Positions 1-47,433 are shown, counted from the stretch's first letter. The stretch: DNA of 47,433 bases from Lachnospiraceae bacterium (GCA_024683155.1 JAIKYN010000121.1:1-47433), one strand, 5' to 3'. The notes: generated by a model from the sequence alone, not told the origin. Translations and numbers: made by a program.

Positions 1-1
1 A

Positions 2-2521
2 GCAGTAGAAGACATCCTTTCGGGGCTGGATCTGTCTGCAGATAGCCTGACGACGGAAGAAAACGGAACACCTGAAGAAAGCGAAAATTCCATAGAATCA
101 TACGCTACGAATGTAGATGATATCATGGCTTCTCTGGAAGAGCCTGTAGCAGAAGAACCTGCGGCAGAGGAGCCTGTAGATGAATTGCCTGATCTGGAAA
201 CCGTGCTGGCAGCAGCACAGGCAGCGGAGGAACCTGTAGCAGAAGAACCCGCTGTAGAAGAAGCTGCTTCTGAGGAAGCAAATGTAGATGAGATGCCGGA
301 TATCTCCGATCTTCTTGCCAGCATTACCGGTGGTGAAGAGGGCGAGGGCGGAGAAGAAGTGCCGGACATTTCTCCGGAAACAGATAGTAAACCTGAAGAA
401 GAACCTGCGGCTGAGGCTGAACCTGTAGCGGAAGATACCGGGGCAGGTATGGAAGAGCCTATTGATGTGACCGCCAGCCTGGACGATCTGCTTGGTTCTA
501 TGCCGGATGAAGAGCCTGCACCTGCAACCATTGAGGTTGGCAGTGTGGTGGATATTCCGGATATGAGTTCCGAGGAGGAGATCTCAGAGGAGGCTATGGC
601 GGAAGATCCTACTTTGGCAGCCATTGGCGACCTGTTGCAGAAGAATGATAATTCTGTGGACGTTGAGCCGGACGGTGAAGGAGAAGAGGCCCGTAATCTG
701 GAAGCTCCTGCAGAGGACGCAGAGGAAGAGGGCGGAAAGAAATCCAGAAAGAAAGCAAAGAAGCCTAAGAAAGAAAAAGCCGAAAAGGGCGAAAAGAAGG
801 GCTTACTTGGTAAGTTATTCGGTAAGAAAAAACAGGCAGATGAAGAAGAACGAAGTACTGACCGGGAAGCAGCAGAGGATTCCGGTGCTGTCGCTGCAAC
901 AGCAGGTGCAACCGTTGCGGCCGCAGCTGCTACGGAAGCGGCAGATGCAGGAAGTATACCAGATCTGAGCACTATGTTGGGCGGAGCCGGTTCGGAAGAC
1001 CTGGCCGATCTGTTTGGTGCCATGCAGGCAGCAAATGAAGAACAGTCTGCAGAGGGTGGTGAGTCCGTAAATGATGCGGATGCTGATGCTGCAGCGGAAC
1101 TTCTCAGTGCATTCTCCGATCTTGGAGTGGGAGGAGAAGAAGAGAGAGAGAGTATCCCGGATTCCCTGGAAGGAACCATGACGCCGGATGAACTTTTGCA
1201 GGCAGCTTCTGCGGCAGCAGAGGGCAGTTCTGATGATGACGGAGATCTGGCTGATGCTTTAGGTTTTCTGGAAGGCCTTAATGATGCGGAACCTGAGATT
1301 ACCATTCCCGATATGGCTCCGCCTGCAGAGGAAGAGGCTGAAGGCGAAGAAGACGCCAAGGAAGGTAAAAAGGGTAAGAAACGCAAGAAGAAAGAAAAAG
1401 GCGAAGGCGATGGCCTTAGTGTCGGCGCTAAGTTAAAACTGTTCCTGTTCGGAGATGATGAGGAAGAGGAAGAGCCTGTGGCCCCTGCAGAAGGTGAAGC
1501 AGCAGAAGGTGCTGAAGGAGCTGAGGGCGCAGAAGGTGCAGCACCTGCTCCTGCCGGGAAGAAAGGCAAGAAACCTAAGAAAGAAAAGAAGAAAAAGGGT
1601 AAAGGCAAGAAGGGCGCCGGTGATAGCGAACAGCTTGCTTCCGTAACCGATGAGAACGCTGAGATCATGAAAGAGATGGATGCGGAGGAAGAAGGTGACG
1701 GTAAGGGTAAGAAGGGCAAGAAAGCCAAGAAACCCAAGAAGGAAAAGAAGCCCAAGAAAGAAAAAGATCCCAATGCTCCTAAGGAGCCGGGTCTTAAGAT
1801 CCCGAAAAAGAACATTATCATGACTGCTCTGTTCATGATCACCCTGGTGATCCTGGTGGTTGTGATCAGTGCGATCGTACCCGGTGTGATCCAGTCCGGA
1901 CAGGCAAGAAGTGCTTACTATGACAAGGATTATGAGACCTCTTACCAGCTGTTCTACGGACAGGATCTAAGCGAAGGAGATGAACTGATCTTCAAGCGCT
2001 CGCAGCTTATACTGCAGATGCAGCATCCTCTGGATCTGTATGAGAATTATGAAACCCTCGGTAAGCCTTTGAAAGCTTTGGATTGCCTGATGACGGCAGC
2101 TGCCCGTTATGACCGGTTGAAGGAAAAGGCAACGGAATATAATATCCTGACGGAATTTACGGAAATCTATAACCAGGTACTTGCTACCTTAAGTGAGCGG
2201 TTCGGATTATCCGAGGAAGAGGTTCGTGAGATCAACGCATATGAGTCGGATTATCTGTATTCATTGCGTCTGGAATCCATCATCAACGGAACGAACTTTG
2301 TAAATCCTTATGAGAAACCGGTGGATAATACACCGAAGGATATCATTCCCGGAGAGGAGACTCTTCTGGAAGACCGGAATGCAGAAGAAGGCAATCCGGA
2401 AGCAACAGGTGAAGATACAATTCCCGGTGAACCCGGTGAAGGAGGAATGCCGGAAGGTGGAGAGATGCCGGAAAACGGACAGCCACCGGAGGGCGAGGCA
2501 CCCAATGATAGCAATAATTGA
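2..2521 (+). CDS. Very acidic/Lys-rich low-complexity protein with one C-terminal TM segment (5' truncated by the window edge)
   Basis: The 125..2521 ORF frame stays open to position 2 (AVEDILSGLDLSADSLTTEENGTPEESENSIESYATNVDDIM...), so the annotated Met is internal. Glu/Ala/Pro-rich tracts alternate with KKGKKPKKEKK blocks; hydrophobic TALFMITLVILVVVISAIVPGVI; C-terminal domain. Confidence 0.85.
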   Translation, partial: AVEDILSGLDLSADSLTTEENGTPEESENSIESYATNVDDIMASLEEPVAEEPAAEEPVDELPDLETVLAAAQAAEEPVAEEPAVEEAASEEANVDEMPDISDLLASITGGEEGEGGEEVPDISPETDSKPEEEPAAEAEPVAEDTGAGMEEPIDVTASLDDLLGSMPDEEPAPATIEVGSVVDIPDMSSEEEISEEAMAEDPTLAAIGDLLQKNDNSVDVEPDGEGEEARNLEAPAEDAEEEGGKKSRKKAKKPKKEKAEKGEKKGLLGKLFGKKKQADEEERSTDREAAEDSGAVAATAGATVAAAAATEAADAGSIPDLSTMLGGAGSEDLADLFGAMQAANEEQSAEGGESVNDADADAAAELLSAFSDLGVGGEEERESIPDSLEGTMTPDELLQAASAAAEGSSDDDGDLADALGFLEGLNDAEPEITIPDMAPPAEEEAEGEEDAKEGKKGKKRKKKEKGEGDGLSVGAKLKLFLFGDDEEEEEPVAPAEGEAAEGAEGAEGAEGAAPAPAGKKGKKPKKEKKKKGKGKKGAGDSEQLASVTDENAEIMKEMDAEEEGDGKGKKGKKAKKPKKEKKPKKEKDPNAPKEPGLKIPKKNIIMTALFMITLVILVVVISAIVPGVIQSGQARSAYYDKDYETSYQLFYGQDLSEGDELIFKRSQLILQMQHPLDLYENYETLGKPLKALDCLMTAAARYDRLKEKATEYNILTEFTEIYNQVLATLSERFGLSEEEVREINAYESDYLYSLRLESIINGTNFVNPYEKPVDNTPKDIIPGEETLLEDRNAEEGNPEATGEDTIPGEPGEGGMPEGGEMPENGQPPEGEAPNDSNN

Positions 2522-3116
2522 TTATGATGCAGGAAACATAAGAAGTGTGGAGAAGGCCATTCTGTCCATGGGACAGGAAGCGGTCATTACCCGGGATCAC
2601 GACGAGATCCGAAATGCGGATAAGGTGATCCTTCCCGGTGTGGGAAATTTCGGGGATGCCATGGGCCGCATTCGCACCTATGGGCTGGAGGAAGACATCC
2701 GTTATGTGGCCCTGGAGAAGAAGACTCCCTTCATGGGGATCTGTTTAGGACTTCAGCTACTCTTTCGTTCCAGCGATGAGACGCCGGGCGTCGAGGGACT
2801 GGATCTGCTTCCGGGAAATGTGGTCCGCATCCCGGCAGAGGAGGGACTTAAGATTCCCCATATCGGATGGAATTCCTTAAAGTTTCCCGGGGAGAGCCGG
2901 TTATTTCAGGGAATCCCCGAAGACAGCTATGTGTACTTTGTTCATTCCTACTACCTGAAAGCATCGGAGCCTTCCATTGTGGCGGCAACCTGTCAGTATG
3001 GAAGTACGGTGATGGACGTGGCGGTGGAGAGGGATAATATCTTCGCTACGCAGTTCCATCCGGAGAAGAGTTCGGATGTAGGACTTCAGATCATACGGAA
3101 TTTCCTCGCAATATAA
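2505..3116 (+). CDS. hisH: Imidazole glycerol phosphate synthase subunit HisH (glutamine amidotransferase)
   Basis: Starts MIAIIDYDAGNIRSVEKAI; GVGNFGDAM; MGICLGLQLLF nucleophile elbow; ATQFHPEKSSDVGLQI. The ATG at 2505 replaces the longer ORF start at 2310. Confidence 0.95.
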   Translation: MIAIIDYDAGNIRSVEKAILSMGQEAVITRDHDEIRNADKVILPGVGNFGDAMGRIRTYGLEEDIRYVALEKKTPFMGICLGLQLLFRSSDETPGVEGLDLLPGNVVRIPAEEGLKIPHIGWNSLKFPGESRLFQGIPEDSYVYFVHSYYLKASEPSIVAATCQYGSTVMDVAVERDNIFATQFHPEKSSDVGLQIIRNFLAI

Positions 3117-3141
3117 AAGAATGGACGGTAGGTAACTTCCC

Positions 3142-3903
3142 ATGCATACAAAACGAATCATTCCCTGCCTGGATGTAAATAACGGACGGGTGGTCAAGGG
3201 TGTTAACTTTGTAAATTTAAGAGACGCAGGAGATCCGGTAGAGATCGCCGCAGCCTATGACAAGGCCGGGGCAGATGAACTGGTATTTCTGGATATTACG
3301 GCTTCCAGCGATCATCGTGCAACGGTGGCCGATATGGTAGCCCGGGTGGCGGATTGCGTGTTTATTCCCTTTACGGTAGGCGGAGGGATCCGTACAGTAG
3401 AGGATTTTAAAGCTATCCTGCGAGAAGGTGCGGACAAGATCGCGGTGAATTCCGCTGCGATCAAAGATCCGGAGCTGATCAGCCGGGGAGCCGATAAGTT
3501 CGGCAGCCAGTGCGTGGTTGTAGCGATTGATGCAAAGCGCAGGGCAAATGGTGAGGGCTGGACCATTTATCTCAACGGTGGACGTGTGGATACCGGCATC
3601 GATGCGGTGGAATGGGGCATTAAAGCAGAAAAACTGGGAGCGGGAGAGATCCTTCTTACCAGCATGGATTGTGACGGAACCAAGGCGGGTTATGATATTG
3701 AACTGACCAAAGCGATATCCTCTTCCGTATCCATCCCTGTGATCGCATCCGGAGGTGCGGGCACCAAACAGCATTTTGCGGATGCACTTACGGAAGGCGG
3801 TGCGGAAGCTGCGCTGGCAGCCTCCCTGTTCCATTACAAGGAACTGGAGATCCGGGAAGTAAAGGAATACCTGCGAGAGCAAGGCATTTCCGTGCGTCTG
3901 TAA
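3142..3903 (+). CDS. hisF: Imidazole glycerol phosphate synthase subunit HisF
   Basis: [62 protein letters not shown]; directly after hisH. Confidence 0.97.
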
Positions 3904-3954
3904 GAGAAGGGTATCACCGGCATCCGGTTATGGAAATAAACAGAAAGAACGAAT

Positions 3955-4638
3955 GTGATCGACATGAGTATGATCGACAATGACTGGCTGGAACCGCTGG
4001 AAGCGGAATTCCGGCAGCCCTACTATAAAGAGTTATATCGGTTTGTAAAGGATGAGTATTCCAAAACGGTGGTATATCCTCCGGCGGAAGATATATTCAA
4101 TGCCTTTCATTTTACCCCCTTATCGGAGGTGAAGGTATTGATCCTGGGACAGGACCCTTATCATGAGGTGCGCCAGGCCCATGGTCTTTGTTTTTCGGTG
4201 CTTCCGGAAAACGACATTCCCCCATCTCTTAAGAATATCTATAAGGAACTCCATGAGGACCTGGGGTGTTATATTCCCAACAACGGGTACCTGGAGAAAT
4301 GGGCAAAGCAAGGCGTCCTGTTGTTAAATACCGTGCTGACGGTACGGGCGCATCAGGCCAATTCCCACAAAGGGAAAGGCTGGGAGAAATTTACGGATGC
4401 GGTGATCCGGGCGGTGAATGCGCAGGACAGACCTATTGTATATATGCTATGGGGAAGACCGGCACAAAGCAAAATGCCTATGCTGGATAATCCTAAGCAT
4501 CTGGTGCTGACTGCGGCACATCCCAGTCCGCTGTCGGCCTATAACGGATTCTTTGGCTGCAGGCATTTCAGCAAGGCCAATGAATTTCTGAAAAATAACG
4601 GCTTGTCGGAAATCGACTGGCAGATTGAAAATCGTTAA
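3955..4638 (+). CDS. ung: Uracil-DNA glycosylase (family 1)
   Basis: VLILGQDPYH, QGVLLLNTVLTVRAHQANSHKGKGWE, HPSPLSAYNGFFGCRHFSKAN. Start may be the ATG at 3955 or 3964. Confidence 0.95.
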   Translation: MIDMSMIDNDWLEPLEAEFRQPYYKELYRFVKDEYSKTVVYPPAEDIFNAFHFTPLSEVKVLILGQDPYHEVRQAHGLCFSVLPENDIPPSLKNIYKELHEDLGCYIPNNGYLEKWAKQGVLLLNTVLTVRAHQANSHKGKGWEKFTDAVIRAVNAQDRPIVYMLWGRPAQSKMPMLDNPKHLVLTAAHPSPLSAYNGFFGCRHFSKANEFLKNNGLSEIDWQIENR

Positions 4639-4706
4639 GGAATTCCGTTCTGAAGAGGAGCAGAATGGTTTACCGCTATAGAAAAAATTATCTTGGAGGA
4701 CCAACA

Positions 4707-6002
4707 ATGACTGCAGTAAACGCAAAACCTGCGTTCTTAACCAGAGAGCAGGCAGAAGAGATCAACAAAACCTACCCTACCCCTTTTTATGTCTATGACG
4801 AAAAGGGAATCCGTGAAAATGCAGCAGCGGTAAAGCAGGCTTTTTCCTGGAACAAGGGATTTCGTGAGTATTTTGCCGTAAAGGCGACTCCCAATCCTTA
4901 TCTGATCAACATCCTGAGAGAATATGGTGCAGGTACGGATTGTTCATCCATGACTGAGCTGATGATGAGCAAGGCAATGGGGGTGAAGGGGGAAGAGATC
5001 ATGTTTTCTTCCAATGACACACCGGCCGAGGAGTTTGCATATGCAGCAAAGATCGGTGCCATCATTAACTTTGATGACATTACCCATATTGAATTCTGCG
5101 AAGAAGCGCTGGGTGGCAAGCTTCCTGAGACCATGAGCTGTCGCTTTAATCCCGGTGGTGTATTTCAGATGAGTAACGGTATCATGGATAACCCCGGAGA
5201 TGCCAAGTACGGTATGACCAGAGAGCAGATCTCCGAAGCGTTCCGCATGCTGATGGCAAAGGGTGTGAAACACCTGGGAATTCATGCATTTCTGGCAAGT
5301 AATACCGTGACCAATGAATATTATCCGAAGCTGGCCGGACAATTGTTTGAGCTGGCAGTGGAATTAAAGAAGGAAACCGGGGCAGACATTGCCTTCATTA
5401 ACCTTTCCGGCGGTGTGGGAATTCCCTATCGTCCCGAGCAGACCAAGAATGATATTGCCATCATCGGGGAAGGCGTACGCAAGGAGTACGAACGTGTTCT
5501 GATCCCTGCAGGCATGGATCAGGTGGCAATCTATACCGAGATGGGACGTTTTATGATGGGCCCGTACGGTGCGTTGGTTACCAAGGCAGTTCACGAAAAA
5601 CATACCTACAAGGAGTACATCGGAACCGATGCTTGTGCAGTAAACCTGATGCGTCCTGCCATGTACGGTGCATATCATCACATTACGGTTCTGGGTAAGG
5701 AAAATGAACCTTGTACCGAGACCTATGATGTAACCGGTTCGTTATGTGAAAACAATGATAAGTTTGCCATCGACCGGAAATTACCGAAGATCGAGATGGG
5801 AGATTATCTGTTTATCCACGATGCAGGTGCACATGGGTATGCCATGGGTTATAACTATAACGGAAAGTTAAAGTGTGCGGAACTTCTGTTAAAGGAAGAC
5901 GGTAAGGTGGAAATGATCCGCCGGGCAGAGACTCCCAGGGATTACTTCGCTACCTTTGACGGAACGGATATTTACGAGAAGCTGATCAATGCCCGTAACT
6001 AA
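4707..6002 (+). CDS. lysA: Diaminopimelate decarboxylase family (fold-III PLP decarboxylase)
   Basis: MTAVNAKPAFLTREQAEEINKTYPTPFYVYDEKGI; FAVKATPNPYLINIL PLP-Lys region; GSLCENNDKFA; HDAGAHGYAMGYNYN. GGAGG ribosome-binding site just upstream of the ATG at 4707. Confidence 0.85.
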   Translation: MTAVNAKPAFLTREQAEEINKTYPTPFYVYDEKGIRENAAAVKQAFSWNKGFREYFAVKATPNPYLINILREYGAGTDCSSMTELMMSKAMGVKGEEIMFSSNDTPAEEFAYAAKIGAIINFDDITHIEFCEEALGGKLPETMSCRFNPGGVFQMSNGIMDNPGDAKYGMTREQISEAFRMLMAKGVKHLGIHAFLASNTVTNEYYPKLAGQLFELAVELKKETGADIAFINLSGGVGIPYRPEQTKNDIAIIGEGVRKEYERVLIPAGMDQVAIYTEMGRFMMGPYGALVTKAVHEKHTYKEYIGTDACAVNLMRPAMYGAYHHITVLGKENEPCTETYDVTGSLCENNDKFAIDRKLPKIEMGDYLFIHDAGAHGYAMGYNYNGKLKCAELLLKEDGKVEMIRRAETPRDYFATFDGTDIYEKLINARN

Positions 6003-6090
6003 GCGGGAAAAATGTGACAGTTATTTAGGGTCAGTCCATAGGATCGGATAAGCCGAATGGATAAGACCGGAGAGAAAGAGCTGTAATATC

Positions 6091-6990
6091 ATGAGCGAGA
6101 AAGATTTGAAAAAAACGGAATCATCAAGTACCGGAACAGAAAAAAACGGTGCAGAGGAGAAGCCGAAAAAGAAAAAGAAAAAGACTTCGCCCGTTACCAT
6201 CCTGCTGATGCTTGTTTGTGTGGCAATCTTCTGCTATGCAGGGTATCAGCTGGCTTCCATTTATCTGGAATACGGAGAAGCAGAGTCGGAATACGAAGAA
6301 CTGGCGGTCAGCTATCAGATCCCGGAAGCAGAAGATGAGACGGAAGAGTCCGTGGAAGCGGATCCGGTCAAGATGGATCCTCTGGAATGGCCCAGTTATG
6401 CAGTAGATCTGGATACGTTGCAGAATCTGAACAGTGATATCATCGGTTGGATCTGTATGCCCGGAACCAATGTGAATTATCCCATCGTACGGGCGGAAGA
6501 TAACAACTACTATCTGAGACGGACCATTCGAGGGACTTATAATAAGTCCGGCTCCATTTTTATGGATTGTGCCAATAAACCGGAATTCACCGACCTGAAT
6601 ACGATCATATATGGTCATAATATGAAGAACGGCTCCATGTTCGGTTCCTTCAAGAAGTTTTATCAGGAAGAGGGATTTCCGGAAGAGCATCCTTACTTCT
6701 ATATCTATACACCGGATAAGAAATGGAACAAATACATGATCTTTTCCTGTTACCATACACAGTCGGATTCTTCCAGCTATGATTACGTGACGGAAGATAT
6801 GTATGTAGACTATGTGGAGAAGGCACTGAAGAACTCCTTGTTTGACTTCGGTGTGGAAGTGGACACCGAAAATAAGAAGACCGTAGTAACCTTATCCACC
6901 TGTTCCGGTAAATCCGGCGGAACGCAGCGCTTTTTGATCCATGGCGTCTGGGTGGATGAAAAAATAACGGATGACAGCCTGTTAAAATAA
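6091..6990 (+). CDS. Class B sortase
   Basis: N-terminal Lys-rich stretch plus TM; DIIGWICMPGTNVNYPIV; YGHNMKNGSMFG; TLSTCSGKSGGTQRFLIHGVWV catalytic Cys/Arg region. Confidence 0.92.
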   Translation: MSEKDLKKTESSSTGTEKNGAEEKPKKKKKKTSPVTILLMLVCVAIFCYAGYQLASIYLEYGEAESEYEELAVSYQIPEAEDETEESVEADPVKMDPLEWPSYAVDLDTLQNLNSDIIGWICMPGTNVNYPIVRAEDNNYYLRRTIRGTYNKSGSIFMDCANKPEFTDLNTIIYGHNMKNGSMFGSFKKFYQEEGFPEEHPYFYIYTPDKKWNKYMIFSCYHTQSDSSSYDYVTEDMYVDYVEKALKNSLFDFGVEVDTENKKTVVTLSTCSGKSGGTQRFLIHGVWVDEKITDDSLLK

Positions 6991-7028
6991 CAGCAGAATA
7001 TCTGCTATAGGATTGGGGGTATAAAATA

Positions 7029-7838
7029 ATGGCAATTGCACAGGTTCAGATCTTTTCAACTTCTCTTCAGCGGGATGTACCGGTGACCGTGATCCTTCCT
7101 ACCGATGCACTGAACGGAGAAAACTTCGTAAACAAGCCGGATCATAAGTTCAAGACATTGTTCTTGCTGCATGGATTCTTCGGGAATCATATGGACTGGC
7201 TGACCTACACCAATATCCGCAGGTATGCCACAGATGCCAACATCGCAGTGGTCATGCCTTCCGGAGAAAACGGCTTCTATGTGGATCTGGAGATTCCCAA
7301 TGCCAGATACAGCCGGTTTATCGGAGAGGAACTGCCGGAACTGATGCGTCGGATGTTCCCGTTATCCAGAAGAAGAGCCGATACCTTTATCGGTGGCCTG
7401 TCCATGGGCGGATTCGGTGCACTTCGCATCGGTCTTAAATATGCGGACACCTTCAGCGCCATTGTAGCAATGAGCAGTGCGCTGCATCTGACAGAGGTTT
7501 CCAGAGAAGCGGAGGGATTCCGGATGGTAGCAAACGAAGATCAGTTATTCGGTAACTGGACGAAAGCCATGAAATCCGATAAGAATCCGGAAGTATGCTT
7601 AAAGCAGCTGGAAGAGAGGGTCGCAGGAAATGTGTCCCAGTTCCCGGATGTATATATGGTATGCGGTCTGCAGGATGATCTGCTCTCAGCAAACCGAAGC
7701 TTTAAGGAAAAACTGGAAAAAGCCGGAGTTCCTGTAACGTATGAAGAAGGAGAAGGAGGCCATGAATGGGATTACTGGGATAAGCATATCCGGTATGTCC
7801 TTACGGAATGGTTGCCTCTTCGTAAATCCAGAAAGTAG
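7029..7838 (+). CDS. Alpha/beta-hydrolase esterase (esterase D / tributyrin esterase-like)
   Basis: LFLLHGFFGNHMDWL, GLSMGGFGALRIGLKYAD nucleophile elbow, GGHEWDYWDKH catalytic His. Confidence 0.88.
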   Translation: MAIAQVQIFSTSLQRDVPVTVILPTDALNGENFVNKPDHKFKTLFLLHGFFGNHMDWLTYTNIRRYATDANIAVVMPSGENGFYVDLEIPNARYSRFIGEELPELMRRMFPLSRRRADTFIGGLSMGGFGALRIGLKYADTFSAIVAMSSALHLTEVSREAEGFRMVANEDQLFGNWTKAMKSDKNPEVCLKQLEERVAGNVSQFPDVYMVCGLQDDLLSANRSFKEKLEKAGVPVTYEEGEGGHEWDYWDKHIRYVLTEWLPLRKSRK

Positions 7839-7843
7839 TAAAC

Positions 7844-7878
7844 AAAGAACCTCTGCCGATCATGGCAGAGGTTCTTTT
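7844..7878. terminator. Bidirectional intrinsic terminator between convergent genes
   Basis: aaagaacctctgcc-gatcat-ggcagaggttctttt: 14-bp perfect stem, T-rich on the + side and A-rich on the other side. Confidence 0.88.
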
Positions 7879-7900
7879 GACTTATAGGAGTAAGTTGTGA

Positions 7901-8440
7901 TCAATCGTAAATGTGTCCGCTGAACAACTTATACAAAATGGCGTGGAGATCTTCTTTACTGGTGCGGCAACCGTCCAGGCAGTAAGCCTTAACGATGCCG
8001 GTGATCCCGCCGGCCAGGAAATGGGCAATGTATTTTTTCTCCTGCTTGCTGATCTCGCAGGTACATTCGCAGGTTCCGTCACATTCTGTGGATACCTGGT
8101 AGATACTGTCGTAGAGCAGATAGATGATATCATTGTCTACCAGCGTCTTAAGGAAGTCCTTGTTGCAGGTCATGTAGCAGGCATAGTCCGCACAAAGCTG
8201 CTCAATGGAACATTCTTCCGTAACGGTATCGGAACAGCAGTATTTACTTTGCAATGTAAAGATGATGACATTCTCTTTGGAAGAGAACAGGGTGTAGAAG
8301 GTCTGGCGGGAAATGCCGGATTCCTTACACAGTTCACATATGCTGATGTCTTCAAAGCGCTTGGTCTCAAGCAACCTTAAAAGAGCATCGGAAACCTGCT
8401 TCTGTGAGCAAAGAGCTGTCTTATTGGATCCACAGTACAT
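7901..8440 (-). CDS. TetR/AcrR family regulator, cysteine-rich
   Basis: N-terminal HTH ALLRLLETKRFEDISICELCKESGISRQTFYTLFSSKENVI; 16 Cys in 179 aa. Confidence 0.82.
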   Translation of the reverse strand: MYCGSNKTALCSQKQVSDALLRLLETKRFEDISICELCKESGISRQTFYTLFSSKENVIIFTLQSKYCCSDTVTEECSIEQLCADYACYMTCNKDFLKTLVDNDIIYLLYDSIYQVSTECDGTCECTCEISKQEKKYIAHFLAGGITGIVKAYCLDGCRTSKEDLHAILYKLFSGHIYD

Positions 8441-8520
8441 ATAAACCTCACTTTTTCTGAAACCATTCTAACTAAAACGTTGACAACTGTCAAGAATCAG
8501 ACGTAAACCACAGATCATCC

Positions 8521-8567
8521 AAAAAAAGACTGTACTCCGGAAAGATCATCCCCCTTGAGTACAGTCT
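8521..8567 (-). terminator. Intrinsic terminator of tRNA-Leu
   Basis: On the minus strand AGACTGTACTC ... GAGTACAGTCT followed by TTTTTTT. Confidence 0.85.
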
Positions 8568-8575
8568 CATATTAC

Positions 8576-8659
8576 TGCCGGCGGCGGGGGTCGAACCCGC
8601 ACGGTGTTGCCACCACGGGATTTTGAGTCCCGCACGTCTGCCAATTCCATCACGCCGGC
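8576..8659 (-). tRNA. tRNA-Leu (anticodon CAA)
   Basis: Reverse complement GCCGGCGTGATGGAATTGGCAGACGTGCGGGACTCAAAATCCCGTGGTGGCAACACCGTGCGGGTTCGACCCCCGCCGCCGGCA: complete acceptor, D, anticodon (CTCAAAA loop), long variable and T arms. No encoded CCA. Confidence 0.96.
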
Positions 8660-8759
8660 GATTGTGCCGTTTGCTAACGGCAAGAATTATCTTAACACAT
8701 GAATTTCCCTATTTCAAGCTATTTTAGAGGGATTTCCAAGGGAGCTGTTCTGTTCGGAT

Positions 8760-9530
8760 CTAAGCTTTATGCTCCTGTACGTAATCGGAATAACTTTGCC
8801 CCGTAAATTTCTTGAAGCAACGTCCGAAATAGTTGGGATCCGGGATCCCTACCGCTTCCGAAGTCCAGAACATCTTATTCCCGTGAAGAGCCAGTTCCAT
8901 GGCTTTGCGCATGCGGCAACCGGTAAGGTATTCCACGAAGTTGGTTCCTGTTTCCTGCTTAAAACGACGGCTTAAATAGCTGGCACTGAAGCCAAACTGC
9001 TGGGCTACGGAGGTGAGGTTTAACTGGGGATCGGTGTAGTGTTCATCGATATAAGCCTTGATCTGTTCCATGGAAGAAATATCTCCGGGAAGAGACCCCT
9101 CAGCAGGCTCATTTTCGTCCGAATTGTCTTCCGGGGCAGTCCGCGTTGCATTCAGATCATCCAGCTTCTTTTTGGCCCGTAAGAGGGCTTCGTGGACGTC
9201 GTCTTTCATAACCGGCTTGACCATATAATCCATTACCGGGAGGCGGATGCATTTACGTGCATATTCAAAATCATCCAGGGCTGTCATGATGATGATGATC
9301 AGGTCGGGATAGCGCTTGGTGGCCAGCTCCGTGAATTCCAGACCGTCCATAAAGGGCATGGAGATATCCACAAAGCAGACATCCGGGCGGATCTCATCTA
9401 TGGTGTTGATGGCTTCGATGCCGCTGGCGGCTTCTCCTACAACTTCCATATTGACGGAGTTCCAGTCAATGGATACCTGAAGAAGCTTACGTACGGCTGT
9501 TTCGTCATCGATTAGCATTACTCTGTACAT
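8760..9530 (-). CDS. Response regulator, REC + AraC-type HTH (YesN-like)
   Basis: MYRVMLIDDETAVRKLL; DVCFVDISMPFMDG; AraC C-terminus FGFSASYLSRRFKQETGTNFVEYL...YFGRCFKKFTGQSYSDY. Confidence 0.95.
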   Translation of the reverse strand: MYRVMLIDDETAVRKLLQVSIDWNSVNMEVVGEAASGIEAINTIDEIRPDVCFVDISMPFMDGLEFTELATKRYPDLIIIIMTALDDFEYARKCIRLPVMDYMVKPVMKDDVHEALLRAKKKLDDLNATRTAPEDNSDENEPAEGSLPGDISSMEQIKAYIDEHYTDPQLNLTSVAQQFGFSASYLSRRFKQETGTNFVEYLTGCRMRKAMELALHGNKMFWTSEAVGIPDPNYFGRCFKKFTGQSYSDYVQEHKA

Positions 9531-11311
9531 GAATCTGTTTCCTCCGGCATGTTTCTGAGAGGGATCCGGAAGGTGATCCGGGTGTATTCGCCCTCTTCAC
9601 TTTCTATGGTTACGGCATCCTGGGAATTGCAGTAGTAGCGGATGCGGTCGATGGTACCTTTTAAGCCGAAACCGGAATGCATCTCTTCCTCGGCAGCGCC
9701 CATTTCTCCGGCCATGGCGCGCTCTATGGCTTCCGGGCTCATGCCCACCCCATCATCGTAAACGGAAACCACCAGGAATTCTTCTTCCAGGCGCGTGGAG
9801 ACGCGGATGATCCCTTCTTCGCCCTTGGGACGGATCCCGTGGTAGATACAGTTTTCTACCAAAGGCTGTAACAAAAGCTTGGGGATCATAAGATCCTGGG
9901 TATCCTCGGCGATCTCGTATTCATCCCGAATGATATCTCCATAGCGGAGTTTCTGCAGGGAAAGGTAATCCCGTACGATGTTGATCTCCCGCCGTACGGT
10001 GATCTCGCGGTCTCCCTTACTTAAGAAGTTACGGTAAAAGTTAGCCAGCGTTTCCAGAGCCTGATATACATTGTTGGCCCCTGCTTCATAGGCCATATAG
10101 CTGATGGTGGCCAGAGAGTTATACAAAAAATGGGGCTTGATCTGTTCGTTCAGGACACGCATCTGGGCACGTTGTACGGATTTCTCGTTTTCCAGCAGCC
10201 TGGTAAACAGATCGTTGAGGTAATCGATCACGCTGTTGTAGCTGTTTACAAGTGTACCGATCTCATTGGGAGGCGCTTCCATGTCGATCTTCTCCATCCA
10301 GCCGGATTCCTTGGTACGGTCCATGGCGGATACCAGTTCAAAGATGGGCTGATTGATCCGTCGGGATACCGCAGCCACCGCAAAGGCAATGGCAATGAGG
10401 AAAGCTACCATGAGGAGGGCAAGGATCAGCGCATATACTCTGGGAACCGCATTGGAAGCGGAAGTGTTCTCCACCAGGATCACCAAGGGCATGTCTGCCA
10501 TGGAATAGGAGGAGATCATACGGTTGGGACCGGAATTATGCAGTTCCTGATGCAGTACGGTTTCCTGAGGCATTGAGACATCATAGTAGGAAATGAGATC
10601 CTGTTTGCCGGCCAGATAGGTACCGTCGTTAGAAAGAATGCACAGGTTGGTGTTTTCCTGTACGTTGACGATCATATCCAGCATCTTGGTAGAGATATTG
10701 ATCAGCAGGATACCGGTTTTCTGCTGGGTATAGATATCGTATATGGAACGGGCAATGGTGATGATCTGATTGCCGTTCTTATGCTGAATGGCGCCGGCTG
10801 CATTCATGAAGATGATGGCGCCGCCACGTTTCTCCAGAATGGGATGGAACCAGGTATACTGGTCCATGAGTGCAAAGTTAACATTGTATTCTGCCCGTCC
10901 GGTGCTCAGGTAAGCGCCGTCGTTACGGAAGATGAAAACGGAATCCATGTTGGTGCTCACATTTAAGACATCCATGATACCGTAGCGAGCATCATTGACG
11001 ATGCCGGGATTTACATTTTCGGCATTTAAGAAGGTGGTCACCTTCTCATTCAACATGATGAGACGGGAGATATCCTTGTAACTGTCAATACCGGAGCGGA
11101 TATTACCTGCCACGGAAGCAATAAGCGTCTCTGCCTCGCGAATCTCCGAATCTTTACGGGCTTCCCGGGTCATGACCAGAACCGATGTGATGAACGCGAT
11201 GCCGAAGATGATCAGGGAGGTAAGGATCACCACCCACATTTCCGCGGCAAGGGATTTTTTTCGATAAGGTAGAAACCAACGGCTTCCCCGACTATTTTTG
11301 CTCATGAACAT
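9518..11311 (-). CDS. Sensor histidine kinase, YesM/LytS-type
   Basis: Two TMs; HAMP-like region; QMRVLNEQIKPHFLYNSLATISYMA His-kinase motif; PKLLLQPLVENCIYHGI; DDGVGM; overlaps the response regulator by 13 bp. The ORF-track start (11344) lies inside a terminator hairpin, so a Met at 11311 or 11305 is more plausible. Confidence 0.92.
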   Translation of the reverse strand: MFMSKNSRGSRWFLPYRKKSLAAEMWVVILTSLIIFGIAFITSVLVMTREARKDSEIREAETLIASVAGNIRSGIDSYKDISRLIMLNEKVTTFLNAENVNPGIVNDARYGIMDVLNVSTNMDSVFIFRNDGAYLSTGRAEYNVNFALMDQYTWFHPILEKRGGAIIFMNAAGAIQHKNGNQIITIARSIYDIYTQQKTGILLINISTKMLDMIVNVQENTNLCILSNDGTYLAGKQDLISYYDVSMPQETVLHQELHNSGPNRMISSYSMADMPLVILVENTSASNAVPRVYALILALLMVAFLIAIAFAVAAVSRRINQPIFELVSAMDRTKESGWMEKIDMEAPPNEIGTLVNSYNSVIDYLNDLFTRLLENEKSVQRAQMRVLNEQIKPHFLYNSLATISYMAYEAGANNVYQALETLANFYRNFLSKGDREITVRREINIVRDYLSLQKLRYGDIIRDEYEIAEDTQDLMIPKLLLQPLVENCIYHGIRPKGEEGIIRVSTRLEEEFLVVSVYDDGVGMSPEAIERAMAGEMGAAEEEMHSGFGLKGTIDRIRYYCNSQDAVTIESEEGEYTRITFRIPLRNMPEETDSCTE

Positions 11312-11331
11312 ATTATATCCCACGAAACGCC

Positions 11332-11378
11332 AAAAGACCATCAAACCGCTTTGCCGGTGAGTAAAACGGTTGATGGTC
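11332..11378 (-). terminator. Intrinsic terminator/attenuator between permease and yesM-like genes
   Basis: Minus strand GACCATCAACCG-TTTTACTCACCGGCAAAG-CGGTTTGATGGTC-TTTT (one bulge). Confidence 0.7.
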
Positions 11379-11403
11379 CGGCTGGAGAGAATTAAGAAAA
11401 AGA

Positions 11404-12288
11404 TTATCCTTTGATCGCACCTGCAATGAAACTTTCCTGAATCTTCTTACTAAGGAAAATATACACCAGCAGGGTCGGAAAGGTTGCGATTACCAAAGCT
11501 GCGCCGATGGGGCCCCAATTGGTGGTGTACTGGCCGGAGAGGGCCTGAATACCAACGGGAAGGGTCTTTAACGCATCTTTGCTGTTGAAAATGTTGGCGA
11601 ACATCAGCTCATTCCAGCACTGCAGGAAGGTGTAGATACCGATGGTAGCCAATGCAGGTCGCATGAGGGGCACGATGATACGGAAGAAGATCCCCCATAT
11701 ACCGCAACCGTCTATGCGGGCTGCCTCATCCAGATCCCTGGGGATATCCCCCATAAAGCCGCTGCAGATCAGAATGGCCATGGCCAGAGCAAAGGCAGCA
11801 TAAGGAATGATCAATGCCCAGTAAGTGTTGAGCATGTGGATGTTGGATAAGGTTACATAGATGGGAACGATGGATGCATGAATGGGAATGGTAAGACCCA
11901 TCATGAAAAATGCGTTCATCTGTTTGCTGAATTTCCAGGTCATGCGAGTGATGGCGTAAGTAGCCATCAAAGCAGCGATCAGGGTGATGAGGATGGTCAT
12001 CACGGCAACGATGATACTGTTTACAAAGTAAACGTTCATGTGGCCGGTATTCATGGCATCGGTGTAGTTGGACCATAACCAGTTATGGGGAAGGCCTGCT
12101 ACATTTTCACCGAAGATCTCTTTGTTGTCCTTCAGAGAGAAGGTAAACATCCAGTAGATCGGGAAAAGGTTTACGAAGGTCCAAAGCGCCAGGAAAATGT
12201 AGATCAGCACCTTTACAACCTTGCTTTCCTGTTTTACCTGATATTTGGGGGAGGAAAGATCCACCGTTACATTCACTTTAGCGTCCAT
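11404..12288 (-). CDS. Carbohydrate ABC transporter permease (MalG/UgpE-like)
   Basis: Multi-TM; EAA loop DEAARIDGCGIWGIFFRIIVPLMRPAL; Met at 12288 (MDAKVNVTV) abuts the upstream permease gene. Confidence 0.92.
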   Translation of the reverse strand: MDAKVNVTVDLSSPKYQVKQESKVVKVLIYIFLALWTFVNLFPIYWMFTFSLKDNKEIFGENVAGLPHNWLWSNYTDAMNTGHMNVYFVNSIIVAVMTILITLIAALMATYAITRMTWKFSKQMNAFFMMGLTIPIHASIVPIYVTLSNIHMLNTYWALIIPYAAFALAMAILICSGFMGDIPRDLDEAARIDGCGIWGIFFRIIVPLMRPALATIGIYTFLQCWNELMFANIFNSKDALKTLPVGIQALSGQYTTNWGPIGAALVIATFPTLLVYIFLSKKIQESFIAGAIKG

Positions 12289-12289
12289 G

Positions 12290-13168
12290 TCAGCGGTCCT
12301 CCTTAAATAATCGATTGATGAGCAGTGCAAAAGCAAAGCACAGGATGATCAGCATAACGGCAATGGTACTTCCCATCCCGTAGCGGTTACGAAGGAACAG
12401 CATGTTGATCATCAAAGTACTGGGAACCTCGGTGGCATGTAAAGGACCACCGTTGGTCAATACGTATATAAGGTCAAAGGATTTTAAGGATCCTGTGATT
12501 GCAAAGATAACGCTTACCTTCACAATGGGCTTGATGGAAGGAATGACGATATAGCGACTGACCTGCCAGTTGGTGGCACCGTCAATCTTTGCTGCTTCGC
12601 GAAGCTCGGGAGAAACGCCCTTAACACCTGCATACATCAGCAGCATATGATAGCCTACGTACTGCCATAAGATGGGAACGAAACAGGCACCTAAAGCAGT
12701 TTCCGGAAGACCCAGCCAGATCCGTGTCAGACTTTCCAGACCGATCTTGGTAAGAAATACGTTCAGGATACCGTAGGAAGGATTGTAGATCTTTAACCAT
12801 AACTGACCGATTACAACCGTAGAGATCAGTACAGGCATGAAGAAGATTGCCAGAAACGCACGCTCACCCTTGATCCCGCGCCCCAGGAGAAGTGCCAGTC
12901 CCAGAGAAAGAGGAAGCTGTATAAATACGGACAGAGCCGCCAGCAGAAGGGAGTTGCCCAGAGCCTTGGTAAAACCGATGGCGTTGCTGGAAAATAGTTC
13001 TTTGTAATTTTCAAAACCGATGAAGGTTTTTTCACCGAAACCGTTCCAGTCAAAGAAACTGTAGTACCCGGACATGGCAATGGGGGCAATGAGCACACCC
13101 ACAAACAGGATCAGGGCCGGTAATAAAAACAGAAATATGTTGATGGAATAGACGACTTTTTTATTCAT
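12290..13168 (-). CDS. Carbohydrate ABC transporter permease (MalF/UgpA-like)
   Basis: Multi-TM; EAA loop REAAKIDGATNWQVSRYIVIPSIKP. Confidence 0.93.
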   Translation of the reverse strand: MNKKVVYSINIFLFLLPALILFVGVLIAPIAMSGYYSFFDWNGFGEKTFIGFENYKELFSSNAIGFTKALGNSLLLAALSVFIQLPLSLGLALLLGRGIKGERAFLAIFFMPVLISTVVIGQLWLKIYNPSYGILNVFLTKIGLESLTRIWLGLPETALGACFVPILWQYVGYHMLLMYAGVKGVSPELREAAKIDGATNWQVSRYIVIPSIKPIVKVSVIFAITGSLKSFDLIYVLTNGGPLHATEVPSTLMINMLFLRNRYGMGSTIAVMLIILCFAFALLINRLFKEDR

Positions 13169-13212
13169 GGAGATTCTAACCCTTACATTTTTTTACACGA
13201 CAGTCATTTCTT

Positions 13213-13260
13213 AAAAAATGCGGCTTTCCCGACCCCTTTGTATTTTCGGAAAAGCCGCAT
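13213..13260 (-). terminator. Intrinsic terminator/attenuator between substrate-binding protein and permeases
   Basis: Minus strand ATGCGGCTTTTCCG ... CGGGAAAGCCGCAT-TTTTTT (one mismatch in the stem). Confidence 0.78.
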
Positions 13261-13279
13261 GGTACGGTATTACAAAAGA

Positions 13280-14638
13280 TTAACGAATATCTGCGGCAAG
13301 TCCGCTGATGAATCCGGCGCCGTCAATGTTGCAGCCGTAAACCTGATCTACATAAGACAGATAGGTGTTAGCTTCGTCAGCGTTCATGGCAGTATCACCG
13401 AACAGTACATAAGTATCTGCCTTAGCACAGATATCAGATACAGCCTGGGTTAAAGGATTGATGTTGGATGTATCACCGAAAGGTGTCCAAGCGGGAAGAC
13501 CGCAGCCATCAAGATAACCGTAGTGGCAGATCAGACGTCCAAGTTCGAAAGTGAACTGAGCTGCTGCTTCAGCGTTAGGAGAAGAAGCTGCTACAGCCAG
13601 AGTATCGGAAGGACCACCGATGAGCTGTCCAAGCTTTGCCTTGTCTGCATTGATAACAGGGAACTCGGAAACCTGAACCTTAGGACCAAACTCAGCATCT
13701 GCTGCGAAGTCTGCACAGTTCCAGGTACCATTCATGTAGAATGCATATTTGCCAGCCATGAAGTTAGCCTTAACTTCGTCGTTGGAAAGAGCGATACCTT
13801 CGGGATCGAAGTAACCCTTGGTTACCATGCCCTGGAATGTATCGACTGCATCAGCAACATCCTGGTTATTCCAGGTTGCTCTTCCTAAGAAGATGTCGTT
13901 CAGAACGTCAGCGCCGCAGCTCTTCTCAATAACGGACTCAAGGTACTCGGTTACACACCAGGTCTCTTTTCCGGCACAACCGAAAGGAATGATACCGGCT
14001 TCTACCAGCTTATCGCAGCAAGCGATGAACTCATCGTAGGAACCGGGAACCTCGGTATAACCAACCTGAGAAAGGATCTCCATGTTAGCGAACAGACCAA
14101 CAATGTTCATGGTAAGAGGAACACCGTAGTGCTTTCCGTCGTAAGTGGAGTTACCCATCATAACTTCGGGAAGTTCGGACTTGAAGTTTTCATAAGCGTC
14201 GTCTAAGCAGTAAACACGATCTGCAGCAACGAAATCGCCTAAGAATGCACAGGACCAGGTGAAGAAGATGTCAGGCATCTCATCAGCTGCTACAGCAGCC
14301 TTGATCTTGGTCTTGTAAGCCTGATTCTCAATTGCTTCCCAAGTAAAGTTGATCTCGGGATGTGCAGCGGTTACTTCTTCGATTGCCTTCTCATAGGAAG
14401 CGCGGTTGGAATCGCTTTCGGTTGCGATACACCACATTTCCAGATTGATGGTCTCGGCAGAAGCGTCAGCTGCGGGAGCCTCAGCAGCTGTGGTTTCAGC
14501 TGCAGGAGCAGCGGTTGTTTCTGCAGCAGCGGGAGCTGCGGGTTCGGTGCTTGCAGGAGCAGCGGAACTACCGCAACCGGCTAAAGACAGAACCATAACA
14601 CCGGCCAATAATGTTGCGAGTACTTTTGCTTTTTTCAT
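13280..14638 (-). CDS. Extracellular carbohydrate-binding lipoprotein (ABC transporter SBP)
   Basis: Signal peptide and lipobox VMVLSLAGCGSS; Ala/Thr/Pro linker; SBP family 1-like sequence; upstream of two permeases. Confidence 0.93.
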   Translation of the reverse strand: MKKAKVLATLLAGVMVLSLAGCGSSAAPASTEPAAPAAAETTAAPAAETTAAEAPAADASAETINLEMWCIATESDSNRASYEKAIEEVTAAHPEINFTWEAIENQAYKTKIKAAVAADEMPDIFFTWSCAFLGDFVAADRVYCLDDAYENFKSELPEVMMGNSTYDGKHYGVPLTMNIVGLFANMEILSQVGYTEVPGSYDEFIACCDKLVEAGIIPFGCAGKETWCVTEYLESVIEKSCGADVLNDIFLGRATWNNQDVADAVDTFQGMVTKGYFDPEGIALSNDEVKANFMAGKYAFYMNGTWNCADFAADAEFGPKVQVSEFPVINADKAKLGQLIGGPSDTLAVAASSPNAEAAAQFTFELGRLICHYGYLDGCGLPAWTPFGDTSNINPLTQAVSDICAKADTYVLFGDTAMNADEANTYLSYVDQVYGCNIDGAGFISGLAADIR

Positions 14639-14710
14639 ATTACCCTCCTTGAAGATTGTTTAAAGCTATCCTGAAACGGGATGTACCGGTCCCGTACGGA
14701 TTCCCCTTTG

Positions 14711-15298
14711 TTACTGCGCCTTTACCATGGACCAGGGGTATTCGATGTGGAGATGCTCCCCGTCCAGTGTGTAGTAAAGGGTGGTGTCGTAGAACTGATC
14801 GTTGTACACCAGTTTGATCTCACCGTTTTCCGGATCGTTTACGTAATACCCCGGAAAATAACCGTCTTCCCGGAATGTACCGTCTGCGGTAAATTCATAA
14901 CTCCATTTGGTGTCGGCATCATACCACTTGCCAACCAGACCGTCCGGATCCCCTTCTCCGCTGAAGGTATAATCACAGGGCTGATAGAGATAAAATTCAT
15001 CTCCGTCTTTCTTGTAGCGCAGCCTGAGCTCTTCGTCGCCATCATTCAGGGTCAGGTAAGTTTCATCTACCGTATATTTGTAGCTTTTCCCCTGGTAGGA
15101 AGCTTTCCCGTTCTTCCCCAGCTTTAAGATGGTGGTCTCGGGATCATGGATATAAGCCCACTCACCGGCAACGGCCTCCCGAAGTCGATCCCGCTCTGCG
15201 CTCTGCCCGCAACCTGCCAGCATGACGCAGCACAGCATCAGGAGAATGACACCGATCTTAAAATGATGGTTTAAACGTTTACTTTGTACATGTTTCAT
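14711..15298 (-). CDS. Small predicted lipoprotein of unknown function
   Basis: MKHVQSKRLNHHFKIGVILLMLCCVMLAGCGQS lipobox; GGAGC ribosome-binding site upstream of the Met at 15298. Confidence 0.75.
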   Translation of the reverse strand: MKHVQSKRLNHHFKIGVILLMLCCVMLAGCGQSAERDRLREAVAGEWAYIHDPETTILKLGKNGKASYQGKSYKYTVDETYLTLNDGDEELRLRYKKDGDEFYLYQPCDYTFSGEGDPDGLVGKWYDADTKWSYEFTADGTFREDGYFPGYYVNDPENGEIKLVYNDQFYDTTLYYTLDGEHLHIEYPWSMVKAQ

Positions 15299-15595
15299 AA
15301 CGAATTGCTCCTTCGATGGCTTAATTTTCTTACTTTTGTACAACGATTGGAACGGAAATCCTTTACTTCAAGAAGCACTTTTTTTACTTTTTAGTATTTT
15401 ACCATTCTTTTTTTGTACAACCTTACATATTACTTAACCCATTTCAGGCGGATTTTACAGATTTTATGTCCTGTTTACGAAAACGATAAAAACAACCATA
15501 TGGTAATATTGTCCACAAGGCGTTATAATGGAACGAACGTCGCGAAAATAGTACATATGACCTAGTCGGGTCGTTTGAGGAGTATAAGGATAGAA

Positions 15596-16660
15596 ATGAA
15601 GAAGTTACGTGCATTATTTCAAAAAGAGGATTATCTGACCCCGTCTGTATTTATCATGCGTCTGACCCGCCAGAACGGGAAGATGGAGCATGCCATCCTG
15701 CGGTATATCACCGGCATGGAGCTGTTCATGATGTTCTTTGGATTGTTCACCTTTAACCTTGCAAAACCCAGAGCAATTCTGTATATCAGCCTGTATGCAT
15801 CACTTTCCCTTGCAGCATTTCTGACAGACCTTGCTTTTATGATCGGAGAAAAGCGGAACACGGCAAAACGCAATCGTTTGATCATGGCATCCGCATACTT
15901 TTTCTATATATTTATCCATATCTGGGCCCTGACCGTTACCACCCTGGATGTGACCCGGGGAGGCACCTACTGGGCAGCCGCAACGGCGCTGGTAGCTACG
16001 GGAGTATTTATCGTGCTGCATCCCGTCTTTACCCTTTCCTTTAGCATTATGGCAACGATCTATCTGGGAGCATTGCATGTATATGTGAACGGATGGAGCG
16101 CCAGCCTGGTGAACATCCTGCTGTTTGGTATGGTTTTGTGCATCATTGATATCCGTATGTATCTCGGAGCGTATAATACCATGTATGTGGAAGACCGCCT
16201 GCGGGATCAGTCCTACCGGGACGGCCTTACCGCCATCCGTAACCGCAGAGCCCTGGAGGAAAAACTGGATCAGAATTCTCTGGCGGCAGGCGGTTGTATT
16301 GCACTGATGGATATTGATGATTTCAAGGGGATCAATGATACGGAAGGGCATCAAAGCGGGGATGAAGCACTCCTGCTGGTAGCTTCCTGCTTAAGAGACC
16401 TGTTTAAGGATGAGGAGATCTACCGTTACGGCGGTGATGAGTTTGTGATCCTGTCCGAACATAATACCGTGGAGACCGCAGACCGGATGAAGAAGGTGAA
16501 TGACCGCCTGGCCAATGCGGAGCGGGAGATTGATATCCGCATATCCTGCGGGATTGCTGACAATGATCCCTGCCGTACCGCAGAAGAGACCCTGGGCATG
16601 GCCGACACGGTGCTCTATCAGGTAAAGCAGAACGGAAAGGGACAGGTAGCCGTTTTTTAA
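15596..16660 (+). CDS. Membrane diguanylate cyclase (multi-TM N-terminus + GGDEF)
   Basis: MKKLRALFQKEDYLTPS...; several TM helices; DGLTAIRNRRALEE; YRYGGDEFVIL. Confidence 0.9.
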   Translation: MKKLRALFQKEDYLTPSVFIMRLTRQNGKMEHAILRYITGMELFMMFFGLFTFNLAKPRAILYISLYASLSLAAFLTDLAFMIGEKRNTAKRNRLIMASAYFFYIFIHIWALTVTTLDVTRGGTYWAAATALVATGVFIVLHPVFTLSFSIMATIYLGALHVYVNGWSASLVNILLFGMVLCIIDIRMYLGAYNTMYVEDRLRDQSYRDGLTAIRNRRALEEKLDQNSLAAGGCIALMDIDDFKGINDTEGHQSGDEALLLVASCLRDLFKDEEIYRYGGDEFVILSEHNTVETADRMKKVNDRLANAEREIDIRISCGIADNDPCRTAEETLGMADTVLYQVKQNGKGQVAVF

Positions 16661-16661
16661 C

Positions 16662-17411
16662 ATGGAAAAGAAGATCTTAGTATTTGATATGGATGATACG
16701 TTGTATCTCCGCAAAGATCCTTACTTGAAAGCCTACAGGGAATTATTCGCTTGTAGGCTTTCTTTGGATGAAGAAGAACTGTACCGCATCAGCCGAAAGT
16801 GGAGCGAGATCACCTTCCGGCAGCAGAAAGAAGGAGAGATCTCCTTAGAACAGATGCATGTGGACCGCGTGATCTTAACGTACAGGGAAATGGGAGCCTC
16901 CTTATCTCTGCAGGAAGCCTTACATTTCCAGGAGCGGTACGCGTATTATCAGGATCACATTACGCTCCGGGAGGGCATGGAGCAGATCCTGGCAGCACTG
17001 AAGGCACATGGCCGGATCCTGGGGCTGTTATCCAACGGGCCCGGAGACCATCAGAGAAAGAAGTACAAGGCCCTTGGCCTGGATGCTTATATACCGGAGT
17101 CCCATGTGATGATCTCGGGAGATCTGGGGATCCATAAGCCGGAAACGGGGATCTTCCGGGCCTATGAGGAGAAACTCCTAAAAGAAGAGAAACTCGGAAC
17201 AGAAGGTGTATTCTACATGATCGGAGACAGCCTGGAGACGGACATTGCAGGAGCAAAGGCAGCGGGCTGGAAGAGTATCCACCTGAAGAATCCGGAACTG
17301 GAGGAAGAGAGCTGCTGCAGGGCGGACTTTGAAGCGGCGGATGTAAAGGCACTTTGGGAGATCCTGAAGGATTTGGGTTGTGCAGAAAGCCGTAACACCC
17401 TAATATATTAA
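16662..17411 (+). CDS. HAD-superfamily hydrolase
   Basis: ILVFDMDDTLYLRKDP; LLSNGPGDHQRKKYKALGLD; GDLGIHKPETGIF; MIGDSLETDIAGAKAAGW. Confidence 0.92.
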   Translation: MEKKILVFDMDDTLYLRKDPYLKAYRELFACRLSLDEEELYRISRKWSEITFRQQKEGEISLEQMHVDRVILTYREMGASLSLQEALHFQERYAYYQDHITLREGMEQILAALKAHGRILGLLSNGPGDHQRKKYKALGLDAYIPESHVMISGDLGIHKPETGIFRAYEEKLLKEEKLGTEGVFYMIGDSLETDIAGAKAAGWKSIHLKNPELEEESCCRADFEAADVKALWEILKDLGCAESRNTLIY

Positions 17412-17430
17412 GAGAAAACAATCAGGAGCG

Positions 17431-18306
17431 ATGCCCATGCGTCAGGGATATCTTATTGAAAAATACAATCATATGGCGTCTGCGTACACCTGCCGGAGAC
17501 TTCTGGAAGAAGCAAAGAAGCTGGGTCTGGAGCTTCGCATGGTGGGGGCGCAGGACTGTACCGTAAAAAGCGAAGGCGTTTTCTGCGCCGGAGAGAAGCT
17601 GGAACACCGGGACTTTGCCATCCTGCGTTATAAGACGGGGAAGGCCATGGAAGCGGTGCGGGGGCTATGCGACTTTTCCTATAATTCCCCGGCTTGCTTT
17701 GACCGGTACGTCAATAAGTTTTATCAGCTGCAGGATCTGCAGGGGCATGGGATCCCACTGCCGAAGTATGTGCTGACCTATGGAAATGAAAGCCTCTTTG
17801 ACGGCTTTGCGGAAGAACTGGGACTGCCCTTTGTCATGAAGGGACTGGCTTCTTCCATGGGAAGAGAGATCTTCCTTATAAAGGACCTGGAAGATTACCG
17901 GCAGGTACTGGCGCAGTACCCGGCAGATAAGGAGTGGCTGCTGGAGGAATTCATTGCCACCAGTAAAGGACGGGATCTTCGCCTGTATGCCCTGCGAGGG
18001 GAAGTGATCGGCGCCATGATCCGTTCTTCTGCCGATGATTTTCGCTCCAATGTGGCACTGGGAGCGAAGGTAAGCGGCGTTCCCATTTCGCCCGAGATGC
18101 GGAGGATCGCCAAAGAACTGTTTGTTGTTACGGGATATGACTATGCAGGGATCGACCTGCTGTTTGGAAAAGACGACTCCATGGAGGACCTGATCTTCTG
18201 TGAGATGAATGTGATGGCAGGGATCCAGGGAATGGAAGAAGCCACCGGCGTCAATGTGGCAGGAGCTATCATCGGTATGATCCGGGACGATTTCCGGGAT
18301 GCGTAA
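17431..18306 (+). CDS. ATP-grasp family ligase, RimK-like
   Basis: GIPLPKYVLTYG; PFVMKGLASSMGREIFLIKD; WLLEEFIATSKGRDLRLYALRGEVIGAMIR; YDYAGIDLLFG...IFCEMNVMAGIQGME. Confidence 0.88.
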   Translation: MPMRQGYLIEKYNHMASAYTCRRLLEEAKKLGLELRMVGAQDCTVKSEGVFCAGEKLEHRDFAILRYKTGKAMEAVRGLCDFSYNSPACFDRYVNKFYQLQDLQGHGIPLPKYVLTYGNESLFDGFAEELGLPFVMKGLASSMGREIFLIKDLEDYRQVLAQYPADKEWLLEEFIATSKGRDLRLYALRGEVIGAMIRSSADDFRSNVALGAKVSGVPISPEMRRIAKELFVVTGYDYAGIDLLFGKDDSMEDLIFCEMNVMAGIQGMEEATGVNVAGAIIGMIRDDFRDA

Positions 18307-18323
18307 GAGGAAGAGAACGTAAG

Positions 18324-19667
18324 ATGAATTTCGAAGAAGCGATCAATGAGGTCTATGCTTCCCATATGGCAGCAGAACCTTATCAGGACCGGTACACACC
18401 GGATATCATAAAGCGCCATCCGGAGCTGACCAAAGAGCTGTTGGAAAAACTGGCAGGAGAACAGACGGTTCCCACCGTACTGGTTACCGGCAGTAAGGGA
18501 AAAGGCTCCGCAGCCTGTATGTTACAGGCTCTCCTCATGGAAGAAGGAGACTGCGGTCTTATGACCAGCCCCCACCTTCATGATTTTAACGACCGGTTCC
18601 GGGTAAACCGGGATATTATTCCGGAAGAGGACTTTCGCCGGATCGTGGAAGGATTAAAGCCTTCCTTTGACGGGATCCAAAGCGCCATCCCCAAAGAGTG
18701 GTGTATCAGCCCCATGGGCTGGCAGGCTGCCATCGCACTGACCTATTTCCGGGAAAAACAGGTTTCTTATCGTATCCTGGAGTGCGGCAAAGGGGTAAAA
18801 AGCGACGATGTGGGCAATGTGCCTCATGAGTATGCCCTGATCAACGGGATCTTCCGGGAACACACCCGGGAGCTGGGCCCTGAATTAATGGATATTGCAG
18901 GAAATAAAGTGGCCATCCTTTCCCCGGATACAAAGGTAGCAGCCATCGCCCCGCAGGAGCCGGAGGTACTGGCGCTGTTTCGGGAACGGGCGAAGGAAAC
19001 GGGCACCATACTGCTGGTGTACGGGGAAGACTTCGAAGCCTGCAATATTGCTTACAGTAAGCAGGGGATGGTATTTGATGTGCGGACAACGCAGCAGTAT
19101 TATAAAGAAGTGCGTGTACCTCTGTTAGGAGAGCACCAGGCACGAAATGCGGCACTGGCCATTGCACTGGCGGAACAGATCACAACGGTGCAGGTGAAGG
19201 CCCTGGAGAAGATCTCCTGGCCGGGACGGATGGAAGTGGTTTCCACGGAGCCGTTCTGTATGGTGGATGCCACCATTAACCGGGAAAGTGCCAAAGAAGT
19301 GGTCAAGGTGCTGGAGGAGCTGCGCCGGGAAAAAGCACTGGATACAGAAGAAAAACTGACTTTTGTCATCGGTGTGCCGGATGATAAGGATTATTTCGGG
19401 GTGGTGAGCACCATGTTACCCTATGCCAAAGAGGTGATCCTGACCGGTACGGTGAACCGCAGATACGTATTTGCCGGAGGGCAGAAGCCAAGGCTGGAGG
19501 AAGCCTATCCGGAGATGACCTTCCATGTCGTCACGGATCTTCGGGAGCTTCCGGAATTATCAAAGAAATCGTTGCAGACAGGCGGATGGAAGAAAGGTCC
19601 TGTAGTGATCCTGGGAACCACCGCACTGATGGAAAATGTATATTCCCCTGCGATCCTGGGTTACTGA
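18324..19667 (+). CDS. Mur ligase family protein, FolC-like
   Basis: VPTVLVTGSKGKGSAACMLQAL P-loop; MTSPHLHDFNDRFRVNRDII; LLGEHQARNAALAIALAE; SWPGRMEVV. Confidence 0.85.
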   Translation: MNFEEAINEVYASHMAAEPYQDRYTPDIIKRHPELTKELLEKLAGEQTVPTVLVTGSKGKGSAACMLQALLMEEGDCGLMTSPHLHDFNDRFRVNRDIIPEEDFRRIVEGLKPSFDGIQSAIPKEWCISPMGWQAAIALTYFREKQVSYRILECGKGVKSDDVGNVPHEYALINGIFREHTRELGPELMDIAGNKVAILSPDTKVAAIAPQEPEVLALFRERAKETGTILLVYGEDFEACNIAYSKQGMVFDVRTTQQYYKEVRVPLLGEHQARNAALAIALAEQITTVQVKALEKISWPGRMEVVSTEPFCMVDATINRESAKEVVKVLEELRREKALDTEEKLTFVIGVPDDKDYFGVVSTMLPYAKEVILTGTVNRRYVFAGGQKPRLEEAYPEMTFHVVTDLRELPELSKKSLQTGGWKKGPVVILGTTALMENVYSPAILGY

Positions 19668-19693
19668 GCCGGAGATCGGGAAACGGAGAAAAA

Positions 19694-20638
19694 ATGAGTA
19701 ATGTGGTTGTATTTGGCGGCGGAACAGGACTTTCCTGTTTGCTTAGCGGCCTTAAATTGTTTCCGGTGGATGTTACCACCATTATCACGGTAACGGACAA
19801 CGGCAGCAGTACCGGTGTTTTAAAAGAAGAACTGGACATTCCCGCGGTGGGTGACGTGGGCAAGGTGCTCCTTTCCATGGCCAATGTGGATAAAGATTAT
19901 ATCCGCCTTCTGCGGTATCGTTTTAAAAAAGGAGAGACCCTGAATAATCATCCTGTGCGGAACATTCTGCTGGCAGCACTTATCGATCTCAAAGGGAATC
20001 TCACCGATGCTACCCGGTATATGTCGGAGCTGCTTAAGATCAAGGGTACGGTGCTTCCGCTTACCGAGGAGAAGATCGACCTGGTAGGCATTGGAAAGGA
20101 CGGCAATTACTTCGGGGAAGAGGAAGTAAGCCGCAACATTTCCAAGATCGAGCGTCTGACCCTGGACCACCCGGTAACGGTAAGTCAGGAGATCCAGGAC
20201 AAGATCCGAAATGCCAGCCTCATCATCTTCAGTCCGGGAAGTCTGTACACCAGTATCATTCCCAATCTGCTGGCAGACGGCGTGAAGGAAGCCATTGACG
20301 AGAGCAAGGCACCTCTTATGTATGTGGCCAATCTGGTGACCCAGCCCGGGGAGACCGATGATGCGTCCTTAAGCTCGCATCTGCGGGTGTTAAATTCTTA
20401 TCTGGGAAAACGGAAGCTGGACATCACCATTGCCAACAATGCGGTGATCAACGAAGAAGTAACCGCCCGCTACCTGGAGCAGGAGAACAAGAAGGTGGTG
20501 GAGATCGACCGGGACAACGTGGACATCGACATCATTGCCGACTCCATCTTCACCCTGGAGAACGGAACCATCCGCCACAACGCTTTGAAGACGGCGTACC
20601 TGATCTTCTCCTACCTCATGGACAAGGATCTGGAGTAA
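19694..20638 (+). CDS. YvcK/CofD-like family protein
   Basis: MSNVVVFGGGTGLSCLLSGLKLFP; VTDNGSSTGVLKEEL; FSPGSLYTSIIPNLLADGV; NLVTQPGETDDAS. True start at 19694 rather than 19586. Confidence 0.85.
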   Translation: MSNVVVFGGGTGLSCLLSGLKLFPVDVTTIITVTDNGSSTGVLKEELDIPAVGDVGKVLLSMANVDKDYIRLLRYRFKKGETLNNHPVRNILLAALIDLKGNLTDATRYMSELLKIKGTVLPLTEEKIDLVGIGKDGNYFGEEEVSRNISKIERLTLDHPVTVSQEIQDKIRNASLIIFSPGSLYTSIIPNLLADGVKEAIDESKAPLMYVANLVTQPGETDDASLSSHLRVLNSYLGKRKLDITIANNAVINEEVTARYLEQENKKVVEIDRDNVDIDIIADSIFTLENGTIRHNALKTAYLIFSYLMDKDLE

Positions 20639-20643
20639 CGATG

Positions 20644-20881
20644 CTTGTTGCGGCCCCTCGGGGCGGTGCGGCTACCCTGCACGCACACCGATGCAACGAC
20701 TCCGCCAAGCTAACGGCTAACTTCGCTCTAATTCGAATCAACTGGTGAGCCGGTAAAATACACCGTCTCACCGGACAGTTGTTTCTCATAAGGCTTCGTA
20801 AGCCGTGGATCTTGGCTTCGCTAAGAACGCATCGTAAATTGTGTGCTTAGCAGGGCAGCCGCACCGCTTAGGGGCCGCAAG
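20644..20881. repeat. ~240-bp long imperfect inverted repeat (cruciform-forming, MITE/REP-like or structured RNA)
   Basis: Left arm CTTGTTGCGGCCCCTCGGGGCGGTGCGGCTACCCTGCACGCACACCGATGC (20644-20694) is the near-exact reverse complement of 20830-20881; nested inner arms continue to an apex near 20755-20762. Confidence 0.8.
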
Positions 20882-20989
20882 ATAAACAGTCGTCATTATA
20901 GAAGCATCCTTTTGTGGCTTTTGAGGGAAAAACAGGAAAGCCCGCCGGAAGGGGGCTGCATATTTACCACATGGAAAGGAAAGATCGAT

Positions 20990-21622
20990 ATGGCAATGGA
21001 TCAGATGACCATCGAGAAGTTCATAGAGGAGTTGTCCGGCGATGCGCCGGTTCCGGGCGGCGGCGGTGCCAGCGCTCTGGTGGCGGCTGTGGGTATGAGC
21101 CTTGGCAATATGGTGATGGCACTTACCACGGGAAAGAAGAAGTATGCCCAGTATCAGGAAGAGATCGAGGCATCCATTGAGAAGGCAACGGGATTGACGA
21201 AGCGGTTGCTGGAGGGGATGGATAAGGATGCGGAGGCTTTTGAGCCGCTGTCTAAAGCCTATGGTCTTCCCAAGGATACACCGGAACAGCTGGAAGAGCG
21301 CACGAAGATCATGGAGGCAGCGTTAAAGGATGCTGCAGGGGCGCCTCTGGAGCTGATGGAGACCATTATGGAAGCCTTAAAGCTGCTGGAAAGGATCGCA
21401 GCCATCGGATCAAAGATCGCCATTTCCGATGCGGGAGTTGCCGTACAGCTTTGTAAGGCAGCCATGAACGGAGCATCCTTGAATGTATATATCAACACAA
21501 AGCTGATGAAGGACCGGGAGGTGGCAGATGCCATGAACCAAAGGGCAGATCGGCTGGTGAAGGATGCAGATGCGTCGGCGGATGCTACCTTTGAACTGGT
21601 GGCAGCGCAGCTGCGAAACTAA
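20990..21622 (+). CDS. fchA: Cyclodeaminase/cyclohydrolase family protein (FchA/FTCD C-domain-like methenyl-THF cyclohydrolase)
   Basis: MAMDQMTIEKFIEELSGDAPVPGGGGASALVAAVGMSLGNMVMALT; AAIGSKIAISDAGVAVQLCKAAMNGA; GGAAAGGAAAG ribosome-binding site; precedes folD. Confidence 0.85.
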   Translation: MAMDQMTIEKFIEELSGDAPVPGGGGASALVAAVGMSLGNMVMALTTGKKKYAQYQEEIEASIEKATGLTKRLLEGMDKDAEAFEPLSKAYGLPKDTPEQLEERTKIMEAALKDAAGAPLELMETIMEALKLLERIAAIGSKIAISDAGVAVQLCKAAMNGASLNVYINTKLMKDREVADAMNQRADRLVKDADASADATFELVAAQLRN

Positions 21623-21683
21623 GAGATGGAAAGAGCGGATCGCAGGAACGGATCCGATAAACAACGTAGACGGGAGAAAAATC

Positions 21684-22529
21684 ATGGAGATTTTGAAGGG
21701 TATTGCCGTAGCCAATGCCATCAATGAGCGCATTGGGGAAGAGATGAAGAACCGTAAGGGCACAGTGCCCCATCTGGCCATTGTCCGCGTAGGGGAACGG
21801 GGAGATGACCTGGCCTATGAGCGGGGGGCTGTCAAGAAGATGGAGAAAGTGGGTTTTACCTATGAGGTGAACGCATTTCCGGCAGATATTTCCAATGAGG
21901 ATTTCTTAAAGGCCTTTGATGCCATCAACGAAGATCCTGCAGTGGACGGTATCCTGCTGTTTAAGCCCCTTCCTAAACATCTGGATGAGAAGGAAGTGGA
22001 GAGAAGGATCTGCCCGGAGAAGGATCTGGACGGCATCTCTCCTGTCAATATGGCCAAGGTATACGCGGGAGATCCTGCCGGTTTTGCTCCCTGCACCGCA
22101 GAAGCGGTAATGGAGATGCTGGACTATGCAGGCATCGATCTTACAGGAAAACGTGTGACCGTTGTGGGCCGCAGTACCGTCATCGGAAAACCGGTGACCA
22201 TGCTGCTGATGAAGAAGAATGCCACCGTAACGGTTTGCCATACGAAAACCAAAGATACGGAAGGAACCTGCCGGGCTGCGGAAGTGGTGGTAGCGGCAGC
22301 AGGATCGGCGAAGATGATCGGAGCCGGCCACATTTCCCGGGGGGCGGTTGTCATCGATGTAGGCATCAATGTGGATGGGGAAGGCAATCTCTGCGGCGAT
22401 GTGGACTTCGATGCGGTAGCGGAAAAATGCAGTCTCATCACTCCGGTTCCCGGAGGCGTGGGAAGCGTGACCACTTCGGTGCTGGCAAAGCATCTGCTGC
22501 GGGCTGCCAATCTGCGCAACGCACAGTAA
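21684..22529 (+). CDS. folD: FolD-family methylene-THF dehydrogenase (canonical cyclohydrolase Lys not conserved)
   Basis: DGILLFKPLP, KDLDGISPVNM, VVGRSTVIGKPVTMLLM, VIDVGINVDGEGNLCGDVDF, ITPVPGGVGSVTTSVLAKH. Confidence 0.92.
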   Translation: MEILKGIAVANAINERIGEEMKNRKGTVPHLAIVRVGERGDDLAYERGAVKKMEKVGFTYEVNAFPADISNEDFLKAFDAINEDPAVDGILLFKPLPKHLDEKEVERRICPEKDLDGISPVNMAKVYAGDPAGFAPCTAEAVMEMLDYAGIDLTGKRVTVVGRSTVIGKPVTMLLMKKNATVTVCHTKTKDTEGTCRAAEVVVAAAGSAKMIGAGHISRGAVVIDVGINVDGEGNLCGDVDFDAVAEKCSLITPVPGGVGSVTTSVLAKHLLRAANLRNAQ

Positions 22530-22537
22530 GACATTTT

Positions 22538-22566
22538 TTGCATGAAGGTTGCAGAAATAGTATAAT
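22538..22566 (+). promoter_or_regulatory. Sigma-A-type promoter for the PAS-GGDEF gene
   Basis: TTGCAT-N17-TATAAT upstream of the ATG at 22622. Confidence 0.6.
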
Positions 22567-22621
22567 GACTTTGTGTGTTTGAGGGGCGGAAAAACACAGT
22601 ATCAGGTTACGGGGTTAATGA

Positions 22622-23977
22622 ATGTCCATGGATATAGAAGAATTAAACGCAAAGCTTCAGGAACAGGAAGCCATGCTGGAAGATGCGGAAAAGCAGCTTC
22701 AGCTGCTGATCGATAACATTCCCGGCGGGATCCTTACCTATGAGGAGGAAAGCGGTAAGTTCCTTACCATTTCCAAGGGCTGTCTGGAGATATTCGGCTG
22801 CGACGAAGGAAGCTTTCGTGATTTTTATTACAATAATTTTGAACTGTTTATCGCAAAGCAGGATCGCCAGAAGGTGAAGGATCTCATTGAGGAGCAGCTG
22901 AATTTCCTTGGCAATGCGGAAGTAACCTTCCGTGTGCGGGACCTGCTGGGTGAGACCAAGTATATTGCATATCGCGGTAAACGATTTGAGCGGCGGGACG
23001 GCATTAAGCAGGTGTATGCAGTGATCGAGGATGTGACCGAACAGACCGAGGTACAACAGCAGCTGCAGCGGATCGCCAATACCCTTTATCTGGAAACCCA
23101 GCGGTATCAGCTTCTTCAGGAAGCCGTAGACGATATTACCTTCGACTACAACCTGGAAACCGATACCATGGAATATTTTATGCCTACGGAAGGATCTTCC
23201 CGTAAGACCATTCACCAGTTCATGGAGAAGGGCAGATTGTCCGAGTACATCGAGTCCAAGGACCTGGTGGATATGACCGACAACTGGAAAGCGCTTCTGG
23301 AAGAACCCATGAAGAACATCGTGGAATGCCGGATCTATATTTCTTCCCGTAAGAAATATGTATGGTCCCGTGTGTATGTGGCAAGCTTTACGGATCCCGA
23401 TGATAAGGTAGCCCGTATTGTGGGCAGTATCAAGGATATTTCCGCGGAACGCAAGGAGATCGATGCCTTAAATAAGCAGGCCAACTGTGATACCATGACC
23501 GGTCTTTATAATAAGCGGGCCATGCAGATGCTGGTGAAAGACTACCTGCGTAAGCACGGTGACGGGTATGAGCATGCAGTCCTTATGGTGGATGCGGATA
23601 ACTTCAAGGCCGTAAATGATAACCTGGGCCATCTGTACGGGGACGAGGTGATCAAATTTGTGGCGAAGTCCATTCGTTCGACCTTCCGTGAAAGCGACTT
23701 TGTGGGCCGTGTAGGCGGTGACGAGTTCCTCATTTTCATGAAGAATGCGGATCTGGATGCAGCCAGGATGCGTGCCGGCAAATTAAATGAAAAAATGCGT
23801 CAGACCTTTGAGCATGACGGGATCACCATCCGGATCACCTGCAGTATCGGTATCGCTTTATACCCCAAGCACGGTACGGATTACGAGACCTTGTACAAGG
23901 TGGCTGACGAGGCATTATATAAAGCAAAAGAAAGCGGAAGAGACAGATATGAACTCACAGACGAAGAAGACGAATAA
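22622..23977 (+). CDS. PAS-domain diguanylate cyclase (GGDEF)
   Basis: PAS-like LLIDNIPGGILTYEEESGKFLTISKGCLEIFGC; VIEDVTEQTE; DTMTGLYNKRAM; RESDFVGRVGGDEFLIF. Confidence 0.93.
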   Translation: MSMDIEELNAKLQEQEAMLEDAEKQLQLLIDNIPGGILTYEEESGKFLTISKGCLEIFGCDEGSFRDFYYNNFELFIAKQDRQKVKDLIEEQLNFLGNAEVTFRVRDLLGETKYIAYRGKRFERRDGIKQVYAVIEDVTEQTEVQQQLQRIANTLYLETQRYQLLQEAVDDITFDYNLETDTMEYFMPTEGSSRKTIHQFMEKGRLSEYIESKDLVDMTDNWKALLEEPMKNIVECRIYISSRKKYVWSRVYVASFTDPDDKVARIVGSIKDISAERKEIDALNKQANCDTMTGLYNKRAMQMLVKDYLRKHGDGYEHAVLMVDADNFKAVNDNLGHLYGDEVIKFVAKSIRSTFRESDFVGRVGGDEFLIFMKNADLDAARMRAGKLNEKMRQTFEHDGITIRITCSIGIALYPKHGTDYETLYKVADEALYKAKESGRDRYELTDEEDE

Positions 23978-25286
23978 CGCTTTATTTGATTTTATCAACA
24001 ACAGCCCTACCTGTTTCCATGCAGTGGAGAATCTTGCCACTGCATATGAAAAGGCAGGGTTTCTTGCTCTTTCCGAGAAAGAGTCCTGGAACATCGCTCC
24101 CGGCGGTAAATATTTTGTACGCAGGAACGGTTCCTCCATTATCGGTTTTACCATCCCGAAGGAGGAGGTAAACGGGTTCCACTTATCGGCTTCCCACAGC
24201 GATTCTCCCTGCTTTAAGTTAAAGCAGATCCCGGTCACGCGGACGGAGAAATACCTGAAGCTGAATGTGGAAAAATACGGTGGCATGATCATGTCCACCT
24301 GGCTGGACCGGCCGCTTACCATTGCGGGCCGGATCTTTACAAGAGAGCCTGCAGGAAAGAAGAATGCTGCAGGATTCCCGGTGCTGACCCAGCATCTGGT
24401 GTGCCTGGAGCCGGGCAGCTGCATCATTCCCAATGTATGCATCCATTTTGAACGGAACATGAACAGCGGCATGGAGTACAATGCCCAGACGGACATGGCC
24501 CCCATCTTTGCGGTGGATACGGAAGGGAAGATAAAAAACGACGAAGATGCGCAGAAGCTGTTCTGGAGCGTCATCGCGAAGAATGCCGGCGTAAAGCCCG
24601 AGACCATCATGGGCAGTGACTTATACATCTGCAATCCGGAAAAAGGAGCATGGATCGGCCTTTCCGGGGATATGATCGCATCTCCCAGACTGGATGATCT
24701 GCAGTGTGTTTTCGGAACCTTCCGTGGATTTGTGGCAGCGGGAGGATCCTCCAGAACCTTTATCGGTGTGCATGCCGTGCTGGATAACGAAGAAGTGGGA
24801 AGCACCACCCGTCAGGGAGCAGCCTCCACTTTCCTGAAGGATACCCTGGTGCGGCTTTGTGAATGCCTGGGCATCGGCGGGCAGGATTATCTGCGTCTCA
24901 TCGCCGACAGCTTTATGGTATCTGCGGACAATGCCCATGCGGTGCATCCCAATCATCCGGAGAAATCCGATGCGGGCAATCGTCCTTATATGAACGGAGG
25001 CATCGTGATCAAAAGCCACGGCGGACAGAAATACACATCGGATGGTTATTCCATCGGCGTATTTTCTTCCATCTGTAAGGAAGCGGGTGTGCCTTGCCAG
25101 ATGTTCTCCAATCGTTCGGACATCGCGGGTGGCTCTACACTGGGCAACATTTCCAATACCCAGGTATCGGTAAAGGCTGTGGACATCGGACTTCCCCAGC
25201 TGGCCATGCACTCGGCATATGAAACCGCAGGTGCCCTGGATACCCAGTATCTGGTGGATGCCATGACACGTTATTACCGGCTTTGA
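23949..25286 (+). CDS. M18 family aminopeptidase
   Basis: FDFINNSPTCFHAVENLATAYEKAGF; LSASHSDSPCFKLK; DNEEVGSTTRQGAASTFL; AHAVHPNHPEKSD; AMHSAYETAG. Start at 23949 rather than 23787. Confidence 0.93.
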   Translation: MNSQTKKTNNALFDFINNSPTCFHAVENLATAYEKAGFLALSEKESWNIAPGGKYFVRRNGSSIIGFTIPKEEVNGFHLSASHSDSPCFKLKQIPVTRTEKYLKLNVEKYGGMIMSTWLDRPLTIAGRIFTREPAGKKNAAGFPVLTQHLVCLEPGSCIIPNVCIHFERNMNSGMEYNAQTDMAPIFAVDTEGKIKNDEDAQKLFWSVIAKNAGVKPETIMGSDLYICNPEKGAWIGLSGDMIASPRLDDLQCVFGTFRGFVAAGGSSRTFIGVHAVLDNEEVGSTTRQGAASTFLKDTLVRLCECLGIGGQDYLRLIADSFMVSADNAHAVHPNHPEKSDAGNRPYMNGGIVIKSHGGQKYTSDGYSIGVFSSICKEAGVPCQMFSNRSDIAGGSTLGNISNTQVSVKAVDIGLPQLAMHSAYETAGALDTQYLVDAMTRYYRL

Positions 25287-25298
25287 TGGGAGTTATTT

Positions 25299-27032
25299 AT
25301 GAAACAGATCTTGAACATTTTGAAAAAATATAAAGGGGAGAGCATTCTTGCTCCCCTTTTTAAAATGCTGGAGGCTACCTTTGAGTTATTTGTACCGCTG
25401 GTGATCTCCGCCATTATCGACCATGGTATCGGGGGGAATGACCGGGGGCTGATCTTCCGTTACAGCGGCATTCTCCTGTTGCTGGCCCTCATCGGCCTGG
25501 TCTGTTCCATTACGGCTCAGTATTTTGCAGCCAGGGCAGCCATCGGAACGGCGACCACCCTGCGGGAGAAACTGTTTGCCCACATTCAGTCCTTCTCCTA
25601 CACGGAAATGGATACCCAGGGTACCTCCACGCTTATTACGCGTATGACCAGCGACATCAATCAGGTGCAGAACGGTATCAACATGACCCTGCGCCTGTTT
25701 CTGCGTTCCCCCTTTATCGTCTTCGGTGCCATGATCATGGCCTTTACCATTGATGCGAAGGAAGCCATGATCTTCGTCATCACCATTCCGGTGCTGTCGG
25801 TGATCGTCTTCGGGATCATGCAGATCACAAGACCTTTGTATAAGCAGGCCCAGGGCGGGCTGGACAGCCTTCTGGCTACCGCAAGGGAAAATCTTACGGG
25901 TGTCCGTGTGATCCGTGCATTCTGCAAGGAAGAAGAGGAACTGGAGAAGTTCCGGGGACAGAATGAGCGCCTGACATTTACCCAGAAGAAAGCAGGAAGT
26001 ATCTCCGGTCTTACCAATCCCTTCACCTATGTGGTGGTGAATCTGGCCATTGTGGCTTTGCTGTGGACCGGTGCCATCTCGGTATCCCATGGTTCTCTGA
26101 CACAGGGCCAGGTGGTGGCTTTGTATAATTACATGTCCCAGATCCTGGTGGAGCTGATCAAGCTGGCCAATCTCATCGTGACCATTACCAAGGCACTGGC
26201 CTGCGCGGGCCGCATCCAGGATGTATTTCAGGTTTCTTCCTCCATGGAAGACGGTACCGGGGTACCTTTACCTTCGGACGGAGACAGGACCTGTGTGGAA
26301 TTCAGGGATGTATCTCTTACCTATAAAGGGGCGGGTGCACCGTCTCTGGAACATATTTCCTTTAAGGCATACGGCGGCCAGACCATTGGTATCATCGGCG
26401 GTACCGGCTCCGGTAAAAGTTCCGTGGTGAATCTGATCCCCCGTTTATATGATGCAACGCAGGGACAGGTCCTGTACAACGGCAAGCCGGTAGAAACATA
26501 TACCACAGAGTCCCTGCGACAGGAGATCGCCATGGTGCCGCAGAGAGCCCAGTTATTTAAGGGAACCATCCGCAGTAACCTGCTCATGGCAAATCCCGAA
26601 GCGGATGAAACCAAACTGATGGAAGGCCTGGAGAGAGCCCAGGCACTGGAATTCGTCAAAAACAAGGAAGGCATGCTGGAAGCGGTTGTGGAGCAGGGCG
26701 GAAAGAACCTGTCCGGCGGCCAGAAGCAGCGCCTTACCATAGCCAGAGCCCTGATGCAGGATTTCAAGGTACTGATCCTGGATGACAGTGCATCGGCGCT
26801 GGATTACGCAACCGACGCCAAACTGCGTCATGCCCTGAAAAACATACCGGGAGAGCCGCTGGTGTTCATTGTTTCCCAGCGAAGCTCCTCCCTTCGCCAT
26901 GCGGACCTGATCCTGGTCATGGAAGACGGCAGGGTGGAAAGCATGGGAACCCACGAGGAATTATTGCAAAAGAGCAAGGTTTATCAGGAGATCGTAGCCT
27001 CCCAGAATTCCGGAGAGGAGGCAGCCGTATGA
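25299..27032 (+). CDS. ABC exporter half-transporter with degenerate nucleotide site
   Basis: TM domain; Walker A GGTGSGKSS; LSGGQKQR; Walker B VLILDDSASALD (Asp at the catalytic Glu position); IVSQRSS in place of the H-loop His. Confidence 0.93.
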   Translation: MKQILNILKKYKGESILAPLFKMLEATFELFVPLVISAIIDHGIGGNDRGLIFRYSGILLLLALIGLVCSITAQYFAARAAIGTATTLREKLFAHIQSFSYTEMDTQGTSTLITRMTSDINQVQNGINMTLRLFLRSPFIVFGAMIMAFTIDAKEAMIFVITIPVLSVIVFGIMQITRPLYKQAQGGLDSLLATARENLTGVRVIRAFCKEEEELEKFRGQNERLTFTQKKAGSISGLTNPFTYVVVNLAIVALLWTGAISVSHGSLTQGQVVALYNYMSQILVELIKLANLIVTITKALACAGRIQDVFQVSSSMEDGTGVPLPSDGDRTCVEFRDVSLTYKGAGAPSLEHISFKAYGGQTIGIIGGTGSGKSSVVNLIPRLYDATQGQVLYNGKPVETYTTESLRQEIAMVPQRAQLFKGTIRSNLLMANPEADETKLMEGLERAQALEFVKNKEGMLEAVVEQGGKNLSGGQKQRLTIARALMQDFKVLILDDSASALDYATDAKLRHALKNIPGEPLVFIVSQRSSSLRHADLILVMEDGRVESMGTHEELLQKSKVYQEIVASQNSGEEAAV

Positions 27033-28777
27033 GTCAGAAAAGATCCAAACGAAGCGATACGTTCCGTATGCTCATGAACTATTTAAAACCCCATATGCCC
27101 TTTGTATGTCTGTCCGTTCTCATGGCAGCCTGCACAGTGGCCCTTACCTTATATCTGCCGGTGATCTTCGGATACGGTGTGGATTGTATCACCGGTCCCG
27201 GAGCGGTGGATCTGGACGGTCTTAAGGGGTATCTCATGAAGGGTGCCATTGCCCTTGTTGCCACGGCATTTACCCAGTGGCTCCTGAATCTGTGCAATAA
27301 CCGCATCACCTTCCATGTAACCCGGGATATCCGTAACGATGCCATGGAACAGCTGGAAAAGCTGCCCTTAAAGTATATTGATTCCCATGCCTACGGCGAC
27401 ATCGTCAGCCGCATCATTGCCGATGTGGATCAGCTGGCGGATGGTCTGCTCATGGGCTTTACCCAGTTATTTACCGGTGTGATCACCATTTTAGGGACCC
27501 TGGTCTTCATGTTTACCATCAACGGCTGGATCGCTCTTCTGGTGGTGGCACTGACTCCTGTTTCCCTGCTGGTTGCCCGGTTTATCGCAACCCGTACCTA
27601 CTCCATGTTCCAGCTGCAGTCCTCTACCCGTGGAGAAGAGACCGCTCTGGTGCAGGAGATGATCGAGGGGCAGAAGGTGATCCAGCTGATGAACTATCAG
27701 GATGAATCCCAGGATGCGTTCAAAGAGGTAAATGAGCGGCTCCGTGACTGCTCCCTGAAGGCAGTGTTCTATTCTTCCATTACCAACCCTGCCACCCGTT
27801 TCGTAAACAACCTGGTGTATGCTGCGGTGGCACTGACCGGTGCCCTGACCATTCTTGGAGGAGGCCTTACGGTTGGAGAACTGGTCATCTTCTTAAGCTA
27901 TGCCAATCAGTATACCAAGCCCTTCAACGAGATCTCCGGTGTGATCACCGAGCTGCAGAATGCACTGGCCTGTGCCGGTCGTATTTTCGAGATCCTGGAA
28001 GAGGAGCCTCAGACACCGGATCCTGCAGATGCAAAGCCTTTGGACCATGCAGAAGGATCCATTGACATTGAAGGGGTATGGTTCTCTTATACGCCGGAGC
28101 AGAAGCTCATCGAAGACTTCTCCCTGAAGGTAAAGCCCGGCCAGAGAGTCGCCATCGTTGGTCCTACCGGCTGCGGTAAGACGACCTTGATCAACCTGCT
28201 GATGCGTTTTTATGATCCACAGAAGGGAACCATCGCCGTGGACGGGACCAATACCCTTGAAATGACCCGTAAGGACCTGCGCAGTGCCTATGGTATGGTA
28301 CTGCAGGAAACCTGGTTAAAGAGCGGGACCATCCTGGAGAATATTAAAATGGGCAAGCCCGATGCCACCATGGAGGAAGTACTGGAAGCAGCCAAGGCAG
28401 TCCATTCCTATGAATTTATCCGCCGTATGCCGGAAGGCTTTGATACGGTGATCGGAGAAGACGGAGGAGGCTTATCCCAGGGACAGAAACAGCTTTTGTG
28501 TATCACCCGTGTGATGATCGCCTTGCCGCCTATGCTGATCCTGGATGAAGCGACCTCTTCCATTGATACCCGTACGGAACTGCAGATCCAGAATGCTTTT
28601 GCAAAACTGATGGAAGGAAGGACCAGCTTTATCGTGGCCCATCGCCTGTCTACCATTCAGAATGCGGATATCATCCTGGTGATGAAGGACGGACACATTG
28701 TGGAACAAGGAACCCATGAGGAGCTGTTAAAGCAAGGAGCATTTTATGCCAAGTTATACAACAGTCAGTTTGCATGA
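27029..28777 (+). CDS. ABC exporter half-transporter (canonical partner)
   Basis: Walker A GPTGCGKTT; LSQGQKQ signature; MLILDEATSSID; IVAHRLSTI; ATGA overlap with the preceding gene. Confidence 0.94.
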   Translation: MSQKRSKRSDTFRMLMNYLKPHMPFVCLSVLMAACTVALTLYLPVIFGYGVDCITGPGAVDLDGLKGYLMKGAIALVATAFTQWLLNLCNNRITFHVTRDIRNDAMEQLEKLPLKYIDSHAYGDIVSRIIADVDQLADGLLMGFTQLFTGVITILGTLVFMFTINGWIALLVVALTPVSLLVARFIATRTYSMFQLQSSTRGEETALVQEMIEGQKVIQLMNYQDESQDAFKEVNERLRDCSLKAVFYSSITNPATRFVNNLVYAAVALTGALTILGGGLTVGELVIFLSYANQYTKPFNEISGVITELQNALACAGRIFEILEEEPQTPDPADAKPLDHAEGSIDIEGVWFSYTPEQKLIEDFSLKVKPGQRVAIVGPTGCGKTTLINLLMRFYDPQKGTIAVDGTNTLEMTRKDLRSAYGMVLQETWLKSGTILENIKMGKPDATMEEVLEAAKAVHSYEFIRRMPEGFDTVIGEDGGGLSQGQKQLLCITRVMIALPPMLILDEATSSIDTRTELQIQNAFAKLMEGRTSFIVAHRLSTIQNADIILVMKDGHIVEQGTHEELLKQGAFYAKLYNSQFA

Positions 28778-30110
28778 CGATCACAGCCGTTTACCGCAGG
28801 ATTTCATCGCCCGGATGCAGGAAGATCTGGGGGAGGAAGCCGGAGCTTTTTTAGAGAGTCTGAAAGAGGAAGCTGTAACCAGCCTTCGGGTGAATCCTTT
28901 GAAGGTGTCCGGGGAAGAAGATGCAGTGGAACATTTCCGGAAAGTAGCGCCTTTTTCCACGCTGGAGCCGGTTTCCTGGGAAAAGAACGGATTTTATTAT
29001 AAGGAGCCGGATCAGCCGGGGAAACATCCCATGCATGAAGCCGGTGTCTATTACATACAGGAAGCATCCGCCATGCTTCCGGTGACGCTTCTTGCGCCTG
29101 CGCCGGGAGAGCGGATCCTGGATCTTTGTGCCGCACCGGGGGGAAAGACCACCCAGATCGCTGCAGCTATGGAAGATCAGGGGCTTTTGGTGACCAATGA
29201 AGTGAACGGGGAGAGAGCCAGGATCCTGGCGGAAAACGTGGAACGCATGGGCATCGGAAATGCTCTGGTGTTAAATGAAAGTGTGCAGCATTTATCGGCG
29301 GCGTTTCCATCCTGCTTTGACAGGATCTTAGTGGATGCTCCCTGCTCCGGGGAGGGAATGTTCCGCAAAAATGCCCTGGCCTGTGACGAGTGGAGTCTGG
29401 CTGCCACGGCAGAGTGCGCCCTGCGCCAAAGGGAGATCTTAGATCATGCTTCCGTGATGCTGCGGCCCGGCGGAAGACTGGTGTATTCCACCTGTACCTT
29501 CGCAAAAGCGGAAGATGAAGAATGTATGGACCGTTTTCTTGACGAACATCCGGAATTTACCCTGGTTTCCCGTCACAGGATCTGGCCCCATAAGGAGAGA
29601 GGCGAAGGACATTTTGCCGCTGTTCTGGTAAAGAGCGGTGATGCACAGCCCGCTCCTTTCCGTAAGGATAAATTAACCTCCGTAACGGATAAGAAACTGG
29701 AATCCTTTCGTGAATTCTGGGAAGGAAACGTAAGGCTCCCCATGCCGGAGCAGGTCCTTCTCTTTGGAGATCAGGTATACCGAACCCCTGCCGAAATGCC
29801 CTCTTTACATGGACTTAAGGTATTGCGGGGAGGTCTCCATCTTGGTACACTTAAAAAGAACCGATTTGAGCCGTCTCATGCATTGGGTTTGTACTTAAAA
29901 CCGGAAGATGCGGTGCATGTTGCGGACTTAACTGATAGGGAAAATGAACTGACTGCATATCTCAATGGTATGACCCTGAATCTTGAGGGAGATAAGGGGT
30001 GGTATCTGGTGGTCTGTAACGGATATTCGTTTGGTTGGGGAAAGCTGGCCGGGTCGGTACTAAAAAATCATTATCCAATCGGGCTTCGTAAGTATTGGAT
30101 GGCAGATTAA
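28746..30110 (+). CDS. RsmB/NOP family (RsmF-like) rRNA m5C methyltransferase
   Basis: [58 protein letters not shown] catalytic Cys; RsmF-like C-terminus. Confidence 0.94.
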
Positions 30111-30115
30111 GCAGA

Positions 30116-31723
30116 ATGGAGAAAACTATGAGTGATTGCAAGAGTTTCATTGAAGAGGGGAAAGCAGTTCTCGGTATTGAATTCGGTTCCACCCGGATCA
30201 AAGCGGTGCTGATCGATGACAAGAACACTCCCATTGCCCAGGGATCCCATGAGTGGGAAAATCGCCTGGAGAACCACATCTGGACTTATTCGCTGGAGGA
30301 TATCTGGAGCGGTCTGCAGGATTGCTACCGGGATCTTACCGAAGATGTTAAGAAGCGTTACGGTGCAGAGATCACAAAGCTGGGGGCCATCGGTTTCTCG
30401 GCAATGATGCACGGTTATCTGGCATTTGATAACAAGGATGAACTTCTGGTACCTTTCCGTACCTGGAGGAATACCATTACCGGTGAGGCTTCCGAGAAGC
30501 TGACCCGGTTATTTAACTATCCGATCCCTCAGAGATGGAGTATTTCCCACCTCTATCAGGCGATCTTAAACAAAGAGCCTCATGTGGCACAGGTTTCTTT
30601 CTTTACCACACTGGCAGGCTATGTACATTGGAAGATGACCGGACAGAAGGTCATCGGTATCGGAGATGGCTCCGGTATGTTTCCTATTGATACAGCGACC
30701 AAGGACTTTGATCAGGAGATGATCAAAAAGTTCGATACGGCGGTAGCAGGCGAAGGATTCTCCTGGAAGCTTTCCGATATCCTTCCCAAGGTTCTGGTAG
30801 CAGGCGAAGATGCCGGCACCCTGACCGCAGAAGGAGCAAAATTACTGGATCCTACCGGCAAGCTGCAGGCAGGCGCTGTGATCTGCCCTCCGGAAGGAGA
30901 TGCAGGAACCGGTATGGCTGCGACCAATGCGGTAGCACGCAGAACCGGTAATGTATCTGCCGGCACTTCCGTATTTATCATGGCAGTCCTTGAGAAAGCA
31001 CTGAGCAAGGTTTATTCTGCCATTGATCTGGTAACTACTCCCTCCGGAGATCTGGTTGCCATGGTACACTGCAATAACTGTACCTCCGATATCAATGCAT
31101 GGGTGAACCTGTTTGATGAATTTGCCAAGGCAACCGGTCATCCCGTCAGCAAGAACGATCTGTATACCATGCTGTTCCGGAAGGCTCTGGAAGGGGATAA
31201 GGACTGCGGCGGTCTGTTATCTTACAACTATTTCTCCGGTGAGAGCATTACCGGATTCGAAGAAGGACGTCCGCTGTTCGTTCGTACACCGGATGCTTCC
31301 TTTACACTGGCGAACTTTATGCGTATGAACCTGTTCTCCGCACTGGGTGCCCTGAAGGTGGGTATGGATATCCTCTTCAAGGAAGAGAAGGTAGAGCTGG
31401 ATAAGCTGTGCGGACACGGCGGTTACTTTAAGACCGAAGGCGTAGGCTCCAAGATCATGGCAGCCGCTGCCAACGTACCCGTATCCGTTATGGAGACAGC
31501 CGGTGAAGGCGGTGCGTGGGGTATTGCCCTGCTGGCAGGCTATAACATCTGGAACTGCGACAAGGAAGATCTGGGCAAGTATCTGGACAACAAGGTATTT
31601 GCAGGTCAGAAGGCTACCGTTGTGGCACCCGATCCCGCAGATGTAGCAGGCTTTGATGCCTTCATGAAGAAGTATGTGGCTACACTGCCTGCAGAGAAGG
31701 CTGCGGTAGAGAACCTTCAGTAA
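30116..31723 (+). CDS. FGGY-family carbohydrate kinase (ribulokinase-like)
   Basis: [66 protein letters not shown]; followed by araD. Start could also be 30128. Confidence 0.87.
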
Positions 31724-31809
31724 AAGGGCACAGGTAAAATATCGGCAACTGTTTCCGGAAAACGGGGGTGGTTGCCCATAAAAGTAACAGGTATCATGAG
31801 GAGAAAAGA

Positions 31810-32508
31810 ATGTTAGAAGAATTAAAGAAACGGGTATATGAAGCCAACATGCTTCTGCCCAAATATGGTCTGGTAACTTTCACCTGGGGCAATGTAAGCG
31901 AGATCGACCGTGAAAGCGGTCTCTTTGCCATCAAGCCCAGTGGCGTGGATTATGATAAGCTGACACCGGAAGACATGGTCATCATGGACCTTAATGGTAA
32001 CAAGGTAGAGGGCAGATACAATCCTTCTTCCGATACCCCTACTCATCTGGAGCTGTATAAGGCATTTCCTCAGATCGGCGGTATCGTACATACCCATTCG
32101 TCCTATGCGACCAGCTGGGCACAGTCCGGACGCAGCATTCCCTGCTACGGAACCACCCATGCCGATTATATCTATGGCGAGGTTCCCTGTGTACGCTGCC
32201 TGAACAAAGAGGAGATCGATACGGCTTACGAGCAGAACACCGGCCTTCTCATCATTGATGATTTTAAGAAGAATAACCGGGATGTGGCAGCAGTGCCTGC
32301 CGTTTTATGCAAGAACCACGGTCCCTTCACCTGGGGAAAAGATGCCCATGAGGCAGTCCATAATGCAGTGGTCCTGGAGGAAGTGGCGAAGATGGCTTAC
32401 CGTACCGAGCTGATCAATCCGGAAGTAAAGCCTGCACCCCAGGAACTGCAGGATAAGCATTATTATCGTAAGCACGGTGCCAATGCTTATTACGGTCAGG
32501 GAAACTAA
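31810..32508 (+). CDS. araD: L-ribulose-5-phosphate 4-epimerase
   Basis: [89 protein letters not shown]. Confidence 0.95.
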
Positions 32509-32558
32509 GGCCGGGGCAGTAAGATCTTGTAAAGCAAAGGGTATATAAGAAGAAAGAG

Positions 32559-32599
32559 AAAGCCTGTAGGATGGTGATAACACCAAGCTACAGGCTTTT
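32559..32599 (+). terminator. Intrinsic terminator after araD
   Basis: aaagcctgtag ... ctacaggctttt, 11-bp stem followed by TTTTGTT. Confidence 0.85.
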
Positions 32600-32648
32600 G
32601 TTATGGTTCTGGTTTTGGTTATGGCTTTGAGAGGCCGGATGGAGCGCC

Positions 32649-34130
32649 TCATTTCTTACGTAATATATGCTTTACCCGGAAGGAAAGCTTCACGGGACGG
32701 GTCCAGCAGCTGGGAGCAAAAAGCACCAGCATGGGGAACAGTTCCAGACGGCCGGCCAGCATGTCAAACATCAGCACGATCTTGGAAAAATAAGAAAAGT
32801 GTGCAAAGTTACAAGCGGGGCCTACGGTGTTCAGACCGGGACCGATGTTGTTCAGGGTAGCCACTACTGCGGTAAAGTTGGTGGTGAAATCAAATTCATC
32901 CACGCTGATGAGCAGTACGGACATGAACAGGATGATGGAATAAATGGCAATGTATACATTGGTGGAACGGGTGGTCTCATGGGCTATGGTGTGGCCATCC
33001 ATGCGGATCTTCTTAACCACACGGGGATGCACGATGGTAGCCAGTTCCTTGCGGATGGTCTTCCCCAGGATCATGATACGGGAGACCTTGATACCGCCAC
33101 CGGTACTGCCTGCGCAGGCACCGATGAACATCAGGATCACCAGGATGGTCTGGGAAAACGGGGGCCACTTTCCAAAATCCGCAGTACTGTATCCGGTGGT
33201 GGTGATAATGGAACCGACCTGGAACAGAGCTTCTTTAAAAGCTGTGGGCAGATTGGGAGTAATGGCGGAAATATTAATGGTGATGGCCAGAACGCTTAGG
33301 GCGATGATGACCAGATACCAGTGCACTTCCTGTAAGGAAAGGGCATCCTTGAACTTCTTGCTGATGATGAGGAAGTAGAAGGAGTAGTTCACACCGCTGA
33401 GGATCATAAATACGGCGATGATATACTGCTGCAGGTCGGAATAACTGCCGATGCTGGAATTCAGGACGCCAAAGCCACCGGTTCCTACGGTACCGAAGGT
33501 AAGGGTCAGAGATTCAAATACGGACATTCCGGAGAGAAGGAGACATGCGATCTCCAACAGGGTCATGCCAATATAGATCTTATACAGTAAGGATGCAGTA
33601 TCCCGTACATGGGGTACCAGTCGTTCTACGGAAGGTCCCGGGCTTTCGGCTTTCATCAGATTCATGGTAGAAGCACCCAGCATGGGGAGCAGGGCCATGA
33701 TGAAAACAACCACGCCCATACCGCCTACCCAGTGGGTAAAACTACGCCAGAACAGGCCGGATCTGGTGAGGGCTTCCACATCGGTAAGAATACTGGAACC
33801 GGTAGTGGTAAAGCCGGAGACAGTCTCAAAGAGAGCGTCTACATAATTGGGGATATCACCGGTGAGTACAAAGGGTATGGCCCCTGCGGCGGAAAGGATC
33901 AGCCAGCTTAAGGCAACGGTGATAAAACCATCCCGGGGATATAAAGTTTCATGCTGAGGACGCTTTCTGGATAACAGCCATCCCAAAGCAAAACAGATCA
34001 GAGCGGGGATCAGATAATGCTGCCAGATGTGCTCCTTGTAAATAAGAGACACGATCAGGGGAAGCAAAAGGAATGCACCTTCTACCTGAAGCACCAGCCC
34101 GATGACATAAGATACAACGCGATAATTCAT
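32649..34130 (-). CDS. trkH: TrkH/KtrB-type potassium uptake membrane subunit
   Basis: FETVSGFTTTGSSIL, FGTVGTGGFGVL, TTTGYSTADFGKWP, GACAGSTGGGIKVSR selectivity-filter repeats. Confidence 0.95.
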   Translation of the reverse strand: MNYRVVSYVIGLVLQVEGAFLLLPLIVSLIYKEHIWQHYLIPALICFALGWLLSRKRPQHETLYPRDGFITVALSWLILSAAGAIPFVLTGDIPNYVDALFETVSGFTTTGSSILTDVEALTRSGLFWRSFTHWVGGMGVVVFIMALLPMLGASTMNLMKAESPGPSVERLVPHVRDTASLLYKIYIGMTLLEIACLLLSGMSVFESLTLTFGTVGTGGFGVLNSSIGSYSDLQQYIIAVFMILSGVNYSFYFLIISKKFKDALSLQEVHWYLVIIALSVLAITINISAITPNLPTAFKEALFQVGSIITTTGYSTADFGKWPPFSQTILVILMFIGACAGSTGGGIKVSRIMILGKTIRKELATIVHPRVVKKIRMDGHTIAHETTRSTNVYIAIYSIILFMSVLLISVDEFDFTTNFTAVVATLNNIGPGLNTVGPACNFAHFSYFSKIVLMFDMLAGRLELFPMLVLFAPSCWTRPVKLSFRVKHILRKK

Positions 34131-34133
34131 AGA

Positions 34134-35492
34134 TTAGTCCTTCAATATTCCTTTGATATCCGAAATACGGAAGCCGGACAGTACAACAACGACGGAATCC
34201 CCTACCTTCAGGCAATCCTGACCGGTGGGGAAGATGATCTGTCCGTTCCGGTAGATACAGCAGATCAGAAGGTTGTCCTTAAGAGACAGCTCTGCCAGAG
34301 GTGTATTGGTGGCATTGGAATCTTCCTTGATGACAAATTCCAGTGCTTCGGCCTGGCCGTCCGCCAGTTTATACAGGTTCTCCACTTCACTGTCGGTATT
34401 GTCCATGGAACGGACAAAACGGGAAATGAAGTCTGCGGTGATGACCTGGGGATTGATGATGGTATCCAGGTTCATCTGATTGATCACGTCGGAGAAGGTG
34501 ATCCGGTTGATCTTGGTGATCACCTTGGCGGCGGGATTGATGCCTTTTACATATAAGGAAAGAAGAATGTTCTCTTCATCCAGGCCGGTTAAAGCCGCAA
34601 AGCCTGCCGTAGTGGACACATTCTCCTGCAGTAACAGGTTCTGGTCGGTGGCATCTCCGTGGATCACGGCAACATCCGGCAGAAGTTCTGCCAGCTGTTC
34701 ACAGCGTTCCCGCTTCTGCTCGATGATGGTGGTGTTGATACCGCTGAGCATGAGAAGCCTTGCCAGATAGAAGGCGATCTTACTGCCTCCTGCTATGATG
34801 GCATTGTCGATCCGGTTTTTGGATAAGCCGATCTTACGCAGGAAGGCGGTAGTTTCTTTCCGTCTGGCGGTAAAACCGATCTCGTCTCCTTCCTGAAGGA
34901 CAAATCCACCGTTGGGGATCCGTGTATGACCGTCTCTGGTCACGGAACAGATCAGGATGGAAGTGTGGAGCGTGGAACGGATATCCATGATGCGCAGGCC
35001 GTTCAAAGGAGAATCCTGTGTCAGCTTAATGTGCAGCATGTCCACGTGTCCCCGGGCAAAGGTATCTACCTTTACTGCGGAAGGGAACTGGAAGATCCGT
35101 GCGATCTCATTGGCAGCTTCGAATTCAGGGTTGATGATCATACCCAGATCAAAGCCTTTCTTCAAAAATTCAATTTCCGATACATACAGGGGATTACGCA
35201 CACGGGCGATGGTCTTGCAGTGACCGCTTCTCTTGGCGATAAGACAGCAGAGCAGGTTCTGCTCGTCACTGCCGGTTACCGCGATGAGCAGATCGGCATG
35301 GGCCACATCCGCTTCCTGCAGGGTGGTAAAACTTACGGCGTTCCCCACGATACCCAGTGCATCCAGATTGTTGGTGATATTGCGGATCTCTTCCGCATCT
35401 TCATCGATCACGGTGATGTTGTGATCTTCTTTACTAAGCTGCTCTACCAGGCTGTAACCAACCTTACCGCAGCCAACCATGATAATGTTCAT
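34134..35492 (-). CDS. trkA: Trk potassium transporter regulatory subunit TrkA (duplicated RCK)
   Basis: MNIIMVGCGKVGYSLVEQLSKEDHNITVID; second RCK NAIIAGGSKIAFYLARLLMLSGINTTIIEQ; adjacent to trkH. Confidence 0.95.
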   Translation of the reverse strand: MNIIMVGCGKVGYSLVEQLSKEDHNITVIDEDAEEIRNITNNLDALGIVGNAVSFTTLQEADVAHADLLIAVTGSDEQNLLCCLIAKRSGHCKTIARVRNPLYVSEIEFLKKGFDLGMIINPEFEAANEIARIFQFPSAVKVDTFARGHVDMLHIKLTQDSPLNGLRIMDIRSTLHTSILICSVTRDGHTRIPNGGFVLQEGDEIGFTARRKETTAFLRKIGLSKNRIDNAIIAGGSKIAFYLARLLMLSGINTTIIEQKRERCEQLAELLPDVAVIHGDATDQNLLLQENVSTTAGFAALTGLDEENILLSLYVKGINPAAKVITKINRITFSDVINQMNLDTIINPQVITADFISRFVRSMDNTDSEVENLYKLADGQAEALEFVIKEDSNATNTPLAELSLKDNLLICCIYRNGQIIFPTGQDCLKVGDSVVVVLSGFRISDIKGILKD

Positions 35493-35522
35493 AAATATAA
35501 GTCATCCTTTCGAACACCCCTC

Positions 35523-35550
35523 ATTATAACAGAACATCGTTATTGTGCAA
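35523..35550 (-). promoter_or_regulatory. Probable sigma-A promoter for trkA-trkH
   Basis: Minus strand TTGCAC-N16-TATAAT about 30 bp upstream of the trkA start. Confidence 0.55.
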
Positions 35551-35647
35551 ACAAAGGAGCCCGATTGTTTGTGGAAAAATACGCCTCTTTCGGCTATAAT
35601 GTGGGAGTGTGGAGTCTGCAGACTGCCACAGGGAAGGGGACTGGCCG

Positions 35648-36256
35648 ATGGAAGAAACCATGCGTCTCCCGAAACCGGGAGATATTTACAGGCATTTTAA
35701 AGGAAATAAATATGAGATCGTTACGCTGGCGGAAGATACTGAGACCGGTGAAACACTGGTGATCTATAAGGCACTTTACGGAGAAGGCAAAGTGTTTGCC
35801 AGAGAGCTGCATATGTTTCTGGAAAAGATCGACACCATCCGCTATCCCGGAGCTACACAGACACACCGGTTTGAGCCGGTACAGGAGAAAGATGCTGCGG
35901 TAGATGAGAAGGCAGCCTATCGAGAGAAAGAAAGCAGTGTGTCCGGGACAAACGCTGCGGTACCAACAGATGCAGATACCTATCATGAGAAGGAAGTCGC
36001 CATGGCAACGGAAGAAGCCGACGAGGGAAGCCTTCATCCCATGCTGTTGCAGTTTCTGGATGCAGAGACCTATGAAGAGCGTCTGAACATCCTGGAGCTG
36101 ATGCATAACCGTAAGATCCTTACGGAGGATATGTTAAGAACCATGGCCATTACCCTTGATATCCAGCTGCCGGATAGTGACCCGGAAGATCAGTATGAGC
36201 AGGTACAATACGCCCTGAATACCCGGAAAAAGTTCGAGACCACAAGGCTTCGTTAA
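35648..36256 (+). CDS. DUF1653-type N-terminal domain protein with additional C-terminal helical region
   Basis: LPKPGDIYRHFKGNKYEIVTLAEDTETGETLVIYKALYGEGKVFARELHMFLEKID; C-terminal HPMLLQFLDAETYEERLNILELMHNRKILTEDML. Start chosen at 35648. Confidence 0.75.
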   Translation: MEETMRLPKPGDIYRHFKGNKYEIVTLAEDTETGETLVIYKALYGEGKVFARELHMFLEKIDTIRYPGATQTHRFEPVQEKDAAVDEKAAYREKESSVSGTNAAVPTDADTYHEKEVAMATEEADEGSLHPMLLQFLDAETYEERLNILELMHNRKILTEDMLRTMAITLDIQLPDSDPEDQYEQVQYALNTRKKFETTRLR

Positions 36257-36343
36257 CGTCTTTTTCGGTTACAGGGTATTGATCAGGAGAAGCAGGAGCC
36301 TGCCCGATCTATTTTCGGAGCGGGGGTTGAAAACAGGAACAGT

Positions 36344-37438
36344 TTGAAAGATAAGACAGAAGTATCCACGGAGAAATTAAAGGCACAGATCATCCCGCCT
36401 TTACGGAAGTGGTTTCAGGAAAACAAAAGAGAGCTTCCATGGCGCAGCGATCCTACACCCTATCATGTGTGGCTGTCGGAGATCATGTTACAGCAGACCC
36501 GTGTGGAAGCGGTGAAGGAATATTATGCCAGATTTTTACAAACTCTACCCACGGTGGAGAGTTTAGCAAAAGCACCGGAAGATCAGCTTTTAAAGCTATG
36601 GGAAGGACTGGGCTATTACAGCCGGGTACGCAACCTGCAGAAGGCGGCCAGAGTGTTGGAAGACCGTCAATATATCCTTCCCGATGAGAAGAAGCTGCTG
36701 CTGGAACTTCCGGGGATCGGAAGTTATACCGCAGGAGCCATTGCTTCCATCGCTTTTGGAAAGAAAGAGACGGCGGTGGACGGAAATCTGCTGCGGGTAT
36801 TATCCCGCCTTCGGGAGGATCCGCGCTGCATTGACGAGCAGAAAACCAAAAGTGCGGTAGAAGCCGAACTTCTGGAGATCTATCCGGAAGAAGGCTGCGG
36901 AGACTGTAACCAGGCATTTATGGATCTGGGGGCTACGGTATGCGTTCCGGGCGGCGCACCGCTGTGCCACATTTGCCCGTTAAAGCCTTATTGCAAGGCG
37001 GGGCAAAAGGGTACCTGGAAGAATTATCCGGTACGGAAGGCCAAAGCAGGACGGAAGATCGAGGATCGTACCATTATCATTCTGGTGGATGAGGATAAGA
37101 TCGCGCTGCATAAACGGCCGGACAAAGGTCTTCTTGCAGGCCTGTACGAATTCATCAATCTGGAAGGACATCTGACCCGTCAGGAGGTGCTTGACTACCT
37201 GGGGGCTTTCGGGTTAAAGTCCTTACGTGTGCGTAAGCTGGCAGATGCGAAACACATTTTCAGCCACATTGAGTGGCATATGATCGGATACGAGGTGAAG
37301 GCGGATGAGCTGGAACCTACCCGGGAGCGGGCACAAAAGGCCGGGCTTTTTTTTGCCGGGCACAGCCAGATCCGGGAGCAGTATCCTATCCCGTCGGCCT
37401 ATGGGGCCTATCGCGACTATGTGCTGGAACAATCATAA
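36344..37438 (+). CDS. mutY: A/G-specific adenine glycosylase
   Basis: LPWRSDPTPYHVWLSEIMLQQTRVEAVKEYY; LPGIGSYTAGAIASIAF; Cys cluster CVPGGAPLCHICPLKPYC; NUDIX-like C-terminus. TTG start codon. Confidence 0.95.
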   Translation: MKDKTEVSTEKLKAQIIPPLRKWFQENKRELPWRSDPTPYHVWLSEIMLQQTRVEAVKEYYARFLQTLPTVESLAKAPEDQLLKLWEGLGYYSRVRNLQKAARVLEDRQYILPDEKKLLLELPGIGSYTAGAIASIAFGKKETAVDGNLLRVLSRLREDPRCIDEQKTKSAVEAELLEIYPEEGCGDCNQAFMDLGATVCVPGGAPLCHICPLKPYCKAGQKGTWKNYPVRKAKAGRKIEDRTIIILVDEDKIALHKRPDKGLLAGLYEFINLEGHLTRQEVLDYLGAFGLKSLRVRKLADAKHIFSHIEWHMIGYEVKADELEPTRERAQKAGLFFAGHSQIREQYPIPSAYGAYRDYVLEQS

Positions 37439-37459
37439 ACTTGAGACGGAGGAGTAAAA

Positions 37460-38485
37460 GTGAAGCTTTTATCATTCGCAGTACCTTGCTATAACTCTGA
37501 AAATTATATGAGAAAGTGCATCGATTCCCTGCTGCAGGGAGGAGATGAGGTGGAGATCCTCATCGTGGATGACGGATCCAAGGATCAGACCGCCGATATT
37601 GCCGATGATTACGAGAAGAAGTATCCCGGCATCTGTAAGGCCATTCATAAGGAAAACGGTGGACACGGTTCCGCTGTGAACAGTGGTCTGGAGCATGCCA
37701 CCGGTTTGTTTTTCAAGGTGGTGGACAGTGATGACTGGGTAAGTAGCAGTGCCTATGAGGAGATCTTAAGAGTGTTGCATCAGTTTGCCGGCAGTGATCA
37801 GGTGCTGGATATGCTCATCAGTAACTTTGTTTACGATAAGGTGGCAGAGGATAAGCATAAGGTCATGCGTTATAAGCACGCCCTTCCTGAGAATCGCCTG
37901 TTTACCTGGAATGAGGTAAAGCATTTCCGCAAGGGACAGTACATCCTCATGCATTCCGTGATCTATCGTACCAAGCTGCTGAAGGATGCAGGCTTAAAGC
38001 TTCCCGAGCATACCTTCTATGTAGATAACATTTATGTGTTTGAACCCATGCTTGGCGTTAAGAACATGTATTATCTGGATGTGAACTTCTATCGTTATTT
38101 CATCGGAAGAAGCGATCAGTCCGTGAATGAGAAGATCATGATCTCCCGTATCGATCAGCAGATCAAGGTCAATAAGCTGATGTATGATTTCTTCGTAGTA
38201 CATAAGCCGCAGATCGCAGCCAACCGGAAGCGTTACAGCTATATGTACAATTACCTGGAGATCATTACCGCTATCTCCTCGATCCTCCTGGCCATCGAAG
38301 GAACTCCGGAAGCACTGGAGAAACGGAAGGCTCTCTGGGACTACCTGAAGGAGAAGGATGCCGTCCTGGCGGTGAAGCTGCGTCACGGATTTATCGGTGC
38401 TTATACCAATCTTCCGGGCAGAGGCGGGCGAAAGATTTCTGTAGAAGGCTATAAACTGGTGCGGAGATTCTTTAACTTTAACTGA
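37460..38485 (+). CDS. Glycosyltransferase family 2
   Basis: LLSFAVPCYNSENYMRKCIDSLL; VEILIVDDGSKDQTADIA; ENGGHGSAVNSGL; KVVDSDDWV. Confidence 0.93.
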   Translation: MKLLSFAVPCYNSENYMRKCIDSLLQGGDEVEILIVDDGSKDQTADIADDYEKKYPGICKAIHKENGGHGSAVNSGLEHATGLFFKVVDSDDWVSSSAYEEILRVLHQFAGSDQVLDMLISNFVYDKVAEDKHKVMRYKHALPENRLFTWNEVKHFRKGQYILMHSVIYRTKLLKDAGLKLPEHTFYVDNIYVFEPMLGVKNMYYLDVNFYRYFIGRSDQSVNEKIMISRIDQQIKVNKLMYDFFVVHKPQIAANRKRYSYMYNYLEIITAISSILLAIEGTPEALEKRKALWDYLKEKDAVLAVKLRHGFIGAYTNLPGRGGRKISVEGYKLVRRFFNFN

Positions 38486-38759
38486 TATCTCATGGATCCT
38501 GCTTTTTGCTACTCCCTGAAAAACAGGAACATTTCATTTTGCTTCTCTCAGAAAAACAGGAAAAATTTTAAAATTTATGTTTATGAGGGATTTGTGGGTA
38601 ATTATTAAGTTTTATATGGACGTTTATTCATTTTGAGGTCCATAACGATTGACGAAAGTTTGCGAAAGTGTTTGAAAGAGCCTTGACGAGCGGATTTTCA
38701 GTATGTGAATAAAGATACAAAAACATGTCTTTCCATGGCGGACATCCATTCGCTGTGGC

Positions 38760-38788
38760 TTGACAGTGTCTGTTTTAGATAATAAAAT
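38760..38788 (+). promoter_or_regulatory. Consensus-like sigma-A promoter
   Basis: TTGACA-N17-TAAAAT. Confidence 0.65.
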
Positions 38789-38826
38789 AGGCATGTTTAG
38801 GACTTGAATAATTATGATTTTGTTAG

Positions 38827-38863
38827 AAAGAGTGCAGTAAGGCGCTTACTGTACTCTTTTTTT
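38827..38863 (+). terminator. Intrinsic terminator/attenuator upstream of ORF 38877
   Basis: aaagagtgcagtaag-gcg-cttactgtactcttt: 15-bp stem with one G-U wobble, followed by a T-run. Confidence 0.85.
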
Positions 38864-38876
38864 CTCGTTAGTTTGT

Positions 38877-39443
38877 ATGTTACGGAACCCGTATAAGGAT
38901 GATTATGATCATCGACCGGAAGTGAATAGACGTGGGCGGTTTGTGGATCGCTTCTATTATAAGGGAGATCTTTATAAGCTTCCGTTTGACGGAAAGCAGA
39001 AGAAACGGACCGTGGTAGTGAGCCTTTTATTTTTCCTGCTGTTCATTGGTCTGTGGGTGCTCCAGGGACTGATCAATCAGGCGTCCTCCCGCGTACTGTG
39101 GGTGCTGGTTCCCTATATGTTTATCCTGCTTCCTGCTTTATATATGGGACTGGGGATCGCGGAATATGCTTTTTCCCATAACCCCATGCGCAGAGAGGAA
39201 TACGAGAAGGGACTGGAGCGTATGAAACATTCGGTTCTGGGTGTGATGATCTTCTCTGTGATCAGCATGATCTGTGAGATCCTGTACCTGATCCTCAGGG
39301 CCGGACAGTATGAATGGAAGAGTGAATTATTGTTTTCCATTTTTTATCCATTCCTCATTGGAGCGGGAATCTTATTCGGAAAATATTATGACCGCACCTT
39401 CTCCGGCATCACCATGGAAAAGGTGGAGCTGGAAAATGAATAG
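38877..39443 (+). CDS. Small membrane protein of unknown function
   Basis: About four hydrophobic helices (VVVSLLFFLLFIGLWVLQGL, VLWVLVPYMFILLPALYMGLG, VLGVMIFSVISMICEILYLIL, LLFSIFYPFLIGAGILFG). No clear Shine-Dalgarno upstream of the ATG. Confidence 0.7.
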   Translation: MLRNPYKDDYDHRPEVNRRGRFVDRFYYKGDLYKLPFDGKQKKRTVVVSLLFFLLFIGLWVLQGLINQASSRVLWVLVPYMFILLPALYMGLGIAEYAFSHNPMRREEYEKGLERMKHSVLGVMIFSVISMICEILYLILRAGQYEWKSELLFSIFYPFLIGAGILFGKYYDRTFSGITMEKVELENE

Positions 39444-39504
39444 GATGTTTTCTTCCTATATCAACAGGAAGTTAACATAAATCATATCTTATAAGGAGGA
39501 TATT

Positions 39505-41874
39505 ATGAAAAGAGCTAAGAAATTCCTGGCATTAATGCTTGCCGGGGCAATGACTGTATCTTTAGCTGCTTGTGGCGCTGCTGAGCAGACTGCTGAGACA
39601 ACCGCTGCTACAACTGCAGAGACTACAGCTGAAAGCGTTGCAGAAGAGACTACTGTAGAAGAAGCTTCTAACAGTGACACTCCTCTTGTGATCGCTGCAG
39701 ATGATTTCTCTGAGAAATTCAGCCCGTTCTTCTCTAACAGTGTACCTGATACCAATGTTCAGGCTATGACACAGGTATTACTGCTGGGTAACGACCGTGC
39801 AGGAGAGATCGTTTACAATGGTATTGAAGGTGAGACAAAGTCCTGGAACGGTACGGATTACTTCTATCAGGGAGCATCCGATTGTACTGTTACCGAGAAT
39901 GAGGACGGAACAGTATTATATGAGTTCAAGCTGCGTGATGATCTGGTTTTCTCTGATGGAGAGCCTGTAACCGCAGATGACGTGATCTTCACCATGTATG
40001 TATATCTGGATCCTTCCTATGATGGTGCTACCTCTCTTTACTCTCTGCCGATTCAGGGTATCGAAGAGTACAGAAGCGGTGCAGAACCTCTTTGGAAAGT
40101 ACTGTACAACAACGGCGCTGACAACACAGACTTCAGCCTCTATACAGAAGAGCAGCAGAAGCAGTTCTTCGAGACAGATCTGCCTGCAGCAGGTGCTGCT
40201 TTCGCACAGGATATCACAGATTACTGTGTCGCAAACTATGCAGATTACTTTGACGCAAGCGTTTCCAGTGATGTAGCAAATGCTATGACACTGTGGGGCT
40301 ATGGCGCCATCGAAGAGGGTGTACTGACTGCTCCCTCCGGAAAGACATGGGATCTGGCAACCGCTGAACCTACTACCGCTGAGTGGTGGGAGGAAATCCT
40401 GGCTGCATATGATAATGATATCGTAACAGCTACCGATACCGAGAAGGCTAACGTTACCTTCACAGAACTTCTGGATCCCAGTTACCTGAACACAGTTGAG
40501 ACCGGCGCTTCCGCTGATCATGTAACAGGTATCACTAAGGTAGACGATTACACCGTAGATGTACTGTTAACCGAAGTAGATGCAACTGCTATCTATAACT
40601 TAGGCGTATATATCACACCGCTTCATTATTATGGTGATAAGTCTCTGTATGACTATGACAATAACCAGTTCGGTTTTGTAAAGGGTGATCTTTCTTCCGT
40701 ACGTGCCAAGACCACAGTTCCCATGGGCGCAGGTCCTTACAAGTTCGTGAAGTATGAGAACAAGACCGTCTACATGGAAGCAAACGACCTGTATTACAAG
40801 GGTGCTCCCAAGACCAAGAATCTGCAGTGGAAGGTTACCTCTTCTCCTGATAAGACTCCCGGTGTTGTTCAGGGTACCATCGATATCTCCGATCCTTCCG
40901 CATCTAAGGATGCTCTGGCGCAGATCGCAGGCGAGAACAGCAACGGAGAGATCTCCGGTGATAAGCTGACCACTGTTCTGACCGATACAAGAGGATACGG
41001 TTACATTGGTATGAACTCCCAGAACGTTAAGGTTGGCGATGATGGCTCCAGCGAAGAGTCCAAGGCTCTGAGAAAGGCCATTGCAACCGTTCTGTCCGTA
41101 TATCGTGATGTCGTTATTGATTCCTACTATGGCGAAGCTGCATCCGTTATCAACTATCCTATTTCCAATACTTCCTGGGCAGCTCCTCAGGCATCCGATC
41201 CTGACTATGAGATCGCATTCTCCAAGAATGTAGATGGTGAGCCGATCTATACTGATGGTATGAGCCAGGAGGAGAAGGAAGCAGCAGCTCTTGAAGCAGC
41301 ACTTGGCTTCTTCGAGGCAGCAGGATACACCGTAGAAGATGGCAAGGTTACTGCAGCTCCTGCAGGTGCTGAGATGAGCTATGAAGTACTTATCGGTGGT
41401 TCCGGACAGGGTGATCATCCTTCCTTCGGTATCTTAACCGCAGCAAGCGAAGCTCTGAAGACCATCGGCTTTGATCTGGTTGTAACTGACCTTTCCGATT
41501 CTTCTCAGCTCTGGTCCGCAACCGAGGGTGGTACCGCTGATCTTTGGTGTGCTGCATGGCAGACAACCATTGATCCTGATATGTTCCAGATCTATCACAG
41601 TGAAGGTGGTTCTGCATATATGTACAGAATCTATTCTTCCGAGCTGGATGAGCTGGTAGAAGCAGGCAGAACCAATACCGATCAGGCATACAGAAAGGCT
41701 ATCTATAAGGAAGCTCTTGACTTTGTTGTTGATTACGCAGTCGAGATCCCTGTATATCAGAGACAGGATCTGACCCTGATCAGCACAGAGAGAGTAAAGG
41801 TAGATTCCATCTGCCCTGATATGACAACTTATTACAGTTACTTAGACGAGATCGAAACAGTGGAAATGAACTGA
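39505..41874 (+). CDS. Peptide-type ABC transporter substrate-binding lipoprotein (SBP family 5)
   Basis: Signal/lipobox AMTVSLAACGAA; YEFKLRDDLVFSDGEPVTADDVIFTMYVYLDP; AAWQTTIDPDMFQIYHSE; AAGGAGGA ribosome-binding site. Confidence 0.95.
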   Translation: MKRAKKFLALMLAGAMTVSLAACGAAEQTAETTAATTAETTAESVAEETTVEEASNSDTPLVIAADDFSEKFSPFFSNSVPDTNVQAMTQVLLLGNDRAGEIVYNGIEGETKSWNGTDYFYQGASDCTVTENEDGTVLYEFKLRDDLVFSDGEPVTADDVIFTMYVYLDPSYDGATSLYSLPIQGIEEYRSGAEPLWKVLYNNGADNTDFSLYTEEQQKQFFETDLPAAGAAFAQDITDYCVANYADYFDASVSSDVANAMTLWGYGAIEEGVLTAPSGKTWDLATAEPTTAEWWEEILAAYDNDIVTATDTEKANVTFTELLDPSYLNTVETGASADHVTGITKVDDYTVDVLLTEVDATAIYNLGVYITPLHYYGDKSLYDYDNNQFGFVKGDLSSVRAKTTVPMGAGPYKFVKYENKTVYMEANDLYYKGAPKTKNLQWKVTSSPDKTPGVVQGTIDISDPSASKDALAQIAGENSNGEISGDKLTTVLTDTRGYGYIGMNSQNVKVGDDGSSEESKALRKAIATVLSVYRDVVIDSYYGEAASVINYPISNTSWAAPQASDPDYEIAFSKNVDGEPIYTDGMSQEEKEAAALEAALGFFEAAGYTVEDGKVTAAPAGAEMSYEVLIGGSGQGDHPSFGILTAASEALKTIGFDLVVTDLSDSSQLWSATEGGTADLWCAAWQTTIDPDMFQIYHSEGGSAYMYRIYSSELDELVEAGRTNTDQAYRKAIYKEALDFVVDYAVEIPVYQRQDLTLISTERVKVDSICPDMTTYYSYLDEIETVEMN

Positions 41875-41951
41875 TCCGGTTCGTTTAACAGGAAATGAAT
41901 TCGTCAGCTGTCCATTTTTGACGGACAGCTGGCGATTATTCTTGTAAAAAG

Positions 41952-42004
41952 CATTTCGTGAGGAGAAGAGGAGGATCCTCTTCTTGCCACGAAATGATTT
42001 TTTC
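41952..42004 (+). terminator. Hairpin terminator/attenuator between SBP and oppB
   Basis: catttcgtg-aggagaagaggaggatcctcttcttgc-cacgaaatg followed by ATTTTTT; internal agaagagga/tcctcttct arms extend the stem. Confidence 0.75.
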
Positions 42005-42034
42005 TGCAAGAAAGCAGGTAAGGAGTAGTTTTAA

Positions 42035-43021
42035 ATGAAGAAGTTTATTTTGAAGCGACTGTTGATATCGGTCGTACTGCTATTCTTCGTATCGCTGATC
42101 ATTTATGCCATCATGCGTTGTATGCCTATGTCTTACGTGGAGACACAGGCGATGGCTCTTGCTACCAGACCCGGTGCCAAGAGTTATGAAGAATGGGTAA
42201 AGCAGCTGAATGCACAGTATGGTTTGGACGTAGGTGTCATTCAGGGTTATTTTATCTGGGCCTCGAAAGCGATCCGCCTGGAATTTGGTGATTCCTGGTA
42301 TTGGAATCAGCCGGTTCTGACAAAGTTCCAGAATGTGATCTGGTATTCCTTTTTCCTGGGACTGGTCACCTTCATGATCGAGATCGCCATTGCGATTCCT
42401 GCCGGTATTTCCGCAGCAAAGAAGCAGTATTCCATGACGGATTATACCGTGACCGTTATTGCGCTTCTGGGTATTTCCCTTCCCAGTTTCTTCTTTGCTA
42501 CGATCTTAAAGTATGTATTTTCCGTAAAGCTCGGCTGGTTTGATCTATACGGTATCGTTGGACGTATGCACGAAAATATGACACCGATCCAGCAGCTGGG
42601 CGATATCATCTGGCATATGGTGCTGCCCGTGGTGACCATTTCCGTGGTCAGCATCGGTGGTCTCATGCGTTATACCCGTACCAATATGCTGGAAGTTCTG
42701 AATTCCGATTATATCCGTACTGCACGGGCCAAGGGTGTCAGCGAGAAGAAGGTGGTCAATCACCATGCATTCCGTAATACCCTGATCCCCATCGTTACCT
42801 TACTGGGTGGTTCCCTTCCCGGTCTGTTCAGTGGTGCCATGATCACAGAGACCCTGTTCCAGATCCCCGGGATCGGCTATACCTCATATGTAAGTATCAT
42901 GCAGGGCGATATTCCTTTTGTTATGTTCTATATGGTGTTCCTTGCGGTCCTTACGCTGACGGGTAATCTTATTGCGGATATCCTGTATGCGGTGGTTGAC
43001 CCGAGAGTCAGAGTAAGTTAG
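42035..43021 (+). CDS. oppB: Peptide ABC transporter permease (OppB-like)
   Basis: FILKRLLISVVLLFFVSLIIYAIMRCMP; YIRTARAKGVSEKKVVNHHAFRNTLIPIVTLLG; PGIGYTSYVSI. Confidence 0.94.
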   Translation: MKKFILKRLLISVVLLFFVSLIIYAIMRCMPMSYVETQAMALATRPGAKSYEEWVKQLNAQYGLDVGVIQGYFIWASKAIRLEFGDSWYWNQPVLTKFQNVIWYSFFLGLVTFMIEIAIAIPAGISAAKKQYSMTDYTVTVIALLGISLPSFFFATILKYVFSVKLGWFDLYGIVGRMHENMTPIQQLGDIIWHMVLPVVTISVVSIGGLMRYTRTNMLEVLNSDYIRTARAKGVSEKKVVNHHAFRNTLIPIVTLLGGSLPGLFSGAMITETLFQIPGIGYTSYVSIMQGDIPFVMFYMVFLAVLTLTGNLIADILYAVVDPRVRVS

Positions 43022-43035
43022 GAGGGAGCGCTGCA

Positions 43036-44706
43036 ATGTCTGAAGTAAACACAAAACAAACTGAGAAAAAACTGGATGATGTCACCCGTGTGCGTGTATT
43101 GTCTCCCGGAATGATGGTAGCCAAGCGATTCTTCCGGAATAAGCTGGCAATCGTAGGACTGGTGATCATTGCCTGTATGTTCATCTTTTCCTTTATCGGA
43201 GGTATGCTGATCCCTTACTCACAGAGTCAGGTATTCTACACCACCACCGAGATGCGAAAAGATTATGCCGGAGCAACCGAGATCGATCAGTTCCAGTTCC
43301 AGCTGGGAGAAGGTGCAAGTCTTCCCAAAGATATTTATTCCAAGATGATCCTGGCCGATATGCAGGGGGATTCTGTGATCGAGACCAAAGACGGTACGAT
43401 CCTGGGTGCCGAAAAGGTAGGCGATAAGATGTACATCCTGTACAGCCTTACCGAGACCAAAGGCGGTGCGGACGTACTGAAGGCATATAAAGCCCTGGAA
43501 AAAGGAGAGAGCACCATTGAAGCCGGTGGCAAGATCTATTTCTTTGCCGGTAAAGACGATGCCCCCATTCCTACCTTCTATGAAGGAGAGAAGATCGCTA
43601 CGGCATCCCAGATGTCCTTTACGGCTTATGCGGCAGATATGACCATGTCTCTGGATTTCTGTGAGATGGCCCTGCGTGCTTTAGGCAGCAATATGACCGG
43701 TTTTGAAGCAGACGGTGTCACCTATTCCATGGAAGTGGAAGAGGGCAGCGCACTGGTTACTGCAGCCGGTGAAGAGTATTGCTTTATTTCCAATATGAAT
43801 TTTAATGCCATCGGTTCCGATGTTTATCTGACACCGGATTACAAGCTGACGGCTCTGGAAGCCATTGAAAATGGCGATGCTTCTTTTGTCTATGCAGATG
43901 CGGAAGGCAATGAAGTAGAATATGAGATCGAAAATAAGAACGGTCAGTACACCATTAAGCGTTTTGAAGAGACCAAGGTGATAGCAACCTATGAAGCTCC
44001 TTCCAAAGAGCACATCTTCGGAACCGATGCCAATGGTATGGACCTTCTGGCCCGTCTCATGTACGGTGGTCGTATTTCCCTGTCCATCGGTTTTGTGGTT
44101 GTATTTATTGAAGTATTCATTGGTATGATCATGGGTGGTATTGCCGGATACTTCGGCAAATGGGTGGATAACCTGATCATGCGTATCGTGGATGTGATCT
44201 ACTGTATTCCTTCCATTCCGTTGTATATGATCCTTGGTTCCATCATGGATTATTACAAAGCAAGCTCCACCGTTCGTATCTATGTACTGTGTATCGTAAT
44301 GGGTGCCCTGGGATGGGCCGGTATTGCACGTATCGTTCGTGGCCAGATCCTTTCTCTTCGCGAGCAGGAATTCATGGTAGCGGCAGAGGCAACCGGAATC
44401 AGTACCTATCGCCGGATCTTCAAGCATTTGATCCCTAACGTAGTACCGCAGCTCATCGTCTTTGCAAGTATGGGACTGGGTGAGGTTATCCTGGCAGAGG
44501 CAACCTTAAGCTTCCTGGGACTTGGTATCAAATATCCGGCAGCAAGCTGGGGAAGTATCATCAATGCGGTAAACGATTCCTTCGTTATGACCAACTATCT
44601 GTTTGTATGGATCCCTGCAGGTCTCTTTATCCTGCTGACGGTATTGGCATTTAACTTTATCGGTGACGGTCTGAGAGATGCATTTGACCCTAAGATGAAG
44701 CGCTGA
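43036..44706 (+). CDS. oppC: Peptide ABC transporter permease (OppC-like) with large extracytoplasmic insertion
   Basis: TM1 KLAIVGLVIIACMFIFSFIGG; C-terminal permease HIFGTDANGMDLLARLMYGGRISL...MVAAEATGISTYRRIFKHLIPNVVPQLIV; 556 aa. Confidence 0.93.
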   Translation: MSEVNTKQTEKKLDDVTRVRVLSPGMMVAKRFFRNKLAIVGLVIIACMFIFSFIGGMLIPYSQSQVFYTTTEMRKDYAGATEIDQFQFQLGEGASLPKDIYSKMILADMQGDSVIETKDGTILGAEKVGDKMYILYSLTETKGGADVLKAYKALEKGESTIEAGGKIYFFAGKDDAPIPTFYEGEKIATASQMSFTAYAADMTMSLDFCEMALRALGSNMTGFEADGVTYSMEVEEGSALVTAAGEEYCFISNMNFNAIGSDVYLTPDYKLTALEAIENGDASFVYADAEGNEVEYEIENKNGQYTIKRFEETKVIATYEAPSKEHIFGTDANGMDLLARLMYGGRISLSIGFVVVFIEVFIGMIMGGIAGYFGKWVDNLIMRIVDVIYCIPSIPLYMILGSIMDYYKASSTVRIYVLCIVMGALGWAGIARIVRGQILSLREQEFMVAAEATGISTYRRIFKHLIPNVVPQLIVFASMGLGEVILAEATLSFLGLGIKYPAASWGSIINAVNDSFVMTNYLFVWIPAGLFILLTVLAFNFIGDGLRDAFDPKMKR

Positions 44707-44809
44707 TACGAAGGAACATACGTAAATTCCTTTCCAATATCCCCCGGGGATAGAAAGGGCAGGAACCTGACGTTGTACGAAACAAGGTATAGAAAGAAAG
44801 ACAGAGACA

Positions 44810-45949
44810 ATGGCTGAGAAGAATTATATTTCCGCGAAAGAGTCGCGGGCAATCGCAAAGAAGAATCGTAAGATCACTTCGGAGATCGAAAAGAAACGGA
44901 ACCGGAAGCATATCCCCGAGTCCGAATATGTAACCAGGATGAAGAACGAGGAGAACTGTGTGGAGTTTGATAACGTACACACCTTTTTCTTTACCGATAT
45001 CGGAACTGTAAAGGCTGTAAACGGCGTAAGCTTTGAGGTTCCCCAGGGTAAGACCGTGGGGATCGTAGGAGAGTCCGGCTGCGGTAAATCCGTCACCAGT
45101 CTTTCTCTGATGCAGCTGGTACAGAGACCTTCCGGACAGACCGTAGAAGGTGAGATCCGATTTAATATGGGCGACGGAAAGGCTTATAACATCGTTAATA
45201 CCCCTACTTCCGAAATGCAGAAGCTTCGCGGTAATCAGATGTCCATGATCTTCCAGGAGCCGATGACCAGTCTGAATCCGGTCTTCAGGATCGGCGCTCA
45301 GGTGGATGAAGTCATTACCCTTCATAATCCCACCATGACGAAGGAAGATGTTAAGAACCGTACCATGGAGATGCTGCAGATGGTTGGTATTGCCAACAAA
45401 GAGGGCGTATATGCCATGTATCCTCATGAGCTTTCCGGTGGTATGCGTCAGCGTATCATGATCGCCATGGCGCTGGCATGTAATCCCAGACTGATCATTG
45501 CAGATGAGCCTACCACTGCACTGGATGTTACCATTCAGGCACAGGTGCTGGATCTTCTCCGTAATCTGAAAGATAAGATCAACAGCTCCATTATGCTGAT
45601 CACACATGACCTGGGCGTGGTAGCAGAGATGGCGGACTATGTAGTTGTAATGTATGCAGGTCGCGTGGTGGAAAAAGGTACTGCACAGGAGATCTTCAAG
45701 AATCCACAGCATCCTTACACCATCGGTCTTATGAATTCCAAACCTGTGGTTGGAAAACATGTAGAGGAGCTTTACAGCATTCCCGGAAATGTACCCAATC
45801 CCATTAACATGCCGGATTATTGCTATTTCAAGGATCGTTGCGAGATGTGCGTAGAAGCATGTAACGGAGAATATCCCGGCGTATATAAGCTGTCGCCTAC
45901 ACATGAGGTCAGCTGCTGGAGACACTTTGCGAAGGGAGGGAACAACTAA
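44810..45949 (+). CDS. oppD: Oligopeptide ABC transporter ATP-binding protein (OppD-like)
   Basis: Walker A GESGCGKSV; LSGGMRQR; LIIADEPTTALD; ITHDLGVVAEMAD; C-terminal Cys-rich oligo-HPY region. Confidence 0.95.
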   Translation: MAEKNYISAKESRAIAKKNRKITSEIEKKRNRKHIPESEYVTRMKNEENCVEFDNVHTFFFTDIGTVKAVNGVSFEVPQGKTVGIVGESGCGKSVTSLSLMQLVQRPSGQTVEGEIRFNMGDGKAYNIVNTPTSEMQKLRGNQMSMIFQEPMTSLNPVFRIGAQVDEVITLHNPTMTKEDVKNRTMEMLQMVGIANKEGVYAMYPHELSGGMRQRIMIAMALACNPRLIIADEPTTALDVTIQAQVLDLLRNLKDKINSSIMLITHDLGVVAEMADYVVVMYAGRVVEKGTAQEIFKNPQHPYTIGLMNSKPVVGKHVEELYSIPGNVPNPINMPDYCYFKDRCEMCVEACNGEYPGVYKLSPTHEVSCWRHFAKGGNN

Positions 45950-46929
45950 TGGCAGAGATGGATAACATATTAGAGGTTTCCCACCTGAAAAAATATTTCC
46001 CCATCAAGGGAGGCTTCTTCGGGGGCGTTACCGGACAGGTAAAAGCAGTAGATGATGTTTCTTTTTCCATAAAGCGCGGTACGACCATGGGTCTGGTAGG
46101 AGAATCCGGCTGCGGTAAGTCCACCACCGGGCGTACCATTTTAAGACTGCTGGAAAAGACGGACGGAACCATTCTCTTTAACGGAGAAGATGTCAATAAG
46201 AAGGATAAGAAGGAGCTGCAGGAACTGCGTACCAAGATGCAGATCATTTTCCAGGATCCTTATTCCTCTTTATCTCCCAGACTTCCCGTAGGTGAGATCA
46301 TCGGAGAAGCAGCAAGAGAGCATAAGATCGTTCCGGACAGCGAATATGAGGATTATCTTTCCGAGATCATGAAGGAATGTGGTCTTCAGGAATATTACAA
46401 GGATCGTTATCCCCACGAATTTTCCGGCGGACAGAGACAGCGTATCTGTATTGCCAGAGCTTTGGCTCTGAATCCGGAATTCGTCGTATGCGATGAGCCT
46501 GTATCCGCACTGGATGTATCCATTCAGGCACAGATCATCAACCTGCTGAAGAAGTTACAGCAGGAGAGAAAGCTTACCTATCTGTTTATCTCCCATGATC
46601 TGTCCGTGGTAGAGCATATTTCCGATACCGTAGGTGTTATGTATCTGGGATCTTTGGTGGAAACCGGAAAGACAGAAGATATTTTTGCAAATCCTCTGCA
46701 TCCTTATACCAAGGCACTGTTTTCGGCAATTCCCATGCCGGATCCGGACATTAAGAAAGAACGTATCCTGTTGCAGGGGGATATTCCTTCTCCCGCCAAT
46801 CCGCCGGCTGGTTGTAAGTTCCATACCAGATGTGCGCAGTGCATGGAGATCTGTAAGAGTCAGGCTCCTGTTAAGAAGGATATGGGGAACGGACATTGTG
46901 TATGTTGTCATCTGTATGATGATAAATAA
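45949..46929 (+). CDS. oppF: Oligopeptide ABC transporter ATP-binding protein (OppF-like)
   Basis: Walker A GESGCGKST; FSGGQRQR; FVVCDEPVSALD; FISHDLSVVEHISD; stop/start overlap with oppD. Confidence 0.95.
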   Translation: MAEMDNILEVSHLKKYFPIKGGFFGGVTGQVKAVDDVSFSIKRGTTMGLVGESGCGKSTTGRTILRLLEKTDGTILFNGEDVNKKDKKELQELRTKMQIIFQDPYSSLSPRLPVGEIIGEAAREHKIVPDSEYEDYLSEIMKECGLQEYYKDRYPHEFSGGQRQRICIARALALNPEFVVCDEPVSALDVSIQAQIINLLKKLQQERKLTYLFISHDLSVVEHISDTVGVMYLGSLVETGKTEDIFANPLHPYTKALFSAIPMPDPDIKKERILLQGDIPSPANPPAGCKFHTRCAQCMEICKSQAPVKKDMGNGHCVCCHLYDDK

Positions 46930-46934
46930 AAAAC

Positions 46935-46963
46935 GACCGCGGAATTGGTTCCGCGGTCATTTT
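46935..46963. terminator. Intrinsic terminator after the opp operon
   Basis: gaccgcggaa-ttgg-ttccgcggtc-atttt; 10-bp perfect stem; A-rich on the other side; between convergent genes. Confidence 0.85.
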
Positions 46964-47001
46964 CATGCAAGGTTTTAATTCATCTTATCCGGTCATCCGG
47001 A

Positions 47002-47433
47002 TCATACGGTTGAGAGGTCCCATTCCTCGTAAATCTTGGGTACATCACTGATCAGTCGTTTTGTATAGGCTGCCTTCGGATGAATGATCACTTCCTCCGC
47101 TTCGCCGGATTCCACAAACTTGCCATGTTCCATAATATAAACCTTATCTGAGATCTTGTATGCCAGACCGATATCATGTGTGATGAAGATAACGGTCATA
47201 TTGATCTCATCACGCAGCTTGGTCAGCATGTCCAGGATCGTAGATCTGCTGCAGGCATCGATCATGGATGTGGGCTCGTCTGCTAAGAGGATCTTCGGCT
47301 TTAAAAGGAAGATCCGGGCGATCATCAGACGCTGCTGCTGTCCGCCGGATAGTTCGAACGGGTATTTGTTCGTCAGTTCTTCAAACTTCAGGTTAACGAA
47401 GCTGCAGGCTTCCGTCATCATTTCCACCTTCTG
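47002..47433 (-). CDS. ABC transporter ATP-binding protein of the peptide/nickel type, 5' truncated by the window edge
   Basis: [54 protein letters not shown]. The frame is open to the window end. Confidence 0.9.

Follow-up and report, generated by a model that had tools for sequence, protein, structure and literature searches.

A distinct clade of FolC-like Mur ligases in the Bacillota, linked to a RimK-family ATP-grasp ligase, as candidate core of an undescribed amide-forming pathway

Enzymes of the RimK/ATP-grasp and of the Mur/FolC families share a common chemistry, in which a carboxylate is converted with ATP into an acyl phosphate and subsequently coupled to an amine. The reference for the Mur side of the locus considered here is FolC/FPGS, represented by the model TIGR01499 and the solved proteins of L. 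casei (1FGS) and T. maritima (1O5Z). On the ATP-grasp side stand the RimK/MptN/MyfB alpha-L-glutamate ligases, of which MyfB and MptN build glutamate tails on cofactors, those of MyfB being long (PMC8141765). Cyanophycin synthetase (CphA1) unites an ATP-grasp, a Mur ligase and a hydrolase activity in one chain; primers are made by its N domain, a metallopeptidase-like hydrolase (PMC9262961). Furthermore, GlmR/YvcK binds UDP-GlcNAc, in Bacillus through a set of T, N, Y and R residues (PMC5482804), and supports UDP-GlcNAc supply (PMC5482804, PMC10128056); for the Listeria protein a uridyltransferase activity was reported, with D41 among the residues mutated to abolish it (PMC10128056).

The DNA analyzed here, hereafter the window, comprises 47,433 nucleotides and represents contig C251 of G000, a metagenome-assembled Lachnospiraceae genome of 2.7 Mb that is 78% complete. 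Between 16662 and 20638, genes for a HAD hydrolase, an ATP-grasp ligase, a Mur ligase and a YvcK protein follow each other on one strand, separated by 19, 17 and 26 nt (Table 1), and no terminator-like sites were seen in these gaps; reading frames and gaps thus agree with the preliminary description of this DNA. For YvcK we adopted the natural start, which is kept in the sister species, instead of that proposed by the ORF caller (19586), which overruns the Mur gene. As a GGDEF gene ends 1 nt ahead of the HAD start codon, the transcription unit may, judging by this spacing, already begin there. The palindromic element that follows the four genes is outside the ligase system, and its core (20676-20857) has the inverted orientation in the sister species. 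The genes fchA-folD, previously taken to suggest a modified folate tail, lie 351 nt downstream and behind this element, and that suggestion is not supported.

Table 1. Features of the locus in window coordinates, with family matches and model scores
Feature	Position	Strand	Family or model
GGDEF diguanylate-cyclase-like gene	15575..16660	+	PF00990
HAD-IA family hydrolase	16662..17411	+	PF00702
RimK-family ATP-grasp ligase, core component	17431..18306	+	PF08443; TIGR00768 156.5 bits (cut-off 143.4)
FolC-like Mur ligase, GSKGKGS clade, core component	18324..19667	+	PF08245; TIGR01499 196.8 bits (cut-off 162.65)
GlmR/YvcK (UDP-GlcNAc-binding family)	19694..20638	+	PF01933; TIGR01826 278.6 bits (cut-off 196)
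Imperfect palindromic intergenic element, about 230 nt	20649..20880		

The same four-gene order occurs in the sister species (G001, the one further species of the genus included in the analysis), where the ATP-grasp, Mur and YvcK proteins are 70%, 80% and 94% identical to those of the window. Since synteny between the two species covers the whole block from one ABC transporter to the next, far beyond the operon, the order within the genus says little on function, and we rejected it as functional evidence.

The Mur ligase has the fold, domain order and intact Walker A of FolC/FPGS, as well as its carbamate-lysine position, SPHL region and DKD motif. Its P-loop (T55-S62) lies in the string TGSKGKGSA, as already read in the preliminary description, and is followed by E153CGKG, E179H180, K195 where Mur ligases have their carbamylated Lys, D315ATIN319 and D353DKDY. 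Unlike FolC, it has DATIN instead of DGAHN, and CGKGVKSDDV at the G-G-x-x-DATN site. These traits define a clade: Ile takes the His position of DGAHN in every member examined, whereas the FolC rows of the alignment keep the canonical motifs; the P-loop reads GSKGKGS, with GSKGKGT in the branch that diverges most, E-H replaces D-H, and G(K/R)G..xDD stands at FolC's GGR.DATN, with GG retained in L180, L183 and L184. Nearly all members retain the P-loop, the Lys at the carbamylated position and the DKD motif, and the clade also keeps the SPHL..F.ER region of FolC. Eukaryotic FPGS has a GTKGKGS-like P-loop, and we regard the P-loop letters alone as a weak sign of novelty, the changes at DGAHN and DATN being the better evidence.

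In the phylogenetic tree, whose root is not fixed, a branch with 100/100 support separates all GSKGKGS sequences from canonical FolC, and this stem is long (0.9-1.2 changes per column). The clade includes the window protein and those of Peptoniphilus, of a second clostridial genus, of one further genome and of many Bacillota families; no relatives of the Mur protein were found in plasmids or viral contigs. Two class-level matches of the first Mur profile (G453, G769) turned out to be canonical FolC. The closest solved relatives of the window protein are FPGS/FolC, both by sequence and by its structural model (pLDDT 66, moderate). A canonical folC (AGTNGKGS, DGGHN) is nevertheless encoded in the same genome (G000:C324), which dismisses the Mur ligase as its only folC; another lies near valS in the sister species, and several further clade-carrying genomes likewise have one. 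The distinction from classic FolC drawn in the preliminary description is thereby borne out by the separate clade, the altered motifs and the canonical gene elsewhere. Judged from sequence, the ordinary FolC of this genome is thus another protein, and the Mur ligase belongs to a distinct clade across the Bacillota. FolC2 of the literature (COG1478, CofE-like) is a different protein, and in open-licence papers we found no description of the GSKGKGS clade.

Like the RimK/MptN/MyfB ligases, the ATP-grasp protein passes the TIGR00768 cut-off; unlike them, it reaches the cut-off of no equivalog model (MptN 86 bits of 350, CofF 40 of 300). Identity to it is 51% in G053 and 43% in Peptoniphilus lacrimalis (L082). 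The latter, from a different bacterial family, shows the order valS - canonical folC - 680-aa partner - ATP-grasp - Mur, in which the last three genes have overlaps of 4 and 8 nt; its Mur ligase is likewise 43% identical to that of the window. Since the pair is linked in this other family too, its linkage appears to be neither chance nor an accident of the window genus, and the two different amide-ligase folds that had been singled out as a pair indeed show conserved pairing. Additionally, a RimK-type ATP-grasp gene lies convergent to Mur in G832 (L183). The ATP-grasp is nonetheless not obligatory to the system, because no ligase of this kind was found in the genomes of the second clostridial genus (g454), which have Mur and the partner; in G053, conversely, it is present without either of them.

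The 680-aa partner of P. lacrimalis starts with a region related to N-formylglutamate amidohydrolase (FGase), continues with a central region that matches no family and a CDC48_N-like double-psi barrel, and ends in a hydrophobic stretch, its putative membrane anchor. The FGase similarity is weak in most members, with G832 reaching 33.3 bits for PF05013 (cut-off 28.9), and an AlphaFold model from one sequence had a pLDDT of 32. In g454 (L105, L107, L108) the partner directly follows Mur, while in G832 it is split into two genes, so that an FGase gene, a barrel protein and Mur stand in a row. The window genome encodes the C-terminal two thirds of the protein where a contig ends (G000:C32), while in the sister species it is represented by two adjacent genes (G001:C34); in neither case is it linked to the ligases. 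None of 96 other relatives has it. Of 391 genomes sampled across the class, four carry a full-length partner, and each of these also has Mur; counted by genus, Mur occurs in 2/2 with the partner versus 3/223, with p about 1e-4 before any correction for the tree. The association is incomplete, as no partner was detected in G794, which has Mur, nor near Mur within the stretch examined in six families (f121, f184, f139, f116, f206, f221), where the neighbors are phosphoglucose isomerase, nadABC, valS-folC and hpf. The core may thus be the Mur enzyme, associated with variable partners.

The remaining genes of the locus seem to be neighbors. The fourth protein had been connected with CofD and F420; it scores 27.4 bits with the F420 CofD model TIGR01819 (cut-off 257.45), whereas it passes TIGR01826, has the solved relatives 2HZB and 2O2Z, and keeps the UDP-GlcNAc-binding residues (T11, N213, Y260 and R294, equivalent to T13, N217, Y264 and R300 of B. 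halodurans). By these marks it is GlmR/YvcK and not F420 CofD, and the F420 link cannot be maintained. It departs from described GlmR in that, of the Listeria uridyltransferase residues, D40 is kept and D41 is replaced by Asn, and in lying outside the rapZ-glmR-whiA context. GlmR is treated here as a neighbor and not as core, because it stands without the ligase pair in six other Lachnospiraceae genera and does not occur at the ligase loci in Peptoniphilus, g454 or G832; only in the window genus is it linked to the pair. The GAK system resembles the locus in pairing an ATP-grasp with a CofD-like protein, and was rejected on scores of 43 bits of 300 (TIGR04356) and 106 of 340 (TIGR04357). The HAD protein, a generic HAD-IA that reaches no equivalog cut-off, is missing beside the pair in Peptoniphilus and is probably a passenger. 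GGDEF is likewise a neighbor in this genus and not a core part.

Taking these observations together, we propose that the ATP-grasp and Mur enzymes catalyze two successive amide-forming steps in a single undescribed pathway, apart from folate and F420 metabolism, with an amide-linked amino-acid product that is edited by the partner; to this reading we give an even chance of being correct. Each ligase would use ATP to convert a carboxylate into an acyl phosphate, which would then be joined to the amine of an amino acid. The Mur enzyme would do so with its retained ATP site and catalytic Lys and His; with the loss of DGAHN and G-G-x-x-DATN, its acceptor, its incoming amino acid or both are probably other than folate and glutamate. 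The partner, as its linkage suggests, might cut, edit or recycle the product by hydrolyzing its amide, and GlmR, HAD and GGDEF would have no core role. A more far-reaching version, which we put forward only tentatively, is that the widespread Bacillota Mur family forms the core of such a pathway and, together with the ATP-grasp and an FGase-type membrane-anchored hydrolase, makes and remodels a new amino-acid polymer or amino-acid-tailed cofactor and constitutes a convergent three-gene counterpart of CphA.

Could the Mur ligase instead be a second, divergent FolC, that is, an FPGS isoenzyme by which folates are extended with glutamate or a different amino acid, with the ATP-grasp adding alpha-linked glutamate to the same tail? 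The score above the FolC cut-off and the solved relatives speak for this, as do the adjacency of Mur to canonical folC in several lineages and the nearby fchA and folD in the window; the SPHL..F.ER region, a point against our main reading, is compatible with binding of a folate-like substrate. However, the same genomes also carry a canonical folC, DGAHN and DATN are lost in all members, the stem branch is long, and folate genes are absent beside Mur in g454 and G832, so that we consider a folate role rather unlikely. Somewhat less probable still is a split cyanophycin-like system, in which the ATP-grasp would extend an amino-acid backbone, Mur would attach an amino acid as side chain, and cleavage of the polymer would fall to the FGase-like protein, comparable to the N, G and M domains of CphA1. 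CphA1 does have the same three activities, and it is found among the structural matches of the Mur model, although far below FPGS. Against this stand separate genes in place of one chain, a Mur enzyme derived from FolC and not from MurE, an FGase-like hydrolase partner, the missing ATP-grasp in g454, and failed membership: the ATP-grasp obtained 21.5 bits with TIGR02068 (cut-off 850), for which the Mur protein is not listed. The cyanophycin analogy of the preliminary description is therefore strengthened with regard to the hydrolase-like partner and fails with regard to family membership; the resemblance would be one of logic.

Two further explanations detach the ligases from each other or attach them to GlmR. 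If the two enzymes acted separately, their adjacency in the genus would merely reflect conserved block synteny, and the syntenic block shared by the two species fits this, as do genomes that have just one of the two ligases (the ATP-grasp in G053, Mur in g454); yet the pair is adjacent and overlapping again in Peptoniphilus, at 43% identity, and ATP-grasp adjoins Mur in G832, which makes a loose neighborhood improbable. Alternatively, the ligases might modify a precursor linked to a UDP-sugar or to the wall, and this would explain the co-encoded GlmR. This envelope function would agree with the conserved UDP-GlcNAc-binding residues and with the rarity of GlmR in Lachnospiraceae (8/397 genomes), but the same protein occurs without the ligases in six genera and is lacking at all three outside loci, and we regard it as very unlikely.

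The Mur clade has consequences beyond this locus. The window Mur ligase and the six other clade members scanned all exceed the TIGR01499 cut-off, and standard annotation would thus label them FolC despite the changed motif and the coexisting true FolC. The folds themselves are known; what is new is how they are combined, along with a separate clade labeled FolC by standard models. GSKGKGS together with a non-His DGxIN provides a short motif that tells this clade from FolC. If the product of the clade is not folate, reconstructions of the folate pathway in which such genes are counted as folC would be in error, and gut and environmental Firmicutes would harbor an uncharacterized amide-forming pathway with clonable parts, namely two ligases and one hydrolase-like protein.

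Tandem pairs of RimK-type ATP-grasp genes, common in Lachnospirales, belong to other subfamilies and were set aside as not part of this system. One such tandem pair, in G641, is accompanied by an FGase-like protein and a barrel-domain protein.

Between the GlmR/YvcK gene (glmR) and fchA lies a palindromic element with a hairpin energy of -124 to -136 kcal/mol, whose 182-nt core is 92% identical between the window and the sister species (G001), against 75-81% identity for the genes on either side, but is inverted in G001. The GC-rich outer arms are unlike between the two species, yet they pair within each. Rfam returned no match for the element, and no second copy was present in ~300 kb from both genomes. 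It could represent an invertible or mobile palindrome. One GGDEF gene stands on each side of the region.

Coordinates of the palindromic element and other features
Feature	Position	Remarks
Palindromic element	window 20649-20880	~230 nt; between glmR and fchA
Palindrome core	window 20676-20857	
Palindrome core, sister species	L079:12296-12477	
GGDEF gene	window 15575-16660	
GGDEF gene	window 22622-23977	
Consecutive genes for an FGase-like protein, two ATP-grasp proteins and a barrel-domain protein	L134:5926-9636	genome G641

The row in G641, located 3' of type IV pilus-like genes, follows the same logic as the system of Mur ligase, ATP-grasp and partner protein, but a second ATP-grasp replaces the Mur ligase.

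RimK-type ATP-grasp genes are common as tandem pairs in Lachnospirales and their neighbours (loci L139-L146 and L151), and in several genomes the pair directly adjoins an FtsK-like gene and a formate-THF ligase, as named by sequence reading. Two Mur-type ligases in tandem, in turn, occur in a more divergent branch with the motif GSKGKGT (L191-L193), preceded in L191 and L193 by panB-panC-panD. In two Bacillota families (L174-L181), a phosphoglucose-isomerase-like gene (PF00342) directly precedes the Mur gene, which in one of them is followed by nadABC.
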